This document shows positions 1 to 46,117 of a stretch of DNA of 46,117 nucleotides, piece by piece (positions within the stretch are counted from its first letter, which is position 1; the number at the start of each line of letters is the position of its first letter). The stretch covers positions 26,150-72,266 of the forward strand of contig NZ_JAIEWN010000029.1 of NCBI RefSeq assembly GCF_019599295.1. Direction: 5' to 3'. The notes under the pieces were generated by a model, which had not been told where the DNA came from, searched no databases, and saw only the letters and a program-made list of their open reading frames with translations. The stretch comes from Oscillochloris sp. ZM17-4 (GTDB lineage: Bacteria; Chloroflexota; Chloroflexia; Chloroflexales; Chloroflexaceae). The position numbers were made by a program, and so were the translations under genes.

Positions 1-12
1 CTTGTCGGTCAT
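1..12 (-). CDS. Start of an unidentified gene running off the left edge
   Basis: Only four codons are visible (Met-Thr-Asp-Lys). An ATG on the minus strand at 12-10 is preceded by AAGGAG with a six-base gap, a strong ribosome binding site. It lies 61 bases downstream of treS on the same strand, so it is probably the next gene of the glgE-treS operon. GlgE clusters often continue with a branching enzyme, but nothing here identifies the product. Confidence 0.5.
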
Positions 13-72
13 ATAAGCTCCTTCACGTATTCATTATGTGGTGTTGGGGTTGGCTGTTTGAACAGTATGCCC

Positions 73-3432
<3,360 letters not shown>

Positions 3433-3454
3433 AAGGTCTCTTTCTGTTCAAAGC

Positions 3455-3598
3455 GAGGGGACAGGGGACAGAAGACAGGGAATAGGCCGAGCACATGAGG
3501 TTGACGGAATATCCCGGCGACAAGACGTTTCGTATCGGCGGACGAGATTCCTGTCCCCTGCCCCCGTCCATCCCCTGTCCCCTGTCCCCTGTCCCCCA
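3455..3598. repeat. Seven-base tandem repeat, CCCCTGT family, in two inverted blocks
   Basis: The left block (3456-3480) holds imperfect GGGGACA units. The right block (3550-3597) holds the complementary CCCCTGT units, so the transcript of glgE-treS could fold here into a long hairpin. The same unit recurs at 40316-40357. It fills the whole glgE-treS gap and touches the glgE stop codon. Confidence 0.8.
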
Positions 3599-5650
<2,052 letters not shown>

Positions 5651-5792
5651 CGACACCTCCGTAGGTTAGCGTGCTGGCGGCCGCAGCCCCAGAAAAGAAG
5701 ACAAGCTAAGACAATCGGCGGGCGCCGCCATCAAGGGCGACATCGGCGCGCCGTAGGTGACACGTTGGTAAACGCACATGGTCTGCACCCTG

Positions 5793-5821
5793 ATTGTACA
5801 GAAGCCACTAGCATGTGTCAA
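5793..5821 (-). promoter_or_regulatory. Sigma-70-type promoter of the glgE-treS operon
   Basis: On the minus strand TTGACA (5821-5816) and TACAAT (5798-5793) are separated by exactly 17 bases. It lies about 140 bases upstream of the glgE start and points at it. No operator is obvious in the leader. Confidence 0.8.
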
Positions 5822-5834
5822 ACCCGAACGCGAA

Positions 5835-5894
5835 GGACGCGAACACGAAGGGGGCGGGCGGCCCGCCTCTTTCGCCCCCTTCGCGTTCGCGTCC
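5835..5894. repeat. Inverted repeat, GGACGCGAA family
   Basis: Two 22-base arms (5835-5856 and 5873-5894) match except for one base and flank a 16-base loop. Related words (CGCGTTCGTGTCC, CCTTCGGGGTTCAAAC) reappear at 18560-18612, so it is a dispersed family. It lies upstream of the glgE promoter and beyond the 3' end of the VWA gene, and may serve as a transcript end for the latter. Confidence 0.6.
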
Positions 5895-5933
5895 CCCGCA
5901 CGGCTTCGCGTGCTTCGTGATCCAAACGCTTTA

Positions 5934-7076
5934 TCACCGCGCGGCCACAATATCGTGGGCGGCGGCCCAGCGGCCGATGTCCTGGCGGCCGATCGCCGCC
6001 GCCATCAGGTCGGGGAAGAGGTCGGGCGTGCAGGCGAAGGCGGGCGCGCCGAGGGCCGCCAGGGCGGCGGCGTTCTGCCGGTGGCACGCGGGCGCGCCAT
6101 CGTCGCTCAGGGCCAGCAGGGCGATCATCTGCACGCCCGACCCGGCCAGAGCCGCCGCGCGCCGCAGCATCTCCTCGCCGTTGCCGCCCTCGTACAGGTC
6201 GCTGATCAGCACCAGGATCGTCTCCTGCGGCCGGCGCACCAGCCCCTGGCAGTAGGCCAGCGCCTGGTTAATATCCGTGCCGCCGCCCAGCTGCACCCCG
6301 AACAGCAGGTCCACCGGGTCGCGCATCTCATCGGTCAGATCAGCCACAGCGGTGTCGAAGACCACCATGCGCGTGCTCACGGCGGGCAGAGACGCCAGCA
6401 CCGCCCCGAAGACCCCGGCGTAGACAACGGATGAGGCCATCGAGCCGCTCTGGTCGACGCAGAGGATAATGTCGCGCAGGGAGCTGCGGCGACGCCCGTA
6501 GCCGATCCGCGTCTCGGGGATGATCGTGCGGTGGGCGGGCTGGTAGTGGCGCAGGTTGGCCCGGATGGTGCGGTGCCAGTCGATCTCGCTGTGGCGCGGG
6601 CGGCGGCTGCGGGTGGCCCGGCTCAGACTGCCCATCACGGACTGGCGGGTCTGGCTGGCCAGCCTGCGCATCAGCGCCTCGACCACCCGCCGCACCACCA
6701 TGCGCGCCGTCTCGCGGGTCTTCGCGGGCAGCACGCCGCCCAGGGCGAGCAGGCTGCCCACCAGGCGCACGTCGGGCTCCACCGCCTGGAGCAGCTCCGG
6801 CTCAAGCAGCATGCGCCGCAGCCCCAGGCGATCCAGCGCGTCCTGCTGCATCACCTGGACGACAGGGGCCGGGAAGTAGCCGCGGATATCGCCGAGCCAG
6901 CGGGCGACGTTGGGCGAGGAGCCGCCCAGCCCGCCCGAGCGATCAGAGTCGTAGAGCGCCTGGAGGGCGCCGTCCATACCGCTGTCGGGGCCGCCCAGGC
7001 GCACCCCGGTGCCGTCGGCCGCGCCGCCGCCCAGGATGAGCCGCCAGCGGCGCATGCGCTCCTCTTCGCCGATCAT
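5934..7076 (-). CDS. VWA domain protein of a MoxR-associated cluster
   Basis: A cytoplasmic protein of 380 residues. The last 180 residues form a von Willebrand A domain with a full metal-ion site: DQSGS at 208-212, TD at 267-268 in GGGTDIN, and Asp293 in LVLISDLYEG. The first 200 residues are helical and Arg-rich and match no family I can name. VWA proteins of this kind usually work with MoxR-type AAA+ ATPases, and a truncated one is encoded three genes upstream. The start codon overlaps the ung stop as ATGA (7076-7073), so translation is probably coupled. There is no signal peptide. The partners and role are not known from sequence. Confidence 0.85.
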   Translation of the reverse strand: MIGEEERMRRWRLILGGGAADGTGVRLGGPDSGMDGALQALYDSDRSGGLGGSSPNVARWLGDIRGYFPAPVVQVMQQDALDRLGLRRMLLEPELLQAVEPDVRLVGSLLALGGVLPAKTRETARMVVRRVVEALMRRLASQTRQSVMGSLSRATRSRRPRHSEIDWHRTIRANLRHYQPAHRTIIPETRIGYGRRRSSLRDIILCVDQSGSMASSVVYAGVFGAVLASLPAVSTRMVVFDTAVADLTDEMRDPVDLLFGVQLGGGTDINQALAYCQGLVRRPQETILVLISDLYEGGNGEEMLRRAAALAGSGVQMIALLALSDDGAPACHRQNAAALAALGAPAFACTPDLFPDLMAAAIGRQDIGRWAAAHDIVAAR

Positions 7077-7756
7077 GCCGCCTCCAGTCGCCAGTCAATC
7101 GGTGCGACGCCGACCTCCTCCAGGGCGCGGTTGATCGCCGAGAAGGGCCGCGAGCCGAAGAACCCGCCGCGCGCCGAGAGCGGCGAGGGGTGGGCAGACT
7201 CGACCACCACATGCTGCGGGCCGTCGATCAGCGGGCGCTTCTTCTGGGCGTGGCCGCCCCAGAGCACAAAGACCGCCCGCTGCGGACGGGCATTCACCGC
7301 GCGGATCACCGCGTCGGTGAGCTGCTCCCAGCCCCGGCCCTTGTGCGAGGCCGCCGCGTGGGCGCGCACCGTCAGCGAGGTGTTCAGCAGCAGCACGCCC
7401 TGCGCGGCCCAGCGCTCCAGGCTGCCGTGGCCCGCCCGAGGGATACCCAGGTCGGCCTCCAGCTCCTTGTAGATGTTCACCAGGCTGGGCGGCACCCGCA
7501 CGCCCCGGCGCACGCTGAAGGCCAGCCCGTGGGCCTGGCCGTCGTCGTGGTAGGGGTCCTGGCCCACAATGAGCGCCCGCACCTGACCGTAGGGCGTGAG
7601 CCGCAGGGCGGCAAAGACATCCCCCTCGGGAGGGAAGACCGTGTGCCGGGTGCGCTCCTCGGCCAGGAAGGCCTCAAGCCGGGCCAGGTAGGGCTTGTCG
7701 CGCTCGCCGGACAGGGCGGCCCGCCAGTCGGGCGGGAGCTGATCAACGAGGGTCAT
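7073..7756 (-). CDS. ung: Uracil-DNA glycosylase, family 1
   Basis: It removes uracil from DNA as the first step of base excision repair. The protein has 227 residues, the normal length. The water-activating motif GQDPYHDDGQAHGLAFSV is present with Asp67, the central LLLNTSLTV strand follows, and the C-terminal minor-groove loop HPSPLSA is intact. ATG 7756 is preceded by AAGGAG (7768-7763); the frame stays open 18 codons further up, but only through the adjoining palindrome. It lies between the DUF5682 and VWA genes and overlaps the latter by four bases. This is an unexpected position for a housekeeping repair gene. Confidence 0.96.
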   Translation of the reverse strand: MTLVDQLPPDWRAALSGERDKPYLARLEAFLAEERTRHTVFPPEGDVFAALRLTPYGQVRALIVGQDPYHDDGQAHGLAFSVRRGVRVPPSLVNIYKELEADLGIPRAGHGSLERWAAQGVLLLNTSLTVRAHAAASHKGRGWEQLTDAVIRAVNARPQRAVFVLWGGHAQKKRPLIDGPQHVVVESAHPSPLSARGGFFGSRPFSAINRALEEVGVAPIDWRLEAA

Positions 7757-7770
7757 GAGGTGCTCCTTAC

Positions 7771-7843
7771 GTAAGGGCGCAGCAGCGGCCCCTGTTTTAT
7801 CCGGTCTCACCCGACTCCTAAGAGGCCGCTGCTGCGCCCTTAC
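7771..7843. repeat. Palindrome of the GTAAGGGCGCAGC family
   Basis: Perfect 20-base arms (GTAAGGGCGCAGCAGCGGCC at 7771-7790 and its complement at 7824-7843) flank a 33-base loop. It sits between DUF5682 and ung, and its right arm supplies the TAA stop of the DUF5682 gene (7842-7840). Relatives occur at 17596-17683, 32527-32716 and 37207-37234. Confidence 0.85.
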
Positions 7844-10107
7844 GGATGCGCCGGGGATACGTCCACCCCCAACAATCTCCCCACCAGAGGCAGCACCGCC
7901 TCGGCGCGGGCCGCGTCGATATCGTCATCGGTGGCGCGGGGCGACGCGGGGCCAGACGCAGCCCCGCGCCTGGCCCGCTCGCCCATCTGCCGCCGCTCGG
8001 CGGGCGCGAAGGTGGCGAAGGTGCGCCGGATCAGCGGCAGAGTCTGGAGGAAGAGGTCCGGCGTCAGGCTGGCGACCCAGCCGTCGAGGATGCCCCAGAG
8101 CAGGTCGTCGTGCAGCACGATCGCCCCGCTATCCTTGAGCAGCCCCTCGACCCATGCGGCGGCGTGGGCCGGCGCGGTCGCCTGGGAGATCGCCAGGCCC
8201 ACGCGGCGGGCCGCCTCCTCGGCGTCGATCGCCCCCGCGTCGAGCAGCAGCCGGCAGCAGCGCCCGCCCACCAGCCCGTGGACCGCGCCAAGATCGGCGA
8301 CCCGGAGCAGGGACTGGTGCCACGCCTCCAGGTGCGCGGGCTGCTGGAGCAGGCGCAGGGCCGCAGCGACCGCCACGACCCGCCCGAACATCGCGCCGGC
8401 CGCGTCATCGTTCAGCGAGCTGCACGCGCCGGGCAGGCCGATGCAGATGCGCAGCACGATCCCGTCCACCACATGCGCAATAGCCGCCGTGTCGGTGTTG
8501 CGCACCCCGCCGTAGCGCAGGCTGGACACCAGGCTGCTGCGGGTGATCTGGTCCTCGCGCACCAGGGCGTCCATCAGCTGGGCCACATCGGCGGTGCGCG
8601 CCGAGCGCTCCTGGAGCCAGGCCATCAGCGCGGGCACCGCGTCGGGCAGGTCGGCCAGGAGCACCTGGTTGACAATGCCCACCAGATCGGGGAGGCCGGC
8701 CGCGCGCTCGGCCTCGTCCAGCGCGCGGGCGCGGGCCGCGTCGCGCAGGGTGTTGCCCCAGATCCCGGCCTCGATCAGGGACACGGTCAGCTCGGGCCGC
8801 CACTCGATCCGCCAGACCTCGCGGAAGGTACCGGTGCCGCCGCCGCCCTGGAGCTGGCCCCAGGCAACGCCGAGCAGGCCCAGCCGGCGCAGCAGGTGGC
8901 TGCGCTCCAGGTCGAAGGGCTTGCGCAGGTCGAGGTCAATGTCGCGCCATGTCGCCTCGGGGGCCAGCCGGAGCCGCCGCTGCTCGCGCTGAAGATCCTG
9001 CTGGAGCGGCACGCTCGGCGTCTCATCGGGCACCGCGCCCATGCGCTCGCCGACGATCAGCTGGTCGTGGATCAGGCGCATGGGCGCGTCGCCGCCGAAG
9101 CAGAAGACCGCCCGGCTCGCCTCGTTCAGCTCATCCAGGCCGGGCAGCGGGTGGCCGCGCAGCGCCGCCAGGCTCTCGGCCAGGCGCACCGCCTCGATCG
9201 CGTGGGCCGCCGAGCCGTCCAGATCCTGGCCGCGCAGCAGGCGGGCCACGCGGGTCATCCAGCGCACCGTCACCTGCTCCTCGTGCGCCCAGAGGTGGTC
9301 GTACCAGCCGGGCGAGCCGATGCCCGCGCCGTAGCCGCTGGCGGAGGAGAGCCGCCCGTAGGTCCACGGCGCCCAGGTGGCGGCGGTCTTCGTCTTGGGC
9401 AGGCCCTTGAGCAGGGCGGCGTCGCCCTTCTTGTCGCCCAGGTCAACCAGGGCTGGCCCGTGCCACGCCCCGCAGACCACCGCGACCCGCGTGAACCCCT
9501 CGCCGAGGGCCGTGCGGATCGTCTTGCGCATCCACGCCTCGCGCCGGGCCTCGCCCGGCTCGGGCGGGGGCGACTCGGCCCGCAGGGCGGCCATCGCCTC
9601 CAGGATAGCCGCGAAGATGTCGGCGCTATCGCGGCGCTGCTCGACCATCTGCTCCCACCAGCGCTCGCCGTCGCTGAACCCGGCGGCCTGGGCCAGCCAG
9701 CCCAGCGGGTCTTGGGAAGGGTGAAGGATGAAGGATGAAGGATGAAGGTCGGCGGAGCTGTCTTCTGTGCCGGTATCCTCTGCCTTCTGCCCAAGCTGGT
9801 GCCACTGCGGCAGGTCCATCATCCGCACGGGGAGGCCCCGTCCCAGCCCGTAGCTGATCGCCTGCCACTCGGGCGAGAACGTGGCGAACGGGTAGAAGAC
9901 CGCGTCGCGCGGCTGGTCGGCGGCGTAGACGAGCAGGGCCACCGGCGGGCGCATCTCGGGGTGGGCCAGCAGCGGCAGCACCGGCTCGGCGTCGGGCGGC
10001 CCCTCCACCAGCACCGCGTCGGGCACGAGATCCTCCAGCGCCTTTCTCAGGCTGCGCGCCGAGCCGGGGCCGTGGTGGCGGATGCCAAAGATGTGGTGTG
10101 ATGACAT
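7840..10107 (-). CDS. DUF5682 family protein
   Basis: A cytoplasmic protein of 755 residues. The N terminus (FGIRHHGPGSARSL, residues 7-20, then PDAVLVEGPPDAE from 29) is typical of DUF5682 and recalls the His/Glu-rich start of TraB/ChaN/EreA-like proteins. That fold link is only inference. The family is known mainly from neighbourhoods with MoxR ATPases, VWA proteins, DUF5691 and SWIM zinc-finger proteins, and its function is unknown. Here it follows a broken MoxR gene and precedes ung and VWA. An in-frame block of seven-base repeats (9717-9748) inserts LHPSSFILHPS near residue 125. The start ATG 10107 has GAGGG four bases upstream, supplied by the adjacent octamer repeat. Confidence 0.85.
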   Translation of the reverse strand: MSSHHIFGIRHHGPGSARSLRKALEDLVPDAVLVEGPPDAEPVLPLLAHPEMRPPVALLVYAADQPRDAVFYPFATFSPEWQAISYGLGRGLPVRMMDLPQWHQLGQKAEDTGTEDSSADLHPSSFILHPSQDPLGWLAQAAGFSDGERWWEQMVEQRRDSADIFAAILEAMAALRAESPPPEPGEARREAWMRKTIRTALGEGFTRVAVVCGAWHGPALVDLGDKKGDAALLKGLPKTKTAATWAPWTYGRLSSASGYGAGIGSPGWYDHLWAHEEQVTVRWMTRVARLLRGQDLDGSAAHAIEAVRLAESLAALRGHPLPGLDELNEASRAVFCFGGDAPMRLIHDQLIVGERMGAVPDETPSVPLQQDLQREQRRLRLAPEATWRDIDLDLRKPFDLERSHLLRRLGLLGVAWGQLQGGGGTGTFREVWRIEWRPELTVSLIEAGIWGNTLRDAARARALDEAERAAGLPDLVGIVNQVLLADLPDAVPALMAWLQERSARTADVAQLMDALVREDQITRSSLVSSLRYGGVRNTDTAAIAHVVDGIVLRICIGLPGACSSLNDDAAGAMFGRVVAVAAALRLLQQPAHLEAWHQSLLRVADLGAVHGLVGGRCCRLLLDAGAIDAEEAARRVGLAISQATAPAHAAAWVEGLLKDSGAIVLHDDLLWGILDGWVASLTPDLFLQTLPLIRRTFATFAPAERRQMGERARRGAASGPASPRATDDDIDAARAEAVLPLVGRLLGVDVSPAHP
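9717..9748. repeat. Seven-base tandem repeat GATGAAG inside the DUF5682 gene
   Basis: About four units of GATGAAG in period 7. Read on the coding (minus) strand the unit is CTTCATC, which has no stop in any frame, so the gene stays open. It encodes the LHPSSFILHPS segment. Confidence 0.8.
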
Positions 10108-10168
10108 TAGTCCCTCAGTCCCTCAGCGCCTCAGTGCCTCAGCGCCTCAGCGCCTCAGTCCCTCAGTG
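10108..10168. repeat. Eight-base tandem repeat (AGYSCCTC) between moxR and DUF5682
   Basis: Seven units of AGTCCCTC, AGCGCCTC or AGTGCCTC in period 8. On the minus strand the units read as CACTGAGG-type words. The last one supplies the TGA stop of the moxR remnant, and the first supplies a GAGGG ribosome-binding-like site for DUF5682. The family recurs downstream of carA. Confidence 0.85.
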
Positions 10169-10825
10169 CTCTCGGCACGCCCGGTAGAGATCCTTCCAGC
10201 CGTCGCGCTCCTTCACCACCGTCTCCAGATACTCCTGCCAGACCAGCCGGTCCTGCACGGGGTCCTTGATCACCGCGCCGACCAGGCCGGAGGCCGCGTC
10301 GGCGGCGCGCATCACCCCGTCGCCGAAGTGGGCGGCCAGAGACAAGCCGCTGTTCACCACCGAGATCGCCTCGGCGGTGCTGAGCGTGCCGCTGGGCGAC
10401 TTGAGCTTGGTCTTACCGTCGGCGGTCTGCCCGCCGCGCAGCTCGCGGAAGACCGTCACGATGCGGCGGATCTCGGCCAGGGCCGGCGCCTCGGCGGGCA
10501 GCTCCAGGGCCGCGCCCAGGCTGGCCACGCGCCGCTGGACGATGTCCACCTCCTCGTCGACCGTGTCGGGCAGCGGCAGCACCACCGTGTTGAAGCGGCG
10601 CTTGAGCGCGCTGGAGAGATCATTCACGCCCCGGTCGCGGTCGTTGGCGGTGGCGATCAGGTTGAAGCCCTTCACCGCCTGCACCTCGCTGTTCAGCTCG
10701 GGGATGGGCAGCGTCTTCTCGGAGAGGATCGTGATCAGCGTGTCCTGCACCTCGGCGGGGATGCGGGTCAGCTCCTCGACGCGGGCGATCTTGCCGTCCT
10801 GCATGGCCCGCAGCTGCAGCACACC
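10163..10825 (-). pseudogene. MoxR-like AAA+ ATPase, 5' part missing
   Basis: About 215 C-terminal residues of a MoxR-family ATPase. Walker B-like IARVEELTR, sensor 1 FNLIATAND and the arginine finger LKRRFN are present, followed by the helical lid. Walker A and the first 120 or so residues are absent. Homology begins near RAMQDGK (10807). Upstream of about 10820 the frame reads antisense into a biotin carrier gene, so nothing of the N terminus remains. Intact relatives are encoded next to DUF5682 and VWA genes, as here. Without the P-loop it could not hydrolyse ATP. It is either a rearrangement product or an assembly join. The stop codon lies in the octamer repeat. Confidence 0.85.
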
Positions 10826-11230
10826 GGCCAGAAGGTTGACTTCCAGCTCGACGGCAAGCCCTACTGTATCGAGCTGGTGTCGGTCGGGGCCGAGCACGAG
10901 GGCATGATCCACGTGGTGCTCAAGGTCAATAATGTGACCCGCGTCTACCCGGTGGCGACGCCGCGGGCCAAGAAGGTCGAGATCCGGCTGGCGCGGGGCG
11001 CGCAGGATATCGGCGCCCCGATCAACGGCAACGTGTGGCGGATCGGCAACCCGCAGCGCGGGCCGATCCACGTCGGCGATGTCGTCCACAAAGGGGAGGA
11101 GGTGGCGAACCTTGAGGCGATGAAGATGGAGAACGCCATCCTCGCCCCCTTCGCCGGCCGGATCGCCGAGGTCTGCGTCAAGCTGAACGATGTCGTCCAG
11201 GAGGGACAGCTGCTCTTCGTGCTTGAGTGA
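10826..11230 (+). pseudogene. 3' fragment of a pyruvate carboxylase-type biotin carrier gene
   Basis: About 134 residues remain: the end of the conserved carboxylase-carrier domain (VDFQLDGKPYCIELVSVG, TRVYPVATPRAKKVEIR) and a complete biotinyl domain with the biotinylated lysine in EAMKMEN and the closing GQLLFVLE. This matches the C terminus of pyruvate carboxylase subunit B or oxaloacetate decarboxylase alpha. The rest of the gene, at least 400 residues, should lie to the left. Instead the moxR remnant begins there, on the other strand. The frame is open through the junction, but no start codon with a ribosome binding site belongs to it. A terminator follows at 11286. Confidence 0.85.
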
Positions 11231-11234
11231 GGCG

Positions 11235-11259
11235 AGGTGGCAGGTGGCAGGTGGCAGGT
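11235..11259. repeat. Seven-base tandem repeat AGGTGGC
   Basis: Three perfect units of AGGTGGC plus a partial fourth, immediately after the biotin carrier stop codon. Confidence 0.8.
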
Positions 11260-11285
11260 TTTGCGCTGCGCTATGCCAAACGGCC

Positions 11286-11359
11286 CTGATGATGCTGCGG
11301 CGCGGCTACGCCGCGCCGCAGCATCATCAGTTTTTTGTGGGGGAGCGGAGATCTCCCAC
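11286..11359 (+). terminator. Repeat element with rho-independent terminator
   Basis: A 21-bp perfect stem (11286-11306 / 11310-11330, loop TAC) is followed by six T (11331-11336). A second, degenerate hairpin (11337-11359) follows, then CCTCACCG. The same two-hairpin element occurs at 23545-23619, so it is a mobile or copied terminator. The trailing CCTCACCG holds the TGA stop of the amidase on the opposite strand. Confidence 0.85.
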
Positions 11360-11363
11360 AGCC

Positions 11364-12923
11364 TCACCGTGCGCAGGCGGCGTGGGCGGCGCGCAGGAGG
11401 GCCGGCTCCTCCCAGGGGCGGGCGACGAGCTGGAGCGAGAGCGGCAGGCCGGAGGCGCTGCGCCCGGCGGGGATGCTGATCGCCGGCCAGCCCAGGCAGT
11501 TGAAGGGGCCGGTGAAGGTGGTGGGCGTGGGCACGCCGAGCGGCGGCGCGAGGTCGGGCACGCTGGGCAGGGCCAGGATGTCGATCCGCTCGAAGATGGC
11601 GGCCATGCGCCGGCGCAGGGCGGCGCGGGCCTGCTGGGCCTCGACGAAGGTGGCCGGGCCGTAGACGAAGGCGGCTAGGATGCGCTGGCGCATAAACTCG
11701 CCGTAGTCGTCCAGGCGGGCGCGCAGGTTGGGGGTGTGGAAGGCGGCCGCCTCCAGGGCCAGGATGACCGGGCTGACCACGCGCAGGGCGTCGATCTCGG
11801 GGATGTCGATCTCGACCAGGTCGGCCCCGGCGTCGCGCAGGGCCTCGGCGCCGCGCCGGACGGCCGCCAGAGTCTCGGCGTCGGCCAGGGGCCTGCCGGT
11901 GCCGTCGTCGCCGAGCAGGCCGACGCGCAGCCCGCGGGCCGAGCCGTCGAGCCCGCCGGCGCGGAAGGCCGGGGCCGGCCGGAGGGTGCGCCCGTCGCGC
12001 GGGTCGGGGCCGGCGATCGCCTCAAGCATGATCGCGGCGTCGGCGACGCTGCGGGCCAGCGGGCCGAGGTGGTCGAGCGACCAGGAGAGGGTGACGGCGC
12101 CGGCCAGGCTGGCCCGGCCGTGGGTGGCCTTCAGCCCGACGATGCCGCAGTTGGCGGCGGGGATGCGGATGGAGCCGCCGGTGTCGGAGCCGAGGGCGGC
12201 GAAGGCCATGCCGTCGGCGACGGCGGCCGCCGAGCCGCTGCTGGAGCCGCCGGTGTCGCGCTCCAGGTTGTGCGGGTTGGATGTCGGCCCGTAGTGGGCG
12301 TTGTTCGAGCCGGGCGAGTAGGCGAACTCGGACATGCGGGTCTTGCCGATGATCACCGCGCCGGCGGCGCGCAGCCGGGCCACGCCGGTGGCGTCCTGGG
12401 CGGCCACGCTGCCGGCCAGGATCTTCGAGCCGGCGGTGGTCGGCGTGCCGGCCAGGTCGAGCAGGTCCTTGACGGCCACGGGCACGCCGTGGAGCGGGCC
12501 GAGGTACTGGCCGCTGGCGATGGCGGCCTCGGCGGCGCGGGCGTCGGCCATGGCCCGCTCGGCCAGCACGAGCTGGAAGACGTTGAGCTGCCCGTCGCGG
12601 TCGGCGACACGGGCCAGGGCGGCCTGGGCCAGCTCGACGGGCGAGACGGCGCGGGCGTGGATCTGGGCCGCGATGCCGGCGATGGTTTGGAGGTCAGCGC
12701 TGGCGGGGGGCGCGCCGGGGTCGGCCGAGGCGGCGCGGGCGGGCAGCGAGCCGGCGTCCAGGTAGTCGGGCAGGTCGTCGCTGGGCAGGCCGGCGATCAC
12801 CCGCTCAACATCGGCGACGCGGCTGAGGAAGCCCTTCTCGGCGATGCCGGCGAAGTCGCCCTCGGCGGCGGGGATGCCTGCGGCGCGCAGGTTGGCGCGC
12901 AGGCGGTCGATCAGGTCGGTCAT
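11364..12923 (-). CDS. Amidase signature family hydrolase
   Basis: An amidase of 519 residues with the complete Ser-cisSer-Lys triad: Lys in VAVKDLLD, cis-Ser in GGSSSGSAAAVADGM, and the nucleophile region GSDTGGSIRIPAANCGIVGLK. It hydrolyses an amide, but the substrate cannot be read from sequence. It could be an AtzF/allophanate-like or general amidase. The first 90 residues form a helical extension (MTDLIDRLRANLRAAGIP...) of the sort seen in some AtzF-like proteins. ATG 12923 has AAGGAG six bases upstream (12935-12930). The frame continues up through the seven-base repeats, but that part is not coding. GatA is less likely since no gatB or gatC is near. Confidence 0.9.
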   Translation of the reverse strand: MTDLIDRLRANLRAAGIPAAEGDFAGIAEKGFLSRVADVERVIAGLPSDDLPDYLDAGSLPARAASADPGAPPASADLQTIAGIAAQIHARAVSPVELAQAALARVADRDGQLNVFQLVLAERAMADARAAEAAIASGQYLGPLHGVPVAVKDLLDLAGTPTTAGSKILAGSVAAQDATGVARLRAAGAVIIGKTRMSEFAYSPGSNNAHYGPTSNPHNLERDTGGSSSGSAAAVADGMAFAALGSDTGGSIRIPAANCGIVGLKATHGRASLAGAVTLSWSLDHLGPLARSVADAAIMLEAIAGPDPRDGRTLRPAPAFRAGGLDGSARGLRVGLLGDDGTGRPLADAETLAAVRRGAEALRDAGADLVEIDIPEIDALRVVSPVILALEAAAFHTPNLRARLDDYGEFMRQRILAAFVYGPATFVEAQQARAALRRRMAAIFERIDILALPSVPDLAPPLGVPTPTTFTGPFNCLGWPAISIPAGRSASGLPLSLQLVARPWEEPALLRAAHAACAR

Positions 12924-12935
12924 GGGGAACTCCTT

Positions 12936-13036
12936 GTAATGTTGAATGTTGAATGTTGAATGTTGAATGTACAGTGTACAGCGATCTAGCGCGTCCGATC
13001 CGGCATTCAGCATTCAGCATTCAACATTCAACATTC
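12936..13036. repeat. Seven-base TTGAATG repeats in inverted blocks
   Basis: About four TTGAATG units (12940-12969) and about four complementary units (13003-13035) flank a GC-rich core with GTCCGATCCGG. The pair can fold into a long hairpin between the GT4 and amidase genes. The right block supplies the last codons and the TGA stop of the GT4 gene. Confidence 0.85.
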
Positions 13037-14145
13037 GCACGAAGCGCCTCGGCGTAGAGCGCCTCGGCCCGGTCGAGCATGCGCGGCAGGCTGAACTCGG
13101 CGTGGGCGCGGCGGCGGCCGGCCTCGCCCATCGTGCGGGCCAGCGTCTGGCTGCCCATGATTGCCTGGATCGCCCGCGCCAGGGCCAGGTGGTCGGCGGG
13201 CGGCACGATGATGCCGGTCTGCCCGTGGAGGGTGACGTAGCTGGTGCCGGTGCCCAGCTCGGTGGCGACCACCGGCAGGCCGGCGGCCTGGGCCTCGATC
13301 TGCACGATGCCGAAGGCCTCGCTGCGCTCGACCGAGGGCAGCACGAAGAGGTCGGCGGCGTGGTAGTAGTCCACGAGCTCATGATCGTCCTCGACCGAGA
13401 GGAAGTGGACGCGCTCGGCCACGCCGACCTCGCGCGCCAGGCGCTCCAGGTCGGCCCGGCGCACGGTGGCGTCGGCGCCGATGATCAGGGCGCGGCCGGG
13501 GGCGTGGGCCATCGCCCGCACGAGCTGGTCGACGCCCTTGTAGTAGCGCAGCCGGCCGACGAAGAGGGCCAGCGGGCCGGGGTAGCGGGCGCGGATGGCG
13601 GCGACCTTGGCGGGGTTGGGGCGGGCGAAGCGGGCGAGGTCGATCCCGTAGGGCATCACCGCGCAGCGCTCGGCCAGGGGCGCGAGGAAGGGAGAGCTCT
13701 GTATGTAGGCCGGGCTGGCGGCGATGATGCGGCTGGCCCGGCGCAGGGTGCGGCGCAGCAGGGGCGCGTAGAGCCTGAGCAGGCGGCGCTGGCGCACGAT
13801 ATCGCTGTGGTAGCTGACGACCAGGGGCGCGCGCGGGCCGGCCAGGGCCAGGGCCATGTCGCCGGTCGGGTCGGGCATATGCAGGTGGACGATGTCGGGC
13901 CGCTGGCGGGCCATGTGGGCGAGCAGGGCCGGGCTGACCGGCGCGGAGGCGAGGGTGGCCATGCGCCCGGCGTAGATCACCCGCACGCCGCCGATCTCGC
14001 GCACCTCGCCGCGCCGGCCGCGCCCGCTGGTCAGCACCGTCACCTGGTGGCCGCGGGCGACCATGCCCTCAGCGAGCAGGCGCAGGTGGCCCTCGATCCC
14101 GCCGAGGATGGGGAAGTAGTCCTTATAGACCTGGAGGACACGCAT
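13021..14145 (-). CDS. Glycosyltransferase family 4
   Basis: A GT-B fold glycosyltransferase of 374 residues. The N-terminal acceptor domain starts with VLQVYKDYFPILGGIEGHLRL and includes DIVHLHMPD. The C-terminal nucleotide-sugar domain has LFVGRLRYYKGVDQLVRA and the E-x7-E motif in SEAFGIVQIEAQAAGLPVVATE. It probably adds a sugar to a polysaccharide or glycolipid from a nucleotide sugar; the substrate is unknown. The neighbouring GT2 remnant and membrane protein suggest a small surface-glycan locus. The last residues (NVEC) and the stop are encoded by the seven-base repeat block, so the original C terminus may have been altered. Confidence 0.9.
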   Translation of the reverse strand: MRVLQVYKDYFPILGGIEGHLRLLAEGMVARGHQVTVLTSGRGRRGEVREIGGVRVIYAGRMATLASAPVSPALLAHMARQRPDIVHLHMPDPTGDMALALAGPRAPLVVSYHSDIVRQRRLLRLYAPLLRRTLRRASRIIAASPAYIQSSPFLAPLAERCAVMPYGIDLARFARPNPAKVAAIRARYPGPLALFVGRLRYYKGVDQLVRAMAHAPGRALIIGADATVRRADLERLAREVGVAERVHFLSVEDDHELVDYYHAADLFVLPSVERSEAFGIVQIEAQAAGLPVVATELGTGTSYVTLHGQTGIIVPPADHLALARAIQAIMGSQTLARTMGEAGRRRAHAEFSLPRMLDRAEALYAEALRANVEC

Positions 14146-14215
14146 CGTAGGGCACCGCCCGCGCCGCCCGGTGGGCCGGCCTCAGTACCTCTGAGGCTCA
14201 GTACCATAGAGCTGA

Positions 14216-14243
14216 TAGACTTCCGAAACACCTTTGGTATGAT
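14216..14243 (+). promoter_or_regulatory. Possible promoter of the GT2 remnant and membrane gene
   Basis: TAGACT (14216-14221) and TATGAT (14238-14243) are 16 bases apart, in an AT-rich patch of an otherwise GC-rich gap between divergent genes. The -35 is poor. Confidence 0.4.
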
Positions 14244-14293
14244 AGCGCTACATTATACGCAATACCCACGCCGCATCAGGTGGGGAGCCACCA

Positions 14294-14587
14294 ATGAACC
14301 CTGCAAAAGTCATCATTGTGATGCCGGCGTACAACGCCGCACAGACGCTTGAGCGCACCTACCACAACATCCCCCGTGACGTAGCAGACCACGTGATTCT
14401 TGTCGACGATGCCGAGGCCTCCTCGATCAACTTCCGGCGCAGCGTGCGCTACGGCCTGGCGACGATGGGCGTCCTGGGGCGCTACCTCGCCCACATCAGC
14501 GGGGCGCGCCGGTCGCCGCAGTTCAGCACGCAGCTCAGCGACATCCTCAGCCCCTATCACCGCAAGCTGATCCTGCACAATGGCTAA
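14294..14587 (+). pseudogene. Family 2 glycosyltransferase with a large internal deletion
   Basis: A 97-residue open frame. It begins like a GT-A glycosyltransferase (KVIIVMPAYNAAQTLERTYHNIP, then HVILVDD) and jumps straight to the C-terminal region of the same family (AEASSINFRRSVRYGLATMGVLGRYL). Intact proteins of this type have about 240 residues, so roughly 140 residues, including the metal-binding DxD and catalytic region, are missing. The join lies near 14411 and keeps the frame. It cannot be an active transferase. The stop overlaps the start of the next gene, an arrangement likely inherited from the intact operon. Confidence 0.8.
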
Positions 14588-15509
14588 GCCTGTGATAGGC
14601 CGCCGAGAGGTCGCCCGGATTGCTTGCTCGCTAGGCATCGGTCTGGTGAGCGGGCTGATCTGCTTCTGGTACCAGCGCGCCTTCGGGCGCGATGCGGGCG
14701 ACCTGATCTACAGCCTCACCGGGGCGCGGGCCATGCTCGCCGGGCAGAACCCCTACACCATCCCCAACCCGCCCGGCGGGCTGCCGCTCTTCTACCCGCT
14801 GAGCGCGTTCATCCTGGCGATCCCCTTCCTGCACCTGCCGCACGAGGCGGCGGCGGGGCTGTTCTTCGGCGGCTCCTCGGCGCTGCTGGCCTTCCTGCTC
14901 ACGCGCGATGGCTGGGCACGGCTCATCTTCTTTCTCGCCGCCCCCTACTGGCAGGCCCTCCAGACGGTGCAGTGGTCTCCGCTGCTCTGCGCGGTGTGGC
15001 TGAGCCCCGCCCTGCTGCTGCTGGTCAGCGCGAAGCCAAATATCGGGCTCGCGGTGCTGCTCAGCACGCCCTGGAGGTGGGCGGGGGTGGCGGGCCTGGC
15101 CGGGATCGGCCTGATCAGCCTGCTGATCCGCCCGCTCTGGCCGCTCGACTGGCTGCACGTGCTCGGCGGGCACCCCAACGCCACGCCGCTGCTGAGCCTT
15201 CCGGGGGCGCTGCTGCTGCTGGCCGCACTGCGCTGGCGCGAGCGGCGCGGGCGGCTGCTGCTGGCCCTCGCGCTTATCCCGCAGCGGCTCTTCTACGACC
15301 AGCTCCTGCTCTTCCTGATCCCCCAGTCTACCCGGGCGATGTTGATCCTGATCATCGGCAGCTGGCTCACCTACATCGGCTGGTTCTTCTGGCCCCAGGG
15401 CGGCATGTCGTGGGCCGTCGTCGGCGAGTTCATCCCTGCCCTCGTCATGGTCCTACTGCCCGCCTCAGCGCAGAAGCCCGAGCCTTGCCCCGCAACCATG
15501 GTAGAATAG
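14580..15509 (+). CDS. Polytopic membrane protein (GT87/DUF2029-like)
   Basis: A membrane protein of 309 residues with about eight hydrophobic segments. The first loop has the pattern DLIYSLTGARAMLAGQNPYT, which resembles the first extracytoplasmic loop of lipid-linked-sugar mannosyltransferases (GT87, DUF2029). At about 300 residues it is shorter than usual for that family, so the assignment is tentative. ATG 14580 overlaps the stop of the GT2 remnant, which implies one transcript. It may handle a polyprenyl-linked sugar made by the missing GT2 partner. Confidence 0.7.
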   Translation: MAKPVIGRREVARIACSLGIGLVSGLICFWYQRAFGRDAGDLIYSLTGARAMLAGQNPYTIPNPPGGLPLFYPLSAFILAIPFLHLPHEAAAGLFFGGSSALLAFLLTRDGWARLIFFLAAPYWQALQTVQWSPLLCAVWLSPALLLLVSAKPNIGLAVLLSTPWRWAGVAGLAGIGLISLLIRPLWPLDWLHVLGGHPNATPLLSLPGALLLLAALRWRERRGRLLLALALIPQRLFYDQLLLFLIPQSTRAMLILIIGSWLTYIGWFFWPQGGMSWAVVGEFIPALVMVLLPASAQKPEPCPATMVE

Positions 15510-15572
15510 CCACGGCGAGGGCGATGGGCTCTCGTATACATGTCATATACTGTGAGCTCTACGATACCGCCT

Positions 15573-16697
15573 ATGGACGCAGTGCTTGTGCTTGAGGATG
15601 GCCGGGTCTTCCCGGGGCGCTCGTTCGGCGCCGCCGGCGAGCGGATCGGCGAGGTGGTCTTCCACACCGGGATGACCGGGTACCAGGAGATCCTGACCGA
15701 CCCCTCGTACTGCGGCCAGCTGGTGACGATGACCGCGCCGCATATCGGCAACACCGGGGTGAACGACTTCGACCTGGAGTCGATCCAGCCGCAGGCGTCC
15801 GGCTTCATCGTGCGCTCCTATAGCGAGGACTACAGCTCGTGGCGCTCGCGCGGCAGCCTGGCCCAGCTCCTGCGCGCCCACGGCGTCGTCGCGATCAGCG
15901 ATGTGGACACGCGGGCGCTGACGCGGCATATCCGCACGGCCGGCGCCATGCGCGGGATCATCTCCACCACCGGCGAGGCGGTTGGGCTGCTGCGGGCGAA
16001 GGCGATCGCGGCGCCGTCGATGGAGGGCCTCGACCTGACCCGCGCCGTGAGCTGCGAGGATCCCTACGGCTGGGCCGATGGCAGCGCGCCCTTTAGCCCG
16101 ACCTACACCTACGACACGGTCGAGGAGCCGCGCTACCACGTGGTGGCCTACGACTTCGGCCTGAAGCGGACGATCCTGCGCCGCCTGGTCGATCACGGCT
16201 GTAGGGTGACGGTGGTGCCGGGGAGCACGAGCGCCGCCGAGACGCTGGCGCTCAGGCCGGACGGCGTGTTCTACTCGAACGGGCCGGGCGACCCGGCGGC
16301 CACCGCCTACGCTGTGGAGACGCTGCGCGGACTGCTGGGTAAGGTGCCGGTCTTCGGGATCTGCCTGGGCCATCAGCTGATGGGCCTGGCATTGGGCGGG
16401 AGCACCTATAAGCTGCCCTTTGGCCACCACGGGGCCAACCACCCGGTGCGCCACATCCCCAGCGGCAAGGTCGAGATCACCTCACAGAACCACGGCTTTG
16501 CGGTGGACCCGGACAGCCTGCCGGCTGAGGTCGAGGTCACGCATATCAACCTGAACGACCAGACGGTGGAGGGGCTGCGCCACGTCGGGCTGGGCTGCTT
16601 CAGCGTGCAGTACCACCCCGAGGCTGGCCCCGGCCCCCACGACGCGACCTACCTCTTCCACGAGTTCACCGGGCTGATGGGATCACTGAGGCACTGA
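15573..16697 (+). CDS. carA: Carbamoyl-phosphate synthase small subunit
   Basis: The glutaminase subunit hydrolyses glutamine and passes ammonia to CarB for arginine and pyrimidine synthesis. The N-terminal domain ([37 protein letters not shown]) and class I glutamine amidotransferase domain are complete. The nucleophile Cys264 is in GICLGHQ and the His-Glu pair in [11 protein letters not shown]. The start is set at ATG 15573 because the family begins right there; an in-frame ATG at 15540 would add 11 unconserved residues and straddle a TATACT box. The C terminus (GSLRH) and TGA are encoded by octamer repeats. carB is not in the window. Confidence 0.95.
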
Positions 16698-16850
16698 GTC
16701 ACTGAGGTGATGAGGGTGATACCGCGAACATCGCCCGGCGGCTGAAGCCGCGGGCTCTCTCCGACGAAGGCCGCGCAGGAGGCCTTCGTCGGAGAGAGCC
16801 CGCCCATTCACGGGCCGGGCACACGCGCTGAGGCGCTGGGGCACTGATGA
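16684..16850. repeat. Octamer repeats flanking a 22-bp palindrome
   Basis: CACTGAGG-type octamers (16684-16716) supply the carA stop. A hairpin with perfect 22-base arms (16751-16772 / 16781-16802, loop GCGCAGGA) follows, with a small GCGGCTGAAGCCGC hairpin on its left. Degenerate octamers (16830-16850) run into the start codon of the HEPN gene. It probably also ends the carA transcript, although no T-run is present. Confidence 0.75.
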
Positions 16851-17581
16851 GCGACCACTCGGTAACTGGCGGCTTCGCCCGCAGGCTGGCGCACCTACGC
16901 GGCCGGCTGCGCGATGACCCGGCCGAGGCGGGGGACCAGGGGCTGAAGCTGCTTGAGGAGTACCTGGAGTACCAGGCGATCGAGGCGGGCTACCGCCAGG
17001 AGCGCGGCAGCATCGGGCGCTACGCCAGCTGGCTGCGCCGGCGCGGCCCGCTCGGCGAGGAGCTGCTCGACCGGGCCGAGGCCTACGCCCAGGTGCGCAA
17101 CTGCCTGGCCCACTCCTACGGCCTGCAGACCAGCCCCGACCTCGCCGCTGAGGTGGTCGAGTTCCTGGGCGCGCTGATCCGCCAGGAGGCCGACACCGCC
17201 GAGCAGATGATGAGCGCCCGCATGCGCACGGTGGCCGAGGGCGCGCCGCTCAGCGAGGCCCGCGACACCATGCTGCGCGAGGGCTTCGGCCAGCTGCCGG
17301 TGCTCCGCGAGGGCGCGGTGGTGGCCCTGCTCACCGAGCGCGACCTGGTGGCCGCTGATATGATCCCCGGCGGGCGCGCCAACGGCATGACGGTGGGCGA
17401 GGCGCTGTCGGCCCAGTCCCGCCGGCGCCTCGGCGTGATCGCCGCCGACGCCAGCCACGCCGCCGTGGTGGAGGCCCTGCGCCGCCCCGGCGTCGCGGCC
17501 CTGATCGTCACCCGCGACGGCAAGCGCGCCCAGCGGCCGCTCGGCATCATCACCCACGCCGATGTCCTCTACCGGATGTGA
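16847..17581 (+). CDS. HEPN domain protein fused to a CBS pair
   Basis: A 244-residue cytoplasmic protein. Residues 1-110 are helical and contain RNCLAH (Arg84 to His89), the R-x4-H signature of HEPN ribonucleases, in the correct context AQVRNCLAHSYG. Residues 120-244 form two CBS motifs (MRTVAEGAPLSEARDTML, LREGAVVALLTERDLV, and RPLGIITHADVL at the end), which usually bind adenine nucleotides. The fusion suggests an RNase, or a catalytically quiet HEPN protein, that responds to a nucleotide. A methyltransferase gene follows 110 bp downstream. The start ATG 16847 sits in octamer-repeat DNA with only a GGGG upstream. The role is unknown. Confidence 0.75.
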   Translation: MSDHSVTGGFARRLAHLRGRLRDDPAEAGDQGLKLLEEYLEYQAIEAGYRQERGSIGRYASWLRRRGPLGEELLDRAEAYAQVRNCLAHSYGLQTSPDLAAEVVEFLGALIRQEADTAEQMMSARMRTVAEGAPLSEARDTMLREGFGQLPVLREGAVVALLTERDLVAADMIPGGRANGMTVGEALSAQSRRRLGVIAADASHAAVVEALRRPGVAALIVTRDGKRAQRPLGIITHADVLYRM

Positions 17582-17595
17582 TCGACGCTGGGGCC

Positions 17596-17683
17596 GTAAG
17601 GGCGTAGCAGCGCGGCGCTGCTGCGCCCCGACCCGCATCCATAAATGTAAGGGCGCAGCCGCGCCGCACGGCTGCGCCCCGAC
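17596..17683. repeat. Two GTAAGGGCGCAGC-type palindromes
   Basis: The first (17596-17632) has 14-base arms with one mismatch around GGGCGTAGCAGCGC. The second (17647-17683) has 10-base arms GGGCGCAGCC / GGCTGCGCCC. Both begin GTAAGGG and end GCCCCGAC. They fill the gap between the HEPN-CBS gene and the methyltransferase gene. Confidence 0.75.
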
Positions 17684-17691
17684 AGCCACCT

Positions 17692-18540
17692 ATGAGTGAT
17701 GATGACAGCGCCGATGGCGCAGTGGACCCGCGCAACCGCCTGAACGACATGACTGGCAGCGAGTGGACCTACGCCCTGCGCTCGGTGCTCAGCACGCGCT
17801 ACCCGACCAGAGGGCCGGAGGCCTACGCCCATCAGTTGCGCCGCATGCACCCCTCGCCCAAGCCGCCCCAGCTGATGGCCGAGCTGCTGCGCTTCTTCAC
17901 CAAGGCCGGCGGGCACGTGCTCGACCCCTTCGCCGGCGTGGGCGGCACCCTGATCGCCTGCTCGCTGGAGGGCCGTAGCGGCGTCGGCGTCGACCTCTCG
18001 CCCGAGTACGCCGCCTGCTACGCTGAGGTCTGCGCGGCGCTCGACATGGCGCCGCAGCCCTATGTGGTGGGCGACTCGCGGCGGCTGGCGACGATCCCCG
18101 AGGTGACGGCGCGGCCCTTCGACCTGATCCTGACCGACCCGCCCTACGCCCAGATGCTGGCCAAGGCGAAGACCGGCGAGCGCAAAAAGCGCGGCCATGC
18201 CGAGGCCACCCCCTTCACCGACTCGCCGGACGACCTGGGCAACCTGGGCTACTGGGAGTTTCTGGCCGAGCTGACCGAGCTGCTGCGCGACGCCCTCGCC
18301 CTGCTCAGGCCGCGCGGCCACCTGGTGCTCTTCACCAAGGACCTCCAGCCCACCGCCGAGCACCACAATATGCTCCACGCCGATATCGTGGCCGCCCTGC
18401 GCGAGCTGCCCGGCCTGGAGTATCGCGGCTACCGTATCTGGCACGACCAGAGCCAGAACCTCTACCCCTTCGGCTACCCCTTCGCCTTCGTGTCGAACCA
18501 GATGCACCAGTTTATCTTGATCTTCCGCTACGTTCCGTAG
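17692..18540 (+). CDS. Solitary amino-methyltransferase (N4/N6 DNA methylase type)
   Basis: A SAM-dependent methyltransferase of 282 residues. Motif I DPFAGVGGTLIAC (78-90) precedes the catalytic DPPY (149-152, LILTDPPYAQ). The product resembles the small DNA cytosine-N4/adenine-N6 methylases (COG0863-like). There is little room for a target-recognition domain beyond the segment between DPPY and residue 190 (KTGERKKRGHAEATPF). No restriction endonuclease gene is adjacent, so it is an orphan unless the HEPN-CBS protein upstream is its partner. An RNA substrate cannot be excluded. No strong ribosome binding site is seen before ATG 17692. Confidence 0.8.
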   Translation: MSDDDSADGAVDPRNRLNDMTGSEWTYALRSVLSTRYPTRGPEAYAHQLRRMHPSPKPPQLMAELLRFFTKAGGHVLDPFAGVGGTLIACSLEGRSGVGVDLSPEYAACYAEVCAALDMAPQPYVVGDSRRLATIPEVTARPFDLILTDPPYAQMLAKAKTGERKKRGHAEATPFTDSPDDLGNLGYWEFLAELTELLRDALALLRPRGHLVLFTKDLQPTAEHHNMLHADIVAALRELPGLEYRGYRIWHDQSQNLYPFGYPFAFVSNQMHQFILIFRYVP

Positions 18541-18625
18541 GGGTTGGGGGTTGGCATCGCGCTTTCGCGTTCGTGTCCTCCGCGCCCTTCCGCGTCCTTC
18601 GGGGTTCAAACGCCCGCCCCCGCCC

Positions 18626-18665
18626 TTGACAGCTGTGTTACAATCTTGATTGACCAGTCAATCAA
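18626..18665 (+). promoter_or_regulatory. Promoter region with a 20-bp TetR-type operator for the ABC exporter
   Basis: TTGACA at 18626-18631 is a consensus -35. TACAAT at 18639 is too close to pair with it. Where the -10 should be lies a palindrome with arms TTGATTGAC and GTCAATCAA and a 2-base centre (18646-18665). This layout resembles TetR-family operators that block a promoter. It ends 21 bases before the permease start codon. No regulator gene is in the window. Confidence 0.65.
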
Positions 18666-18686
18666 AGATAGCAACACGGAGCAGCG

Positions 18687-21074
18687 ATGCGGCCCCGATG
18701 GCACAAAGTCTTCCGCGACCTGATATCAAGCCCGACCCGGACGGTCATGGTGGTGCTGTCGATCTCGATCGGCGTCTTCGCCTTCGGCTCCATCCTGGCC
18801 ACACGCACGATCATCACCGAGCAGCTGCACGACAGCTACCTGGCGATCAACCCGCTGAGCGCGACGATCACCACCGACCCGTTTGACGATGACCTGCTGG
18901 ACGCGGTGCGCCACGTGCCGGGGGTGGCCCAGGCCCAGGGCGTGCGCGTGGTGAGCGCGCGCATCGCCACCGGCCCCCAGCAGTGGCAGGACACGGCGCT
19001 GTACGTGCTTCCCGACGAGGGCTGGCGCGACATCGGCGTGGTGAAGCCCTGGCAGGGCGCGTGGCCGCCGCCCAAGGACGCCCTGCTGGTCGAGCGGGCC
19101 TCGCTGGGCAAGACCAAGGCCGCCGTCGGCGACACCGTCCGCATCGAGATCGCCGGCCAGGACTCGCGCGAGATCCCGATCGCGGGGCTGACCTACGACC
19201 TCAGCCTGCAGCCGGCGGTGATCTCTGGCCAGGTGTACGCCTACGTCAGCTTCGACACCCTGGAGTGGCTGGGCGGCCCGCGCAGCTACAACCAGATCCA
19301 GATCGTGGTGGGCGAGGGGCGCAGCGACGCGGCCCACATCCAGGCGGTGGCCGACGCGGTGGGCCGGCTGGTCGAGCGCAGCGGGCGCACGGTGATCAAT
19401 ACCGACGTGCCCACCCCGCCGCTCCAGCACCCGCTAGAGATCCTGCTGCCCACCATCCTGTTCATCCTCACCTCGCTGGGCCTGCTCTCGCTGCTGATCA
19501 GCGGCTTCCTGATCATCAACACGATCAGCGCCATCCTGACCCAGCAGACCCGCCAGATCGGGATCATGAAGGCGATCGGGGCCAGGGCCGACCAGATCAC
19601 CGGTCTCTACTTCGGCCTCTCGGCGGGCTTCGGCGTGCTGGCCCTGCTCTTCGCCGTGCCCCTGGGCGTCCTCGGCGCCTATGGGCTGACCCAGTTCCTG
19701 GCCGGCGAGTTCAACCTCGACATCGTGGGCTTCCGCTTCCCGCTGCCGGTGCTGGGGCTCCAGGTGGCCGCCGCCCTGATCGTGCCCATGGCCACCGCCG
19801 CCCTGCCCATCCGCGCCGTGGCCCGCCGGCCGGCCCGCGAGGCGCTCAGCGGCGAGACCAGCGCGCCGCCCGAGCACAGCCCGATCGACCGGCTGCTCAG
19901 CCGCCTCCACGGCATCTCCCGGCCGACGCGCCTGGCCCTGCGCAACACCTTCCGCCGCCGGGGCCGCCTCGTCCGCACCCTGATCGCCCTGGCCCTGGGC
20001 GGCGGCGTCTTTATCACCGTGATGACCCTGCGGGCCTCGCTGTTCACCACCCTGGACGAGAGCATCGCCTCGCAGCGCTACGATGTGGAGGTGCAGTTTG
20101 CCCGCCCCTACCGCGACGCGCAGGCCGAGCAGGCGGTGCTGGGCGTGCCGGGGGTGACGGGCGCGGAGAGCCTGCTGCGCGGCATGGCCTTCCCGGTGCT
20201 GGCCGACGGCACCACCGCCGAGGGGCTGAACCTGCGGGCGATACCCGCCAACACCGACATGTTCGCCCCGCGCATGGCCGGCGGGCGCTGGCTGCTGCCC
20301 GGGGATGGCCGGGCCGTCGTGCTGACCAGCAACTACCTGGTGAAGGCGCCGCAGACGCGGGTCGGCGACGAGATCACCCTGGAGATGAACGGCGACAACG
20401 AGCGCTGGCGGGTGGTTGGCTTCATCGAAGAGCTGATCCCGCCGGTCAGCCCGGCCTGGGCCTACGTGACGATCGACGCCTACACGCAGGCGCTCGGCGG
20501 CGTGGGCCGCACCGACACCCTGCGGGTCGCCACGGCCGGCCACGACGCGGCCAGCCACGCCGCCGCCGCCATGGCCCTGGAGCAGCGGCTCAGCGCCGAC
20601 GGGTTCGAGGTGAGGCTCATCCACACCCGCACCGAGGACCGCAACATCCTGGCCGAGCGCTTCAACGTGCTCACGGCGGTGCTGACGATCATGGCCGCGA
20701 TCATCGGCACGGTGGGCGGGCTGGGCCTGGCCGGGACGATGAGCATCAATGTGCTGGAGCGCACCCGCGAGATCGGGGTGATGCGCGCCATCGGCGCCTC
20801 GGACGCGGCCGTGCGCCAGATCGTGCTCAGCGAGGGGCTGATCATCGGCGGCATCGCCTGGGTGATCAGCACGGTCATCTCGGTGCCGATGAGCCTGGCC
20901 ATGGGCTACGCCTTCGGCATGGCCCTGCTGAACACGCCGCTGATTTGGGTGTACTCGCTGCCCGCCGTGGCCATGTGGCTGGGGCTGGTCCTGCTGATCG
21001 CCAGCGTGGCCAGCGTCCTGCCGGCCCGCTCGGCCTCGCGCCTGACCGTGCGCGAGGTGCTCGCCTACGAATAA
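18687..21074 (+). CDS. ABC transporter permease, FtsX/MacB type
   Basis: A membrane protein of 795 residues. A first transmembrane helix (about 16-38) is followed by a large extracytoplasmic MacB-like core, three helices of the first FtsX domain (about 255-380), another single helix near 430 with a second outer domain, and a final three-helix FtsX domain (about 650-790). The second FtsX domain begins LTIMAAIIGTVGGLGLAG and contains the conserved ERTREIGVMRAIGA. It is the duplicated form of the family. Together with the ATPase and fusion protein downstream it forms a mechanotransmission exporter for a lipid, peptide or drug. ATG 18687 follows GGAG by five bases. Confidence 0.93.
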   Translation: MRPRWHKVFRDLISSPTRTVMVVLSISIGVFAFGSILATRTIITEQLHDSYLAINPLSATITTDPFDDDLLDAVRHVPGVAQAQGVRVVSARIATGPQQWQDTALYVLPDEGWRDIGVVKPWQGAWPPPKDALLVERASLGKTKAAVGDTVRIEIAGQDSREIPIAGLTYDLSLQPAVISGQVYAYVSFDTLEWLGGPRSYNQIQIVVGEGRSDAAHIQAVADAVGRLVERSGRTVINTDVPTPPLQHPLEILLPTILFILTSLGLLSLLISGFLIINTISAILTQQTRQIGIMKAIGARADQITGLYFGLSAGFGVLALLFAVPLGVLGAYGLTQFLAGEFNLDIVGFRFPLPVLGLQVAAALIVPMATAALPIRAVARRPAREALSGETSAPPEHSPIDRLLSRLHGISRPTRLALRNTFRRRGRLVRTLIALALGGGVFITVMTLRASLFTTLDESIASQRYDVEVQFARPYRDAQAEQAVLGVPGVTGAESLLRGMAFPVLADGTTAEGLNLRAIPANTDMFAPRMAGGRWLLPGDGRAVVLTSNYLVKAPQTRVGDEITLEMNGDNERWRVVGFIEELIPPVSPAWAYVTIDAYTQALGGVGRTDTLRVATAGHDAASHAAAAMALEQRLSADGFEVRLIHTRTEDRNILAERFNVLTAVLTIMAAIIGTVGGLGLAGTMSINVLERTREIGVMRAIGASDAAVRQIVLSEGLIIGGIAWVISTVISVPMSLAMGYAFGMALLNTPLIWVYSLPAVAMWLGLVLLIASVASVLPARSASRLTVREVLAYE

Positions 21075-21084
21075 CCCTTTCATA

Positions 21085-21116
21085 CTGGCGGCAGCGCGCC
21101 GCAGGCGCGCTGCCAG
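21085..21116. repeat. Short GC hairpin between permease and ATPase genes
   Basis: CTGGC-GG-CAGCGCGCC pairs with GGCGCGCTGCCAG apart from a two-base bulge. It has no T-run, so it is more likely an mRNA-processing or REP-like hairpin than a terminator. Confidence 0.6.
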
Positions 21117-21145
21117 AAGCAGAAAGAGTCTTAGAGGAATGTACG

Positions 21146-21853
21146 ATGACCGCAGCATCAGCAGGCCAGGCTCTGATCAGCCTGCATAACGTGGTGAAGC
21201 AGTACGAGACGGCCGCCGGGGCCTACACGGCCCTGCGCGGGATCAACCTGACGATCGACCGCGGCGAGTTCGTGGCGATCGTCGGCAAGTCGGGCAGCGG
21301 CAAGTCCACCCTGATCAACATGATCACCGGCATCGACCGCTCGACCTCGGGCGAGGTGCGGGTGGCCGGCGAGAACCTGGGCAAGCTCAACGAGGGCAAG
21401 CTGGCCGTCTGGCGCGGCCGCACGATCGGGATCATCTTCCAGTTCTTCCAGCTGCTGCCGACCCTGACGGTGGCCGAGAATGTGATGCTGCCGATGGACT
21501 TCTGCGACATCGGCACGGCGCGCGAGCGCCGCGAGCGGGCCGCCGCGCTGCTGGCGCGCATGGATCTCTCCGAGGAGCAGGCCAACAAGCTGCCGATGGC
21601 GCTCTCGGGCGGCCAGCAGCAGCGCGTGGCGATCGCCCGCGCCCTGGCTAACGACCCGCCGCTGCTGGTGGCCGACGAGCCCACCGGCAACCTGGACTCG
21701 CGCACCGCCGACTCGATCTTCCACCTCTTCGAGGAGCTGGCCGCGCAGGGCAAGACGGTGGTGATGGTGACGCACGATAACGACCTGGCTAGCCGCGCCA
21801 GCCGCGCCGTGATCGTCGCCGACGGGCAGATCGTCGATGCGCCGGCCGCGTGA
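21146..21853 (+). CDS. ABC transporter ATP-binding protein (MacB/LolD type)
   Basis: An ATPase of 235 residues. Walker A is GKSGSGKST, followed by the Q-loop in [18 protein letters not shown], signature [15 protein letters not shown], Walker [14 protein letters not shown] and the switch histidine in VMVTHDND. This set is typical of the LolD/MacB/FtsE group that pairs with FtsX-type permeases, such as the one 71 bases upstream. AGAGGA precedes ATG 21146 by seven bases. Confidence 0.95.
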
Positions 21854-21893
21854 CGCCGTCACCATCGCCGTCGCCGTCGCCGTCGCCATCGCC

Positions 21894-21965
21894 GTAGGGC
21901 CGAAGCATGCGCACCATTTACATGGCGTCTTGGTGAGGGATCAGGGGCGCATGCTTCGGCCCTAC
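21894..21965. repeat. Inverted repeat with perfect 19-base arms
   Basis: GTAGGGCCGAAGCATGCGC (21894-21912) and its exact complement (21947-21965) flank a 34-base loop. It lies between the ATPase and membrane-fusion genes, right after a short array of GCCGTC/GCCATC hexamers (21857-21893). It contains no ORF. Confidence 0.8.
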
Positions 21966-22017
21966 CCCACCGCCCCGGCCCCACGGATATACATTTTTAC
22001 GAGGGGAATACACCCAC

Positions 22018-23505
22018 ATGCGCAAGTTTATCTTCCCGATCATCGTGATCGTCCTGATCGCCGGCGGCGGCTTCTTCGCCTTCAGCGGGAACCTGCCCAG
22101 CCTGGCGGCCACGCCCGAGCCGACCATGCCGGCGCAGACGCAGGCCCAGGCGGTGGTGGCCGACGCCAAGGTGCTGCCCGCCGCCGATGTGACGCTCTCC
22201 TTCGACCGCGCCGGCACGGTGGCCGAGATCATGGTGCGCGAGGGCGACGCCGTGCAGGCCGGGCAGCCCCTGGCCCGCCTCGACACCCGCGCCCTGGAGC
22301 TGCGCGTCAGGCAGGCCCAGGTCGGCCTCGACCAGGCCCAGGCCCGCTACGAGCAGATCGCCGCCGGGGCCTCGCCCGAGGCGATCGCCGCCGCCGACGC
22401 CGCCGTGGCCCAGGCCCAGGCCAGCGCCACCCAGGTGGCCGCCGGGGTGACAGGCCAGGATCTGGCCGCCGCCCAGGCACAGCTCGCCGAGGCCAACGCC
22501 GCCCTGGCCCAGCTGCTCGACGGCCCGAAGCGCACCGAGGTGACCCAGGCCCAGGCCGCGCTCGACCAGGCCAGCTCGGCCCTGACCAGCCAGCGCGACG
22601 GGCTCTCGGCCGCCAAGACGAGCGCCCAGCTCCAGCTCGACCAGGCCGCCAACGCGCTGCGCAACGCCCAGGACAGCTACTCGCGGATCTACTGGGACAA
22701 CCGCGAGAAGGAGTCGCTGCCGGGCGACCTGCCCCAGGCCCTGATCGACGCCGAGGCCGCCGCCCTGCGCGCCGTCGACAGCGCCGAGGCGGCCATGGGC
22801 CAGGCGCAGGTGGCCCTGGAGAACGCCGGCCAGGCCGAGTCCGCCGGGGTCGCCTCGGCCGAGGCCCGCGTCCGCGACGCCCAGGCCCGCCTCGACCAGC
22901 TGGTCGCCCCGGCCGACGCCGATAAGGTGGCCGCCGCGAAGGCCCGCGTGGCCGCAGCTCAGGCCAGCCTGGCGAAGCTGCGCGGCCCCGCCCGCAGCAC
23001 CCAGCTCGACGTGGCCGAGGCGGCGATCTCGCAGGCCGAGGCCGCCCGCGAGCAGGTGGCCGCCCCTGTCCGCGAGGTGGACATGACGGTGGCCAAGGTC
23101 GCCGTCGACGCCGCGAAGGTGTCGCTTGAGCAGGCCCAGCTCGACCTGGAGCAGGCCACGCTCAGCGCGCCCTTCGCCGGCACGGTGGCCCGCATCGACC
23201 TGGACATCGGCGCGCTGACCGGCCCCAGCGGCCCGGCCATCGTGCTGGCCGACCTCTCCAGCTGGCGGATCGAGACCGACGACCTGACCGAGCTGGACGT
23301 GGTCAAGCTGCGCGAGGGCGACGCCGTGACCGTCACCTTCGACGCGCTGCCCGACGTGAGTCTGCCCGGCACGATCACGATGATCAAGCCGCAGGGCAGC
23401 AACCGCCAGGGCGACATCGTCTACACCGTGGTGGTGGCCCTCGGGCAGGAGGAGGCCCGCCTGCGCTGGAACATGACCGCCGTGGTGACGGCGAGTTCTC
23501 TCTAG
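22018..23505 (+). CDS. Membrane-fusion (HlyD/MacA-like) subunit of the ABC exporter
   Basis: A protein of 495 residues with an N-terminal membrane anchor (FIFPIIVIVLIAGGGFFAF). The first lipoyl half-motif is VTLSFDRAGTVAEIMVREGDAVQAGQPLARLDT. A long Ala/Gln-rich coiled coil (about 85-370, dominated by AQA and DQA words) follows. The second lipoyl half is LSAPFAGTVARIDLDIGALTG, and a beta-barrel ends near GDIVYTVVVAL. It would bridge the permease to the outside. Because Chloroflexia envelopes are unusual, the presence of an outer partner is uncertain. It is the third gene of the operon. Confidence 0.92.
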   Translation: MRKFIFPIIVIVLIAGGGFFAFSGNLPSLAATPEPTMPAQTQAQAVVADAKVLPAADVTLSFDRAGTVAEIMVREGDAVQAGQPLARLDTRALELRVRQAQVGLDQAQARYEQIAAGASPEAIAAADAAVAQAQASATQVAAGVTGQDLAAAQAQLAEANAALAQLLDGPKRTEVTQAQAALDQASSALTSQRDGLSAAKTSAQLQLDQAANALRNAQDSYSRIYWDNREKESLPGDLPQALIDAEAAALRAVDSAEAAMGQAQVALENAGQAESAGVASAEARVRDAQARLDQLVAPADADKVAAAKARVAAAQASLAKLRGPARSTQLDVAEAAISQAEAAREQVAAPVREVDMTVAKVAVDAAKVSLEQAQLDLEQATLSAPFAGTVARIDLDIGALTGPSGPAIVLADLSSWRIETDDLTELDVVKLREGDAVTVTFDALPDVSLPGTITMIKPQGSNRQGDIVYTVVVALGQEEARLRWNMTAVVTASSL

Positions 23506-23544
23506 CGTATGGAGATGCCATGTGCCCAGCAGGCACATGCTGCA

Positions 23545-23619
23545 CTGATGGTGCTGCGGCGCGGCTACGCCGCGCCGCAGCACCATCAGTTTTTTTGTGG
23601 GAGAGCGAAGCTCTCCCAC
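23545..23619 (+). terminator. Rho-independent terminator element, second copy
   Basis: A 21-bp perfect stem (23545-23565 / 23569-23589, loop TAC) is followed by seven T (23590-23596). A second perfect hairpin, GTGGGAGAGC-GAA-GCTCTCCCAC (23597-23619), follows, then CCTCACCG. It ends the ABC exporter operon and is a copy of the element at 11286-11359. Confidence 0.9.
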
Positions 23620-23687
23620 ACCCTCACCGAGCTGTCTTCATATTCCCATTGCGCATGCCAGAGCCCGCGTGCTATCCTGCCCCGACC

Positions 23688-25661
23688 ATGAGACGACACA
23701 TCTACCCGCTGGCGGCGCTGCTCGCTCTGACGGCCATCCTGCTCGCCGCGCTCCCGGCTGAGGCGCAGACGGTCACGTCAACCCAGCCCGCCGCAATCAG
23801 CCTCTTCGGCATGAACACCTACTTCACCGGCCGCGAGCGGATCAGCCGCGACGGCGACGCGGGGGTTGCGACGCTGATCGCCAAGGGCCGCCAGATCGGC
23901 GTGGCATGGGCCCGCGAGGAGCTGAGCTGGGGCAACATCGAGCGCGAGGGCAAGGGCCTGTGGCAGTGGGACGATATCGACATACGGATCGGCGCGGCCG
24001 CCCAGGCCGGCTACGGGGTCGTCGGCATGCTGCTCACCACGCCGGCCTGGGCCAGGGTGGGCGACTGCGGCGTCCGCACGCTGCGCTACATCTACGCCGG
24101 CGTGCGCGCCGAGAGCTACTGGTGCCCGCCGGCCAGCCCGCAGGACTTCGCCGACTATGTGCGGGCCACCGTCGAGCGCTACGACGGCGACGGGGTGGAC
24201 GACGCGCCGGGCTCGCCGCGCGTGGCCGCCTGGCAGATCTGGAATGAGCCCAACGCCTGGGAGACATGGCCGGGCAGCCCGGCTGAGTTCGCCGCGATCT
24301 GGCAGGCCGGCTACAGCGCCGCCAGGGCCGCCGACCCGACGGCGGTCGTCGCCTCGCCAGGGCTCTATGTCTTCGACGGGCAGTGGCAGGATGGCGTGGG
24401 GCATGGCGATGGCCTGCGCTTCTTCGATGAGGCGCTGGCCGCCCGCCCTTCCCTCTGGGGCAGCTTCGACGCCCTGGCCGTCCACCCCTACATGCCCGAT
24501 GTCGCGCCCGATCAGCCCGGGCTCTATGGCTCCATCAGCCTGTGGGGCCGCCTGAGCACCGCGCGCGCCTGGCTCGATGAGCACACCCGGCGCTATGGCG
24601 GCCCGCCGAAGCCGCTCTGGGTCAGCGAGGTCGGCTGGTCCACCTGCACGGCCGCCCAGGCCGACTGCTACGCCGGGGCGGCGGCGGGCGTGCAGCAGGA
24701 GGCAGGGGCCAGGGGCCAGGAGCAGCAGGCTGGCCAGCCTACGGCCTTCCTCGGCCCGATGGCCACTGGCGCCTACACCGACACGTCTGCGCCGCAGCTC
24801 GACTCCGCCGGGCTCGCCGCGCTGGTCGGCAAGAGCGAGGACCAGCAGGCCAGCTACCTGGTGCGGGCCTACGGGCTGGCGATGGCCGCCGGCGTGCAGC
24901 ACATGAGCTGGTTCCAGCTCGAGGACAAGTTCGACGGCTCGGCGCACAACTTCTGGGAGGAGGCGGCGATCTTCGGCACCGCCGCCGAGGGCTACCGGGC
25001 CAAGCCGGCGGCCCAGGCCTACGCGGCCATGTCCGGGCTGCTGACGGGGGCGAGCTTCCTCGGCTTCGGCGGGCTGAGCACCTTCGCCTACAGCCCGGCG
25101 GCGCTCAGCCCACAGGCCCGCTTCCACCTGCGCTTTCTCACCGCCGACAACCGGCTCGTCGATCTGCTCTGGCGGAACAGCGGTGTGGGGACCGTCTACC
25201 TGCCCCTGGAGCCGGGGCGCGGGGCCGAGCTGCTCGACCGCGCGGGCGCGGCGCAGGGGCTGAGCATCGTCGGCGGCGCGGCCCAGCTTGCGCTCAGCGA
25301 GAGCCCGATCTACCTTATCCAGAGCATCTCACCCGGCCTCACGATAGCGCCCGCCAGCCTGGATGTGCATGTGCAGCCGGACGACCCGCCGCAGCAGCTG
25401 AGCATCGTTGTCGCCAACAGCGGCTCCGGCGCGATCAGCTGGGCGGCGACGACGGACGCCGCCTGGGCCGACGTGCAGACGCCCGCCGGCCAGGGCTACC
25501 GCAGCCTCCTGCGCATCAGCCTCAGCCCGGCCGGGCTGAGGCTGGGCAGCTACAGCGCGATCCTGCGCGTCAGTAGCTCCGCCGGAACCAGCGATATCCC
25601 GCTGCGCATGGTGGTGAGCGAGCATGTCTATCGGCGCTACCTGCCCTTTGTGGGGCGATAG
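23688..25661 (+). CDS. Secreted clan-A glycoside hydrolase with C-terminal BACON-like domain
   Basis: A 657-residue exported enzyme. The signal peptide (MRRHIYPLAALLALTAILLAALPAEAQ) has its cleavage after AEA. The TIM barrel carries the acid/base Glu in WQIWNEPNAW and the nucleophile Glu in LWVSEVGWS, the pattern of clan GH-A (GH5, GH39 or GH51-like). The substrate is unknown. The last 100 residues (LTIAPASLDVHVQPDDPPQQ... ISWAATTDAAWADV) look like a BACON domain. The protein ends RRYLPFVGR, a tail similar to that of the Asp-box protein at 26707. A (CAGGGGC)3 repeat at 24703-24723 lies inside the gene. A possible promoter (TTGCGC, 18 bases, TATCCT) ends about ten bases before ATG 23688, implying an almost leaderless transcript. 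Confidence 0.85.
   Translation: MRRHIYPLAALLALTAILLAALPAEAQTVTSTQPAAISLFGMNTYFTGRERISRDGDAGVATLIAKGRQIGVAWAREELSWGNIEREGKGLWQWDDIDIRIGAAAQAGYGVVGMLLTTPAWARVGDCGVRTLRYIYAGVRAESYWCPPASPQDFADYVRATVERYDGDGVDDAPGSPRVAAWQIWNEPNAWETWPGSPAEFAAIWQAGYSAARAADPTAVVASPGLYVFDGQWQDGVGHGDGLRFFDEALAARPSLWGSFDALAVHPYMPDVAPDQPGLYGSISLWGRLSTARAWLDEHTRRYGGPPKPLWVSEVGWSTCTAAQADCYAGAAAGVQQEAGARGQEQQAGQPTAFLGPMATGAYTDTSAPQLDSAGLAALVGKSEDQQASYLVRAYGLAMAAGVQHMSWFQLEDKFDGSAHNFWEEAAIFGTAAEGYRAKPAAQAYAAMSGLLTGASFLGFGGLSTFAYSPAALSPQARFHLRFLTADNRLVDLLWRNSGVGTVYLPLEPGRGAELLDRAGAAQGLSIVGGAAQLALSESPIYLIQSISPGLTIAPASLDVHVQPDDPPQQLSIVVANSGSGAISWAATTDAAWADVQTPAGQGYRSLLRISLSPAGLRLGSYSAILRVSSSAGTSDIPLRMVVSEHVYRRYLPFVGR
24703..24723. 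repeat. Seven-base tandem repeat CAGGGGC inside the glycosidase gene
   Basis: Two perfect units and one CAGGAGC unit in period 7. It encodes part of a Gln/Ala/Gly-rich stretch (QQEAGARGQEQQAGQ) that looks like an insertion in a loop following the nucleophile strand. Confidence 0.65.
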
Positions 25662-25753
25662 ATGTGGCTTTGCAAATACCGTGCATATCCATGACAAATG
25701 TGGTACGCTATAGATGCGACGAGACGAACACCCGATCAACCAAGGGCACCACA

Positions 25754-26644
25754 ATGGCAACAGCTATTTCCGATACCATGACCGAGCAGCGCTACAGCGT
25801 GAGCGAGAGCTTTCTCTCAGGCGAGCATGGCAAGACCCGCTACTGGGCCTCGCAGCCGCAGCACGGGCTGCCGGTCGTATTCATCCACGGCTACGCCGCC
25901 ATGATCGACCACTGGCGGCGGATCATCCGCCCGGTGGCGCGCGAGCACACCTTCTACGCGCTCGACCTCTACGGCTTCGGCCAGTCGGCCCGCCCGAGGG
26001 GCACGCCCACCAGGGAGCGCTGGGCCAAGCAGGTGGCCGACTTCATCCGCGAGGTGGTCGGCGGGCCGGCGGTGATCGTCGGCCACTCGATGGGCGGCGT
26101 GGTCGCCGTCGAGGTGGCCCGGCGCTACCCCGAGCTGACCCGCGGCCTCGTCCTGGTGAACAGCTCAGGCATGCAGGTCTCGGAGCGCCCGCCCAGCCAG
26201 TTCGACATGATGATGATGTCGGCGATCGGCGCGCCGCTGCTCGGCGAGGCGGTGGCCGGGCTCTTCACCAACCCGCTGAGCGTCGATTGGAGCGTGCGCC
26301 AGGGGCTGCTCTCGGCCTACCACCACAAGGAGCGGGTCACGGATGAGCTGGTCGAGACCTTCAGCGCGCCGCTGCGCAGGTACGGGGCGGCCTCATACTT
26401 GGCGGTCAGCCGCAACTTCCAGGGGCTGATCATCGACGCCAAGGCGGGCGAGATCACCGCGCCGTCGCTGCTAATCTGGGGCGCCGAGGATCGCTCCATC
26501 CCGCCGTCGGACGCCGAGGCGATCAAGGGGCGCGTGCTGCCGCAGGCCGAGTTAGCCATCCTGCCATCCACCGGCCACTGCCCCTTCGATGAGACACCCG
26601 AGCTCTTCTGCGACGCGCTGCTGCCCTGGCTTGGCAGATTGTAG
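25754..26644 (+). CDS. Alpha/beta hydrolase
   Basis: A 296-residue alpha/beta-hydrolase fold protein. The oxyanion strand is VVFIHGYAAMIDHWRR, the nucleophile elbow GHSMGG, the acid Asp lies in LLIWGAEDRSIPP, and the His is in STGHCPFDE. These make a complete catalytic triad. No signal peptide is present, so it acts in the cytoplasm. The group includes esterases, haloalkane dehalogenases and C-C bond hydrolases, and the substrate cannot be told. ATG 25754 is chosen because CAAGGG lies a few bases upstream and conservation starts soon after. Confidence 0.9.
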   Translation: MATAISDTMTEQRYSVSESFLSGEHGKTRYWASQPQHGLPVVFIHGYAAMIDHWRRIIRPVAREHTFYALDLYGFGQSARPRGTPTRERWAKQVADFIREVVGGPAVIVGHSMGGVVAVEVARRYPELTRGLVLVNSSGMQVSERPPSQFDMMMMSAIGAPLLGEAVAGLFTNPLSVDWSVRQGLLSAYHHKERVTDELVETFSAPLRRYGAASYLAVSRNFQGLIIDAKAGEITAPSLLIWGAEDRSIPPSDAEAIKGRVLPQAELAILPSTGHCPFDETPELFCDALLPWLGRL

Positions 26645-26685
26645 AAAGCAGAAGGGGCGGCTTGTGAGCCGCCCCTTCTGCTTTC
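26644..26685. terminator. Bidirectional terminator between convergent genes
   Basis: Perfect 19-base arms (GAAAGCAGAAGGGGCGGCT and its complement) surround a TGTG loop. It starts at the last base of the hydrolase stop codon and lies 21 bases beyond the 3' end of the opposing Asp-box gene. A-rich and T-rich ends on both sides suit termination in either direction. Confidence 0.8.
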
Positions 26686-26706
26686 CAGTGTCATGCCCCA
26701 TGATCG

Positions 26707-29700
26707 CTAGCGGATCAGCAGTGGTATGTAGACGTCGAATGAAGGTAGCTCGCCGCTGCCGCTCAGGCCCACGCTGTGCGGGTTGCCTTCCGCATCGTGG
26801 CTGATCGTCAGCGCGCCGCTGCGGCTGCCCGCCGTCGTCGGGGTGAAGGTCACGCTGATCGTGCAGCTCGCCCCCGCCGCCAGGGTGGCCCCACAGGTGG
26901 TTGCGTGCGCAAAGTCGCCGCTCGCCACAATGCCGCTGATGCCCAGCGTGTCACTCCCGCTGTTGGTCAGCGTCACCTGCTTGGTGCTGATGCTGCCGAC
27001 CCGCACGCCGCCGAAGCTCAGGCTACTGCCCGATATGATCACCGCTGGGGCGATACCGGTGCCGCCCAGGGTCACGCTCTGCGGGCTGCCGGTCGCATCG
27101 TTGGTGATCGTCAGCGCGCTGCTGCGGCTGCCCGTCGTCGTCGGGGTGAAGGTCACGCTGATCGTGCAGCTCGCCCCCGCCGCCAGGGTGGCCCCACAGG
27201 TGCTCGTTCGCGCGAAGTCGCCGCTCGCCACGATGCCGCTGATCGCCAGCGTGTCGCTCCCGCTATTGGTCAGCGTCACCTGCTGCGCTGCGGTCGTTGT
27301 GCCGACCCGCACGCTGCCGAAGCTCAGGCTGCCCTCCGACAGGCTGACCGCCGGGGCGATTCCCGCCCCGCTCAGGCCCACGCTGTGCGGGCTGCCGGCC
27401 GCATCATTGGTGATCGTCAGCGTGCCGCTGCGGCTACCCGTCGCCGTCGGCGTGAAGGTCACATCGATGGTGCAGCTCGCCGCCGGCACCAGCGTGGCCC
27501 CACAGTCGTTGGATTGGGCAAAGTCCCCGTCCGCCGCAATGTCGCTGATATGCAGGTCGGCGGCGCCGCTGTTGGTGAATGTCACCTGCTGCGCCGCGCT
27601 GGTGCTGCCGACCCGCAGGGTGCTGAAGCCAACGCTACCGGTCGAGAGCGCGGCGTTCGCCAGCGCCTGGTACACGCCGCGCCCGTGGGTCGCCGCCGTC
27701 AGCGTGTTGCCCACCCAGAACAGCTCATCGACCGAGACATTCGACGGCCCATCGTGGGGCAGGCTCCAGGTGGCCCCGGCGTCCTCGCTGGCGAAGATGC
27801 CCACCTCGCTGCCGACGTAGATCCGGCTGCTGTCGAGCGGGCTGATCACCAGCGAGCGCACTGGGGCGTTGGGCAGCCCGGTCGCCCCGGCGCCGGTGCG
27901 GTCGGCCCAGGTTGCGCCGCCGTCGGCGGTGCGGTAGACGTTATCGGCGCTAAAGCCGCCGAAGGTCACGTAGACGATCGCGCTGTTGTTCGGGTCGATG
28001 GCGATCCGGTTCGCGTAGCGGTTCGGCAGGCCGACGCCGTTGGTGTCTACCTGCGTCCAGGTCGGCGACGCCGCCGTGCCGTTGGTCGTCTGATAGACAT
28101 TGCCGTTGTTATGGCCGACCCAGATGATATCCGAGTTGCCCGGGGCGACCGCGATCGCGCTGATGTTGCTGCCGACGCTCGGCTTGATCGCCGCCCACTG
28201 CGGTCCGGTGGAGTTGGTGTTGGGCGCCTTGACATTGTTCGTGCGCCAGAGCGAGAGGCCGCCGACCAGCATGCGGTTGGAGTCGTTCGGGTCGAGAATG
28301 AAGGGCGCGATGAAGTTGGCAGCGCTGTTCGCGGCGTCAGTGATCGTGTAGGGGGCCGGCTTCCATGCATAGGCGCTCCCCGTCCAGTACTGGCCAGAGA
28401 TATACGCGGCCGAGTTGACAGTGGCGCCGGTCGAGGTGCGGTGGATATTTGCGTAGACATACTCGCCGTAGAAGTAGTTCGAGTCATTGGGGTCGGCGGC
28501 CGAGAAGCCGCCGTCGCCGCCATAGACCTTGACCCAGCCCTCGCTATCGCCGTGATAGGCCAGGGTGCCGTTATCCTGGGCGCCGCCGATAATCACGCCC
28601 GTGCTGGCGTTGCCGGCCGCCCCGTAGAACTGGGTGATCCCCAGGTTGTTGTTCAGCTCCTGCCAGCCGGTGGTGTTATAGGGATAGTCGCCGCCGAGGG
28701 TGCTGATATTAACAGCCTTATAGATGCCGCCATCATTGCCGAAGTAGACCGTGCGGTTGGTTGTGCCGTTATAGCCGGGGTCGGCCACAATTGCGTGCTG
28801 GTCGGCGTGCGCTGAGGAGGGCGAGTACTGCCAGGAGCTGACCTGGGTGAGGCTCGCGCCGCCATTCGTGCTGCGCCAGAGGTCGATCCCGCCGACGATC
28901 AGGGTGTTGGGGTTGTCTGGCGCCACCCAGATGATGTTGTCGTACCAGCCCTGTCCGCCCAGGTAGCTATAGCCCGTGCTCACCAGGCTATAGCTCTGCC
29001 CGCCGTCGGTGCTCTTCCAGATCTCGCCGCTGTTGATATCGACCGAGGCATAGATCGTGCCAGGGGCGGCGACACTCGGCGCATAGGCGACCTCGACCCG
29101 GCGGGAGGTGCTAGTGCTAAGCGGTATCCCACTCGCCGCTGTCCAGCTCACCCCGCCATTCGTCGAGTACCAGGCATCGCCATAGCGCCCGCCTGCTACG
29201 GCATAGGTTGGGTCATTTGGGTTAAAGTTAACATCAAGAGTCTGGGTGGACCACACCTGGGTCCAGGAACTGCCGCCATCCGTCGAGCGGTAGATCCCGG
29301 TTCGCGTCGCGGCCAGCAGGGTCGCGCCGTCATTGGAAATATCCAGGCGGTTGACATAGACAAAGTTGCTGTTCGCAGTGGCGCTCAGCTGGCTCCAGCT
29401 CACCCCGCCATCGCTGCTCTTAAAGATGCCGGCGCCCTGGATGCCATCGATGTTATAGAAGCCCTCGCCGGTGCCGGCGTACATCACATCGGAGTTGGTG
29501 GGGTCCATCACCATGGTCGAGACGGCCAGGTTGCTCATAAAGTCGTCCACCGGATCCCAGCGCGTGCCGCCGTTGCTGCTGTACCAGATGCCGCCGGAGA
29601 CGCTGCCGGCCCACATGCGGCTCGTCTGGGTGGGGTGGATGACCAGCGCGCGGATGCGCCCGCCGATATTGCCCGGCCCGAGCCACTTCCACTGGTCCTG

Positions 29701-30138
29701 GGCGATCCCGGCCGCCGGCGGACCGCTCGGGTCGGCGGCGCGCATCTGGGCGACGTGCTCAAGCGCCAGGCCGATGCCGTCGGGCTTGATGCTGCCATCC
29801 TCGCTGCGCAGGGCCAGGTTGCGCCAGGCGAGCGCCTCGTCGGGCTTATCGGGCATGGGGCTACCCACCCGGAAGATCGCCCGGTCGAGCTTGTCCTGCG
29901 GCATGACACAGATCGCCGCCGGGCTGAGGCTGCGCAGCCTGCCCAGCTGCTCCGCCATCTCGACGCTGATCTGGCGGTGGGCGGCGATCTCGGCGAGGCT
30001 CAGCCCCGGCCGATCGCAGAGCTCGCCCGTCGCGCGGCCACGTACAAAAAGCAGGCCGCCCCCGACGACGACGATCAGCGTCGCCACAACAACCGCACCC
30101 CCGCGAAGCCGAGCTTGGAGTGACATGAGCCAGCGCAT
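26707..30138 (-). CDS. Large exported Asp-box (BNR) protein with three choice-of-anchor D domains
   Basis: A protein of 1143 residues. A single N-terminal hydrophobic segment (VVVATLIVVVGGGLLFV, 15-31) exports or anchors it. Residues of about 150-830 form beta-propellers with repeated Asp-box words such as SSDGGVSW, STDGGSSW, STNGGASL, TADGGATW and SEDAGATW, as in sortilin/YCF48-type propellers. Three tandem HYDIN-like choice-of-anchor D domains of about 100 residues follow (LSFGSVRVG, CGATLAAGASCTISVTFTPT). It ends FDVYIPLLIR, like the glycosidase at 23688. Such proteins often bind surface polymers, but no catalytic residues are evident. AGGGGG precedes ATG 30138 by about five bases. It is probably co-transcribed with the lipoprotein gene 29 bp upstream. 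Confidence 0.88.
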   Translation of the reverse strand: MRWLMSLQARLRGGAVVVATLIVVVGGGLLFVRGRATGELCDRPGLSLAEIAAHRQISVEMAEQLGRLRSLSPAAICVMPQDKLDRAIFRVGSPMPDKPDEALAWRNLALRSEDGSIKPDGIGLALEHVAQMRAADPSGPPAAGIAQDQWKWLGPGNIGGRIRALVIHPTQTSRMWAGSVSGGIWYSSNGGTRWDPVDDFMSNLAVSTMVMDPTNSDVMYAGTGEGFYNIDGIQGAGIFKSSDGGVSWSQLSATANSNFVYVNRLDISNDGATLLAATRTGIYRSTDGGSSWTQVWSTQTLDVNFNPNDPTYAVAGGRYGDAWYSTNGGVSWTAASGIPLSTSTSRRVEVAYAPSVAAPGTIYASVDINSGEIWKSTDGGQSYSLVSTGYSYLGGQGWYDNIIWVAPDNPNTLIVGGIDLWRSTNGGASLTQVSSWQYSPSSAHADQHAIVADPGYNGTTNRTVYFGNDGGIYKAVNISTLGGDYPYNTTGWQELNNNLGITQFYGAAGNASTGVIIGGAQDNGTLAYHGDSEGWVKVYGGDGGFSAADPNDSNYFYGEYVYANIHRTSTGATVNSAAYISGQYWTGSAYAWKPAPYTITDAANSAANFIAPFILDPNDSNRMLVGGLSLWRTNNVKAPNTNSTGPQWAAIKPSVGSNISAIAVAPGNSDIIWVGHNNGNVYQTTNGTAASPTWTQVDTNGVGLPNRYANRIAIDPNNSAIVYVTFGGFSADNVYRTADGGATWADRTGAGATGLPNAPVRSLVISPLDSSRIYVGSEVGIFASEDAGATWSLPHDGPSNVSVDELFWVGNTLTAATHGRGVYQALANAALSTGSVGFSTLRVGSTSAAQQVTFTNSGAADLHISDIAADGDFAQSNDCGATLVPAASCTIDVTFTPTATGSRSGTLTITNDAAGSPHSVGLSGAGIAPAVSLSEGSLSFGSVRVGTTTAAQQVTLTNSGSDTLAISGIVASGDFARTSTCGATLAAGASCTISVTFTPTTTGSRSSALTITNDATGSPQSVTLGGTGIAPAVIISGSSLSFGGVRVGSISTKQVTLTNSGSDTLGISGIVASGDFAHATTCGATLAAGASCTISVTFTPTTAGSRSGALTISHDAEGNPHSVGLSGSGELPSFDVYIPLLIR

Positions 30139-30167
30139 ACTTCCCCCTAACGTGCCGACCTGAGGCG

Positions 30168-30731
30168 TCAGGTCCGCACAATGACACTAAGGGTAAACTG
30201 CATCACGGGTGGTGAGCAGGGCTGATTGGTCGAACAAGGCTCCGGCCGGCTGGTCACCATCACGTCAGTCTGGCCGGGGCGCATCGCCCGGAGCTGCCAG
30301 CCCGTGTCGCCGGGGCGATCGAGCCGATCGGCAGCGGTGAGCATGGCCAAGATATCGCCGCTGTAGCTGATATTCCACCCGGCCGCATCCTGGGGCGGGA
30401 TCAGCCGGATAACCTGGCCGACCGTGAGCGTGACCTCCGGTGCCGCGGGCGGGAGCGTGACGAGCACCTCGCCGGGCGCAGGGAGGCTTGTGGGCGACGC
30501 GGCGACGGTCGGGGCAGGCGCAAGGGCAGCGGTAGGGGCGAGAGTCGCGCTTGGAGCGGGGATAGCAGTGGGGGCGGGGGGCGCAGTAGCCTTGGCTGTC
30601 GCTGTCGGGGTGGGCGGGGCCGCCCCCAACAGGGCTGATGGCGAGGGCGCCGGGGCGGGCGAGCCGCGCAGATCACGCGCGCCGCATGCAGCCAGGGCGA
30701 GCGCCATGCCGGCGAGCAGGAGAGTCCGCAC
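30168..30731 (-). CDS. Lipoprotein with Pro/Ala/Thr-rich linker
   Basis: A lipoprotein of about 187 residues. The lipobox LALAACG follows a short h-region (VRTLLLAGMALALAAC). A low-complexity linker (PAPAPSPSALLG... PAPTVAASP) leads to a C-terminal domain with VGQVIRLIPP, GWNISYSG and PGQTDVMVTSRPEPC. That part distantly recalls chagasin/I42-type inhibitor folds, but I would not rely on it. The start is set at GTG 30731 because AAGGG lies nine bases upstream and the signal peptide then starts correctly; ATG 30767 is the alternative. It is the first gene of a pair with the Asp-box protein. Confidence 0.7.
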   Translation of the reverse strand: MRTLLLAGMALALAACGARDLRGSPAPAPSPSALLGAAPPTPTATAKATAPPAPTAIPAPSATLAPTAALAPAPTVAASPTSLPAPGEVLVTLPPAAPEVTLTVGQVIRLIPPQDAAGWNISYSGDILAMLTAADRLDRPGDTGWQLRAMRPGQTDVMVTSRPEPCSTNQPCSPPVMQFTLSVIVRT

Positions 30732-30825
30732 CTGAGCGTGCCCTTGATAAGAGCCTGAGTTTAACATATTATTCACAGATGTCAGCTTACTCGGCAATGC
30801 AGGCACATCTCAAGAATCCCTAAAG

Positions 30826-30831
30826 ATTATA
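30826..30831 (-). promoter_or_regulatory. Possible -10 box for the lipoprotein gene
   Basis: A perfect TATAAT on the minus strand in an AT-rich gap, about 95 bases before the GTG start. No good -35 is seen, so the promoter may depend on an activator or another sigma factor. Confidence 0.45.
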
Positions 30832-30894
30832 AGCTCACTTGCTCACATCTGAGGCATTGGCAATTTCATTACGAGTTAAGATAGGACAAGATTG

Positions 30895-30943
30895 AGCGGG
30901 AGGGTTTTAGCGAGGGCGAAGCCCTCGTCGAAACCCTCCCGCT
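30895..30943. repeat. Palindrome with GCGAAGC-type loop
   Basis: AGCGGGAGGGTTT and CGAGGGC pair with their complements around a GAA loop, with a three-base mismatch (TAG/TCG) in between. It lies downstream of trpE and upstream of the lipoprotein promoter. Confidence 0.75.
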
Positions 30944-30974
30944 ATGGTGTCAGCAACAACGCGGTCTACTGATG

Positions 30975-31007
30975 AGTATGTGGGAGCGCGAAGCGCTCCC
31001 ACATACT
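30975..31007. repeat. Perfect palindrome with GCGAAGC-type loop after trpE
   Basis: 15-base arms AGTATGTGGGAGCGC and GCGCTCCCACATACT flank GAA. It starts four bases past the trpE stop on the minus strand, so it may protect or end the trp transcript, although no T-run follows. Confidence 0.8.
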
Positions 31008-31011
31008 CCCG

Positions 31012-32511
31012 CTACAGATCATCCGCCGCGTCGATCGCCCGCAGCGAGGCGGCGGCCTTGTTACAGCTCTCGACGTACTCGTACTCGGGGGTGCTGTCGG
31101 CCACCACCCCGGCGGCGGCCTGGGCGTAGGCCACCCCGTCCTTGACGATCAGGGTGCGCAGGGCGATGCAGGTGTCCAGGTCGCCGTTGAAGCCCACGTG
31201 GCCCACCGCCCCGGCGTAGACCCCGCGCTGCTGCTGCTCCAGCTCGGCGATTACCTCCATGGCGCGGATCTTCGGCGCGCCGGTGACGGTGCCGGCCGGG
31301 AAGCAGGCCCGCAGGGCGTCCAGCGGCTTGAGGTCGGCGCGCAGCCGGCCCGTCACCGCCGAGACGATGTGCTGGACGTGGCTGTACTTCTCGATCACCA
31401 TGAAGGTCGGCACCTCCACGCTCCCCGGCTCGCTGATCCGGCCGACATCGTTGCGGCCCAGATCGACTAGCATCAGGTGCTCGGCGCGCTCCTTCTCGTC
31501 GGCCAGCAGCTCGGCGGCCAGGCGCTCGTCCTCGGCGGTGTCCTTGCCGCGCCAGCGCGTCCCGGCGATCGGGCGCGTCTCGACGTTGCCGTCCTGCACC
31601 TGGACGAGCATCTCGGGTGAGGCGCCCACCAGGTCGCCCTCGCCGGTGCGGATGTAGAACATGTAGGGCGAGGGGTTGATCGTGCGCAGCGCCCGGTAGA
31701 TCGTGAAGCTGTCGGCGGCGGTGGGCTTGCTGAATCGCTGCGAGATCTGCACCTGGAAGATATCGCCGGCCATGACGTACTCTTTGGCCACCAGCACGGC
31801 CTGCTCGAACTCCTCGCGGGTGCGGTTGGAAGCCACCGGCACCGGCTCGCGGGCCGGCGTCACGCTGTGCGGCTCGTAGTTGCGGGCCACGGCCGGCGAC
31901 GCCTGGGGCAGCGGGCGCATCAGCCGGGCGATCACCGCCTCGATCTTGCCCACCGCGCGCTGGTACTCGCCCGCCAGGTCCTCGGCGTCGAGGTGGGCGT
32001 GCGAGATCACCAGGATCTTATGCTTCACGTGGTCGAAGACCAGGATAGTGTCCACGAACATCCACCAGCTGTCGGGCATGTCGTAGGCGCGGGCGGCGGG
32101 CATGGGCAGGCGCTCGAAGCAGCGGGCCGCCTCGTAGGCCAGGTAGCCCACCGCGCCGCCGACGAAGATCGGTAGGCCGGGGATACGCACCGGGCGGTAG
32201 GCGCTCAGGTAGCTGTCGAGCACCAGCAGCGGGTCCTCATACTGCAGCGTCTGCTTATAGCCGCCCTGGGTCGCCTGGGCCACCCCGTCGTGCATGCGCA
32301 GGATCTGGTAGGGGTCGCTGCCGATGAAGGAGTAGCGGCCCACATTCTGCCCGCCGGTCACGCTCTCCAGCAGGAAGGACGGCCCAGCCTGGGCCAGCTT
32401 CAGGTAGGCCGACACCGGCGTCTCCAGGTCGGCCAATATCTCGCGGTAGACCGGGCAGAGGTTGCCCTGCGCGCGCAGGGCGCGCATCTCATCTAGGGTC
32501 GGTGAGTACAT
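31012..32511 (-). CDS. trpE: Anthranilate synthase component I
   Basis: It makes anthranilate from chorismate with ammonia supplied by TrpG, the first committed step to tryptophan. The protein has 499 residues. The N-terminal region (PVYREILADLETPVSAYLKL, FLLESVTGG) with the tryptophan-binding ESV motif implies feedback inhibition. The chorismate-utilising domain has IAGTRWRGKD, LVDLGRNDVGRIS, HIVSAVTGRL and FPAGTVTGAPK. AGGAG precedes ATG 32511 by seven bases. It lies downstream of trpS on the same strand, separated by 60-bp repeats. trpG and trpD are not in the window. Confidence 0.96.
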   Translation of the reverse strand: MYSPTLDEMRALRAQGNLCPVYREILADLETPVSAYLKLAQAGPSFLLESVTGGQNVGRYSFIGSDPYQILRMHDGVAQATQGGYKQTLQYEDPLLVLDSYLSAYRPVRIPGLPIFVGGAVGYLAYEAARCFERLPMPAARAYDMPDSWWMFVDTILVFDHVKHKILVISHAHLDAEDLAGEYQRAVGKIEAVIARLMRPLPQASPAVARNYEPHSVTPAREPVPVASNRTREEFEQAVLVAKEYVMAGDIFQVQISQRFSKPTAADSFTIYRALRTINPSPYMFYIRTGEGDLVGASPEMLVQVQDGNVETRPIAGTRWRGKDTAEDERLAAELLADEKERAEHLMLVDLGRNDVGRISEPGSVEVPTFMVIEKYSHVQHIVSAVTGRLRADLKPLDALRACFPAGTVTGAPKIRAMEVIAELEQQQRGVYAGAVGHVGFNGDLDTCIALRTLIVKDGVAYAQAAAGVVADSTPEYEYVESCNKAAASLRAIDAADDL

Positions 32512-32526
32512 GGGTATCTCCTGATG

Positions 32527-32716
32527 TAAGGGCGCAGCAGGCGCTGCGGATCATCGGCGCAACGGGCACATCTACCAGCGCCTGCTGCGCCCCAACGGTC
32601 GCGCTGCGGATCATCGGCCCAACGGGCACATCTACCAGCGCCTGCTGCGCCCCAACGGTCGCGCTGCGGATCATCGGCCCAACGGGCACATCTACCAGCG
32701 CCTGCTGCGCCCCTAC
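32527..32716. repeat. Three 60-bp tandem repeats between trpS and trpE
   Basis: A 60-base unit beginning GCGCTGCGGATCATCGG repeats at 32541, 32601 and 32661; the copies differ by only one or two bases. The unit ends with the CAGCGCCTGCTGCGCCCC arm of the GTAAGGGCGCAGC palindrome family, and the matching left arm is at 32527-32543. The array lies between two genes transcribed in the same direction and could form several alternative hairpins. Confidence 0.9.
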
Positions 32717-32722
32717 GATGCG

Positions 32723-33790
32723 TCACGCCGGTAACACAAACCCCATCCGCTCCATCACCTCGCGCAGCTTAGGGTCGGCCACGGCGCGGGCCTGGGCGGC
32801 GCCGATGGCCAGGATGCGGTCGAGCTCGGCTGGGTCGCCGATCAGGCGCTCGTAGCGCTCGCGGATGGGCCGCAGGCCCTCGATCACCGCCTCGGCCACG
32901 TCGGCCTTCAGCGCGCCGTAGCCCTTGCCGGCGAAGTGGGCCTCGATCGCGGCGCGGCTCTGGCCGGTGAACAGCTCGTAGATCTGGAGCAGGTTGTTCA
33001 CCCCGGCGCGGGCCGGGTCGGCGCTGAAGCCGATGCTGCCAAAGGCGTCGGTGACGGCGCGCTTGATCACCCAGCGGATCTCCTCGGGCGTGTCGTTCAC
33101 GCGGATGGCGTGGCCGCGGGTGAAGTCGCTCTTGCTCATCTTCGACGTCGGGTCGTTGAGGGCCATGATCCGCGCGCCGCTCTCGCGGATGACCGGCTTG
33201 GGCACCACGAAGGTCTCGCCGTAGAGCCCGTTGAATCGCTGGGCGATGTCGCGGGTCAGCTCGACGTGCTGCTTCTGGTCGTCGCCCACCGGCACCTCGT
33301 CGGTGTCGTAGAGCAGGATATCGACGGCCATCAGCACCGGGTAGTTGAGCAGGCCGGCCAGCACGCTCTCCTGCCGCTGGGCCTTCGCCTTGTACTGGGT
33401 CATGCGCTCAAGCCAGCCCAGCGGCGTCTGGCAGGTCAGCAGCCAGCAGGCCTCGGCGTGGGCGCGCACGTGGCTCTGGACGAAGAGCGTGGTCTGCGCG
33501 GGGTCGATCCCGGCGGCGATCAGCAGCGCCGCCAGCTCGCGGGTCTGCCGGCGCAGGTCGGCGGGCTCCTGCGGCACGGTGATCGCGTGCAGGTCGACGA
33601 GGCAGATGAAGTTGGTCTTCTGGCCCTGGCCGGCCACCCACTGCTGGATGGCGCCCAGGTAGTTGCCGATATGCAGCATCCCCGAGGGCTGGATGCCCGA
33701 GAAGACGCGCGCGCGCTCCCCGGCGACCCCGGCGACCCCGGCGATTGTGGTGTACGCCGAACGGGCCATGTAATGGTATACTCGGGCCAT
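32723..33790 (-). CDS. trpS: Tryptophanyl-tRNA synthetase
   Basis: A class I synthetase of 355 residues that charges tRNA-Trp. The HIGH-like motif is in GIQPSGMLHIGNYLGA (about residues 33-48), DEVPVGDDQKQH follows, and KMSKS is in PTSKMSKSD. The C-terminal anticodon-binding helices are complete. The N-terminal 28 residues are longer than usual. ATG 33790 or 33769 could be the start; 33790 has a weak GAGATAAG upstream and the other has none. It diverges from the secreted protein gene at 33829 with only 38 bases between. Confidence 0.95.
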   Translation of the reverse strand: MARVYHYMARSAYTTIAGVAGVAGERARVFSGIQPSGMLHIGNYLGAIQQWVAGQGQKTNFICLVDLHAITVPQEPADLRRQTRELAALLIAAGIDPAQTTLFVQSHVRAHAEACWLLTCQTPLGWLERMTQYKAKAQRQESVLAGLLNYPVLMAVDILLYDTDEVPVGDDQKQHVELTRDIAQRFNGLYGETFVVPKPVIRESGARIMALNDPTSKMSKSDFTRGHAIRVNDTPEEIRWVIKRAVTDAFGSIGFSADPARAGVNNLLQIYELFTGQSRAAIEAHFAGKGYGALKADVAEAVIEGLRPIRERYERLIGDPAELDRILAIGAAQARAVADPKLREVMERMGFVLPA

Positions 33791-33828
33791 CTTATCTCGC
33801 CAGAATATATTTTATTACATAACGTATT

Positions 33829-35769
33829 ATGCCTCGTCGCATCCTGCTGGCCCTGGCCGTGCTCCTGCTGATCACGCTCATCCCGAACGCCCCGGCCCGC
33901 GCCCAGACCATTGCCTCATTCACCAGCGAGCGCCCGGTGGTGTCGCCGCTGACGCCGGCCCTGATCTATGTGAATGTGCAGGGCTACACTGGCCCGGCCC
34001 AGCTGCTGATCTTCGACCCGGCCGGCCGCACGGCCGGCGCCTTCGAGCTTACGCTGAGCGGCGGCTACGGTGCCGTCCAGGTGCTGCCGCGCGGCGCCCT
34101 CGGCCAGCACTGGGGCGCGCTCTTCGTCAACGGCGCCCAGGTCTACGCCGGCACGATCTACACCCTCGACGCCGACACCACGGTGCAGACCGGCGCCCCC
34201 GCCTTCGACACGCTCTACGACAAGGTCCGCGGCTTTATGGCCAGCGACCGCCTGAGCTACAGCCTCGACGGCGCCCAGGTCGCCGGCTACCGCTCTCCCG
34301 ACAGCCCGCTGCTCTGGCTGCGCGACCACTACTACCAGAACCGGGCCTTCCGCTACTTCGAGCAGGACCTGCGCAGCCTGCCCGAGGCCTTCGCCCGCGC
34401 CCAGCTGCCCGACGGCAGCCTGCCCGACTTCCTGGCCCGCCCCGAGTGGGGCATCCCGGCCTTCCGCACCCCGGTCGAGGCCGACGTGGAGTTCCTCTAT
34501 GTCCAGCTGATCTATGAGACCTGGCAGACCACTGGCGACACAGCCTGGATGCTGGGGATGCTGCCCTCGGCCCAGAAGGCGATTGCGTATACGCTGACCA
34601 GCCCAGAACGCTGGGAGCCCTACCTGGGCCTGGTGAAGCGGCCCTTCACGATCGACACATGGGACTTCGAGTACGGCCCGACCACCAGCGACCCGCGCAC
34701 TGGCAACCCGGCCCCGCGCCACTGGATCGACGGCCAGACCAAGTGGGGCATCTTCCACGGCGACAACACAGGCCTGGCTGAGGCGCTGCGCTCGCTCTCG
34801 ACCATGGAGCAGCAGGCGGGGCTCTGGGACAGCGCCTACAGCCGGCGGGCGCTGGCCGACGACATTATGACTCGGCTGAACGCCCTGAGCTGGAACGGCA
34901 GCTTCTACACCCACCACGTCAAGCTCGTGCCCTACGATGTCCCCGGCGTCGATGAGGCCACCCAGCTCAGCCTCTCCAACGCCCTGGCGCTCAACCGCGG
35001 CGTGCTGACGGTGGAGCAGGGCCGCATGATCGTCGGCGAGTACCTGCGCCGGCTCCAGGCCAGGGGCCGGGTCGCCTTCGCCGAGTGGTGGAGCATCGAC
35101 CCGCCCTTCCCGCCCGGCGCGTTCGGGCTGAACGGCCGGCTGGGCGAGCGCCCCGGCGAGTACGTCAACGGCGGGGTGATGCCGCTGGTCGGCGGCGAGC
35201 TCTCGCGCGGGGCCTTCCGCTACGGCTACGAGGAGTACGGCTTCGACATCCTTGAGCGCTACGCCGACCTGATCAGCCGCACCGGGGCCAGCTACCTCTG
35301 GTACTACCCCACCGGCGGCTTCGCCCCGGTCAACGAGTTCCTGGGCACCGACGGCTGGGGCTCCAGCGCCATGCTCGGCGCCCTGGTCGAGGGCGCGGCC
35401 GGCGTCGAGGACAGCGGGGTCAACTTCAGCGGGGCGACGATCAGCCCGCGCTGGCCGGCCGCCCCGCGCGACAAGGTGGGCGACGCCTATGTGGTGGCGC
35501 GCTACGCGAGCACCGGCGGCTACGCGGCCTACCGCTGGCACTACGCGCCGGCCCTCAAGAAGGGCGGCCCACAGTCGATCACGGTCGAGGCCACCGGCAG
35601 CGGCGACGGCAGCACCCTGCGCATCCTGCTGCCCGCCGCCGCCCGCCAGGTGACGCGAGTCACCCTCAACGGCCAGACCGTCGCCCCGGTCATCGAGACG
35701 GTCGGGCTGAGCCGGTATGTGGTTATAAAGGCCAATGGGCCAATTGTTCAGGTGCAAGTTAGTTTTTAG
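33829..35769 (+). CDS. Secreted six-hairpin glycosidase-like protein
   Basis: An exported protein of 646 residues with signal peptide MPRRILLALAVLLLITLIPNAPARAQ. An N-terminal beta domain (to about 130) is followed by an alpha/alpha barrel-like region with features of six-hairpin glycosidases: LLWLRDHYYQNRAFRYF, DGQTKWGIFHGDN, FAEWWSIDPPFPPGAFG, and the late EFLGTDGWGSSAMLGALVEG. A beta-sandwich ends the protein. Catalytic residues cannot be assigned without alignment. It may degrade or remodel an extracellular alpha-linked glycan. No ribosome binding site is evident before ATG 33829. Confidence 0.75.
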   Translation: MPRRILLALAVLLLITLIPNAPARAQTIASFTSERPVVSPLTPALIYVNVQGYTGPAQLLIFDPAGRTAGAFELTLSGGYGAVQVLPRGALGQHWGALFVNGAQVYAGTIYTLDADTTVQTGAPAFDTLYDKVRGFMASDRLSYSLDGAQVAGYRSPDSPLLWLRDHYYQNRAFRYFEQDLRSLPEAFARAQLPDGSLPDFLARPEWGIPAFRTPVEADVEFLYVQLIYETWQTTGDTAWMLGMLPSAQKAIAYTLTSPERWEPYLGLVKRPFTIDTWDFEYGPTTSDPRTGNPAPRHWIDGQTKWGIFHGDNTGLAEALRSLSTMEQQAGLWDSAYSRRALADDIMTRLNALSWNGSFYTHHVKLVPYDVPGVDEATQLSLSNALALNRGVLTVEQGRMIVGEYLRRLQARGRVAFAEWWSIDPPFPPGAFGLNGRLGERPGEYVNGGVMPLVGGELSRGAFRYGYEEYGFDILERYADLISRTGASYLWYYPTGGFAPVNEFLGTDGWGSSAMLGALVEGAAGVEDSGVNFSGATISPRWPAAPRDKVGDAYVVARYASTGGYAAYRWHYAPALKKGGPQSITVEATGSGDGSTLRILLPAAARQVTRVTLNGQTVAPVIETVGLSRYVVIKANGPIVQVQVSF

Positions 35770-35823
35770 TGTTGAGTGTTGAGTGTTGAGCGTTCGGACA
35801 CTCAACACTCAACACTCAACACT
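35767..35823. repeat. TTGAGTG seven-base repeats as an inverted pair
   Basis: About three TTGAGTG units and about four complementary units flank GTTCGGAC. It lies between the convergent secreted-protein and trpB genes and begins at the last base of the former's TAG, so it may act as a two-way terminator. Confidence 0.85.
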
Positions 35824-35828
35824 CGGGA

Positions 35829-37190
35829 TTATCCGACCGAGGGCAGCCCCGCCAGGGCCATAGCTACTTCCTCAGCCGAATATTCGAAATCCTGAAGTCG
35901 CCCTGACATAAAGTCCTGGTACGCTGTCATATCGAAGTGGCCGTGGCCGCTGAGGTTGAACAGGAGCGTCTCGCTCCTGCCCTCCTCCTTGCAGCGCAGC
36001 GCCTCGCGGATGGTCGCCGCCACCGCGTGGTTGGCCTCGGGGGCGGGCAGGATACCCTCGGTGCGGGCGAACTGGATCCCGGCCGCGAAGGTCTCAAGCT
36101 GCTGGATGGCCGTCGCCTCGATCGTGCCCAGGTCGGCCAGGTGGCTGACCAGCGGCCCCATGCCGTGGTAGCGCAGGCCGCCGGCGTGGATGCCCGAGGG
36201 CACGAAGGTGCTGCCCAGGGTGTGCATCTTGGTGATCGGCGCGAGGTGGGCGGTGTCGCCGTAGTCGTAGGCGAACTTGCCCTTGGTGATCGAGGGGCAG
36301 GCGGACGGCTCGACCGCCAGCACCCGCACGTCGCGCTCGCCGCGCAGCTTCGCGCCGATGAAGGGGAAGGTGAGCCCGGCGAAGTTCGAGCCGCCGCCGG
36401 TGCAGCCGATAAGAACATCCGGGTAGTCGCCGGCCATCTCCATCTGGGACATGGCCTCCTGGCCGATCACCGTCTGGTGCAGCATGACGTGGTTGAGCAC
36501 GCTGCCGAGGGCGTACTTGGTGTCCTCGCGCTGGACGGCCATCTCGACCGCCTCGGAGATCGCGATGCCGAGGCTGCCGGTGCTGTCGGGGTGCTCGGCC
36601 AGGATCGCGCGGCCGCAGGCCGTCTCGGCGCTGGGGCTGGCCACCACGCTCGCGCCGTAGACCTCCATGAGCGCGCGGCGGTAGGGCTTCTGGTGGTAGC
36701 TCACCTTGACCATGTAGACCTTGACCTCAAGGCCGAAGAGGGCGCCGGCGAATGCCAGCGAGGAGCCCCACTGGCCGGCACCGGTCTCGGTGACGAGGCG
36801 CTTGACGCCCTCCTGCTTATTGTAGTACGCCTGGGCGATAGCGGTGTTCGGCTTGTGGCTGCCGGCCGGGCTGACGCCCTCGTACTTGTAGTAGATCTTC
36901 GCCGGCGTGTCGAGGGCGGCCTCCAGGCGGCGGGCGCGGTAGAGCGGGGATGGCCGCCACTGCCGGTAGATCTGCTGGACCTCCTCGGGGATATCGATCG
37001 AGCGCTCGGCGCTGACCTCCTGCATGATCAGGGCCATGGGGAAGAGCGGCGCGAGGTCGGCCGGGCCGAGGGGCTGGCCGGTGCCGGGGTGCAGCGCAGG
37101 GGCCAGCGGCGTCGGCAGGTCGGCGGCGATGTTGTACCAGCTGGTGGGCATGCGGTCTTCGCTGAGCACGTACTTGATCATGTCTGGCAT
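35829..37190 (-). CDS. trpB: Tryptophan synthase beta chain, TrpB2 type
   Basis: It condenses indole and serine to tryptophan with pyridoxal phosphate. At 453 residues, with the long N-terminal part ([20 protein letters not shown]) and SHKPNTA (Lys binds the cofactor), it belongs to the TrpB2 group rather than the 400-residue TrpB1 group that pairs with Trp[13 protein letters not shown] binds phosphate. ATG 37190 has AAGGAG eight bases upstream (37204-37199). A small palindrome (37207-37234) precedes the site. A tRNA-Trp T-box leader and consensus promoter upstream indicate induction when tRNA-Trp is uncharged. trpA is not nearby. Confidence 0.94.
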
Positions 37191-37242
37191 TGGAGATTCT
37201 CCTTGAGTAGGGACGCAGCACGCTCTGTCCCTACGCGCGTCA

Positions 37243-37611
37243 CAACAACAAAAAACCCCCCGACCCGAGCTGGGTCGAGAGGCGAGAAAAACTCGTGGTG
37301 CCACTCTCGTTCGCCGGCCCTCTCGGGCGCGGCGCACTTTGCGGGTACTGTCGGCGGTGCCGCTCCATACCCATCGCCCTGATAACGGCGGCGTCTCCGG
37401 CGAAGACTACTTATGAATGTTGAATATTGAATGCTGAATGTTGAATTGTCGGACAATTCAACATTCAACATTCAACATTAAAAATTCTGTTCGTCCTGCG
37501 ACTCCCAGGGCCATTCCGCGCCGCCGTGTGCGCCGGCCTTTCACCATCTGCCGGCTCGCTGGGCACCGTGTTGCGCGTACTCGTCCTGCTCAACGTCGCT
37601 GCTCTGAAGTT
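37243..37611 (-). promoter_or_regulatory. T-box leader specific for tRNA-Trp upstream of trpB
   Basis: Reading the minus strand, stem I has AGTA (37581-37578), the distal loop GAGCCGGCAGATGGTG with GAAAGGCCGGC (37557-37532), and a specifier TGG (Trp codon) at 37513-37511. The T-box AGAGTGGCACCACGAG is at 37307-37292; its TGGC would pair with a GCCA 3' end, and bacterial tRNA-Trp has G73. AGAG and CGAG can pair with CTCG and CTCT to form the antiterminator. The same CTCT can instead join the terminator CCTCTCGACCC / GGGTCGGGGGG followed by six T. So uncharged tRNA-Trp should allow read-through into trpB. A repeat hairpin interrupts it at 37413-37479. Confidence 0.9.
37413..37479. repeat. TTGAATG repeat hairpin inside the T-box leader
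   Basis: About four TTGAATG-like units and the complementary CATTCAA units meet at the palindrome TTGAATTGTC-G-GACAATTCAA. It lies between T-box stem I and the antiterminator and would fold into one independent stem. Confidence 0.88.
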
Positions 37612-37617
37612 GCGCGG

Positions 37618-37646
37618 AGTATAGCAGGCCAGTCGCGGCGTGTCAA
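37618..37646 (-). promoter_or_regulatory. Consensus sigma-70 promoter of the trpB T-box transcript
   Basis: On the minus strand TTGACA (37646-37641), 17 bases, then TATACT (37623-37618). Transcription should start near 37611, at the 5' foot of T-box stem I. Confidence 0.9.
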
Positions 37647-37649
37647 CCG

Positions 37650-38375
37650 ATGCGATGGGCATGGCAGGGTATGTGCATCCTGGTGGCCGTGCTGCTGCGC
37701 GGCCGCAACGATGTGCGCGCCGGCGGCGGCGGCAGCTGGCGGCCCAGCCTCGGCGTGTTCCGCGGCATCCTCAAGGTCGGCGTGCCGGCGGCCCTGGAGG
37801 AGGTGCTGGTGATCGGCGCATTCGCCACCCTCACCCCGATCGTCGCCACCCTCGGCACCGTCTCGCTGGCCGCCCAGCGCGTGGTGATCAACATCCTCTC
37901 GCTCTCCTTCCTGCCCGGCCTCGGCTTCGGCCTCGCCGCCACCGCCCTGGTCGGCCAGGCCATCGGCGCACGCCGCCCCGACGAGGCCCGCGCCGTGATC
38001 AGCATCTCGCTGCGCTGGGCGATCATGTGGATGGGCGGGCTCGGCCTGCTCTTCTTCATCTTCGCCGAGTCCCTGGTGCGGATCTTTAGCGCCGACCCGG
38101 CCATGATCGCCACCGGCGCCGCCGCCATCCGCGTGGTCGCCTTCACCCAGCCCTTCTGGGCGGCCACCTTCGTCTACGCCGGGGCGCTGCGCGGCACCGG
38201 CGACACCCGCACGCCCCTGGTCATCACCGCCGCCGCGATCTGGTCGGCCGTCGGCCTCGGCGTTATCTTGATGAACACCTCCTTCCACAGCCTGGCCGGG
38301 ATCTGGGCCGCCTTCCTCGTCGTCGGCCCCTTCGAGACCTTGGTCTACTGGCGGGCCTGGCGCAGAAAATGTTGA
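37650..38375 (+). pseudogene. C-terminal half of a MATE efflux transporter
   Basis: About 240 residues with six membrane segments match the second half of a MATE multidrug/Na+ antiporter (GVPAALEEVLVIGAF, AAQRVVINILSLSFLPGLGFGLAATALVGQ, GALRGTGDTRTPL). Intact proteins have about 450 residues in two six-helix halves, and the first half is absent. Immediately upstream lie the divergent trpB promoter and T-box, so the deletion or join falls near 37650. Half a MATE protein is not expected to transport. The ATG at 37650 has no ribosome binding site. The final residues and TGA come from the seven-base repeat at 38371. Confidence 0.85.
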
Positions 38376-38433
38376 AGGTTGAATGTTGAATGGCGAATGC
38401 CGCTATTCAACATTCAACCTTCAACATTCAACA
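38371..38433. repeat. TTGAATG/TTGAAGG seven-base repeats as an inverted pair
   Basis: Three units on the left and four complementary units on the right flank GGCGAATGCCGC. It lies between the MATE remnant and the DUF72 gene, supplying the stop of the first and ending three bases before the start of the second. Confidence 0.85.
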
Positions 38434-38435
38434 GT

Positions 38436-39305
38436 ATGCAGTTCTACCTCGGGTGCGCCGTCTGGGCCTACAAGGACTGGGTGGGCGACCTGTTCCCCGC
38501 CGGGAGCAGGAGCGCCGACTTCCTGCGCCTCTACGGGCGCCGGCTGACGGCGGTGGAGGGAAACACCACCTTCTACGCCACGCCGAGTCCCGAGGTGGTG
38601 TCGCGCTGGGCCGCCGAGACGCCCGACACCTTCCGCTTCTGCCTGAAGCTGCCGCGCGCGGTGAGCCACGCCGGCCCGCTTGTGGCCCAGGTCGCCGCCG
38701 CCCGCGCCTTCGTCGAGCGGGTGGCCCCGCTCGGCGAGCGCCTCGGCCCCTTCTTCCTCCAGCTGCCGCCCGGCTACGGCCCGGCCCAGCGCGGCGACCT
38801 TGCCCGCTTCCTGGAGGGCTGGCCCCGCGAGCACCCCCTCGCCGTCGAGCTGCGCCACGCCGACTGGTACGCCCCGGCCCACGAGCAGCGGGCCATGGAG
38901 CTGCTTGGCCGACTCGGCATTGGGCGGGTGGTCATGGACGTGCGGCCCATCCGCCAGGCCGACGATGCGGGCGAGCTGCTCGACGGCGCCCGCGAGCGCA
39001 AGCCCGACGTGCCCATGCACCCCCTGCGCAGCGGCGGCATGGCCATGGTCCGCTACATCGGCCACCCCGACCCGGCCCGCAACGATGCCTGGCTCGACGA
39101 GTGGGCGCCGCGCATCGCCGCCTGGCTCGCCGAGGGGACCGCCGTCTACTGCTTCATGCACTGCCCCGACGAGTCTCGCTCGCCCGCCCTCTGCCGGGCC
39201 ATCCAGCGCCGCCTCCTGGCCCTCGGCGCCGTCCCGCCGCTCCCCTGGGACACCCTCGCCGAGGCCCCGCCCGACGCCCCGCCCGAGCAGCTGAGCCTGT
39301 TTTAG
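38436..39305 (+). CDS. DUF72 family protein
   Basis: A cytoplasmic protein of 289 residues with the family hallmarks: the start FYLGCAVWAYKDWVGDLFPAG, then LTAVEGNTTFYATPSPEVVSRWA, FFLQLPPGY, AVELRHADWY and the final TAVYCFMHCPDESRSPALC. The fold is a TIM barrel; the biochemical role of the family is not established. The start is ATG 38436, where conservation begins. No ribosome binding site exists because the seven-base repeats run almost to the codon, so translation initiation is unusual or the original leader was replaced. Confidence 0.9.
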   Translation: MQFYLGCAVWAYKDWVGDLFPAGSRSADFLRLYGRRLTAVEGNTTFYATPSPEVVSRWAAETPDTFRFCLKLPRAVSHAGPLVAQVAAARAFVERVAPLGERLGPFFLQLPPGYGPAQRGDLARFLEGWPREHPLAVELRHADWYAPAHEQRAMELLGRLGIGRVVMDVRPIRQADDAGELLDGARERKPDVPMHPLRSGGMAMVRYIGHPDPARNDAWLDEWAPRIAAWLAEGTAVYCFMHCPDESRSPALCRAIQRRLLALGAVPPLPWDTLAEAPPDAPPEQLSLF

Positions 39306-39425
39306 CCCGCCGCGCCGCCTGCCGTTCATCCCCTCGTCACGTGGGGGGGCTATACTGGTGGGGGCATGGGCCACAGCACTCAACCTATAATCGACCATCG
39401 GCAATCCCACGAGGAGCACAGCATC

Positions 39426-40370
39426 ATGGCGAGCACCACACATAAGGCGGGGGATAAAGACGCGAAGCGCCCCGACAACCCGTTCGCCCCGCTGCCGGGC
39501 CGGGTGCGCTACTCGGCGCGCTGGCTGGGGGCGAGCGCCGGGGCGACGGCGCTCGCCGCGCTGGCCGTGGCGAGAGGCGGGCCGCGGGCCGCCGCGGCCA
39601 TCGGGGCGGCGGGGGTCGCCGGGGCGACCTACGCGACATCATACGAGCCGAGCCGGCCGCGCATGGAGCGGATCAGCCTGCGCTTCCCCGGCCTGCCGCC
39701 GGCGCTGGACGGGCTGCGCATCGGGCAGCTGAGCGACCTGCACCTCGGGCACCGCTTCGCCATCGAGAACACGCGCTGGGCGGTGGCCCAGATGGTCGAT
39801 GAGGGGCCCGACCTGCTGGCGCTCACCGGCGACCTGGTCAGCTACACGCGCAACATCGCCGAGCTGCCGGGCCTGCTCGCCCCGCTGCGGGCGCCGCTGG
39901 GCATCTACGCGGTGCCGGGCAACCACGATCACTGGGAGGGCATGCCCGCGATCGCCGCGGCCCTGCGGCCGCTGGGCGTCGAGTTCCTGGTCAACGCCCG
40001 GCGCAGCCTGCGCTGGCGCGGCGCCGAGTTCACCCTCGCCGGCGTGGATGACGCCTGGGACGGCGAGATGGATATGGCCGCGGCCCTGGAGGGGGCTCCC
40101 GCCGGCGGCTTCACCGTGCTGCTCTGCCACATGCCCGACATGGCCGACGAGGCCGCCCAGCGCGGCGTGGACCTGCAGCTCTCGGGGCACACCCACGGCG
40201 GCCACATGCGCCTGCCCTGGCTGGGCTCCTTCGTCCTGCCGCGCCACGGGTGGCGCTACCCCATCGGCCTCCACCACGTCGGGCGCACCCAGGTCTATGT
40301 GAGCCGGGGCATCGGCCCCTGTCCCCTGTCCCCTGTCCCCTGTCCCCTGTCCCCTAGAAGAACACCTTGA
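39426..40370 (+). CDS. Metallophosphoesterase (YaeI-like) with repeat-altered C terminus
   Basis: A phosphoesterase of about 314 residues with an N-terminal membrane-associated segment (WLGASAGATALAALAVA, GATYATSYEPSR). All metal-site motifs are present: QLSDLHLGH, LALTGDLV, VPGNHDHW, LLCHMPD and LSGHTHGGHMRLP. Relatives of this kind act on UDP-diacylglucosamine-like or other phosphodiesters, but the substrate here is unknown. Conservation stops at VYVSRGIG (about 40315). The frame then runs through CCCCTGT repeats (PCPLSPVPCPLSP) into antisense of the next gene, so the native last 15-20 residues are lost. ATG 39426 follows GAGGAG by nine bases. Confidence 0.85.
   Translation: MASTTHKAGDKDAKRPDNPFAPLPGRVRYSARWLGASAGATALAALAVARGGPRAAAAIGAAGVAGATYATSYEPSRPRMERISLRFPGLPPALDGLRIGQLSDLHLGHRFAIENTRWAVAQMVDEGPDLLALTGDLVSYTRNIAELPGLLAPLRAPLGIYAVPGNHDHWEGMPAIAAALRPLGVEFLVNARRSLRWRGAEFTLAGVDDAWDGEMDMAAALEGAPAGGFTVLLCHMPDMADEAAQRGVDLQLSGHTHGGHMRLPWLGSFVLPRHGWRYPIGLHHVGRTQVYVSRGIGPCPLSPVPCPLSPRRTP
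40316..40357. repeat. Seven-base tandem repeat CCCCTGT
   Basis: Five perfect units and a final CCCCTAG, in period 7. It encodes the tail of the metallophosphoesterase, and its degenerate last unit holds the TAG stop of the convergent epimerase gene. Confidence 0.92.
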
Positions 40371-41394
40371 TGATCTTGAGGACGCCCTGGCTCCAGGGGA
40401 CGCGGTGGGAGACGCCGGTGGCGCCCTTGAAGTCGGCCTCGTGGGCCACGTACCACTGGTAGTTGCGGATGAGCGACTGCTTGTTCGAGTACTTCGGCGC
40501 GAAGCCCAGGATGCGCTCGGCCTTCTCCACCGAGACGAAGGAGTCCTCGGTGACGGTGCCGTAGGCCCACTTGTAGACCGGGGAGAGCTTGAGCGCCGAG
40601 AGCACCGAGAGGGCCAGCACCATGGGCGCGCTCGGCACGCTGATGATCTTCTTGCCCTTGCCGGCGTACTCCAGCACGGCGCCGAAGTCCTCTTTGATCG
40701 TCGTGTACTCTTTGGCGCCGATGTTGAAGGTGTCGTTGACCTTCTCGCGATCCAGGGTGGCGCAGCGGTAGATGGCGTCGCAGAGATCCTCGACATCGAG
40801 CAGCTGGTAGCGGTTCTTGCCGTTGCCGGGCAGCGGGAAGTTCTTGCCGTCCTTGGCCCAGTCGTAGAGCAGGGCGAAGATGCCGAGGCGCTCGGGGCCG
40901 ATGAAGGACTTGGGGCGCACGATCGAGACGCACATGCCCTGCTCGCGGTAGCTGGCGCAGATCTGCTCGGCGCGCACCTTGGCCTCGCCGTAGGGGCCGA
41001 CGCCGTCGAGCTTATCATCCTCGACCAGGGGGTGGTGGTCGGGGATGCCGTAGACCGCCGTGGAGGAGACGTGGATGAAGCGGTCGACCGTATGCTCCAG
41101 GGCCGACTGGAGCACATTGCGGGTGCCGTCGATATCGGTGGAGAAGATATCGGCGGGGGTGTAGAGGGGCAGGGCGGCGGCGGTGTGGATGACCACATCG
41201 ACGCCCTCCATGGCCCGGTCGACGGCGGCGCGGTCGCGGATATCGCCGGTGTGGGCGTCCACCCGGTCGCGCTCGGGGTAGTCGAAGGGGGCGATGTCGA
41301 GGGTACGAACCGTATGGCCCTGCTCCAGCAGGTAGCGCGCCAGGTTGATGCCGAGGAACCCGGCCCCGCCGGTGATCATAAAGGACTTTTGCAT
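40354..41394 (-). CDS. NAD-dependent epimerase/dehydratase (extended SDR)
   Basis: A 346-residue extended short-chain dehydrogenase. The nucleotide-binding motif is ITGGAGFLGINLARYL. DIRD, VIHTAAALP, VSSTAVYG and the catalytic pair YGEAK follow, then SIVRPKSFIGP and YQLLDVEDLCDAI. The likely substrate is a nucleotide sugar or a sterol/isoprenoid-like molecule (the C-terminal part with VLALSVLSALKLSPVY is hydrophobic, as in 3-beta-HSD-like members). The product is therefore not assigned. No ribosome binding site precedes ATG 41394. A small hairpin (41414-41432) separates it from the DUF190-CBS gene upstream on the same strand. Confidence 0.88.
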   Translation of the reverse strand: MQKSFMITGGAGFLGINLARYLLEQGHTVRTLDIAPFDYPERDRVDAHTGDIRDRAAVDRAMEGVDVVIHTAAALPLYTPADIFSTDIDGTRNVLQSALEHTVDRFIHVSSTAVYGIPDHHPLVEDDKLDGVGPYGEAKVRAEQICASYREQGMCVSIVRPKSFIGPERLGIFALLYDWAKDGKNFPLPGNGKNRYQLLDVEDLCDAIYRCATLDREKVNDTFNIGAKEYTTIKEDFGAVLEYAGKGKKIISVPSAPMVLALSVLSALKLSPVYKWAYGTVTEDSFVSVEKAERILGFAPKYSNKQSLIRNYQWYVAHEADFKGATGVSHRVPWSQGVLKIIKVFF

Positions 41395-41441
41395 AGGTGT
41401 GTTGGGAGCTTATGGGAAGCTGGCCGCTTCCCAGAGGCTCA

Positions 41442-42710
41442 TTACTCGCTCTGTTGTAGGAGGGCCCTGATCAGGCCGCCGCGCGCTATTATACCCAACA
41501 ATCGTCCATCCCCATCAACGACCGGCATGCTATCGACGCCAAGCTCAAGGATGTGGCGTGCGGCGTAGGTAATCGGGAGCTCGGGCCTGAGGGTGGGCGG
41601 CTCAGGCGCGACAAGGGCGTCGAGGGCGCGGCCGGCGCCGATGCTGACAGGGGCGTGCCCATCAGGCCCTGGGCGCTGGATGGCGGCGAGCAGCGCGGCG
41701 CGATCCTCACCGGCGAGGGCGGTGAGGGCGCCGGCGAGGTCGATCGTGCCGCGCAGGTGGCCGACGCCGTCGGTGATCAGGATGCGGCGGGAGGGCGCGG
41801 ACAGCAGCTGGGCGAGGGCGAGGGCGAGGGGTCGGCCGAGGGCCAGCTGCGGCGCGATCGTCTGCATCACCAGGCCGACGGTGGCGGGCGGCTCGGCCGG
41901 GCTGACGGCGCTCTCGGCCGGCTCAGCCTGCTCGACGGCGGCGCGCAGCACATCATCCTGACCGATGATCCCGGCCAGGATGCCGTCGCGGCCGATCACC
42001 GGGATCTGGGCGTAGCCCCACTCGACCATAGTGACGAGCGCCTGGGGCAGGCTGGTGCTGAGGGAGACGCTGCGCGGCTCGGCGCTCATCACCTCGCGGA
42101 CGCCCCTGCCGATCAGGGGGGCGAGGATCGCGTCGCGCTCAGCGGGGGTGAGCAGGCGGATCAGCGCGGGGGGCAGGCGCAGGCCCACGCGCCAGGTGAG
42201 CTCCTGCTCGGAGAGCATGCCGACGAGGGCGCCATCAGGGCCGACGATGGGCAGGGCGGCGATCGGGCGCTCGATCAGCAGGGCGATGGCCTCGCCGAGG
42301 CTAGCGCTCACGGGCACAGAGGGGGCCGGGGTTCGCATCGTATCGCCGACGGTGCGGTCGACGGCGAAGGGGCCGCTGGCGCGCATCACGGCGCGGTAGA
42401 CCGGCACATCCTCGACGGTGACCATCGCCTGCTCCAGCAGCTCGTCGAGCAGGGGCAGCAGGCGGGCCACGCGGTCGGCGCGGTCGATCCACTCGATCAC
42501 CACAGGCTGGCGCTGGCTGGCCGGCTCGATCAGGCTGGTGCTGATGCGATGGCCCGGGCCAAATCCGGCAAGCCCCTGGATCGCCGTGGCGCCGGTGGCC
42601 CCGGCGCTACGCAGCCGATCCAGCACCGCCAGGTATCGGGGGCGGCCTTCCCACTGGTCGTCGCGGCTCAGATACATGCGGACGCGCTGGACGTGCTCTG
42701 ATGATGGCAT
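41442..42710 (-). CDS. DUF190 (PII-like) domain fused to four CBS motifs
   Basis: A 422-residue cytoplasmic protein. Residues 1-110 form a DUF190 domain (RVRMYLSRDDQWEGRPRYLAVLDRLRSAG, GATAIQGLAGFG, PVVIEWIDRADRV), a ferredoxin-like fold related to PII signal proteins. Two CBS pairs follow (about 125-285 and 305-422), with words such as ALPIVGPDGALVGMLSEQEL, AQIPVIGRDGILAGIIGQDDVL and SMPVVDGDGRLLGIIARGGL. Both parts bind small nucleotides in other proteins, so a sensor of adenine-nucleotide or cyclic-nucleotide state is plausible. The target is unknown. ATG 42710 has no Shine-Dalgarno site. Confidence 0.85.
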   Translation of the reverse strand: MPSSEHVQRVRMYLSRDDQWEGRPRYLAVLDRLRSAGATGATAIQGLAGFGPGHRISTSLIEPASQRQPVVIEWIDRADRVARLLPLLDELLEQAMVTVEDVPVYRAVMRASGPFAVDRTVGDTMRTPAPSVPVSASLGEAIALLIERPIAALPIVGPDGALVGMLSEQELTWRVGLRLPPALIRLLTPAERDAILAPLIGRGVREVMSAEPRSVSLSTSLPQALVTMVEWGYAQIPVIGRDGILAGIIGQDDVLRAAVEQAEPAESAVSPAEPPATVGLVMQTIAPQLALGRPLALALAQLLSAPSRRILITDGVGHLRGTIDLAGALTALAGEDRAALLAAIQRPGPDGHAPVSIGAGRALDALVAPEPPTLRPELPITYAARHILELGVDSMPVVDGDGRLLGIIARGGLIRALLQQSE

Positions 42711-42775
42711 AGGGTTGATCCGTAGCGGGTGCGTTATGGCGATTCTATCATCGTAGAAAAATGACTCATTTTCTA

Positions 42776-42805
42776 TTGACAGCGGGCGATGCCGCATGAT
42801 ACAAC
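42776..42805 (+). promoter_or_regulatory. Promoter of the FHA-domain gene
   Basis: TTGACA (42776-42781) and TACAAC (42800-42805) are 18 bases apart, or ATACAA at 17. It lies about 70 bases before the FHA start codon in an AT-rich gap between divergent genes. Confidence 0.65.
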
Positions 42806-42871
42806 ATGCATCTAACCGGCTCGCCCGGTTTTGCCCCTGATCAGACAGCGCCGCATCGAAAGGGAGCCGCC

Positions 42872-43855
42872 ATGGCCAAGTCGCTTGTGCTCACCGGGAT
42901 CTCCGGATCGCGGGCCGGCCTGCAGACGATCGTGTCGGGCCGTTTGAGTATAATCGGCAGCAGTGGCAGCTGTGATGTGGTGCTGCACGACCGGCAGGTG
43001 CTGCCGCGGCACGCCGAGATCCGCGTGCTGCTCGACCGCTGGTTTATTGTGCCGCTCGACGCGGGCGGGCTGGTCTTTATCAACGGCACGCCCGTGCGCG
43101 GGAAGCAGCGCATCGACGAGAATGATCTGGTGACGGTGGGGACGGCGACGTTTAAGGCGGCGATCCAGGATGTGAACGAGGTCGGCACCACCCGGCGCTG
43201 GTCCCGCTTGTGTATTCCCCCAGACGTCCTACTCGCCGCTGGCCCAGGCGTGGAAGTCGGTGGTGATGTTGTTGGTGAACCCCGTGATCATCTGGGTCAT
43301 CTTATGCTCCATCGAGCGCTCGGCCAGGTTCTGGAGAAAGTGCTGGGGCATGAGGCGGAGCACCGACGGCACAGGGATATCCATCGCGATATCGACGGTG
43401 TACTCGATGGCGGTGCCGTCGCGCTCGGGGAAGAAGACCGCCTCAGCGGAGAGGGCGCCGTTAAAGACGAGGCCAGGGATCCTGGCCGGCGGGCCGCTGT
43501 CGTCGGGGACGACGCGGATCGACTGGCCCGGCGCGTGGATGGCCAGCAGGTCGAAGATCGCGGCCATCGTGTGCCCGTGGCCGTCGGTCGCGCCGACGAC
43601 GAGACGGTAGCGGTTGGGCCCATAGGGCTGGATGTCGAGGGCGTCGGGAAGCAGCTGGAAGACGGCAGGGACGTCGCAGAAGTACTCGTAGGCGAGATCG
43701 GCGGGGGCGGCGAAGCGGAAGACGTGGACTGCCTGGCCGCCAAGCTGGACAATATGTCTGCCGGCGCGATCTACCCGAGGGCTGGTTGGGCTGGCCGTTG
43801 CCATACGGCGCTCCTTGCGCGGGTGGGCGACGAGCGCCTCACCGGCCTGTCGTGA
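42872..43855 (+). CDS. FHA-domain protein whose frame runs antisense into the next gene
   Basis: Only the first 105 or so residues are credible. They form a forkhead-associated domain (RLSIIGSSGSCDVVLHD, LPRHAEIRVLLDRWFIVPL, GLVFINGTPVRGKQRI, DLVTVGTATFKAAIQD), which binds phosphothreonine peptides. AAAGGGAG precedes ATG 42872. After about 43190 no stop occurs, and the frame continues antisense through the whole SRPBCC gene to 43855, a sequence with no protein-like features. The real stop has probably been lost by a deletion or join near 43200. The coordinates given are those of the open frame. Confidence 0.55.
   Translation: MAKSLVLTGISGSRAGLQTIVSGRLSIIGSSGSCDVVLHDRQVLPRHAEIRVLLDRWFIVPLDAGGLVFINGTPVRGKQRIDENDLVTVGTATFKAAIQDVNEVGTTRRWSRLCIPPDVLLAAGPGVEVGGDVVGEPRDHLGHLMLHRALGQVLEKVLGHEAEHRRHRDIHRDIDGVLDGGAVALGEEDRLSGEGAVKDEARDPGRRAAVVGDDADRLARRVDGQQVEDRGHRVPVAVGRADDETVAVGPIGLDVEGVGKQLEDGRDVAEVLVGEIGGGGEAEDVDCLAAKLDNMSAGAIYPRAGWAGRCHTALLARVGDERLTGLS
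43229..43804 (-). CDS. SRPBCC/DUF1997-like protein
   Basis: A protein of 191 residues with the features of a START-like/SRPBCC ligand-binding fold: FRFAAPADLAYEYFCDVPAVFQLLPDALDI near the start, the central IEYTVDIAMDIPVPSVLRLMP, and the long C-terminal helix HFLQNLAERSMEHKMTQMITGF. The group (DUF1997) is common in phototrophs and Chloroflexota and its ligand is unknown. AAGGAG lies about six bases before ATG 43804. It is complete and is convergent with the FHA gene. Confidence 0.82.
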   Translation of the reverse strand: MATASPTSPRVDRAGRHIVQLGGQAVHVFRFAAPADLAYEYFCDVPAVFQLLPDALDIQPYGPNRYRLVVGATDGHGHTMAAIFDLLAIHAPGQSIRVVPDDSGPPARIPGLVFNGALSAEAVFFPERDGTAIEYTVDIAMDIPVPSVLRLMPQHFLQNLAERSMEHKMTQMITGFTNNITTDFHAWASGE

Positions 43856-43959
43856 TTCCCTTGCATATATGCAAGCATTCGATGCAGGCGATTATAGCAT
43901 CTCGCCGATCTTTATGCAAGATAATGACTGCGAAATCATCGAGCGGCGGCTACAACGCG

Positions 43960-43988
43960 TTGACTTTTTATCTCTAGCGTAATAAGAT
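43960..43988 (+). promoter_or_regulatory. Promoter of the 11-residue-repeat protein gene
   Basis: TTGACT (43960-43965), 17 bases, TAAGAT (43983-43988). It lies about 35 bases before the ATG, in an AT-rich gap. Confidence 0.7.
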
Positions 43989-44022
43989 GCAGCCAGGTCA
44001 CATGGAGCGGAAGGAGTCACCA

Positions 44023-44403
44023 ATGAGCGAGCGACCGCAGGGCAGCACGACGGGGATCTTCGGAATCTTGTTCCGTGAGACGGGGCTGTTCTTGGAGCAG
44101 GCCCTTCAGCGGGCCGATGTCCAGGGGAAGGAGACGTTCGACTGGGTCGATCAGCAGGCGAAGCAGGCGTCGCAGTGGGCCGACCAGCAGGCGAAGCAGG
44201 CGACCCAGTGGGCCGACCAGCAGACGAAGCAGATGAACCAGTGGGTTGATCGTCAGCTGACCGAGGATCAGAAGCGCCGGGCGAACGAGTCATCGGCCCG
44301 CCGCGCCGACGCCGAGTCGCGCCTGCTTGAGCAGATGCGGCTCGCGAAGCAGGCCGGCCTGAATGTCGACGACGTTCTGGCGAAGTTTCGCGGCGAGAAG
44401 TAA
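44023..44403 (+). CDS. Small protein with 11-residue amphipathic repeats
   Basis: A charged, soluble protein of 126 residues without signal peptide. Residues of about 39-82 hold four 11-residue repeats (WVDQQAKQASQ, WADQQAKQATQ, WADQQTKQMNQ, WVDRQLTEDQK) that predict a continuous amphipathic helix with one Trp per repeat. The C terminus (RLLEQMRLAKQAGLNVDDVLAKFRGEK) resembles the short SHOCT-like helical ends found on many bacterial proteins. I do not recognise the family. AAGGAG lies six bases before ATG 44023; the ATGs further upstream have no such site. It is monocistronic, with its own promoter and terminator, so it may be abundant. Confidence 0.8.
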   Translation: MSERPQGSTTGIFGILFRETGLFLEQALQRADVQGKETFDWVDQQAKQASQWADQQAKQATQWADQQTKQMNQWVDRQLTEDQKRRANESSARRADAESRLLEQMRLAKQAGLNVDDVLAKFRGEK

Positions 44404-44415
44404 GCGCATCATTCT

Positions 44416-44486
44416 CAAAACCGGGGTTGCTTTGACCAACATGGCCAGCGAAGCTGGCCATGTTGGTCAAAGCAACCCCGGTTTTG
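44416..44486. terminator. Perfect 34-bp palindrome between convergent genes
   Basis: The arms 44416-44449 and 44453-44486 are perfectly complementary over 34 bases, with only GAA as loop. The outer ends read CAAAACC and GGTTTTG, so either strand gives a stem ending in T. It separates the 11-residue-repeat gene from the convergent helicase gene and should terminate both. Loop and size place it with the other GCGAAGC-loop palindromes of the window. Confidence 0.85.
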
Positions 44487-44527
44487 TTGCCAGCACAACA
44501 CTGTACACGGTGAGGGTGAGGTGACAT

Positions 44528-46117
44528 CTACACCAGAAACCGGGCGGCGAGGGCCGGCAGCTGCTTGAGCGGGCCGGTGCGCACGCGGGTGTGGGGCAGC
44601 GAGGCCAGGAACTGCTGGCCGTAGCGCTTGCTGATCAGGCGCTTGTCGAGGATCACCACGATGCCGCGGTCCTCGCGGGAGCGGATGAGCCGGCCGAAGC
44701 CCTGCTTGAACTTGAGGATGCTCAGCGGGACGCTGTACTCGCCGAAGGGGTCGTCGAAGCGCTCGCTGCGCGCGGCGTAGATCGGGTCGGTGGGCACGGC
44801 GAAGGGCAGCTTGGCGATCACCAGCACCGAGAGCGCGTCGCCCACGACATCCACGCCCTCCCAGAAGCTGCTGGTGCCGAGCAGCACCGTGCGCGGGAAC
44901 TCCTTGAAGCGGTCGAGCAGCGAGCGGCGCGAGCCGTCGATGTTCTGGCCGAGCACGGCGATCTCCAGCTCCTCAAGCGGCTCCTGGATGGCCGCGTAGG
45001 TCTGCTTGAGGGCGCTGTTGGCGGTGAAGAGGGCCAGGGTGCGCCCGCCGGTGGCGCCGCACAGCTCGACCAGGGCCTGCTCGACGGCCTGCTGGTAGCC
45101 GCGCTGGTTCGGCTCGGGGATGTCGCTAGGGATGAAGACGAGGGCCTGGCGCTCGTAGTCGAAGGGGCTCTCGAGCATCAGCTCCTCGGGCTCGGGCAGG
45201 CCAAGCCGATCGCGCACAAAGTCGAAGCGGCCCTCGATCGTCAGGGTGGCCGAGGCGAGCACCGCCGTCTGCTTCTGGGCGAAGAGCTGGGCCGCGAGGA
45301 TCTCGGCCACGCTGAGCGGCGCGGCCAGCAGGCTGAGCGTGTCGCGCAGGCGGTCGTGGTTGAGCCAGCAGATGCTCTCCTCGTTGCCGAAGATGATGTG
45401 GCCCGTCTGCACGCGGGCCTCCAGGGCGAAGCGGTTGAGGAAGCTGACCCGCAGCATCAGCTCGTCGTAGCCGGGGATGCCGTCGCCCTCCATATCGCGC
45501 AGCATGGCGTCGATCTTGCCCAGCCCGTCGCCGATCGTGGAGAGCCCGTCGATCAGGTTCTGCCAGCCGGCCTGGATGGCCTGCCAGGCCGGCTTCCTGC
45601 GCACCTCTGGGGTGAGCCGCAGGCGCGTGTCGTACTGGTTGGACTCCGTCGCGCCGGCGACGAAGCCAGCGAGCTGGTTGAAGCACTCGTAGATGGTGGC
45701 GCGGGCGCGGACGAGGGAGGGCTGGATCTGGCCGGCGATTTGGGCGATCTTCTCGCGCTCGGCCGGCTCGGCGGAGCTCTCGCTGAGATACTTCGGCAGC
45801 TCAGAGAGCAGGCCGCTCACCGCCTGGGCGCCGCCCTCGTAGTAGAGGTCGTCGAGGAACGTGATCAGGGCGGCCTGGTCGACCGCGAAGCTGAGCTGGT
45901 CGGTGGCGACATCCTCAAGGTTGTGGGCCTCGTCGACGATCAGGTGCTCGTAGGCCGGCAGCACGTTTGACTGGGCCGAGAGGTCGGCGATCAGCAGGGC
46001 GTGGTTGACCACGACGATATGGGCGGCCTCGGCCCTGCGGCGGGCCTGGAAGAAGTAGCACTCGCGGAAGTGGGTGCAGCGCGGGCCGATGCAGGTCTCG
46101 GGGGTGACGTTGACCCG
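44528..46117 (-). CDS. dinG: DinG/XPD-type ATP-dependent helicase, C-terminal part
   Basis: The gene runs off the right edge; 529 residues are visible. It is a superfamily 2 helicase with an iron-sulphur cluster: the cluster cysteines appear in CIGPRCTHFREC at the window end, followed by VVVNHALL, the DEAH box LIVDEAHNLEDVA, TAVLASATL, LLGTSSFWEGVDVVGD, and FGRLIRSREDRGIVVILDKR at the C terminus. Such enzymes unwind DNA 5' to 3' during repair. The N terminus with Walker A, and possibly an exonuclease domain, lies outside. The symbol is given by family; YoaA-type paralogues cannot be excluded. Confidence 0.9.
   Translation of the reverse strand, partial: RVNVTPETCIGPRCTHFRECYFFQARRRAEAAHIVVVNHALLIADLSAQSNVLPAYEHLIVDEAHNLEDVATDQLSFAVDQAALITFLDDLYYEGGAQAVSGLLSELPKYLSESSAEPAEREKIAQIAGQIQPSLVRARATIYECFNQLAGFVAGATESNQYDTRLRLTPEVRRKPAWQAIQAGWQNLIDGLSTIGDGLGKIDAMLRDMEGDGIPGYDELMLRVSFLNRFALEARVQTGHIIFGNEESICWLNHDRLRDTLSLLAAPLSVAEILAAQLFAQKQTAVLASATLTIEGRFDFVRDRLGLPEPEELMLESPFDYERQALVFIPSDIPEPNQRGYQQAVEQALVELCGATGGRTLALFTANSALKQTYAAIQEPLEELEIAVLGQNIDGSRRSLLDRFKEFPRTVLLGTSSFWEGVDVVGDALSVLVIAKLPFAVPTDPIYAARSERFDDPFGEYSVPLSILKFKQGFGRLIRSREDRGIVVILDKRLISKRYGQQFLASLPHTRVRTGPLKQLPALAARFLV

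Follow-up and report, generated by a model that had tools for sequence, protein, structure and literature searches.

The window, by which we mean the whole analysed stretch of 46,117 nucleotides of the Oscillochloris sp. ZM17-4 genome, carries on its minus strand trpB2, a TrpB2-type tryptophan synthase beta gene, and a T-box leader upstream of it (Table 1). Besides the palindromic heptad repeat contained in this leader, a second palindromic heptad (AGTGTTG/ACACTCA) was found at positions 35768-35824, directly 3' of the trpB2 stop codon and before the convergent gene. More heptad arrays are located at positions 12938-13036, 38368-38433, 3550-3596, 9716-9748, and 40316-40355; they consist of AATGTTG palindromes, CCTGTCC, GAAGGAT, and CCCCTGT units, and some of them overlap predicted ORF ends.

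Table 1. Features of the trpB2 locus (window positions; sub-elements are given in the last column)
Feature	Position	Strand	Details and basis
trpB2, TrpB-like PLP-dependent enzyme, 453 aa	35829-37190	minus	NF009057 (742 bits), TIGR01415 (635 bits); translation
Intrinsic terminator	37250-37282	minus	CCTCTCGACCC/GGGTCGGGGGG, T tract 37255-37250; sequence
Antiterminator	37276-37308	minus	T-box bulge TGGCACC (37303-37297); Rfam alignment, sequence
Stem III with flanking purines	37310-37340	minus	stem III 37334-37312, AAAGTG 37340-37335, AA 37311-37310; Rfam alignment
Stem IIA/B region	37341-37402	minus	F-box CCGTTA 37388-37383 and conserved linker hairpin; Rfam alignment
Stem II	37403-37497	minus	base AGGAC 37497-37493 / GTCTT 37407-37403; Rfam alignment
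Apical stem II, palindromic heptad repeat	37412-37489	minus	TTGAATG units; arms 37452-37487 and 37415-37450
Stem I, specifier loop and distal double T-loop region	37501-37602	minus	RF00230 alignment
Sigma-70-type promoter	37618-37646	minus	TTGACA 37646-37641, 17-base spacer, TATACT 37623-37618; sequence

The T-box leader of trpB2

A covariance comparison with the Rfam T-box model (RF00230) aligned the minus strand from 37602 to 37275 with the model along its entire length (76.4 bits, E-value of 8.3e-17). The score nevertheless falls under the curated cutoff, the gathering score of RF00230 being 93. A default Rfam scan of the whole window reported no matches, because the leader scores under this cutoff. 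The four other T-boxes found in the ZM17-4 genome likewise scored below it. A sequence-only reading of this DNA had proposed that the leader is a T-box for tRNA-Trp in which a repeat hairpin lies between stem I and the antiterminator, and both the alignment and the motifs described below support this proposal.

The specifier TGG (37513-37511) is preceded by GAA in the internal loop of stem I and fits the TrpB-like product of the downstream gene. The TGGC residues at 37303-37300 are predicted to pair with the GCCA acceptor end of the tRNA. These two elements and the consensus promoter, all of which the earlier reading had named, were confirmed on the minus strand. The two strands of the stem II S-turn, GAA (37492-37490) and AGTA (37411-37408), are both intact in the Rfam alignment, and the flanks of stem III agree with the RRRxG-stem III-AA motif described for T-boxes (PMC7583486). 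The terminator hairpin consists of 11 bp followed by the T tract. Its 5' strand shares CCTCTC with the 3' strand of the antiterminator; the two structures are therefore mutually exclusive, as had been claimed. The whole leader was more stably folded than every shuffle (z = -7.3). The features tested, namely the specifier, the UGGN bulge, the S-turn, the F-box, the stem III purines, and the exclusive antiterminator/terminator pair, were all present. Judged by its sequence, the leader is a transcriptional tRNA-Trp T-box in which, of everything tested, only the Rfam score cutoff is not reached.

Uncharged tRNA-Trp would pair with the UGG specifier and the UGGC bulge, favouring the antiterminator and switching trpB2 on, and the terminator would form with charged tRNA. 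The UGGC bulge predicts G73 as the discriminator base of tRNA-Trp. A tRNA-Trp gene was located in the ZM17-4 genome neither by two patterns nor by BLAST using the E. coli tRNA.

The stem II tip and its exchange among sister species

The window contains 13 copies of TTGAATG, compared with an expectation of 1.07 ± 1.08. The palindrome built from this unit has two arms of 36 nt, 89% complementary and separated by 1 nt, which contain 4.7 and 4.6 copies of the 7-nt unit. The sequence-only reading had recognised this palindrome correctly but had misplaced it, putting it in the linker where stems II and III would lie. In the model alignment, stem II has the layout AGGAC-GAA-(78 nt)-AGUA-GUCUU, the palindrome being the apical helix over the S-turn, and stems IIA/B and III are retained downstream of it. 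In the published anatomy of T-boxes, the S-turn is the main functional element of stem II (PMC7583486, PMC10651847). Matches of the palindrome to miRNA families were dismissed, since any long hairpin yields such matches.

The TTGAATG tip folded more stably than its shuffles (z = -7.9), and the hairpin paired with itself with a probability of 0.95 in a partition-function comparison. The pairing probabilities calculated with and without the tip hairpin were 0.99 and 0.99 for the terminator, 0.71 and 0.67 for stem III, and 0.50 and 0.51 for distal stem I.

At the identical tip of the trpB2 leader, the repeat units are TTGAATG in ZM17-4, TTTTTGA/ATTTTAG in G034, AAAGGTA in G036, and TTTTAGA in G037. 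Four species of the genus thus have four different heptad hairpins at one tip. Comparison with the trpB leaders of relatives that lack the repeat, a check suggested along with the earlier reading, revealed short ordinary tips at the same position in a fifth species (G033, 22 nt) and in an outgroup (G003, 14 nt). Most trpB leaders in other genera also have short tips, and long stem II tips without a repeat are found in some relatives, for example G005, G029, and G032.

When the leaders of the three repeat-bearing sisters (G034, G036, and G037) were each compared with the ZM17-4 leader as reference, the identities were 91-97% in the promoter, 91-95% in stem I, 79-80% in the base strand of stem II (13-14 nt), 88-93% from stem IIA/B to stem III, and 83-92% in the antiterminator/terminator, so that the core as a whole was 79-97% identical. 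The identity of the tips to that of ZM17-4 was 50-59%, compared with 51-54% for shuffled letters. The only pair of tips with a common unit type, those of G034 and G037, showed 70% identity vs 49% when shuffled. All four heptad tips beat their shuffles in folding (z = -4.2 to -7.9). In the base helix of stem II under the S-turn, both strands vary among the sisters and the pairing is kept.

In the trpB2 leader of G034 (L069), the 3' strand of the S-turn is AAUA, not AGUA, beside the repeat hairpin. To go by these bases, the repeat may have impaired the G034 S-turn, and the exchange of the tip is perhaps not always harmless.

Heptad hairpins in other T-boxes and across the genome

Among the 144 T-box matches examined in the family, 23 carry heptad hairpins. 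The 25 hairpins recognised, which were counted by eye since the automatic threshold overlooked a few, are located at the stem II tip (10) and in stem III (15); none was recognised in stem I, stem IIA/B, the antiterminator, or the terminator of the 144 T-boxes. The ileS leader of ZM17-4 has one heptad hairpin at the stem II tip and another in stem III. Stem III of a ZM17-4 leader with an ACC (Thr) specifier contains GCAGATT units, and the G034 counterpart has TTGAATG there. A further ZM17-4 leader, L005 (G000:C95:40832-41135), has TGAGTGC/CTCAACA-like units inside its stem II tip, whereas its counterpart in G034 (L072) has only CCGGC-GCAG-GCCG at this tip; the difference between the two is a clean heptad insertion into the stem II loop. 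Heptads also occupy the stem II tip of the Trp leaders L139 and L149, which come from two named genomes that are more distant. In a leader with a GGC (Gly) specifier (L292, G030:C598:583-959), heptad arms apparently close stem III, with over 100 nt of other sequence lying between them. No heptads were found inside the hits of other structured RNAs (5 RNase P, 5 TPP, 13 cobalamin, and 8 tmRNA).

Throughout the 6.7-Mb ZM17-4 genome, TTGAATGTTGAAT occurs in 745 copies with one mismatch or less, and no copy was found in the reversed control. GATTGCAGATTGCAGATTG has 771 copies in ZM17-4, 262 in the sister G034, and 12 in G036; elsewhere among 201 genomes of the phylum, it was found in only seven other genomes with few copies each. 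The most copies of both counted units are in ZM17-4. Palindromic elements of period 7 numbered 37 in 400 kb of ZM17-4 and 43 in a G034 contig of approximately 396 kb with matching content, whereas those of periods 5, 6, 8, 9, 10, and 11 numbered 0-2 in the same samples, these element counts resting on the 400-kb samples and on pattern counts. Numerous unit sequences occur among the heptad elements.

The T-boxes of two species contain 9 heptad hairpins in 2.9 kb, approximately two-fold the number expected (about 4.5) on the assumption that 12% of the genome is noncoding. The excess is nearer three-fold with an ORF-based noncoding estimate (0.95-1.29 per kb). The two-fold excess was judged not compelling as a sign that heptads actively target T-boxes. 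The two- to three-fold density may leave room for some slight benefit or for an attraction.

Outside T-boxes, the site orthologous to a heptad element holds the same heptad, one of a different kind, or some other hairpin. Of the 25 partners without a heptad, 18 contained a stem of 10 bp or more, compared with 31/113 and 42/116 heptad-free noncoding stretches (27-36%). In a set of orthologous intergenic sites of two sisters (L098-L117 vs L118-L137; for example, G000 C1:31748, 54989, 233561, and 296910), unrelated palindromes are swapped, a heptad for a different heptad or a heptad for a non-repeat hairpin. A search for the Y1_Tnp transposase (PF01797) gave no match at E <= 0.001 in the ZM17-4 assembly, which is 98.6% complete, and PF01797 matches are present in four sister genomes. 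A RAYT transposase was rejected as the mover of the repeats, since none is found in the ZM17-4 genome.

An enzyme that recognises hairpins, or a recombination that swaps palindromes, might move the repeats, and the tips of stems II and III would then be preferred targets, not merely permissive ones. The hairpins at 18 of the 25 heptad-less orthologous sites and the position of the L005 insertion within a stem-loop are consistent with such targeting. However, the genome richest in the counted units has no Y1_Tnp match, heptads are absent from the RNase P, TPP, cobalamin, and tmRNA hits, and the same pattern is expected from selection against insertion elsewhere in the T-box. We regard targeted movement as unlikely. 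A broader idea, that a process in these Chloroflexales actively exchanges palindromes at hairpin tips genome-wide and that riboswitch stems are docking places for species-specific helices that tune switching, seems to us unlikely.

Role of the tip hairpin and related repeat systems

Probably, the trpB2 leader is a normal T-box for tRNA-Trp in which genomic heptad palindromes have repeatedly taken over the free tip and are tolerated there. One of the palindromic heptad elements of the genome would have taken the place of the stem II segment lying beyond the S-turn. The work of stem II would be done by its base and the S-turn, with the tip pointing away, so that any self-folding hairpin could be accepted at the tip, and successive heptad hairpins would have replaced each other over time at this tip and in stem III. 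The sequence-only reading had offered two possibilities, that the insertion was tolerated or that it was adopted as a spacer helix. Tolerance is favoured because the tip was replaced while the core was conserved, because the mismatches in the arms have no bias toward G-U over A-C, and because the hairpin folds on itself and the predicted pairing of the other helices is unchanged. In the test of RNA-level maintenance of the arms, G-U mismatches were not in excess on the transcribed strand (44 G-U vs 46 A-C); the genome-wide control gave 63 G-U vs 54 A-C.

If the hairpin had been adopted, the long extension of stem II might aid co-transcriptional folding, time RNA polymerase, or contact the tRNA, and selection would keep a long hairpin whose sequence is free to vary. 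The fact that four congeneric species keep a long hairpin at the tip despite replacement of its sequence, the long non-repeat tips of G005, G029, and G032, and a heptad density in T-boxes about twice the rough noncoding estimate point in this direction. On the other hand, G-U is not in excess over A-C, the leaders of G033, G003, and most other genera manage with short tips, and the core is predicted to pair in the same way without the hairpin, and adoption seems unlikely. It is very improbable that the repeat has disrupted the T-box and left it dead, as the score under the gathering cutoff might suggest, since the functional motifs, the promoter, and the terminator/antiterminator pair are intact and are 79-97% conserved in the sisters while the repeat changes.

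The trpB2 leader shares with the T-boxes of RF00230 the stem I specifier, the S-turn, the F-box in stem IIA/B, stem III, the UGGN antiterminator, the competing terminator, and a downstream gene of amino acid biosynthesis; it differs from them in that its apical stem II is a 78-nt palindrome of tandem heptads. In Nostoc, P6b of the tRNA-Leu(UAA) group I intron consists of 7-nt units of the classes TDNGATT and NNTGAGT, which have interchanged with repeated shifts (PMC4476775). This is the closest precedent, since there too a structured RNA has a peripheral stem with 7-nt units on both strands. Different heptad classes occupy one stem in relatives there, as four unit types do in four species here. 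It differs in being a cyanobacterial group I intron with two motif classes, whereas the element described here is a Chloroflexales riboswitch with at least four unit types at a single site. TTAGATT and GTTGAGT, two of the Chloroflexales units, conform to the Nostoc classes TDNGATT and NNTGAGT, respectively, which is possibly a coincidence.

Vioque is said to have described in 1997 STRR tandem heptads within cyanobacterial RNase P RNA. These are also tandem heptads in a structural RNA gene, whereas the Chloroflexales RNase P hits are without internal heptads. Heptameric intergenic repeats of the GGGNATC type in Xanthomonas and Nostoc are enriched in noncoding DNA genome-wide, and some of them are inverted (PMC4692102). 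They differ from the present elements in being a single G-rich unit type studied for quadruplexes, with no report of an occurrence inside riboswitches. REP/RAYT elements are similar in being short intergenic palindromes present by hundreds per genome. Unlike them, the ZM17-4 heptads have an internal 7-nt tandem structure, comprise many unrelated units, and are found in a genome with no Y1 transposase match. The open-licence literature searched yielded no description of heptad hairpins within riboswitches.

The trpB2 leaders represent a natural experiment in RNA modularity, in which a conserved riboswitch bears, on corresponding arms, hairpins that reach 90 nt and differ between related species. 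The exchanged tips show where the sequence of a T-box is unconstrained and provide a ready test set for that question. They also extend the heptad-hairpin phenomenon of cyanobacteria to a second phylum and to riboswitches, and draw attention to a puzzling turnover of palindromes at fixed sites in the genome.
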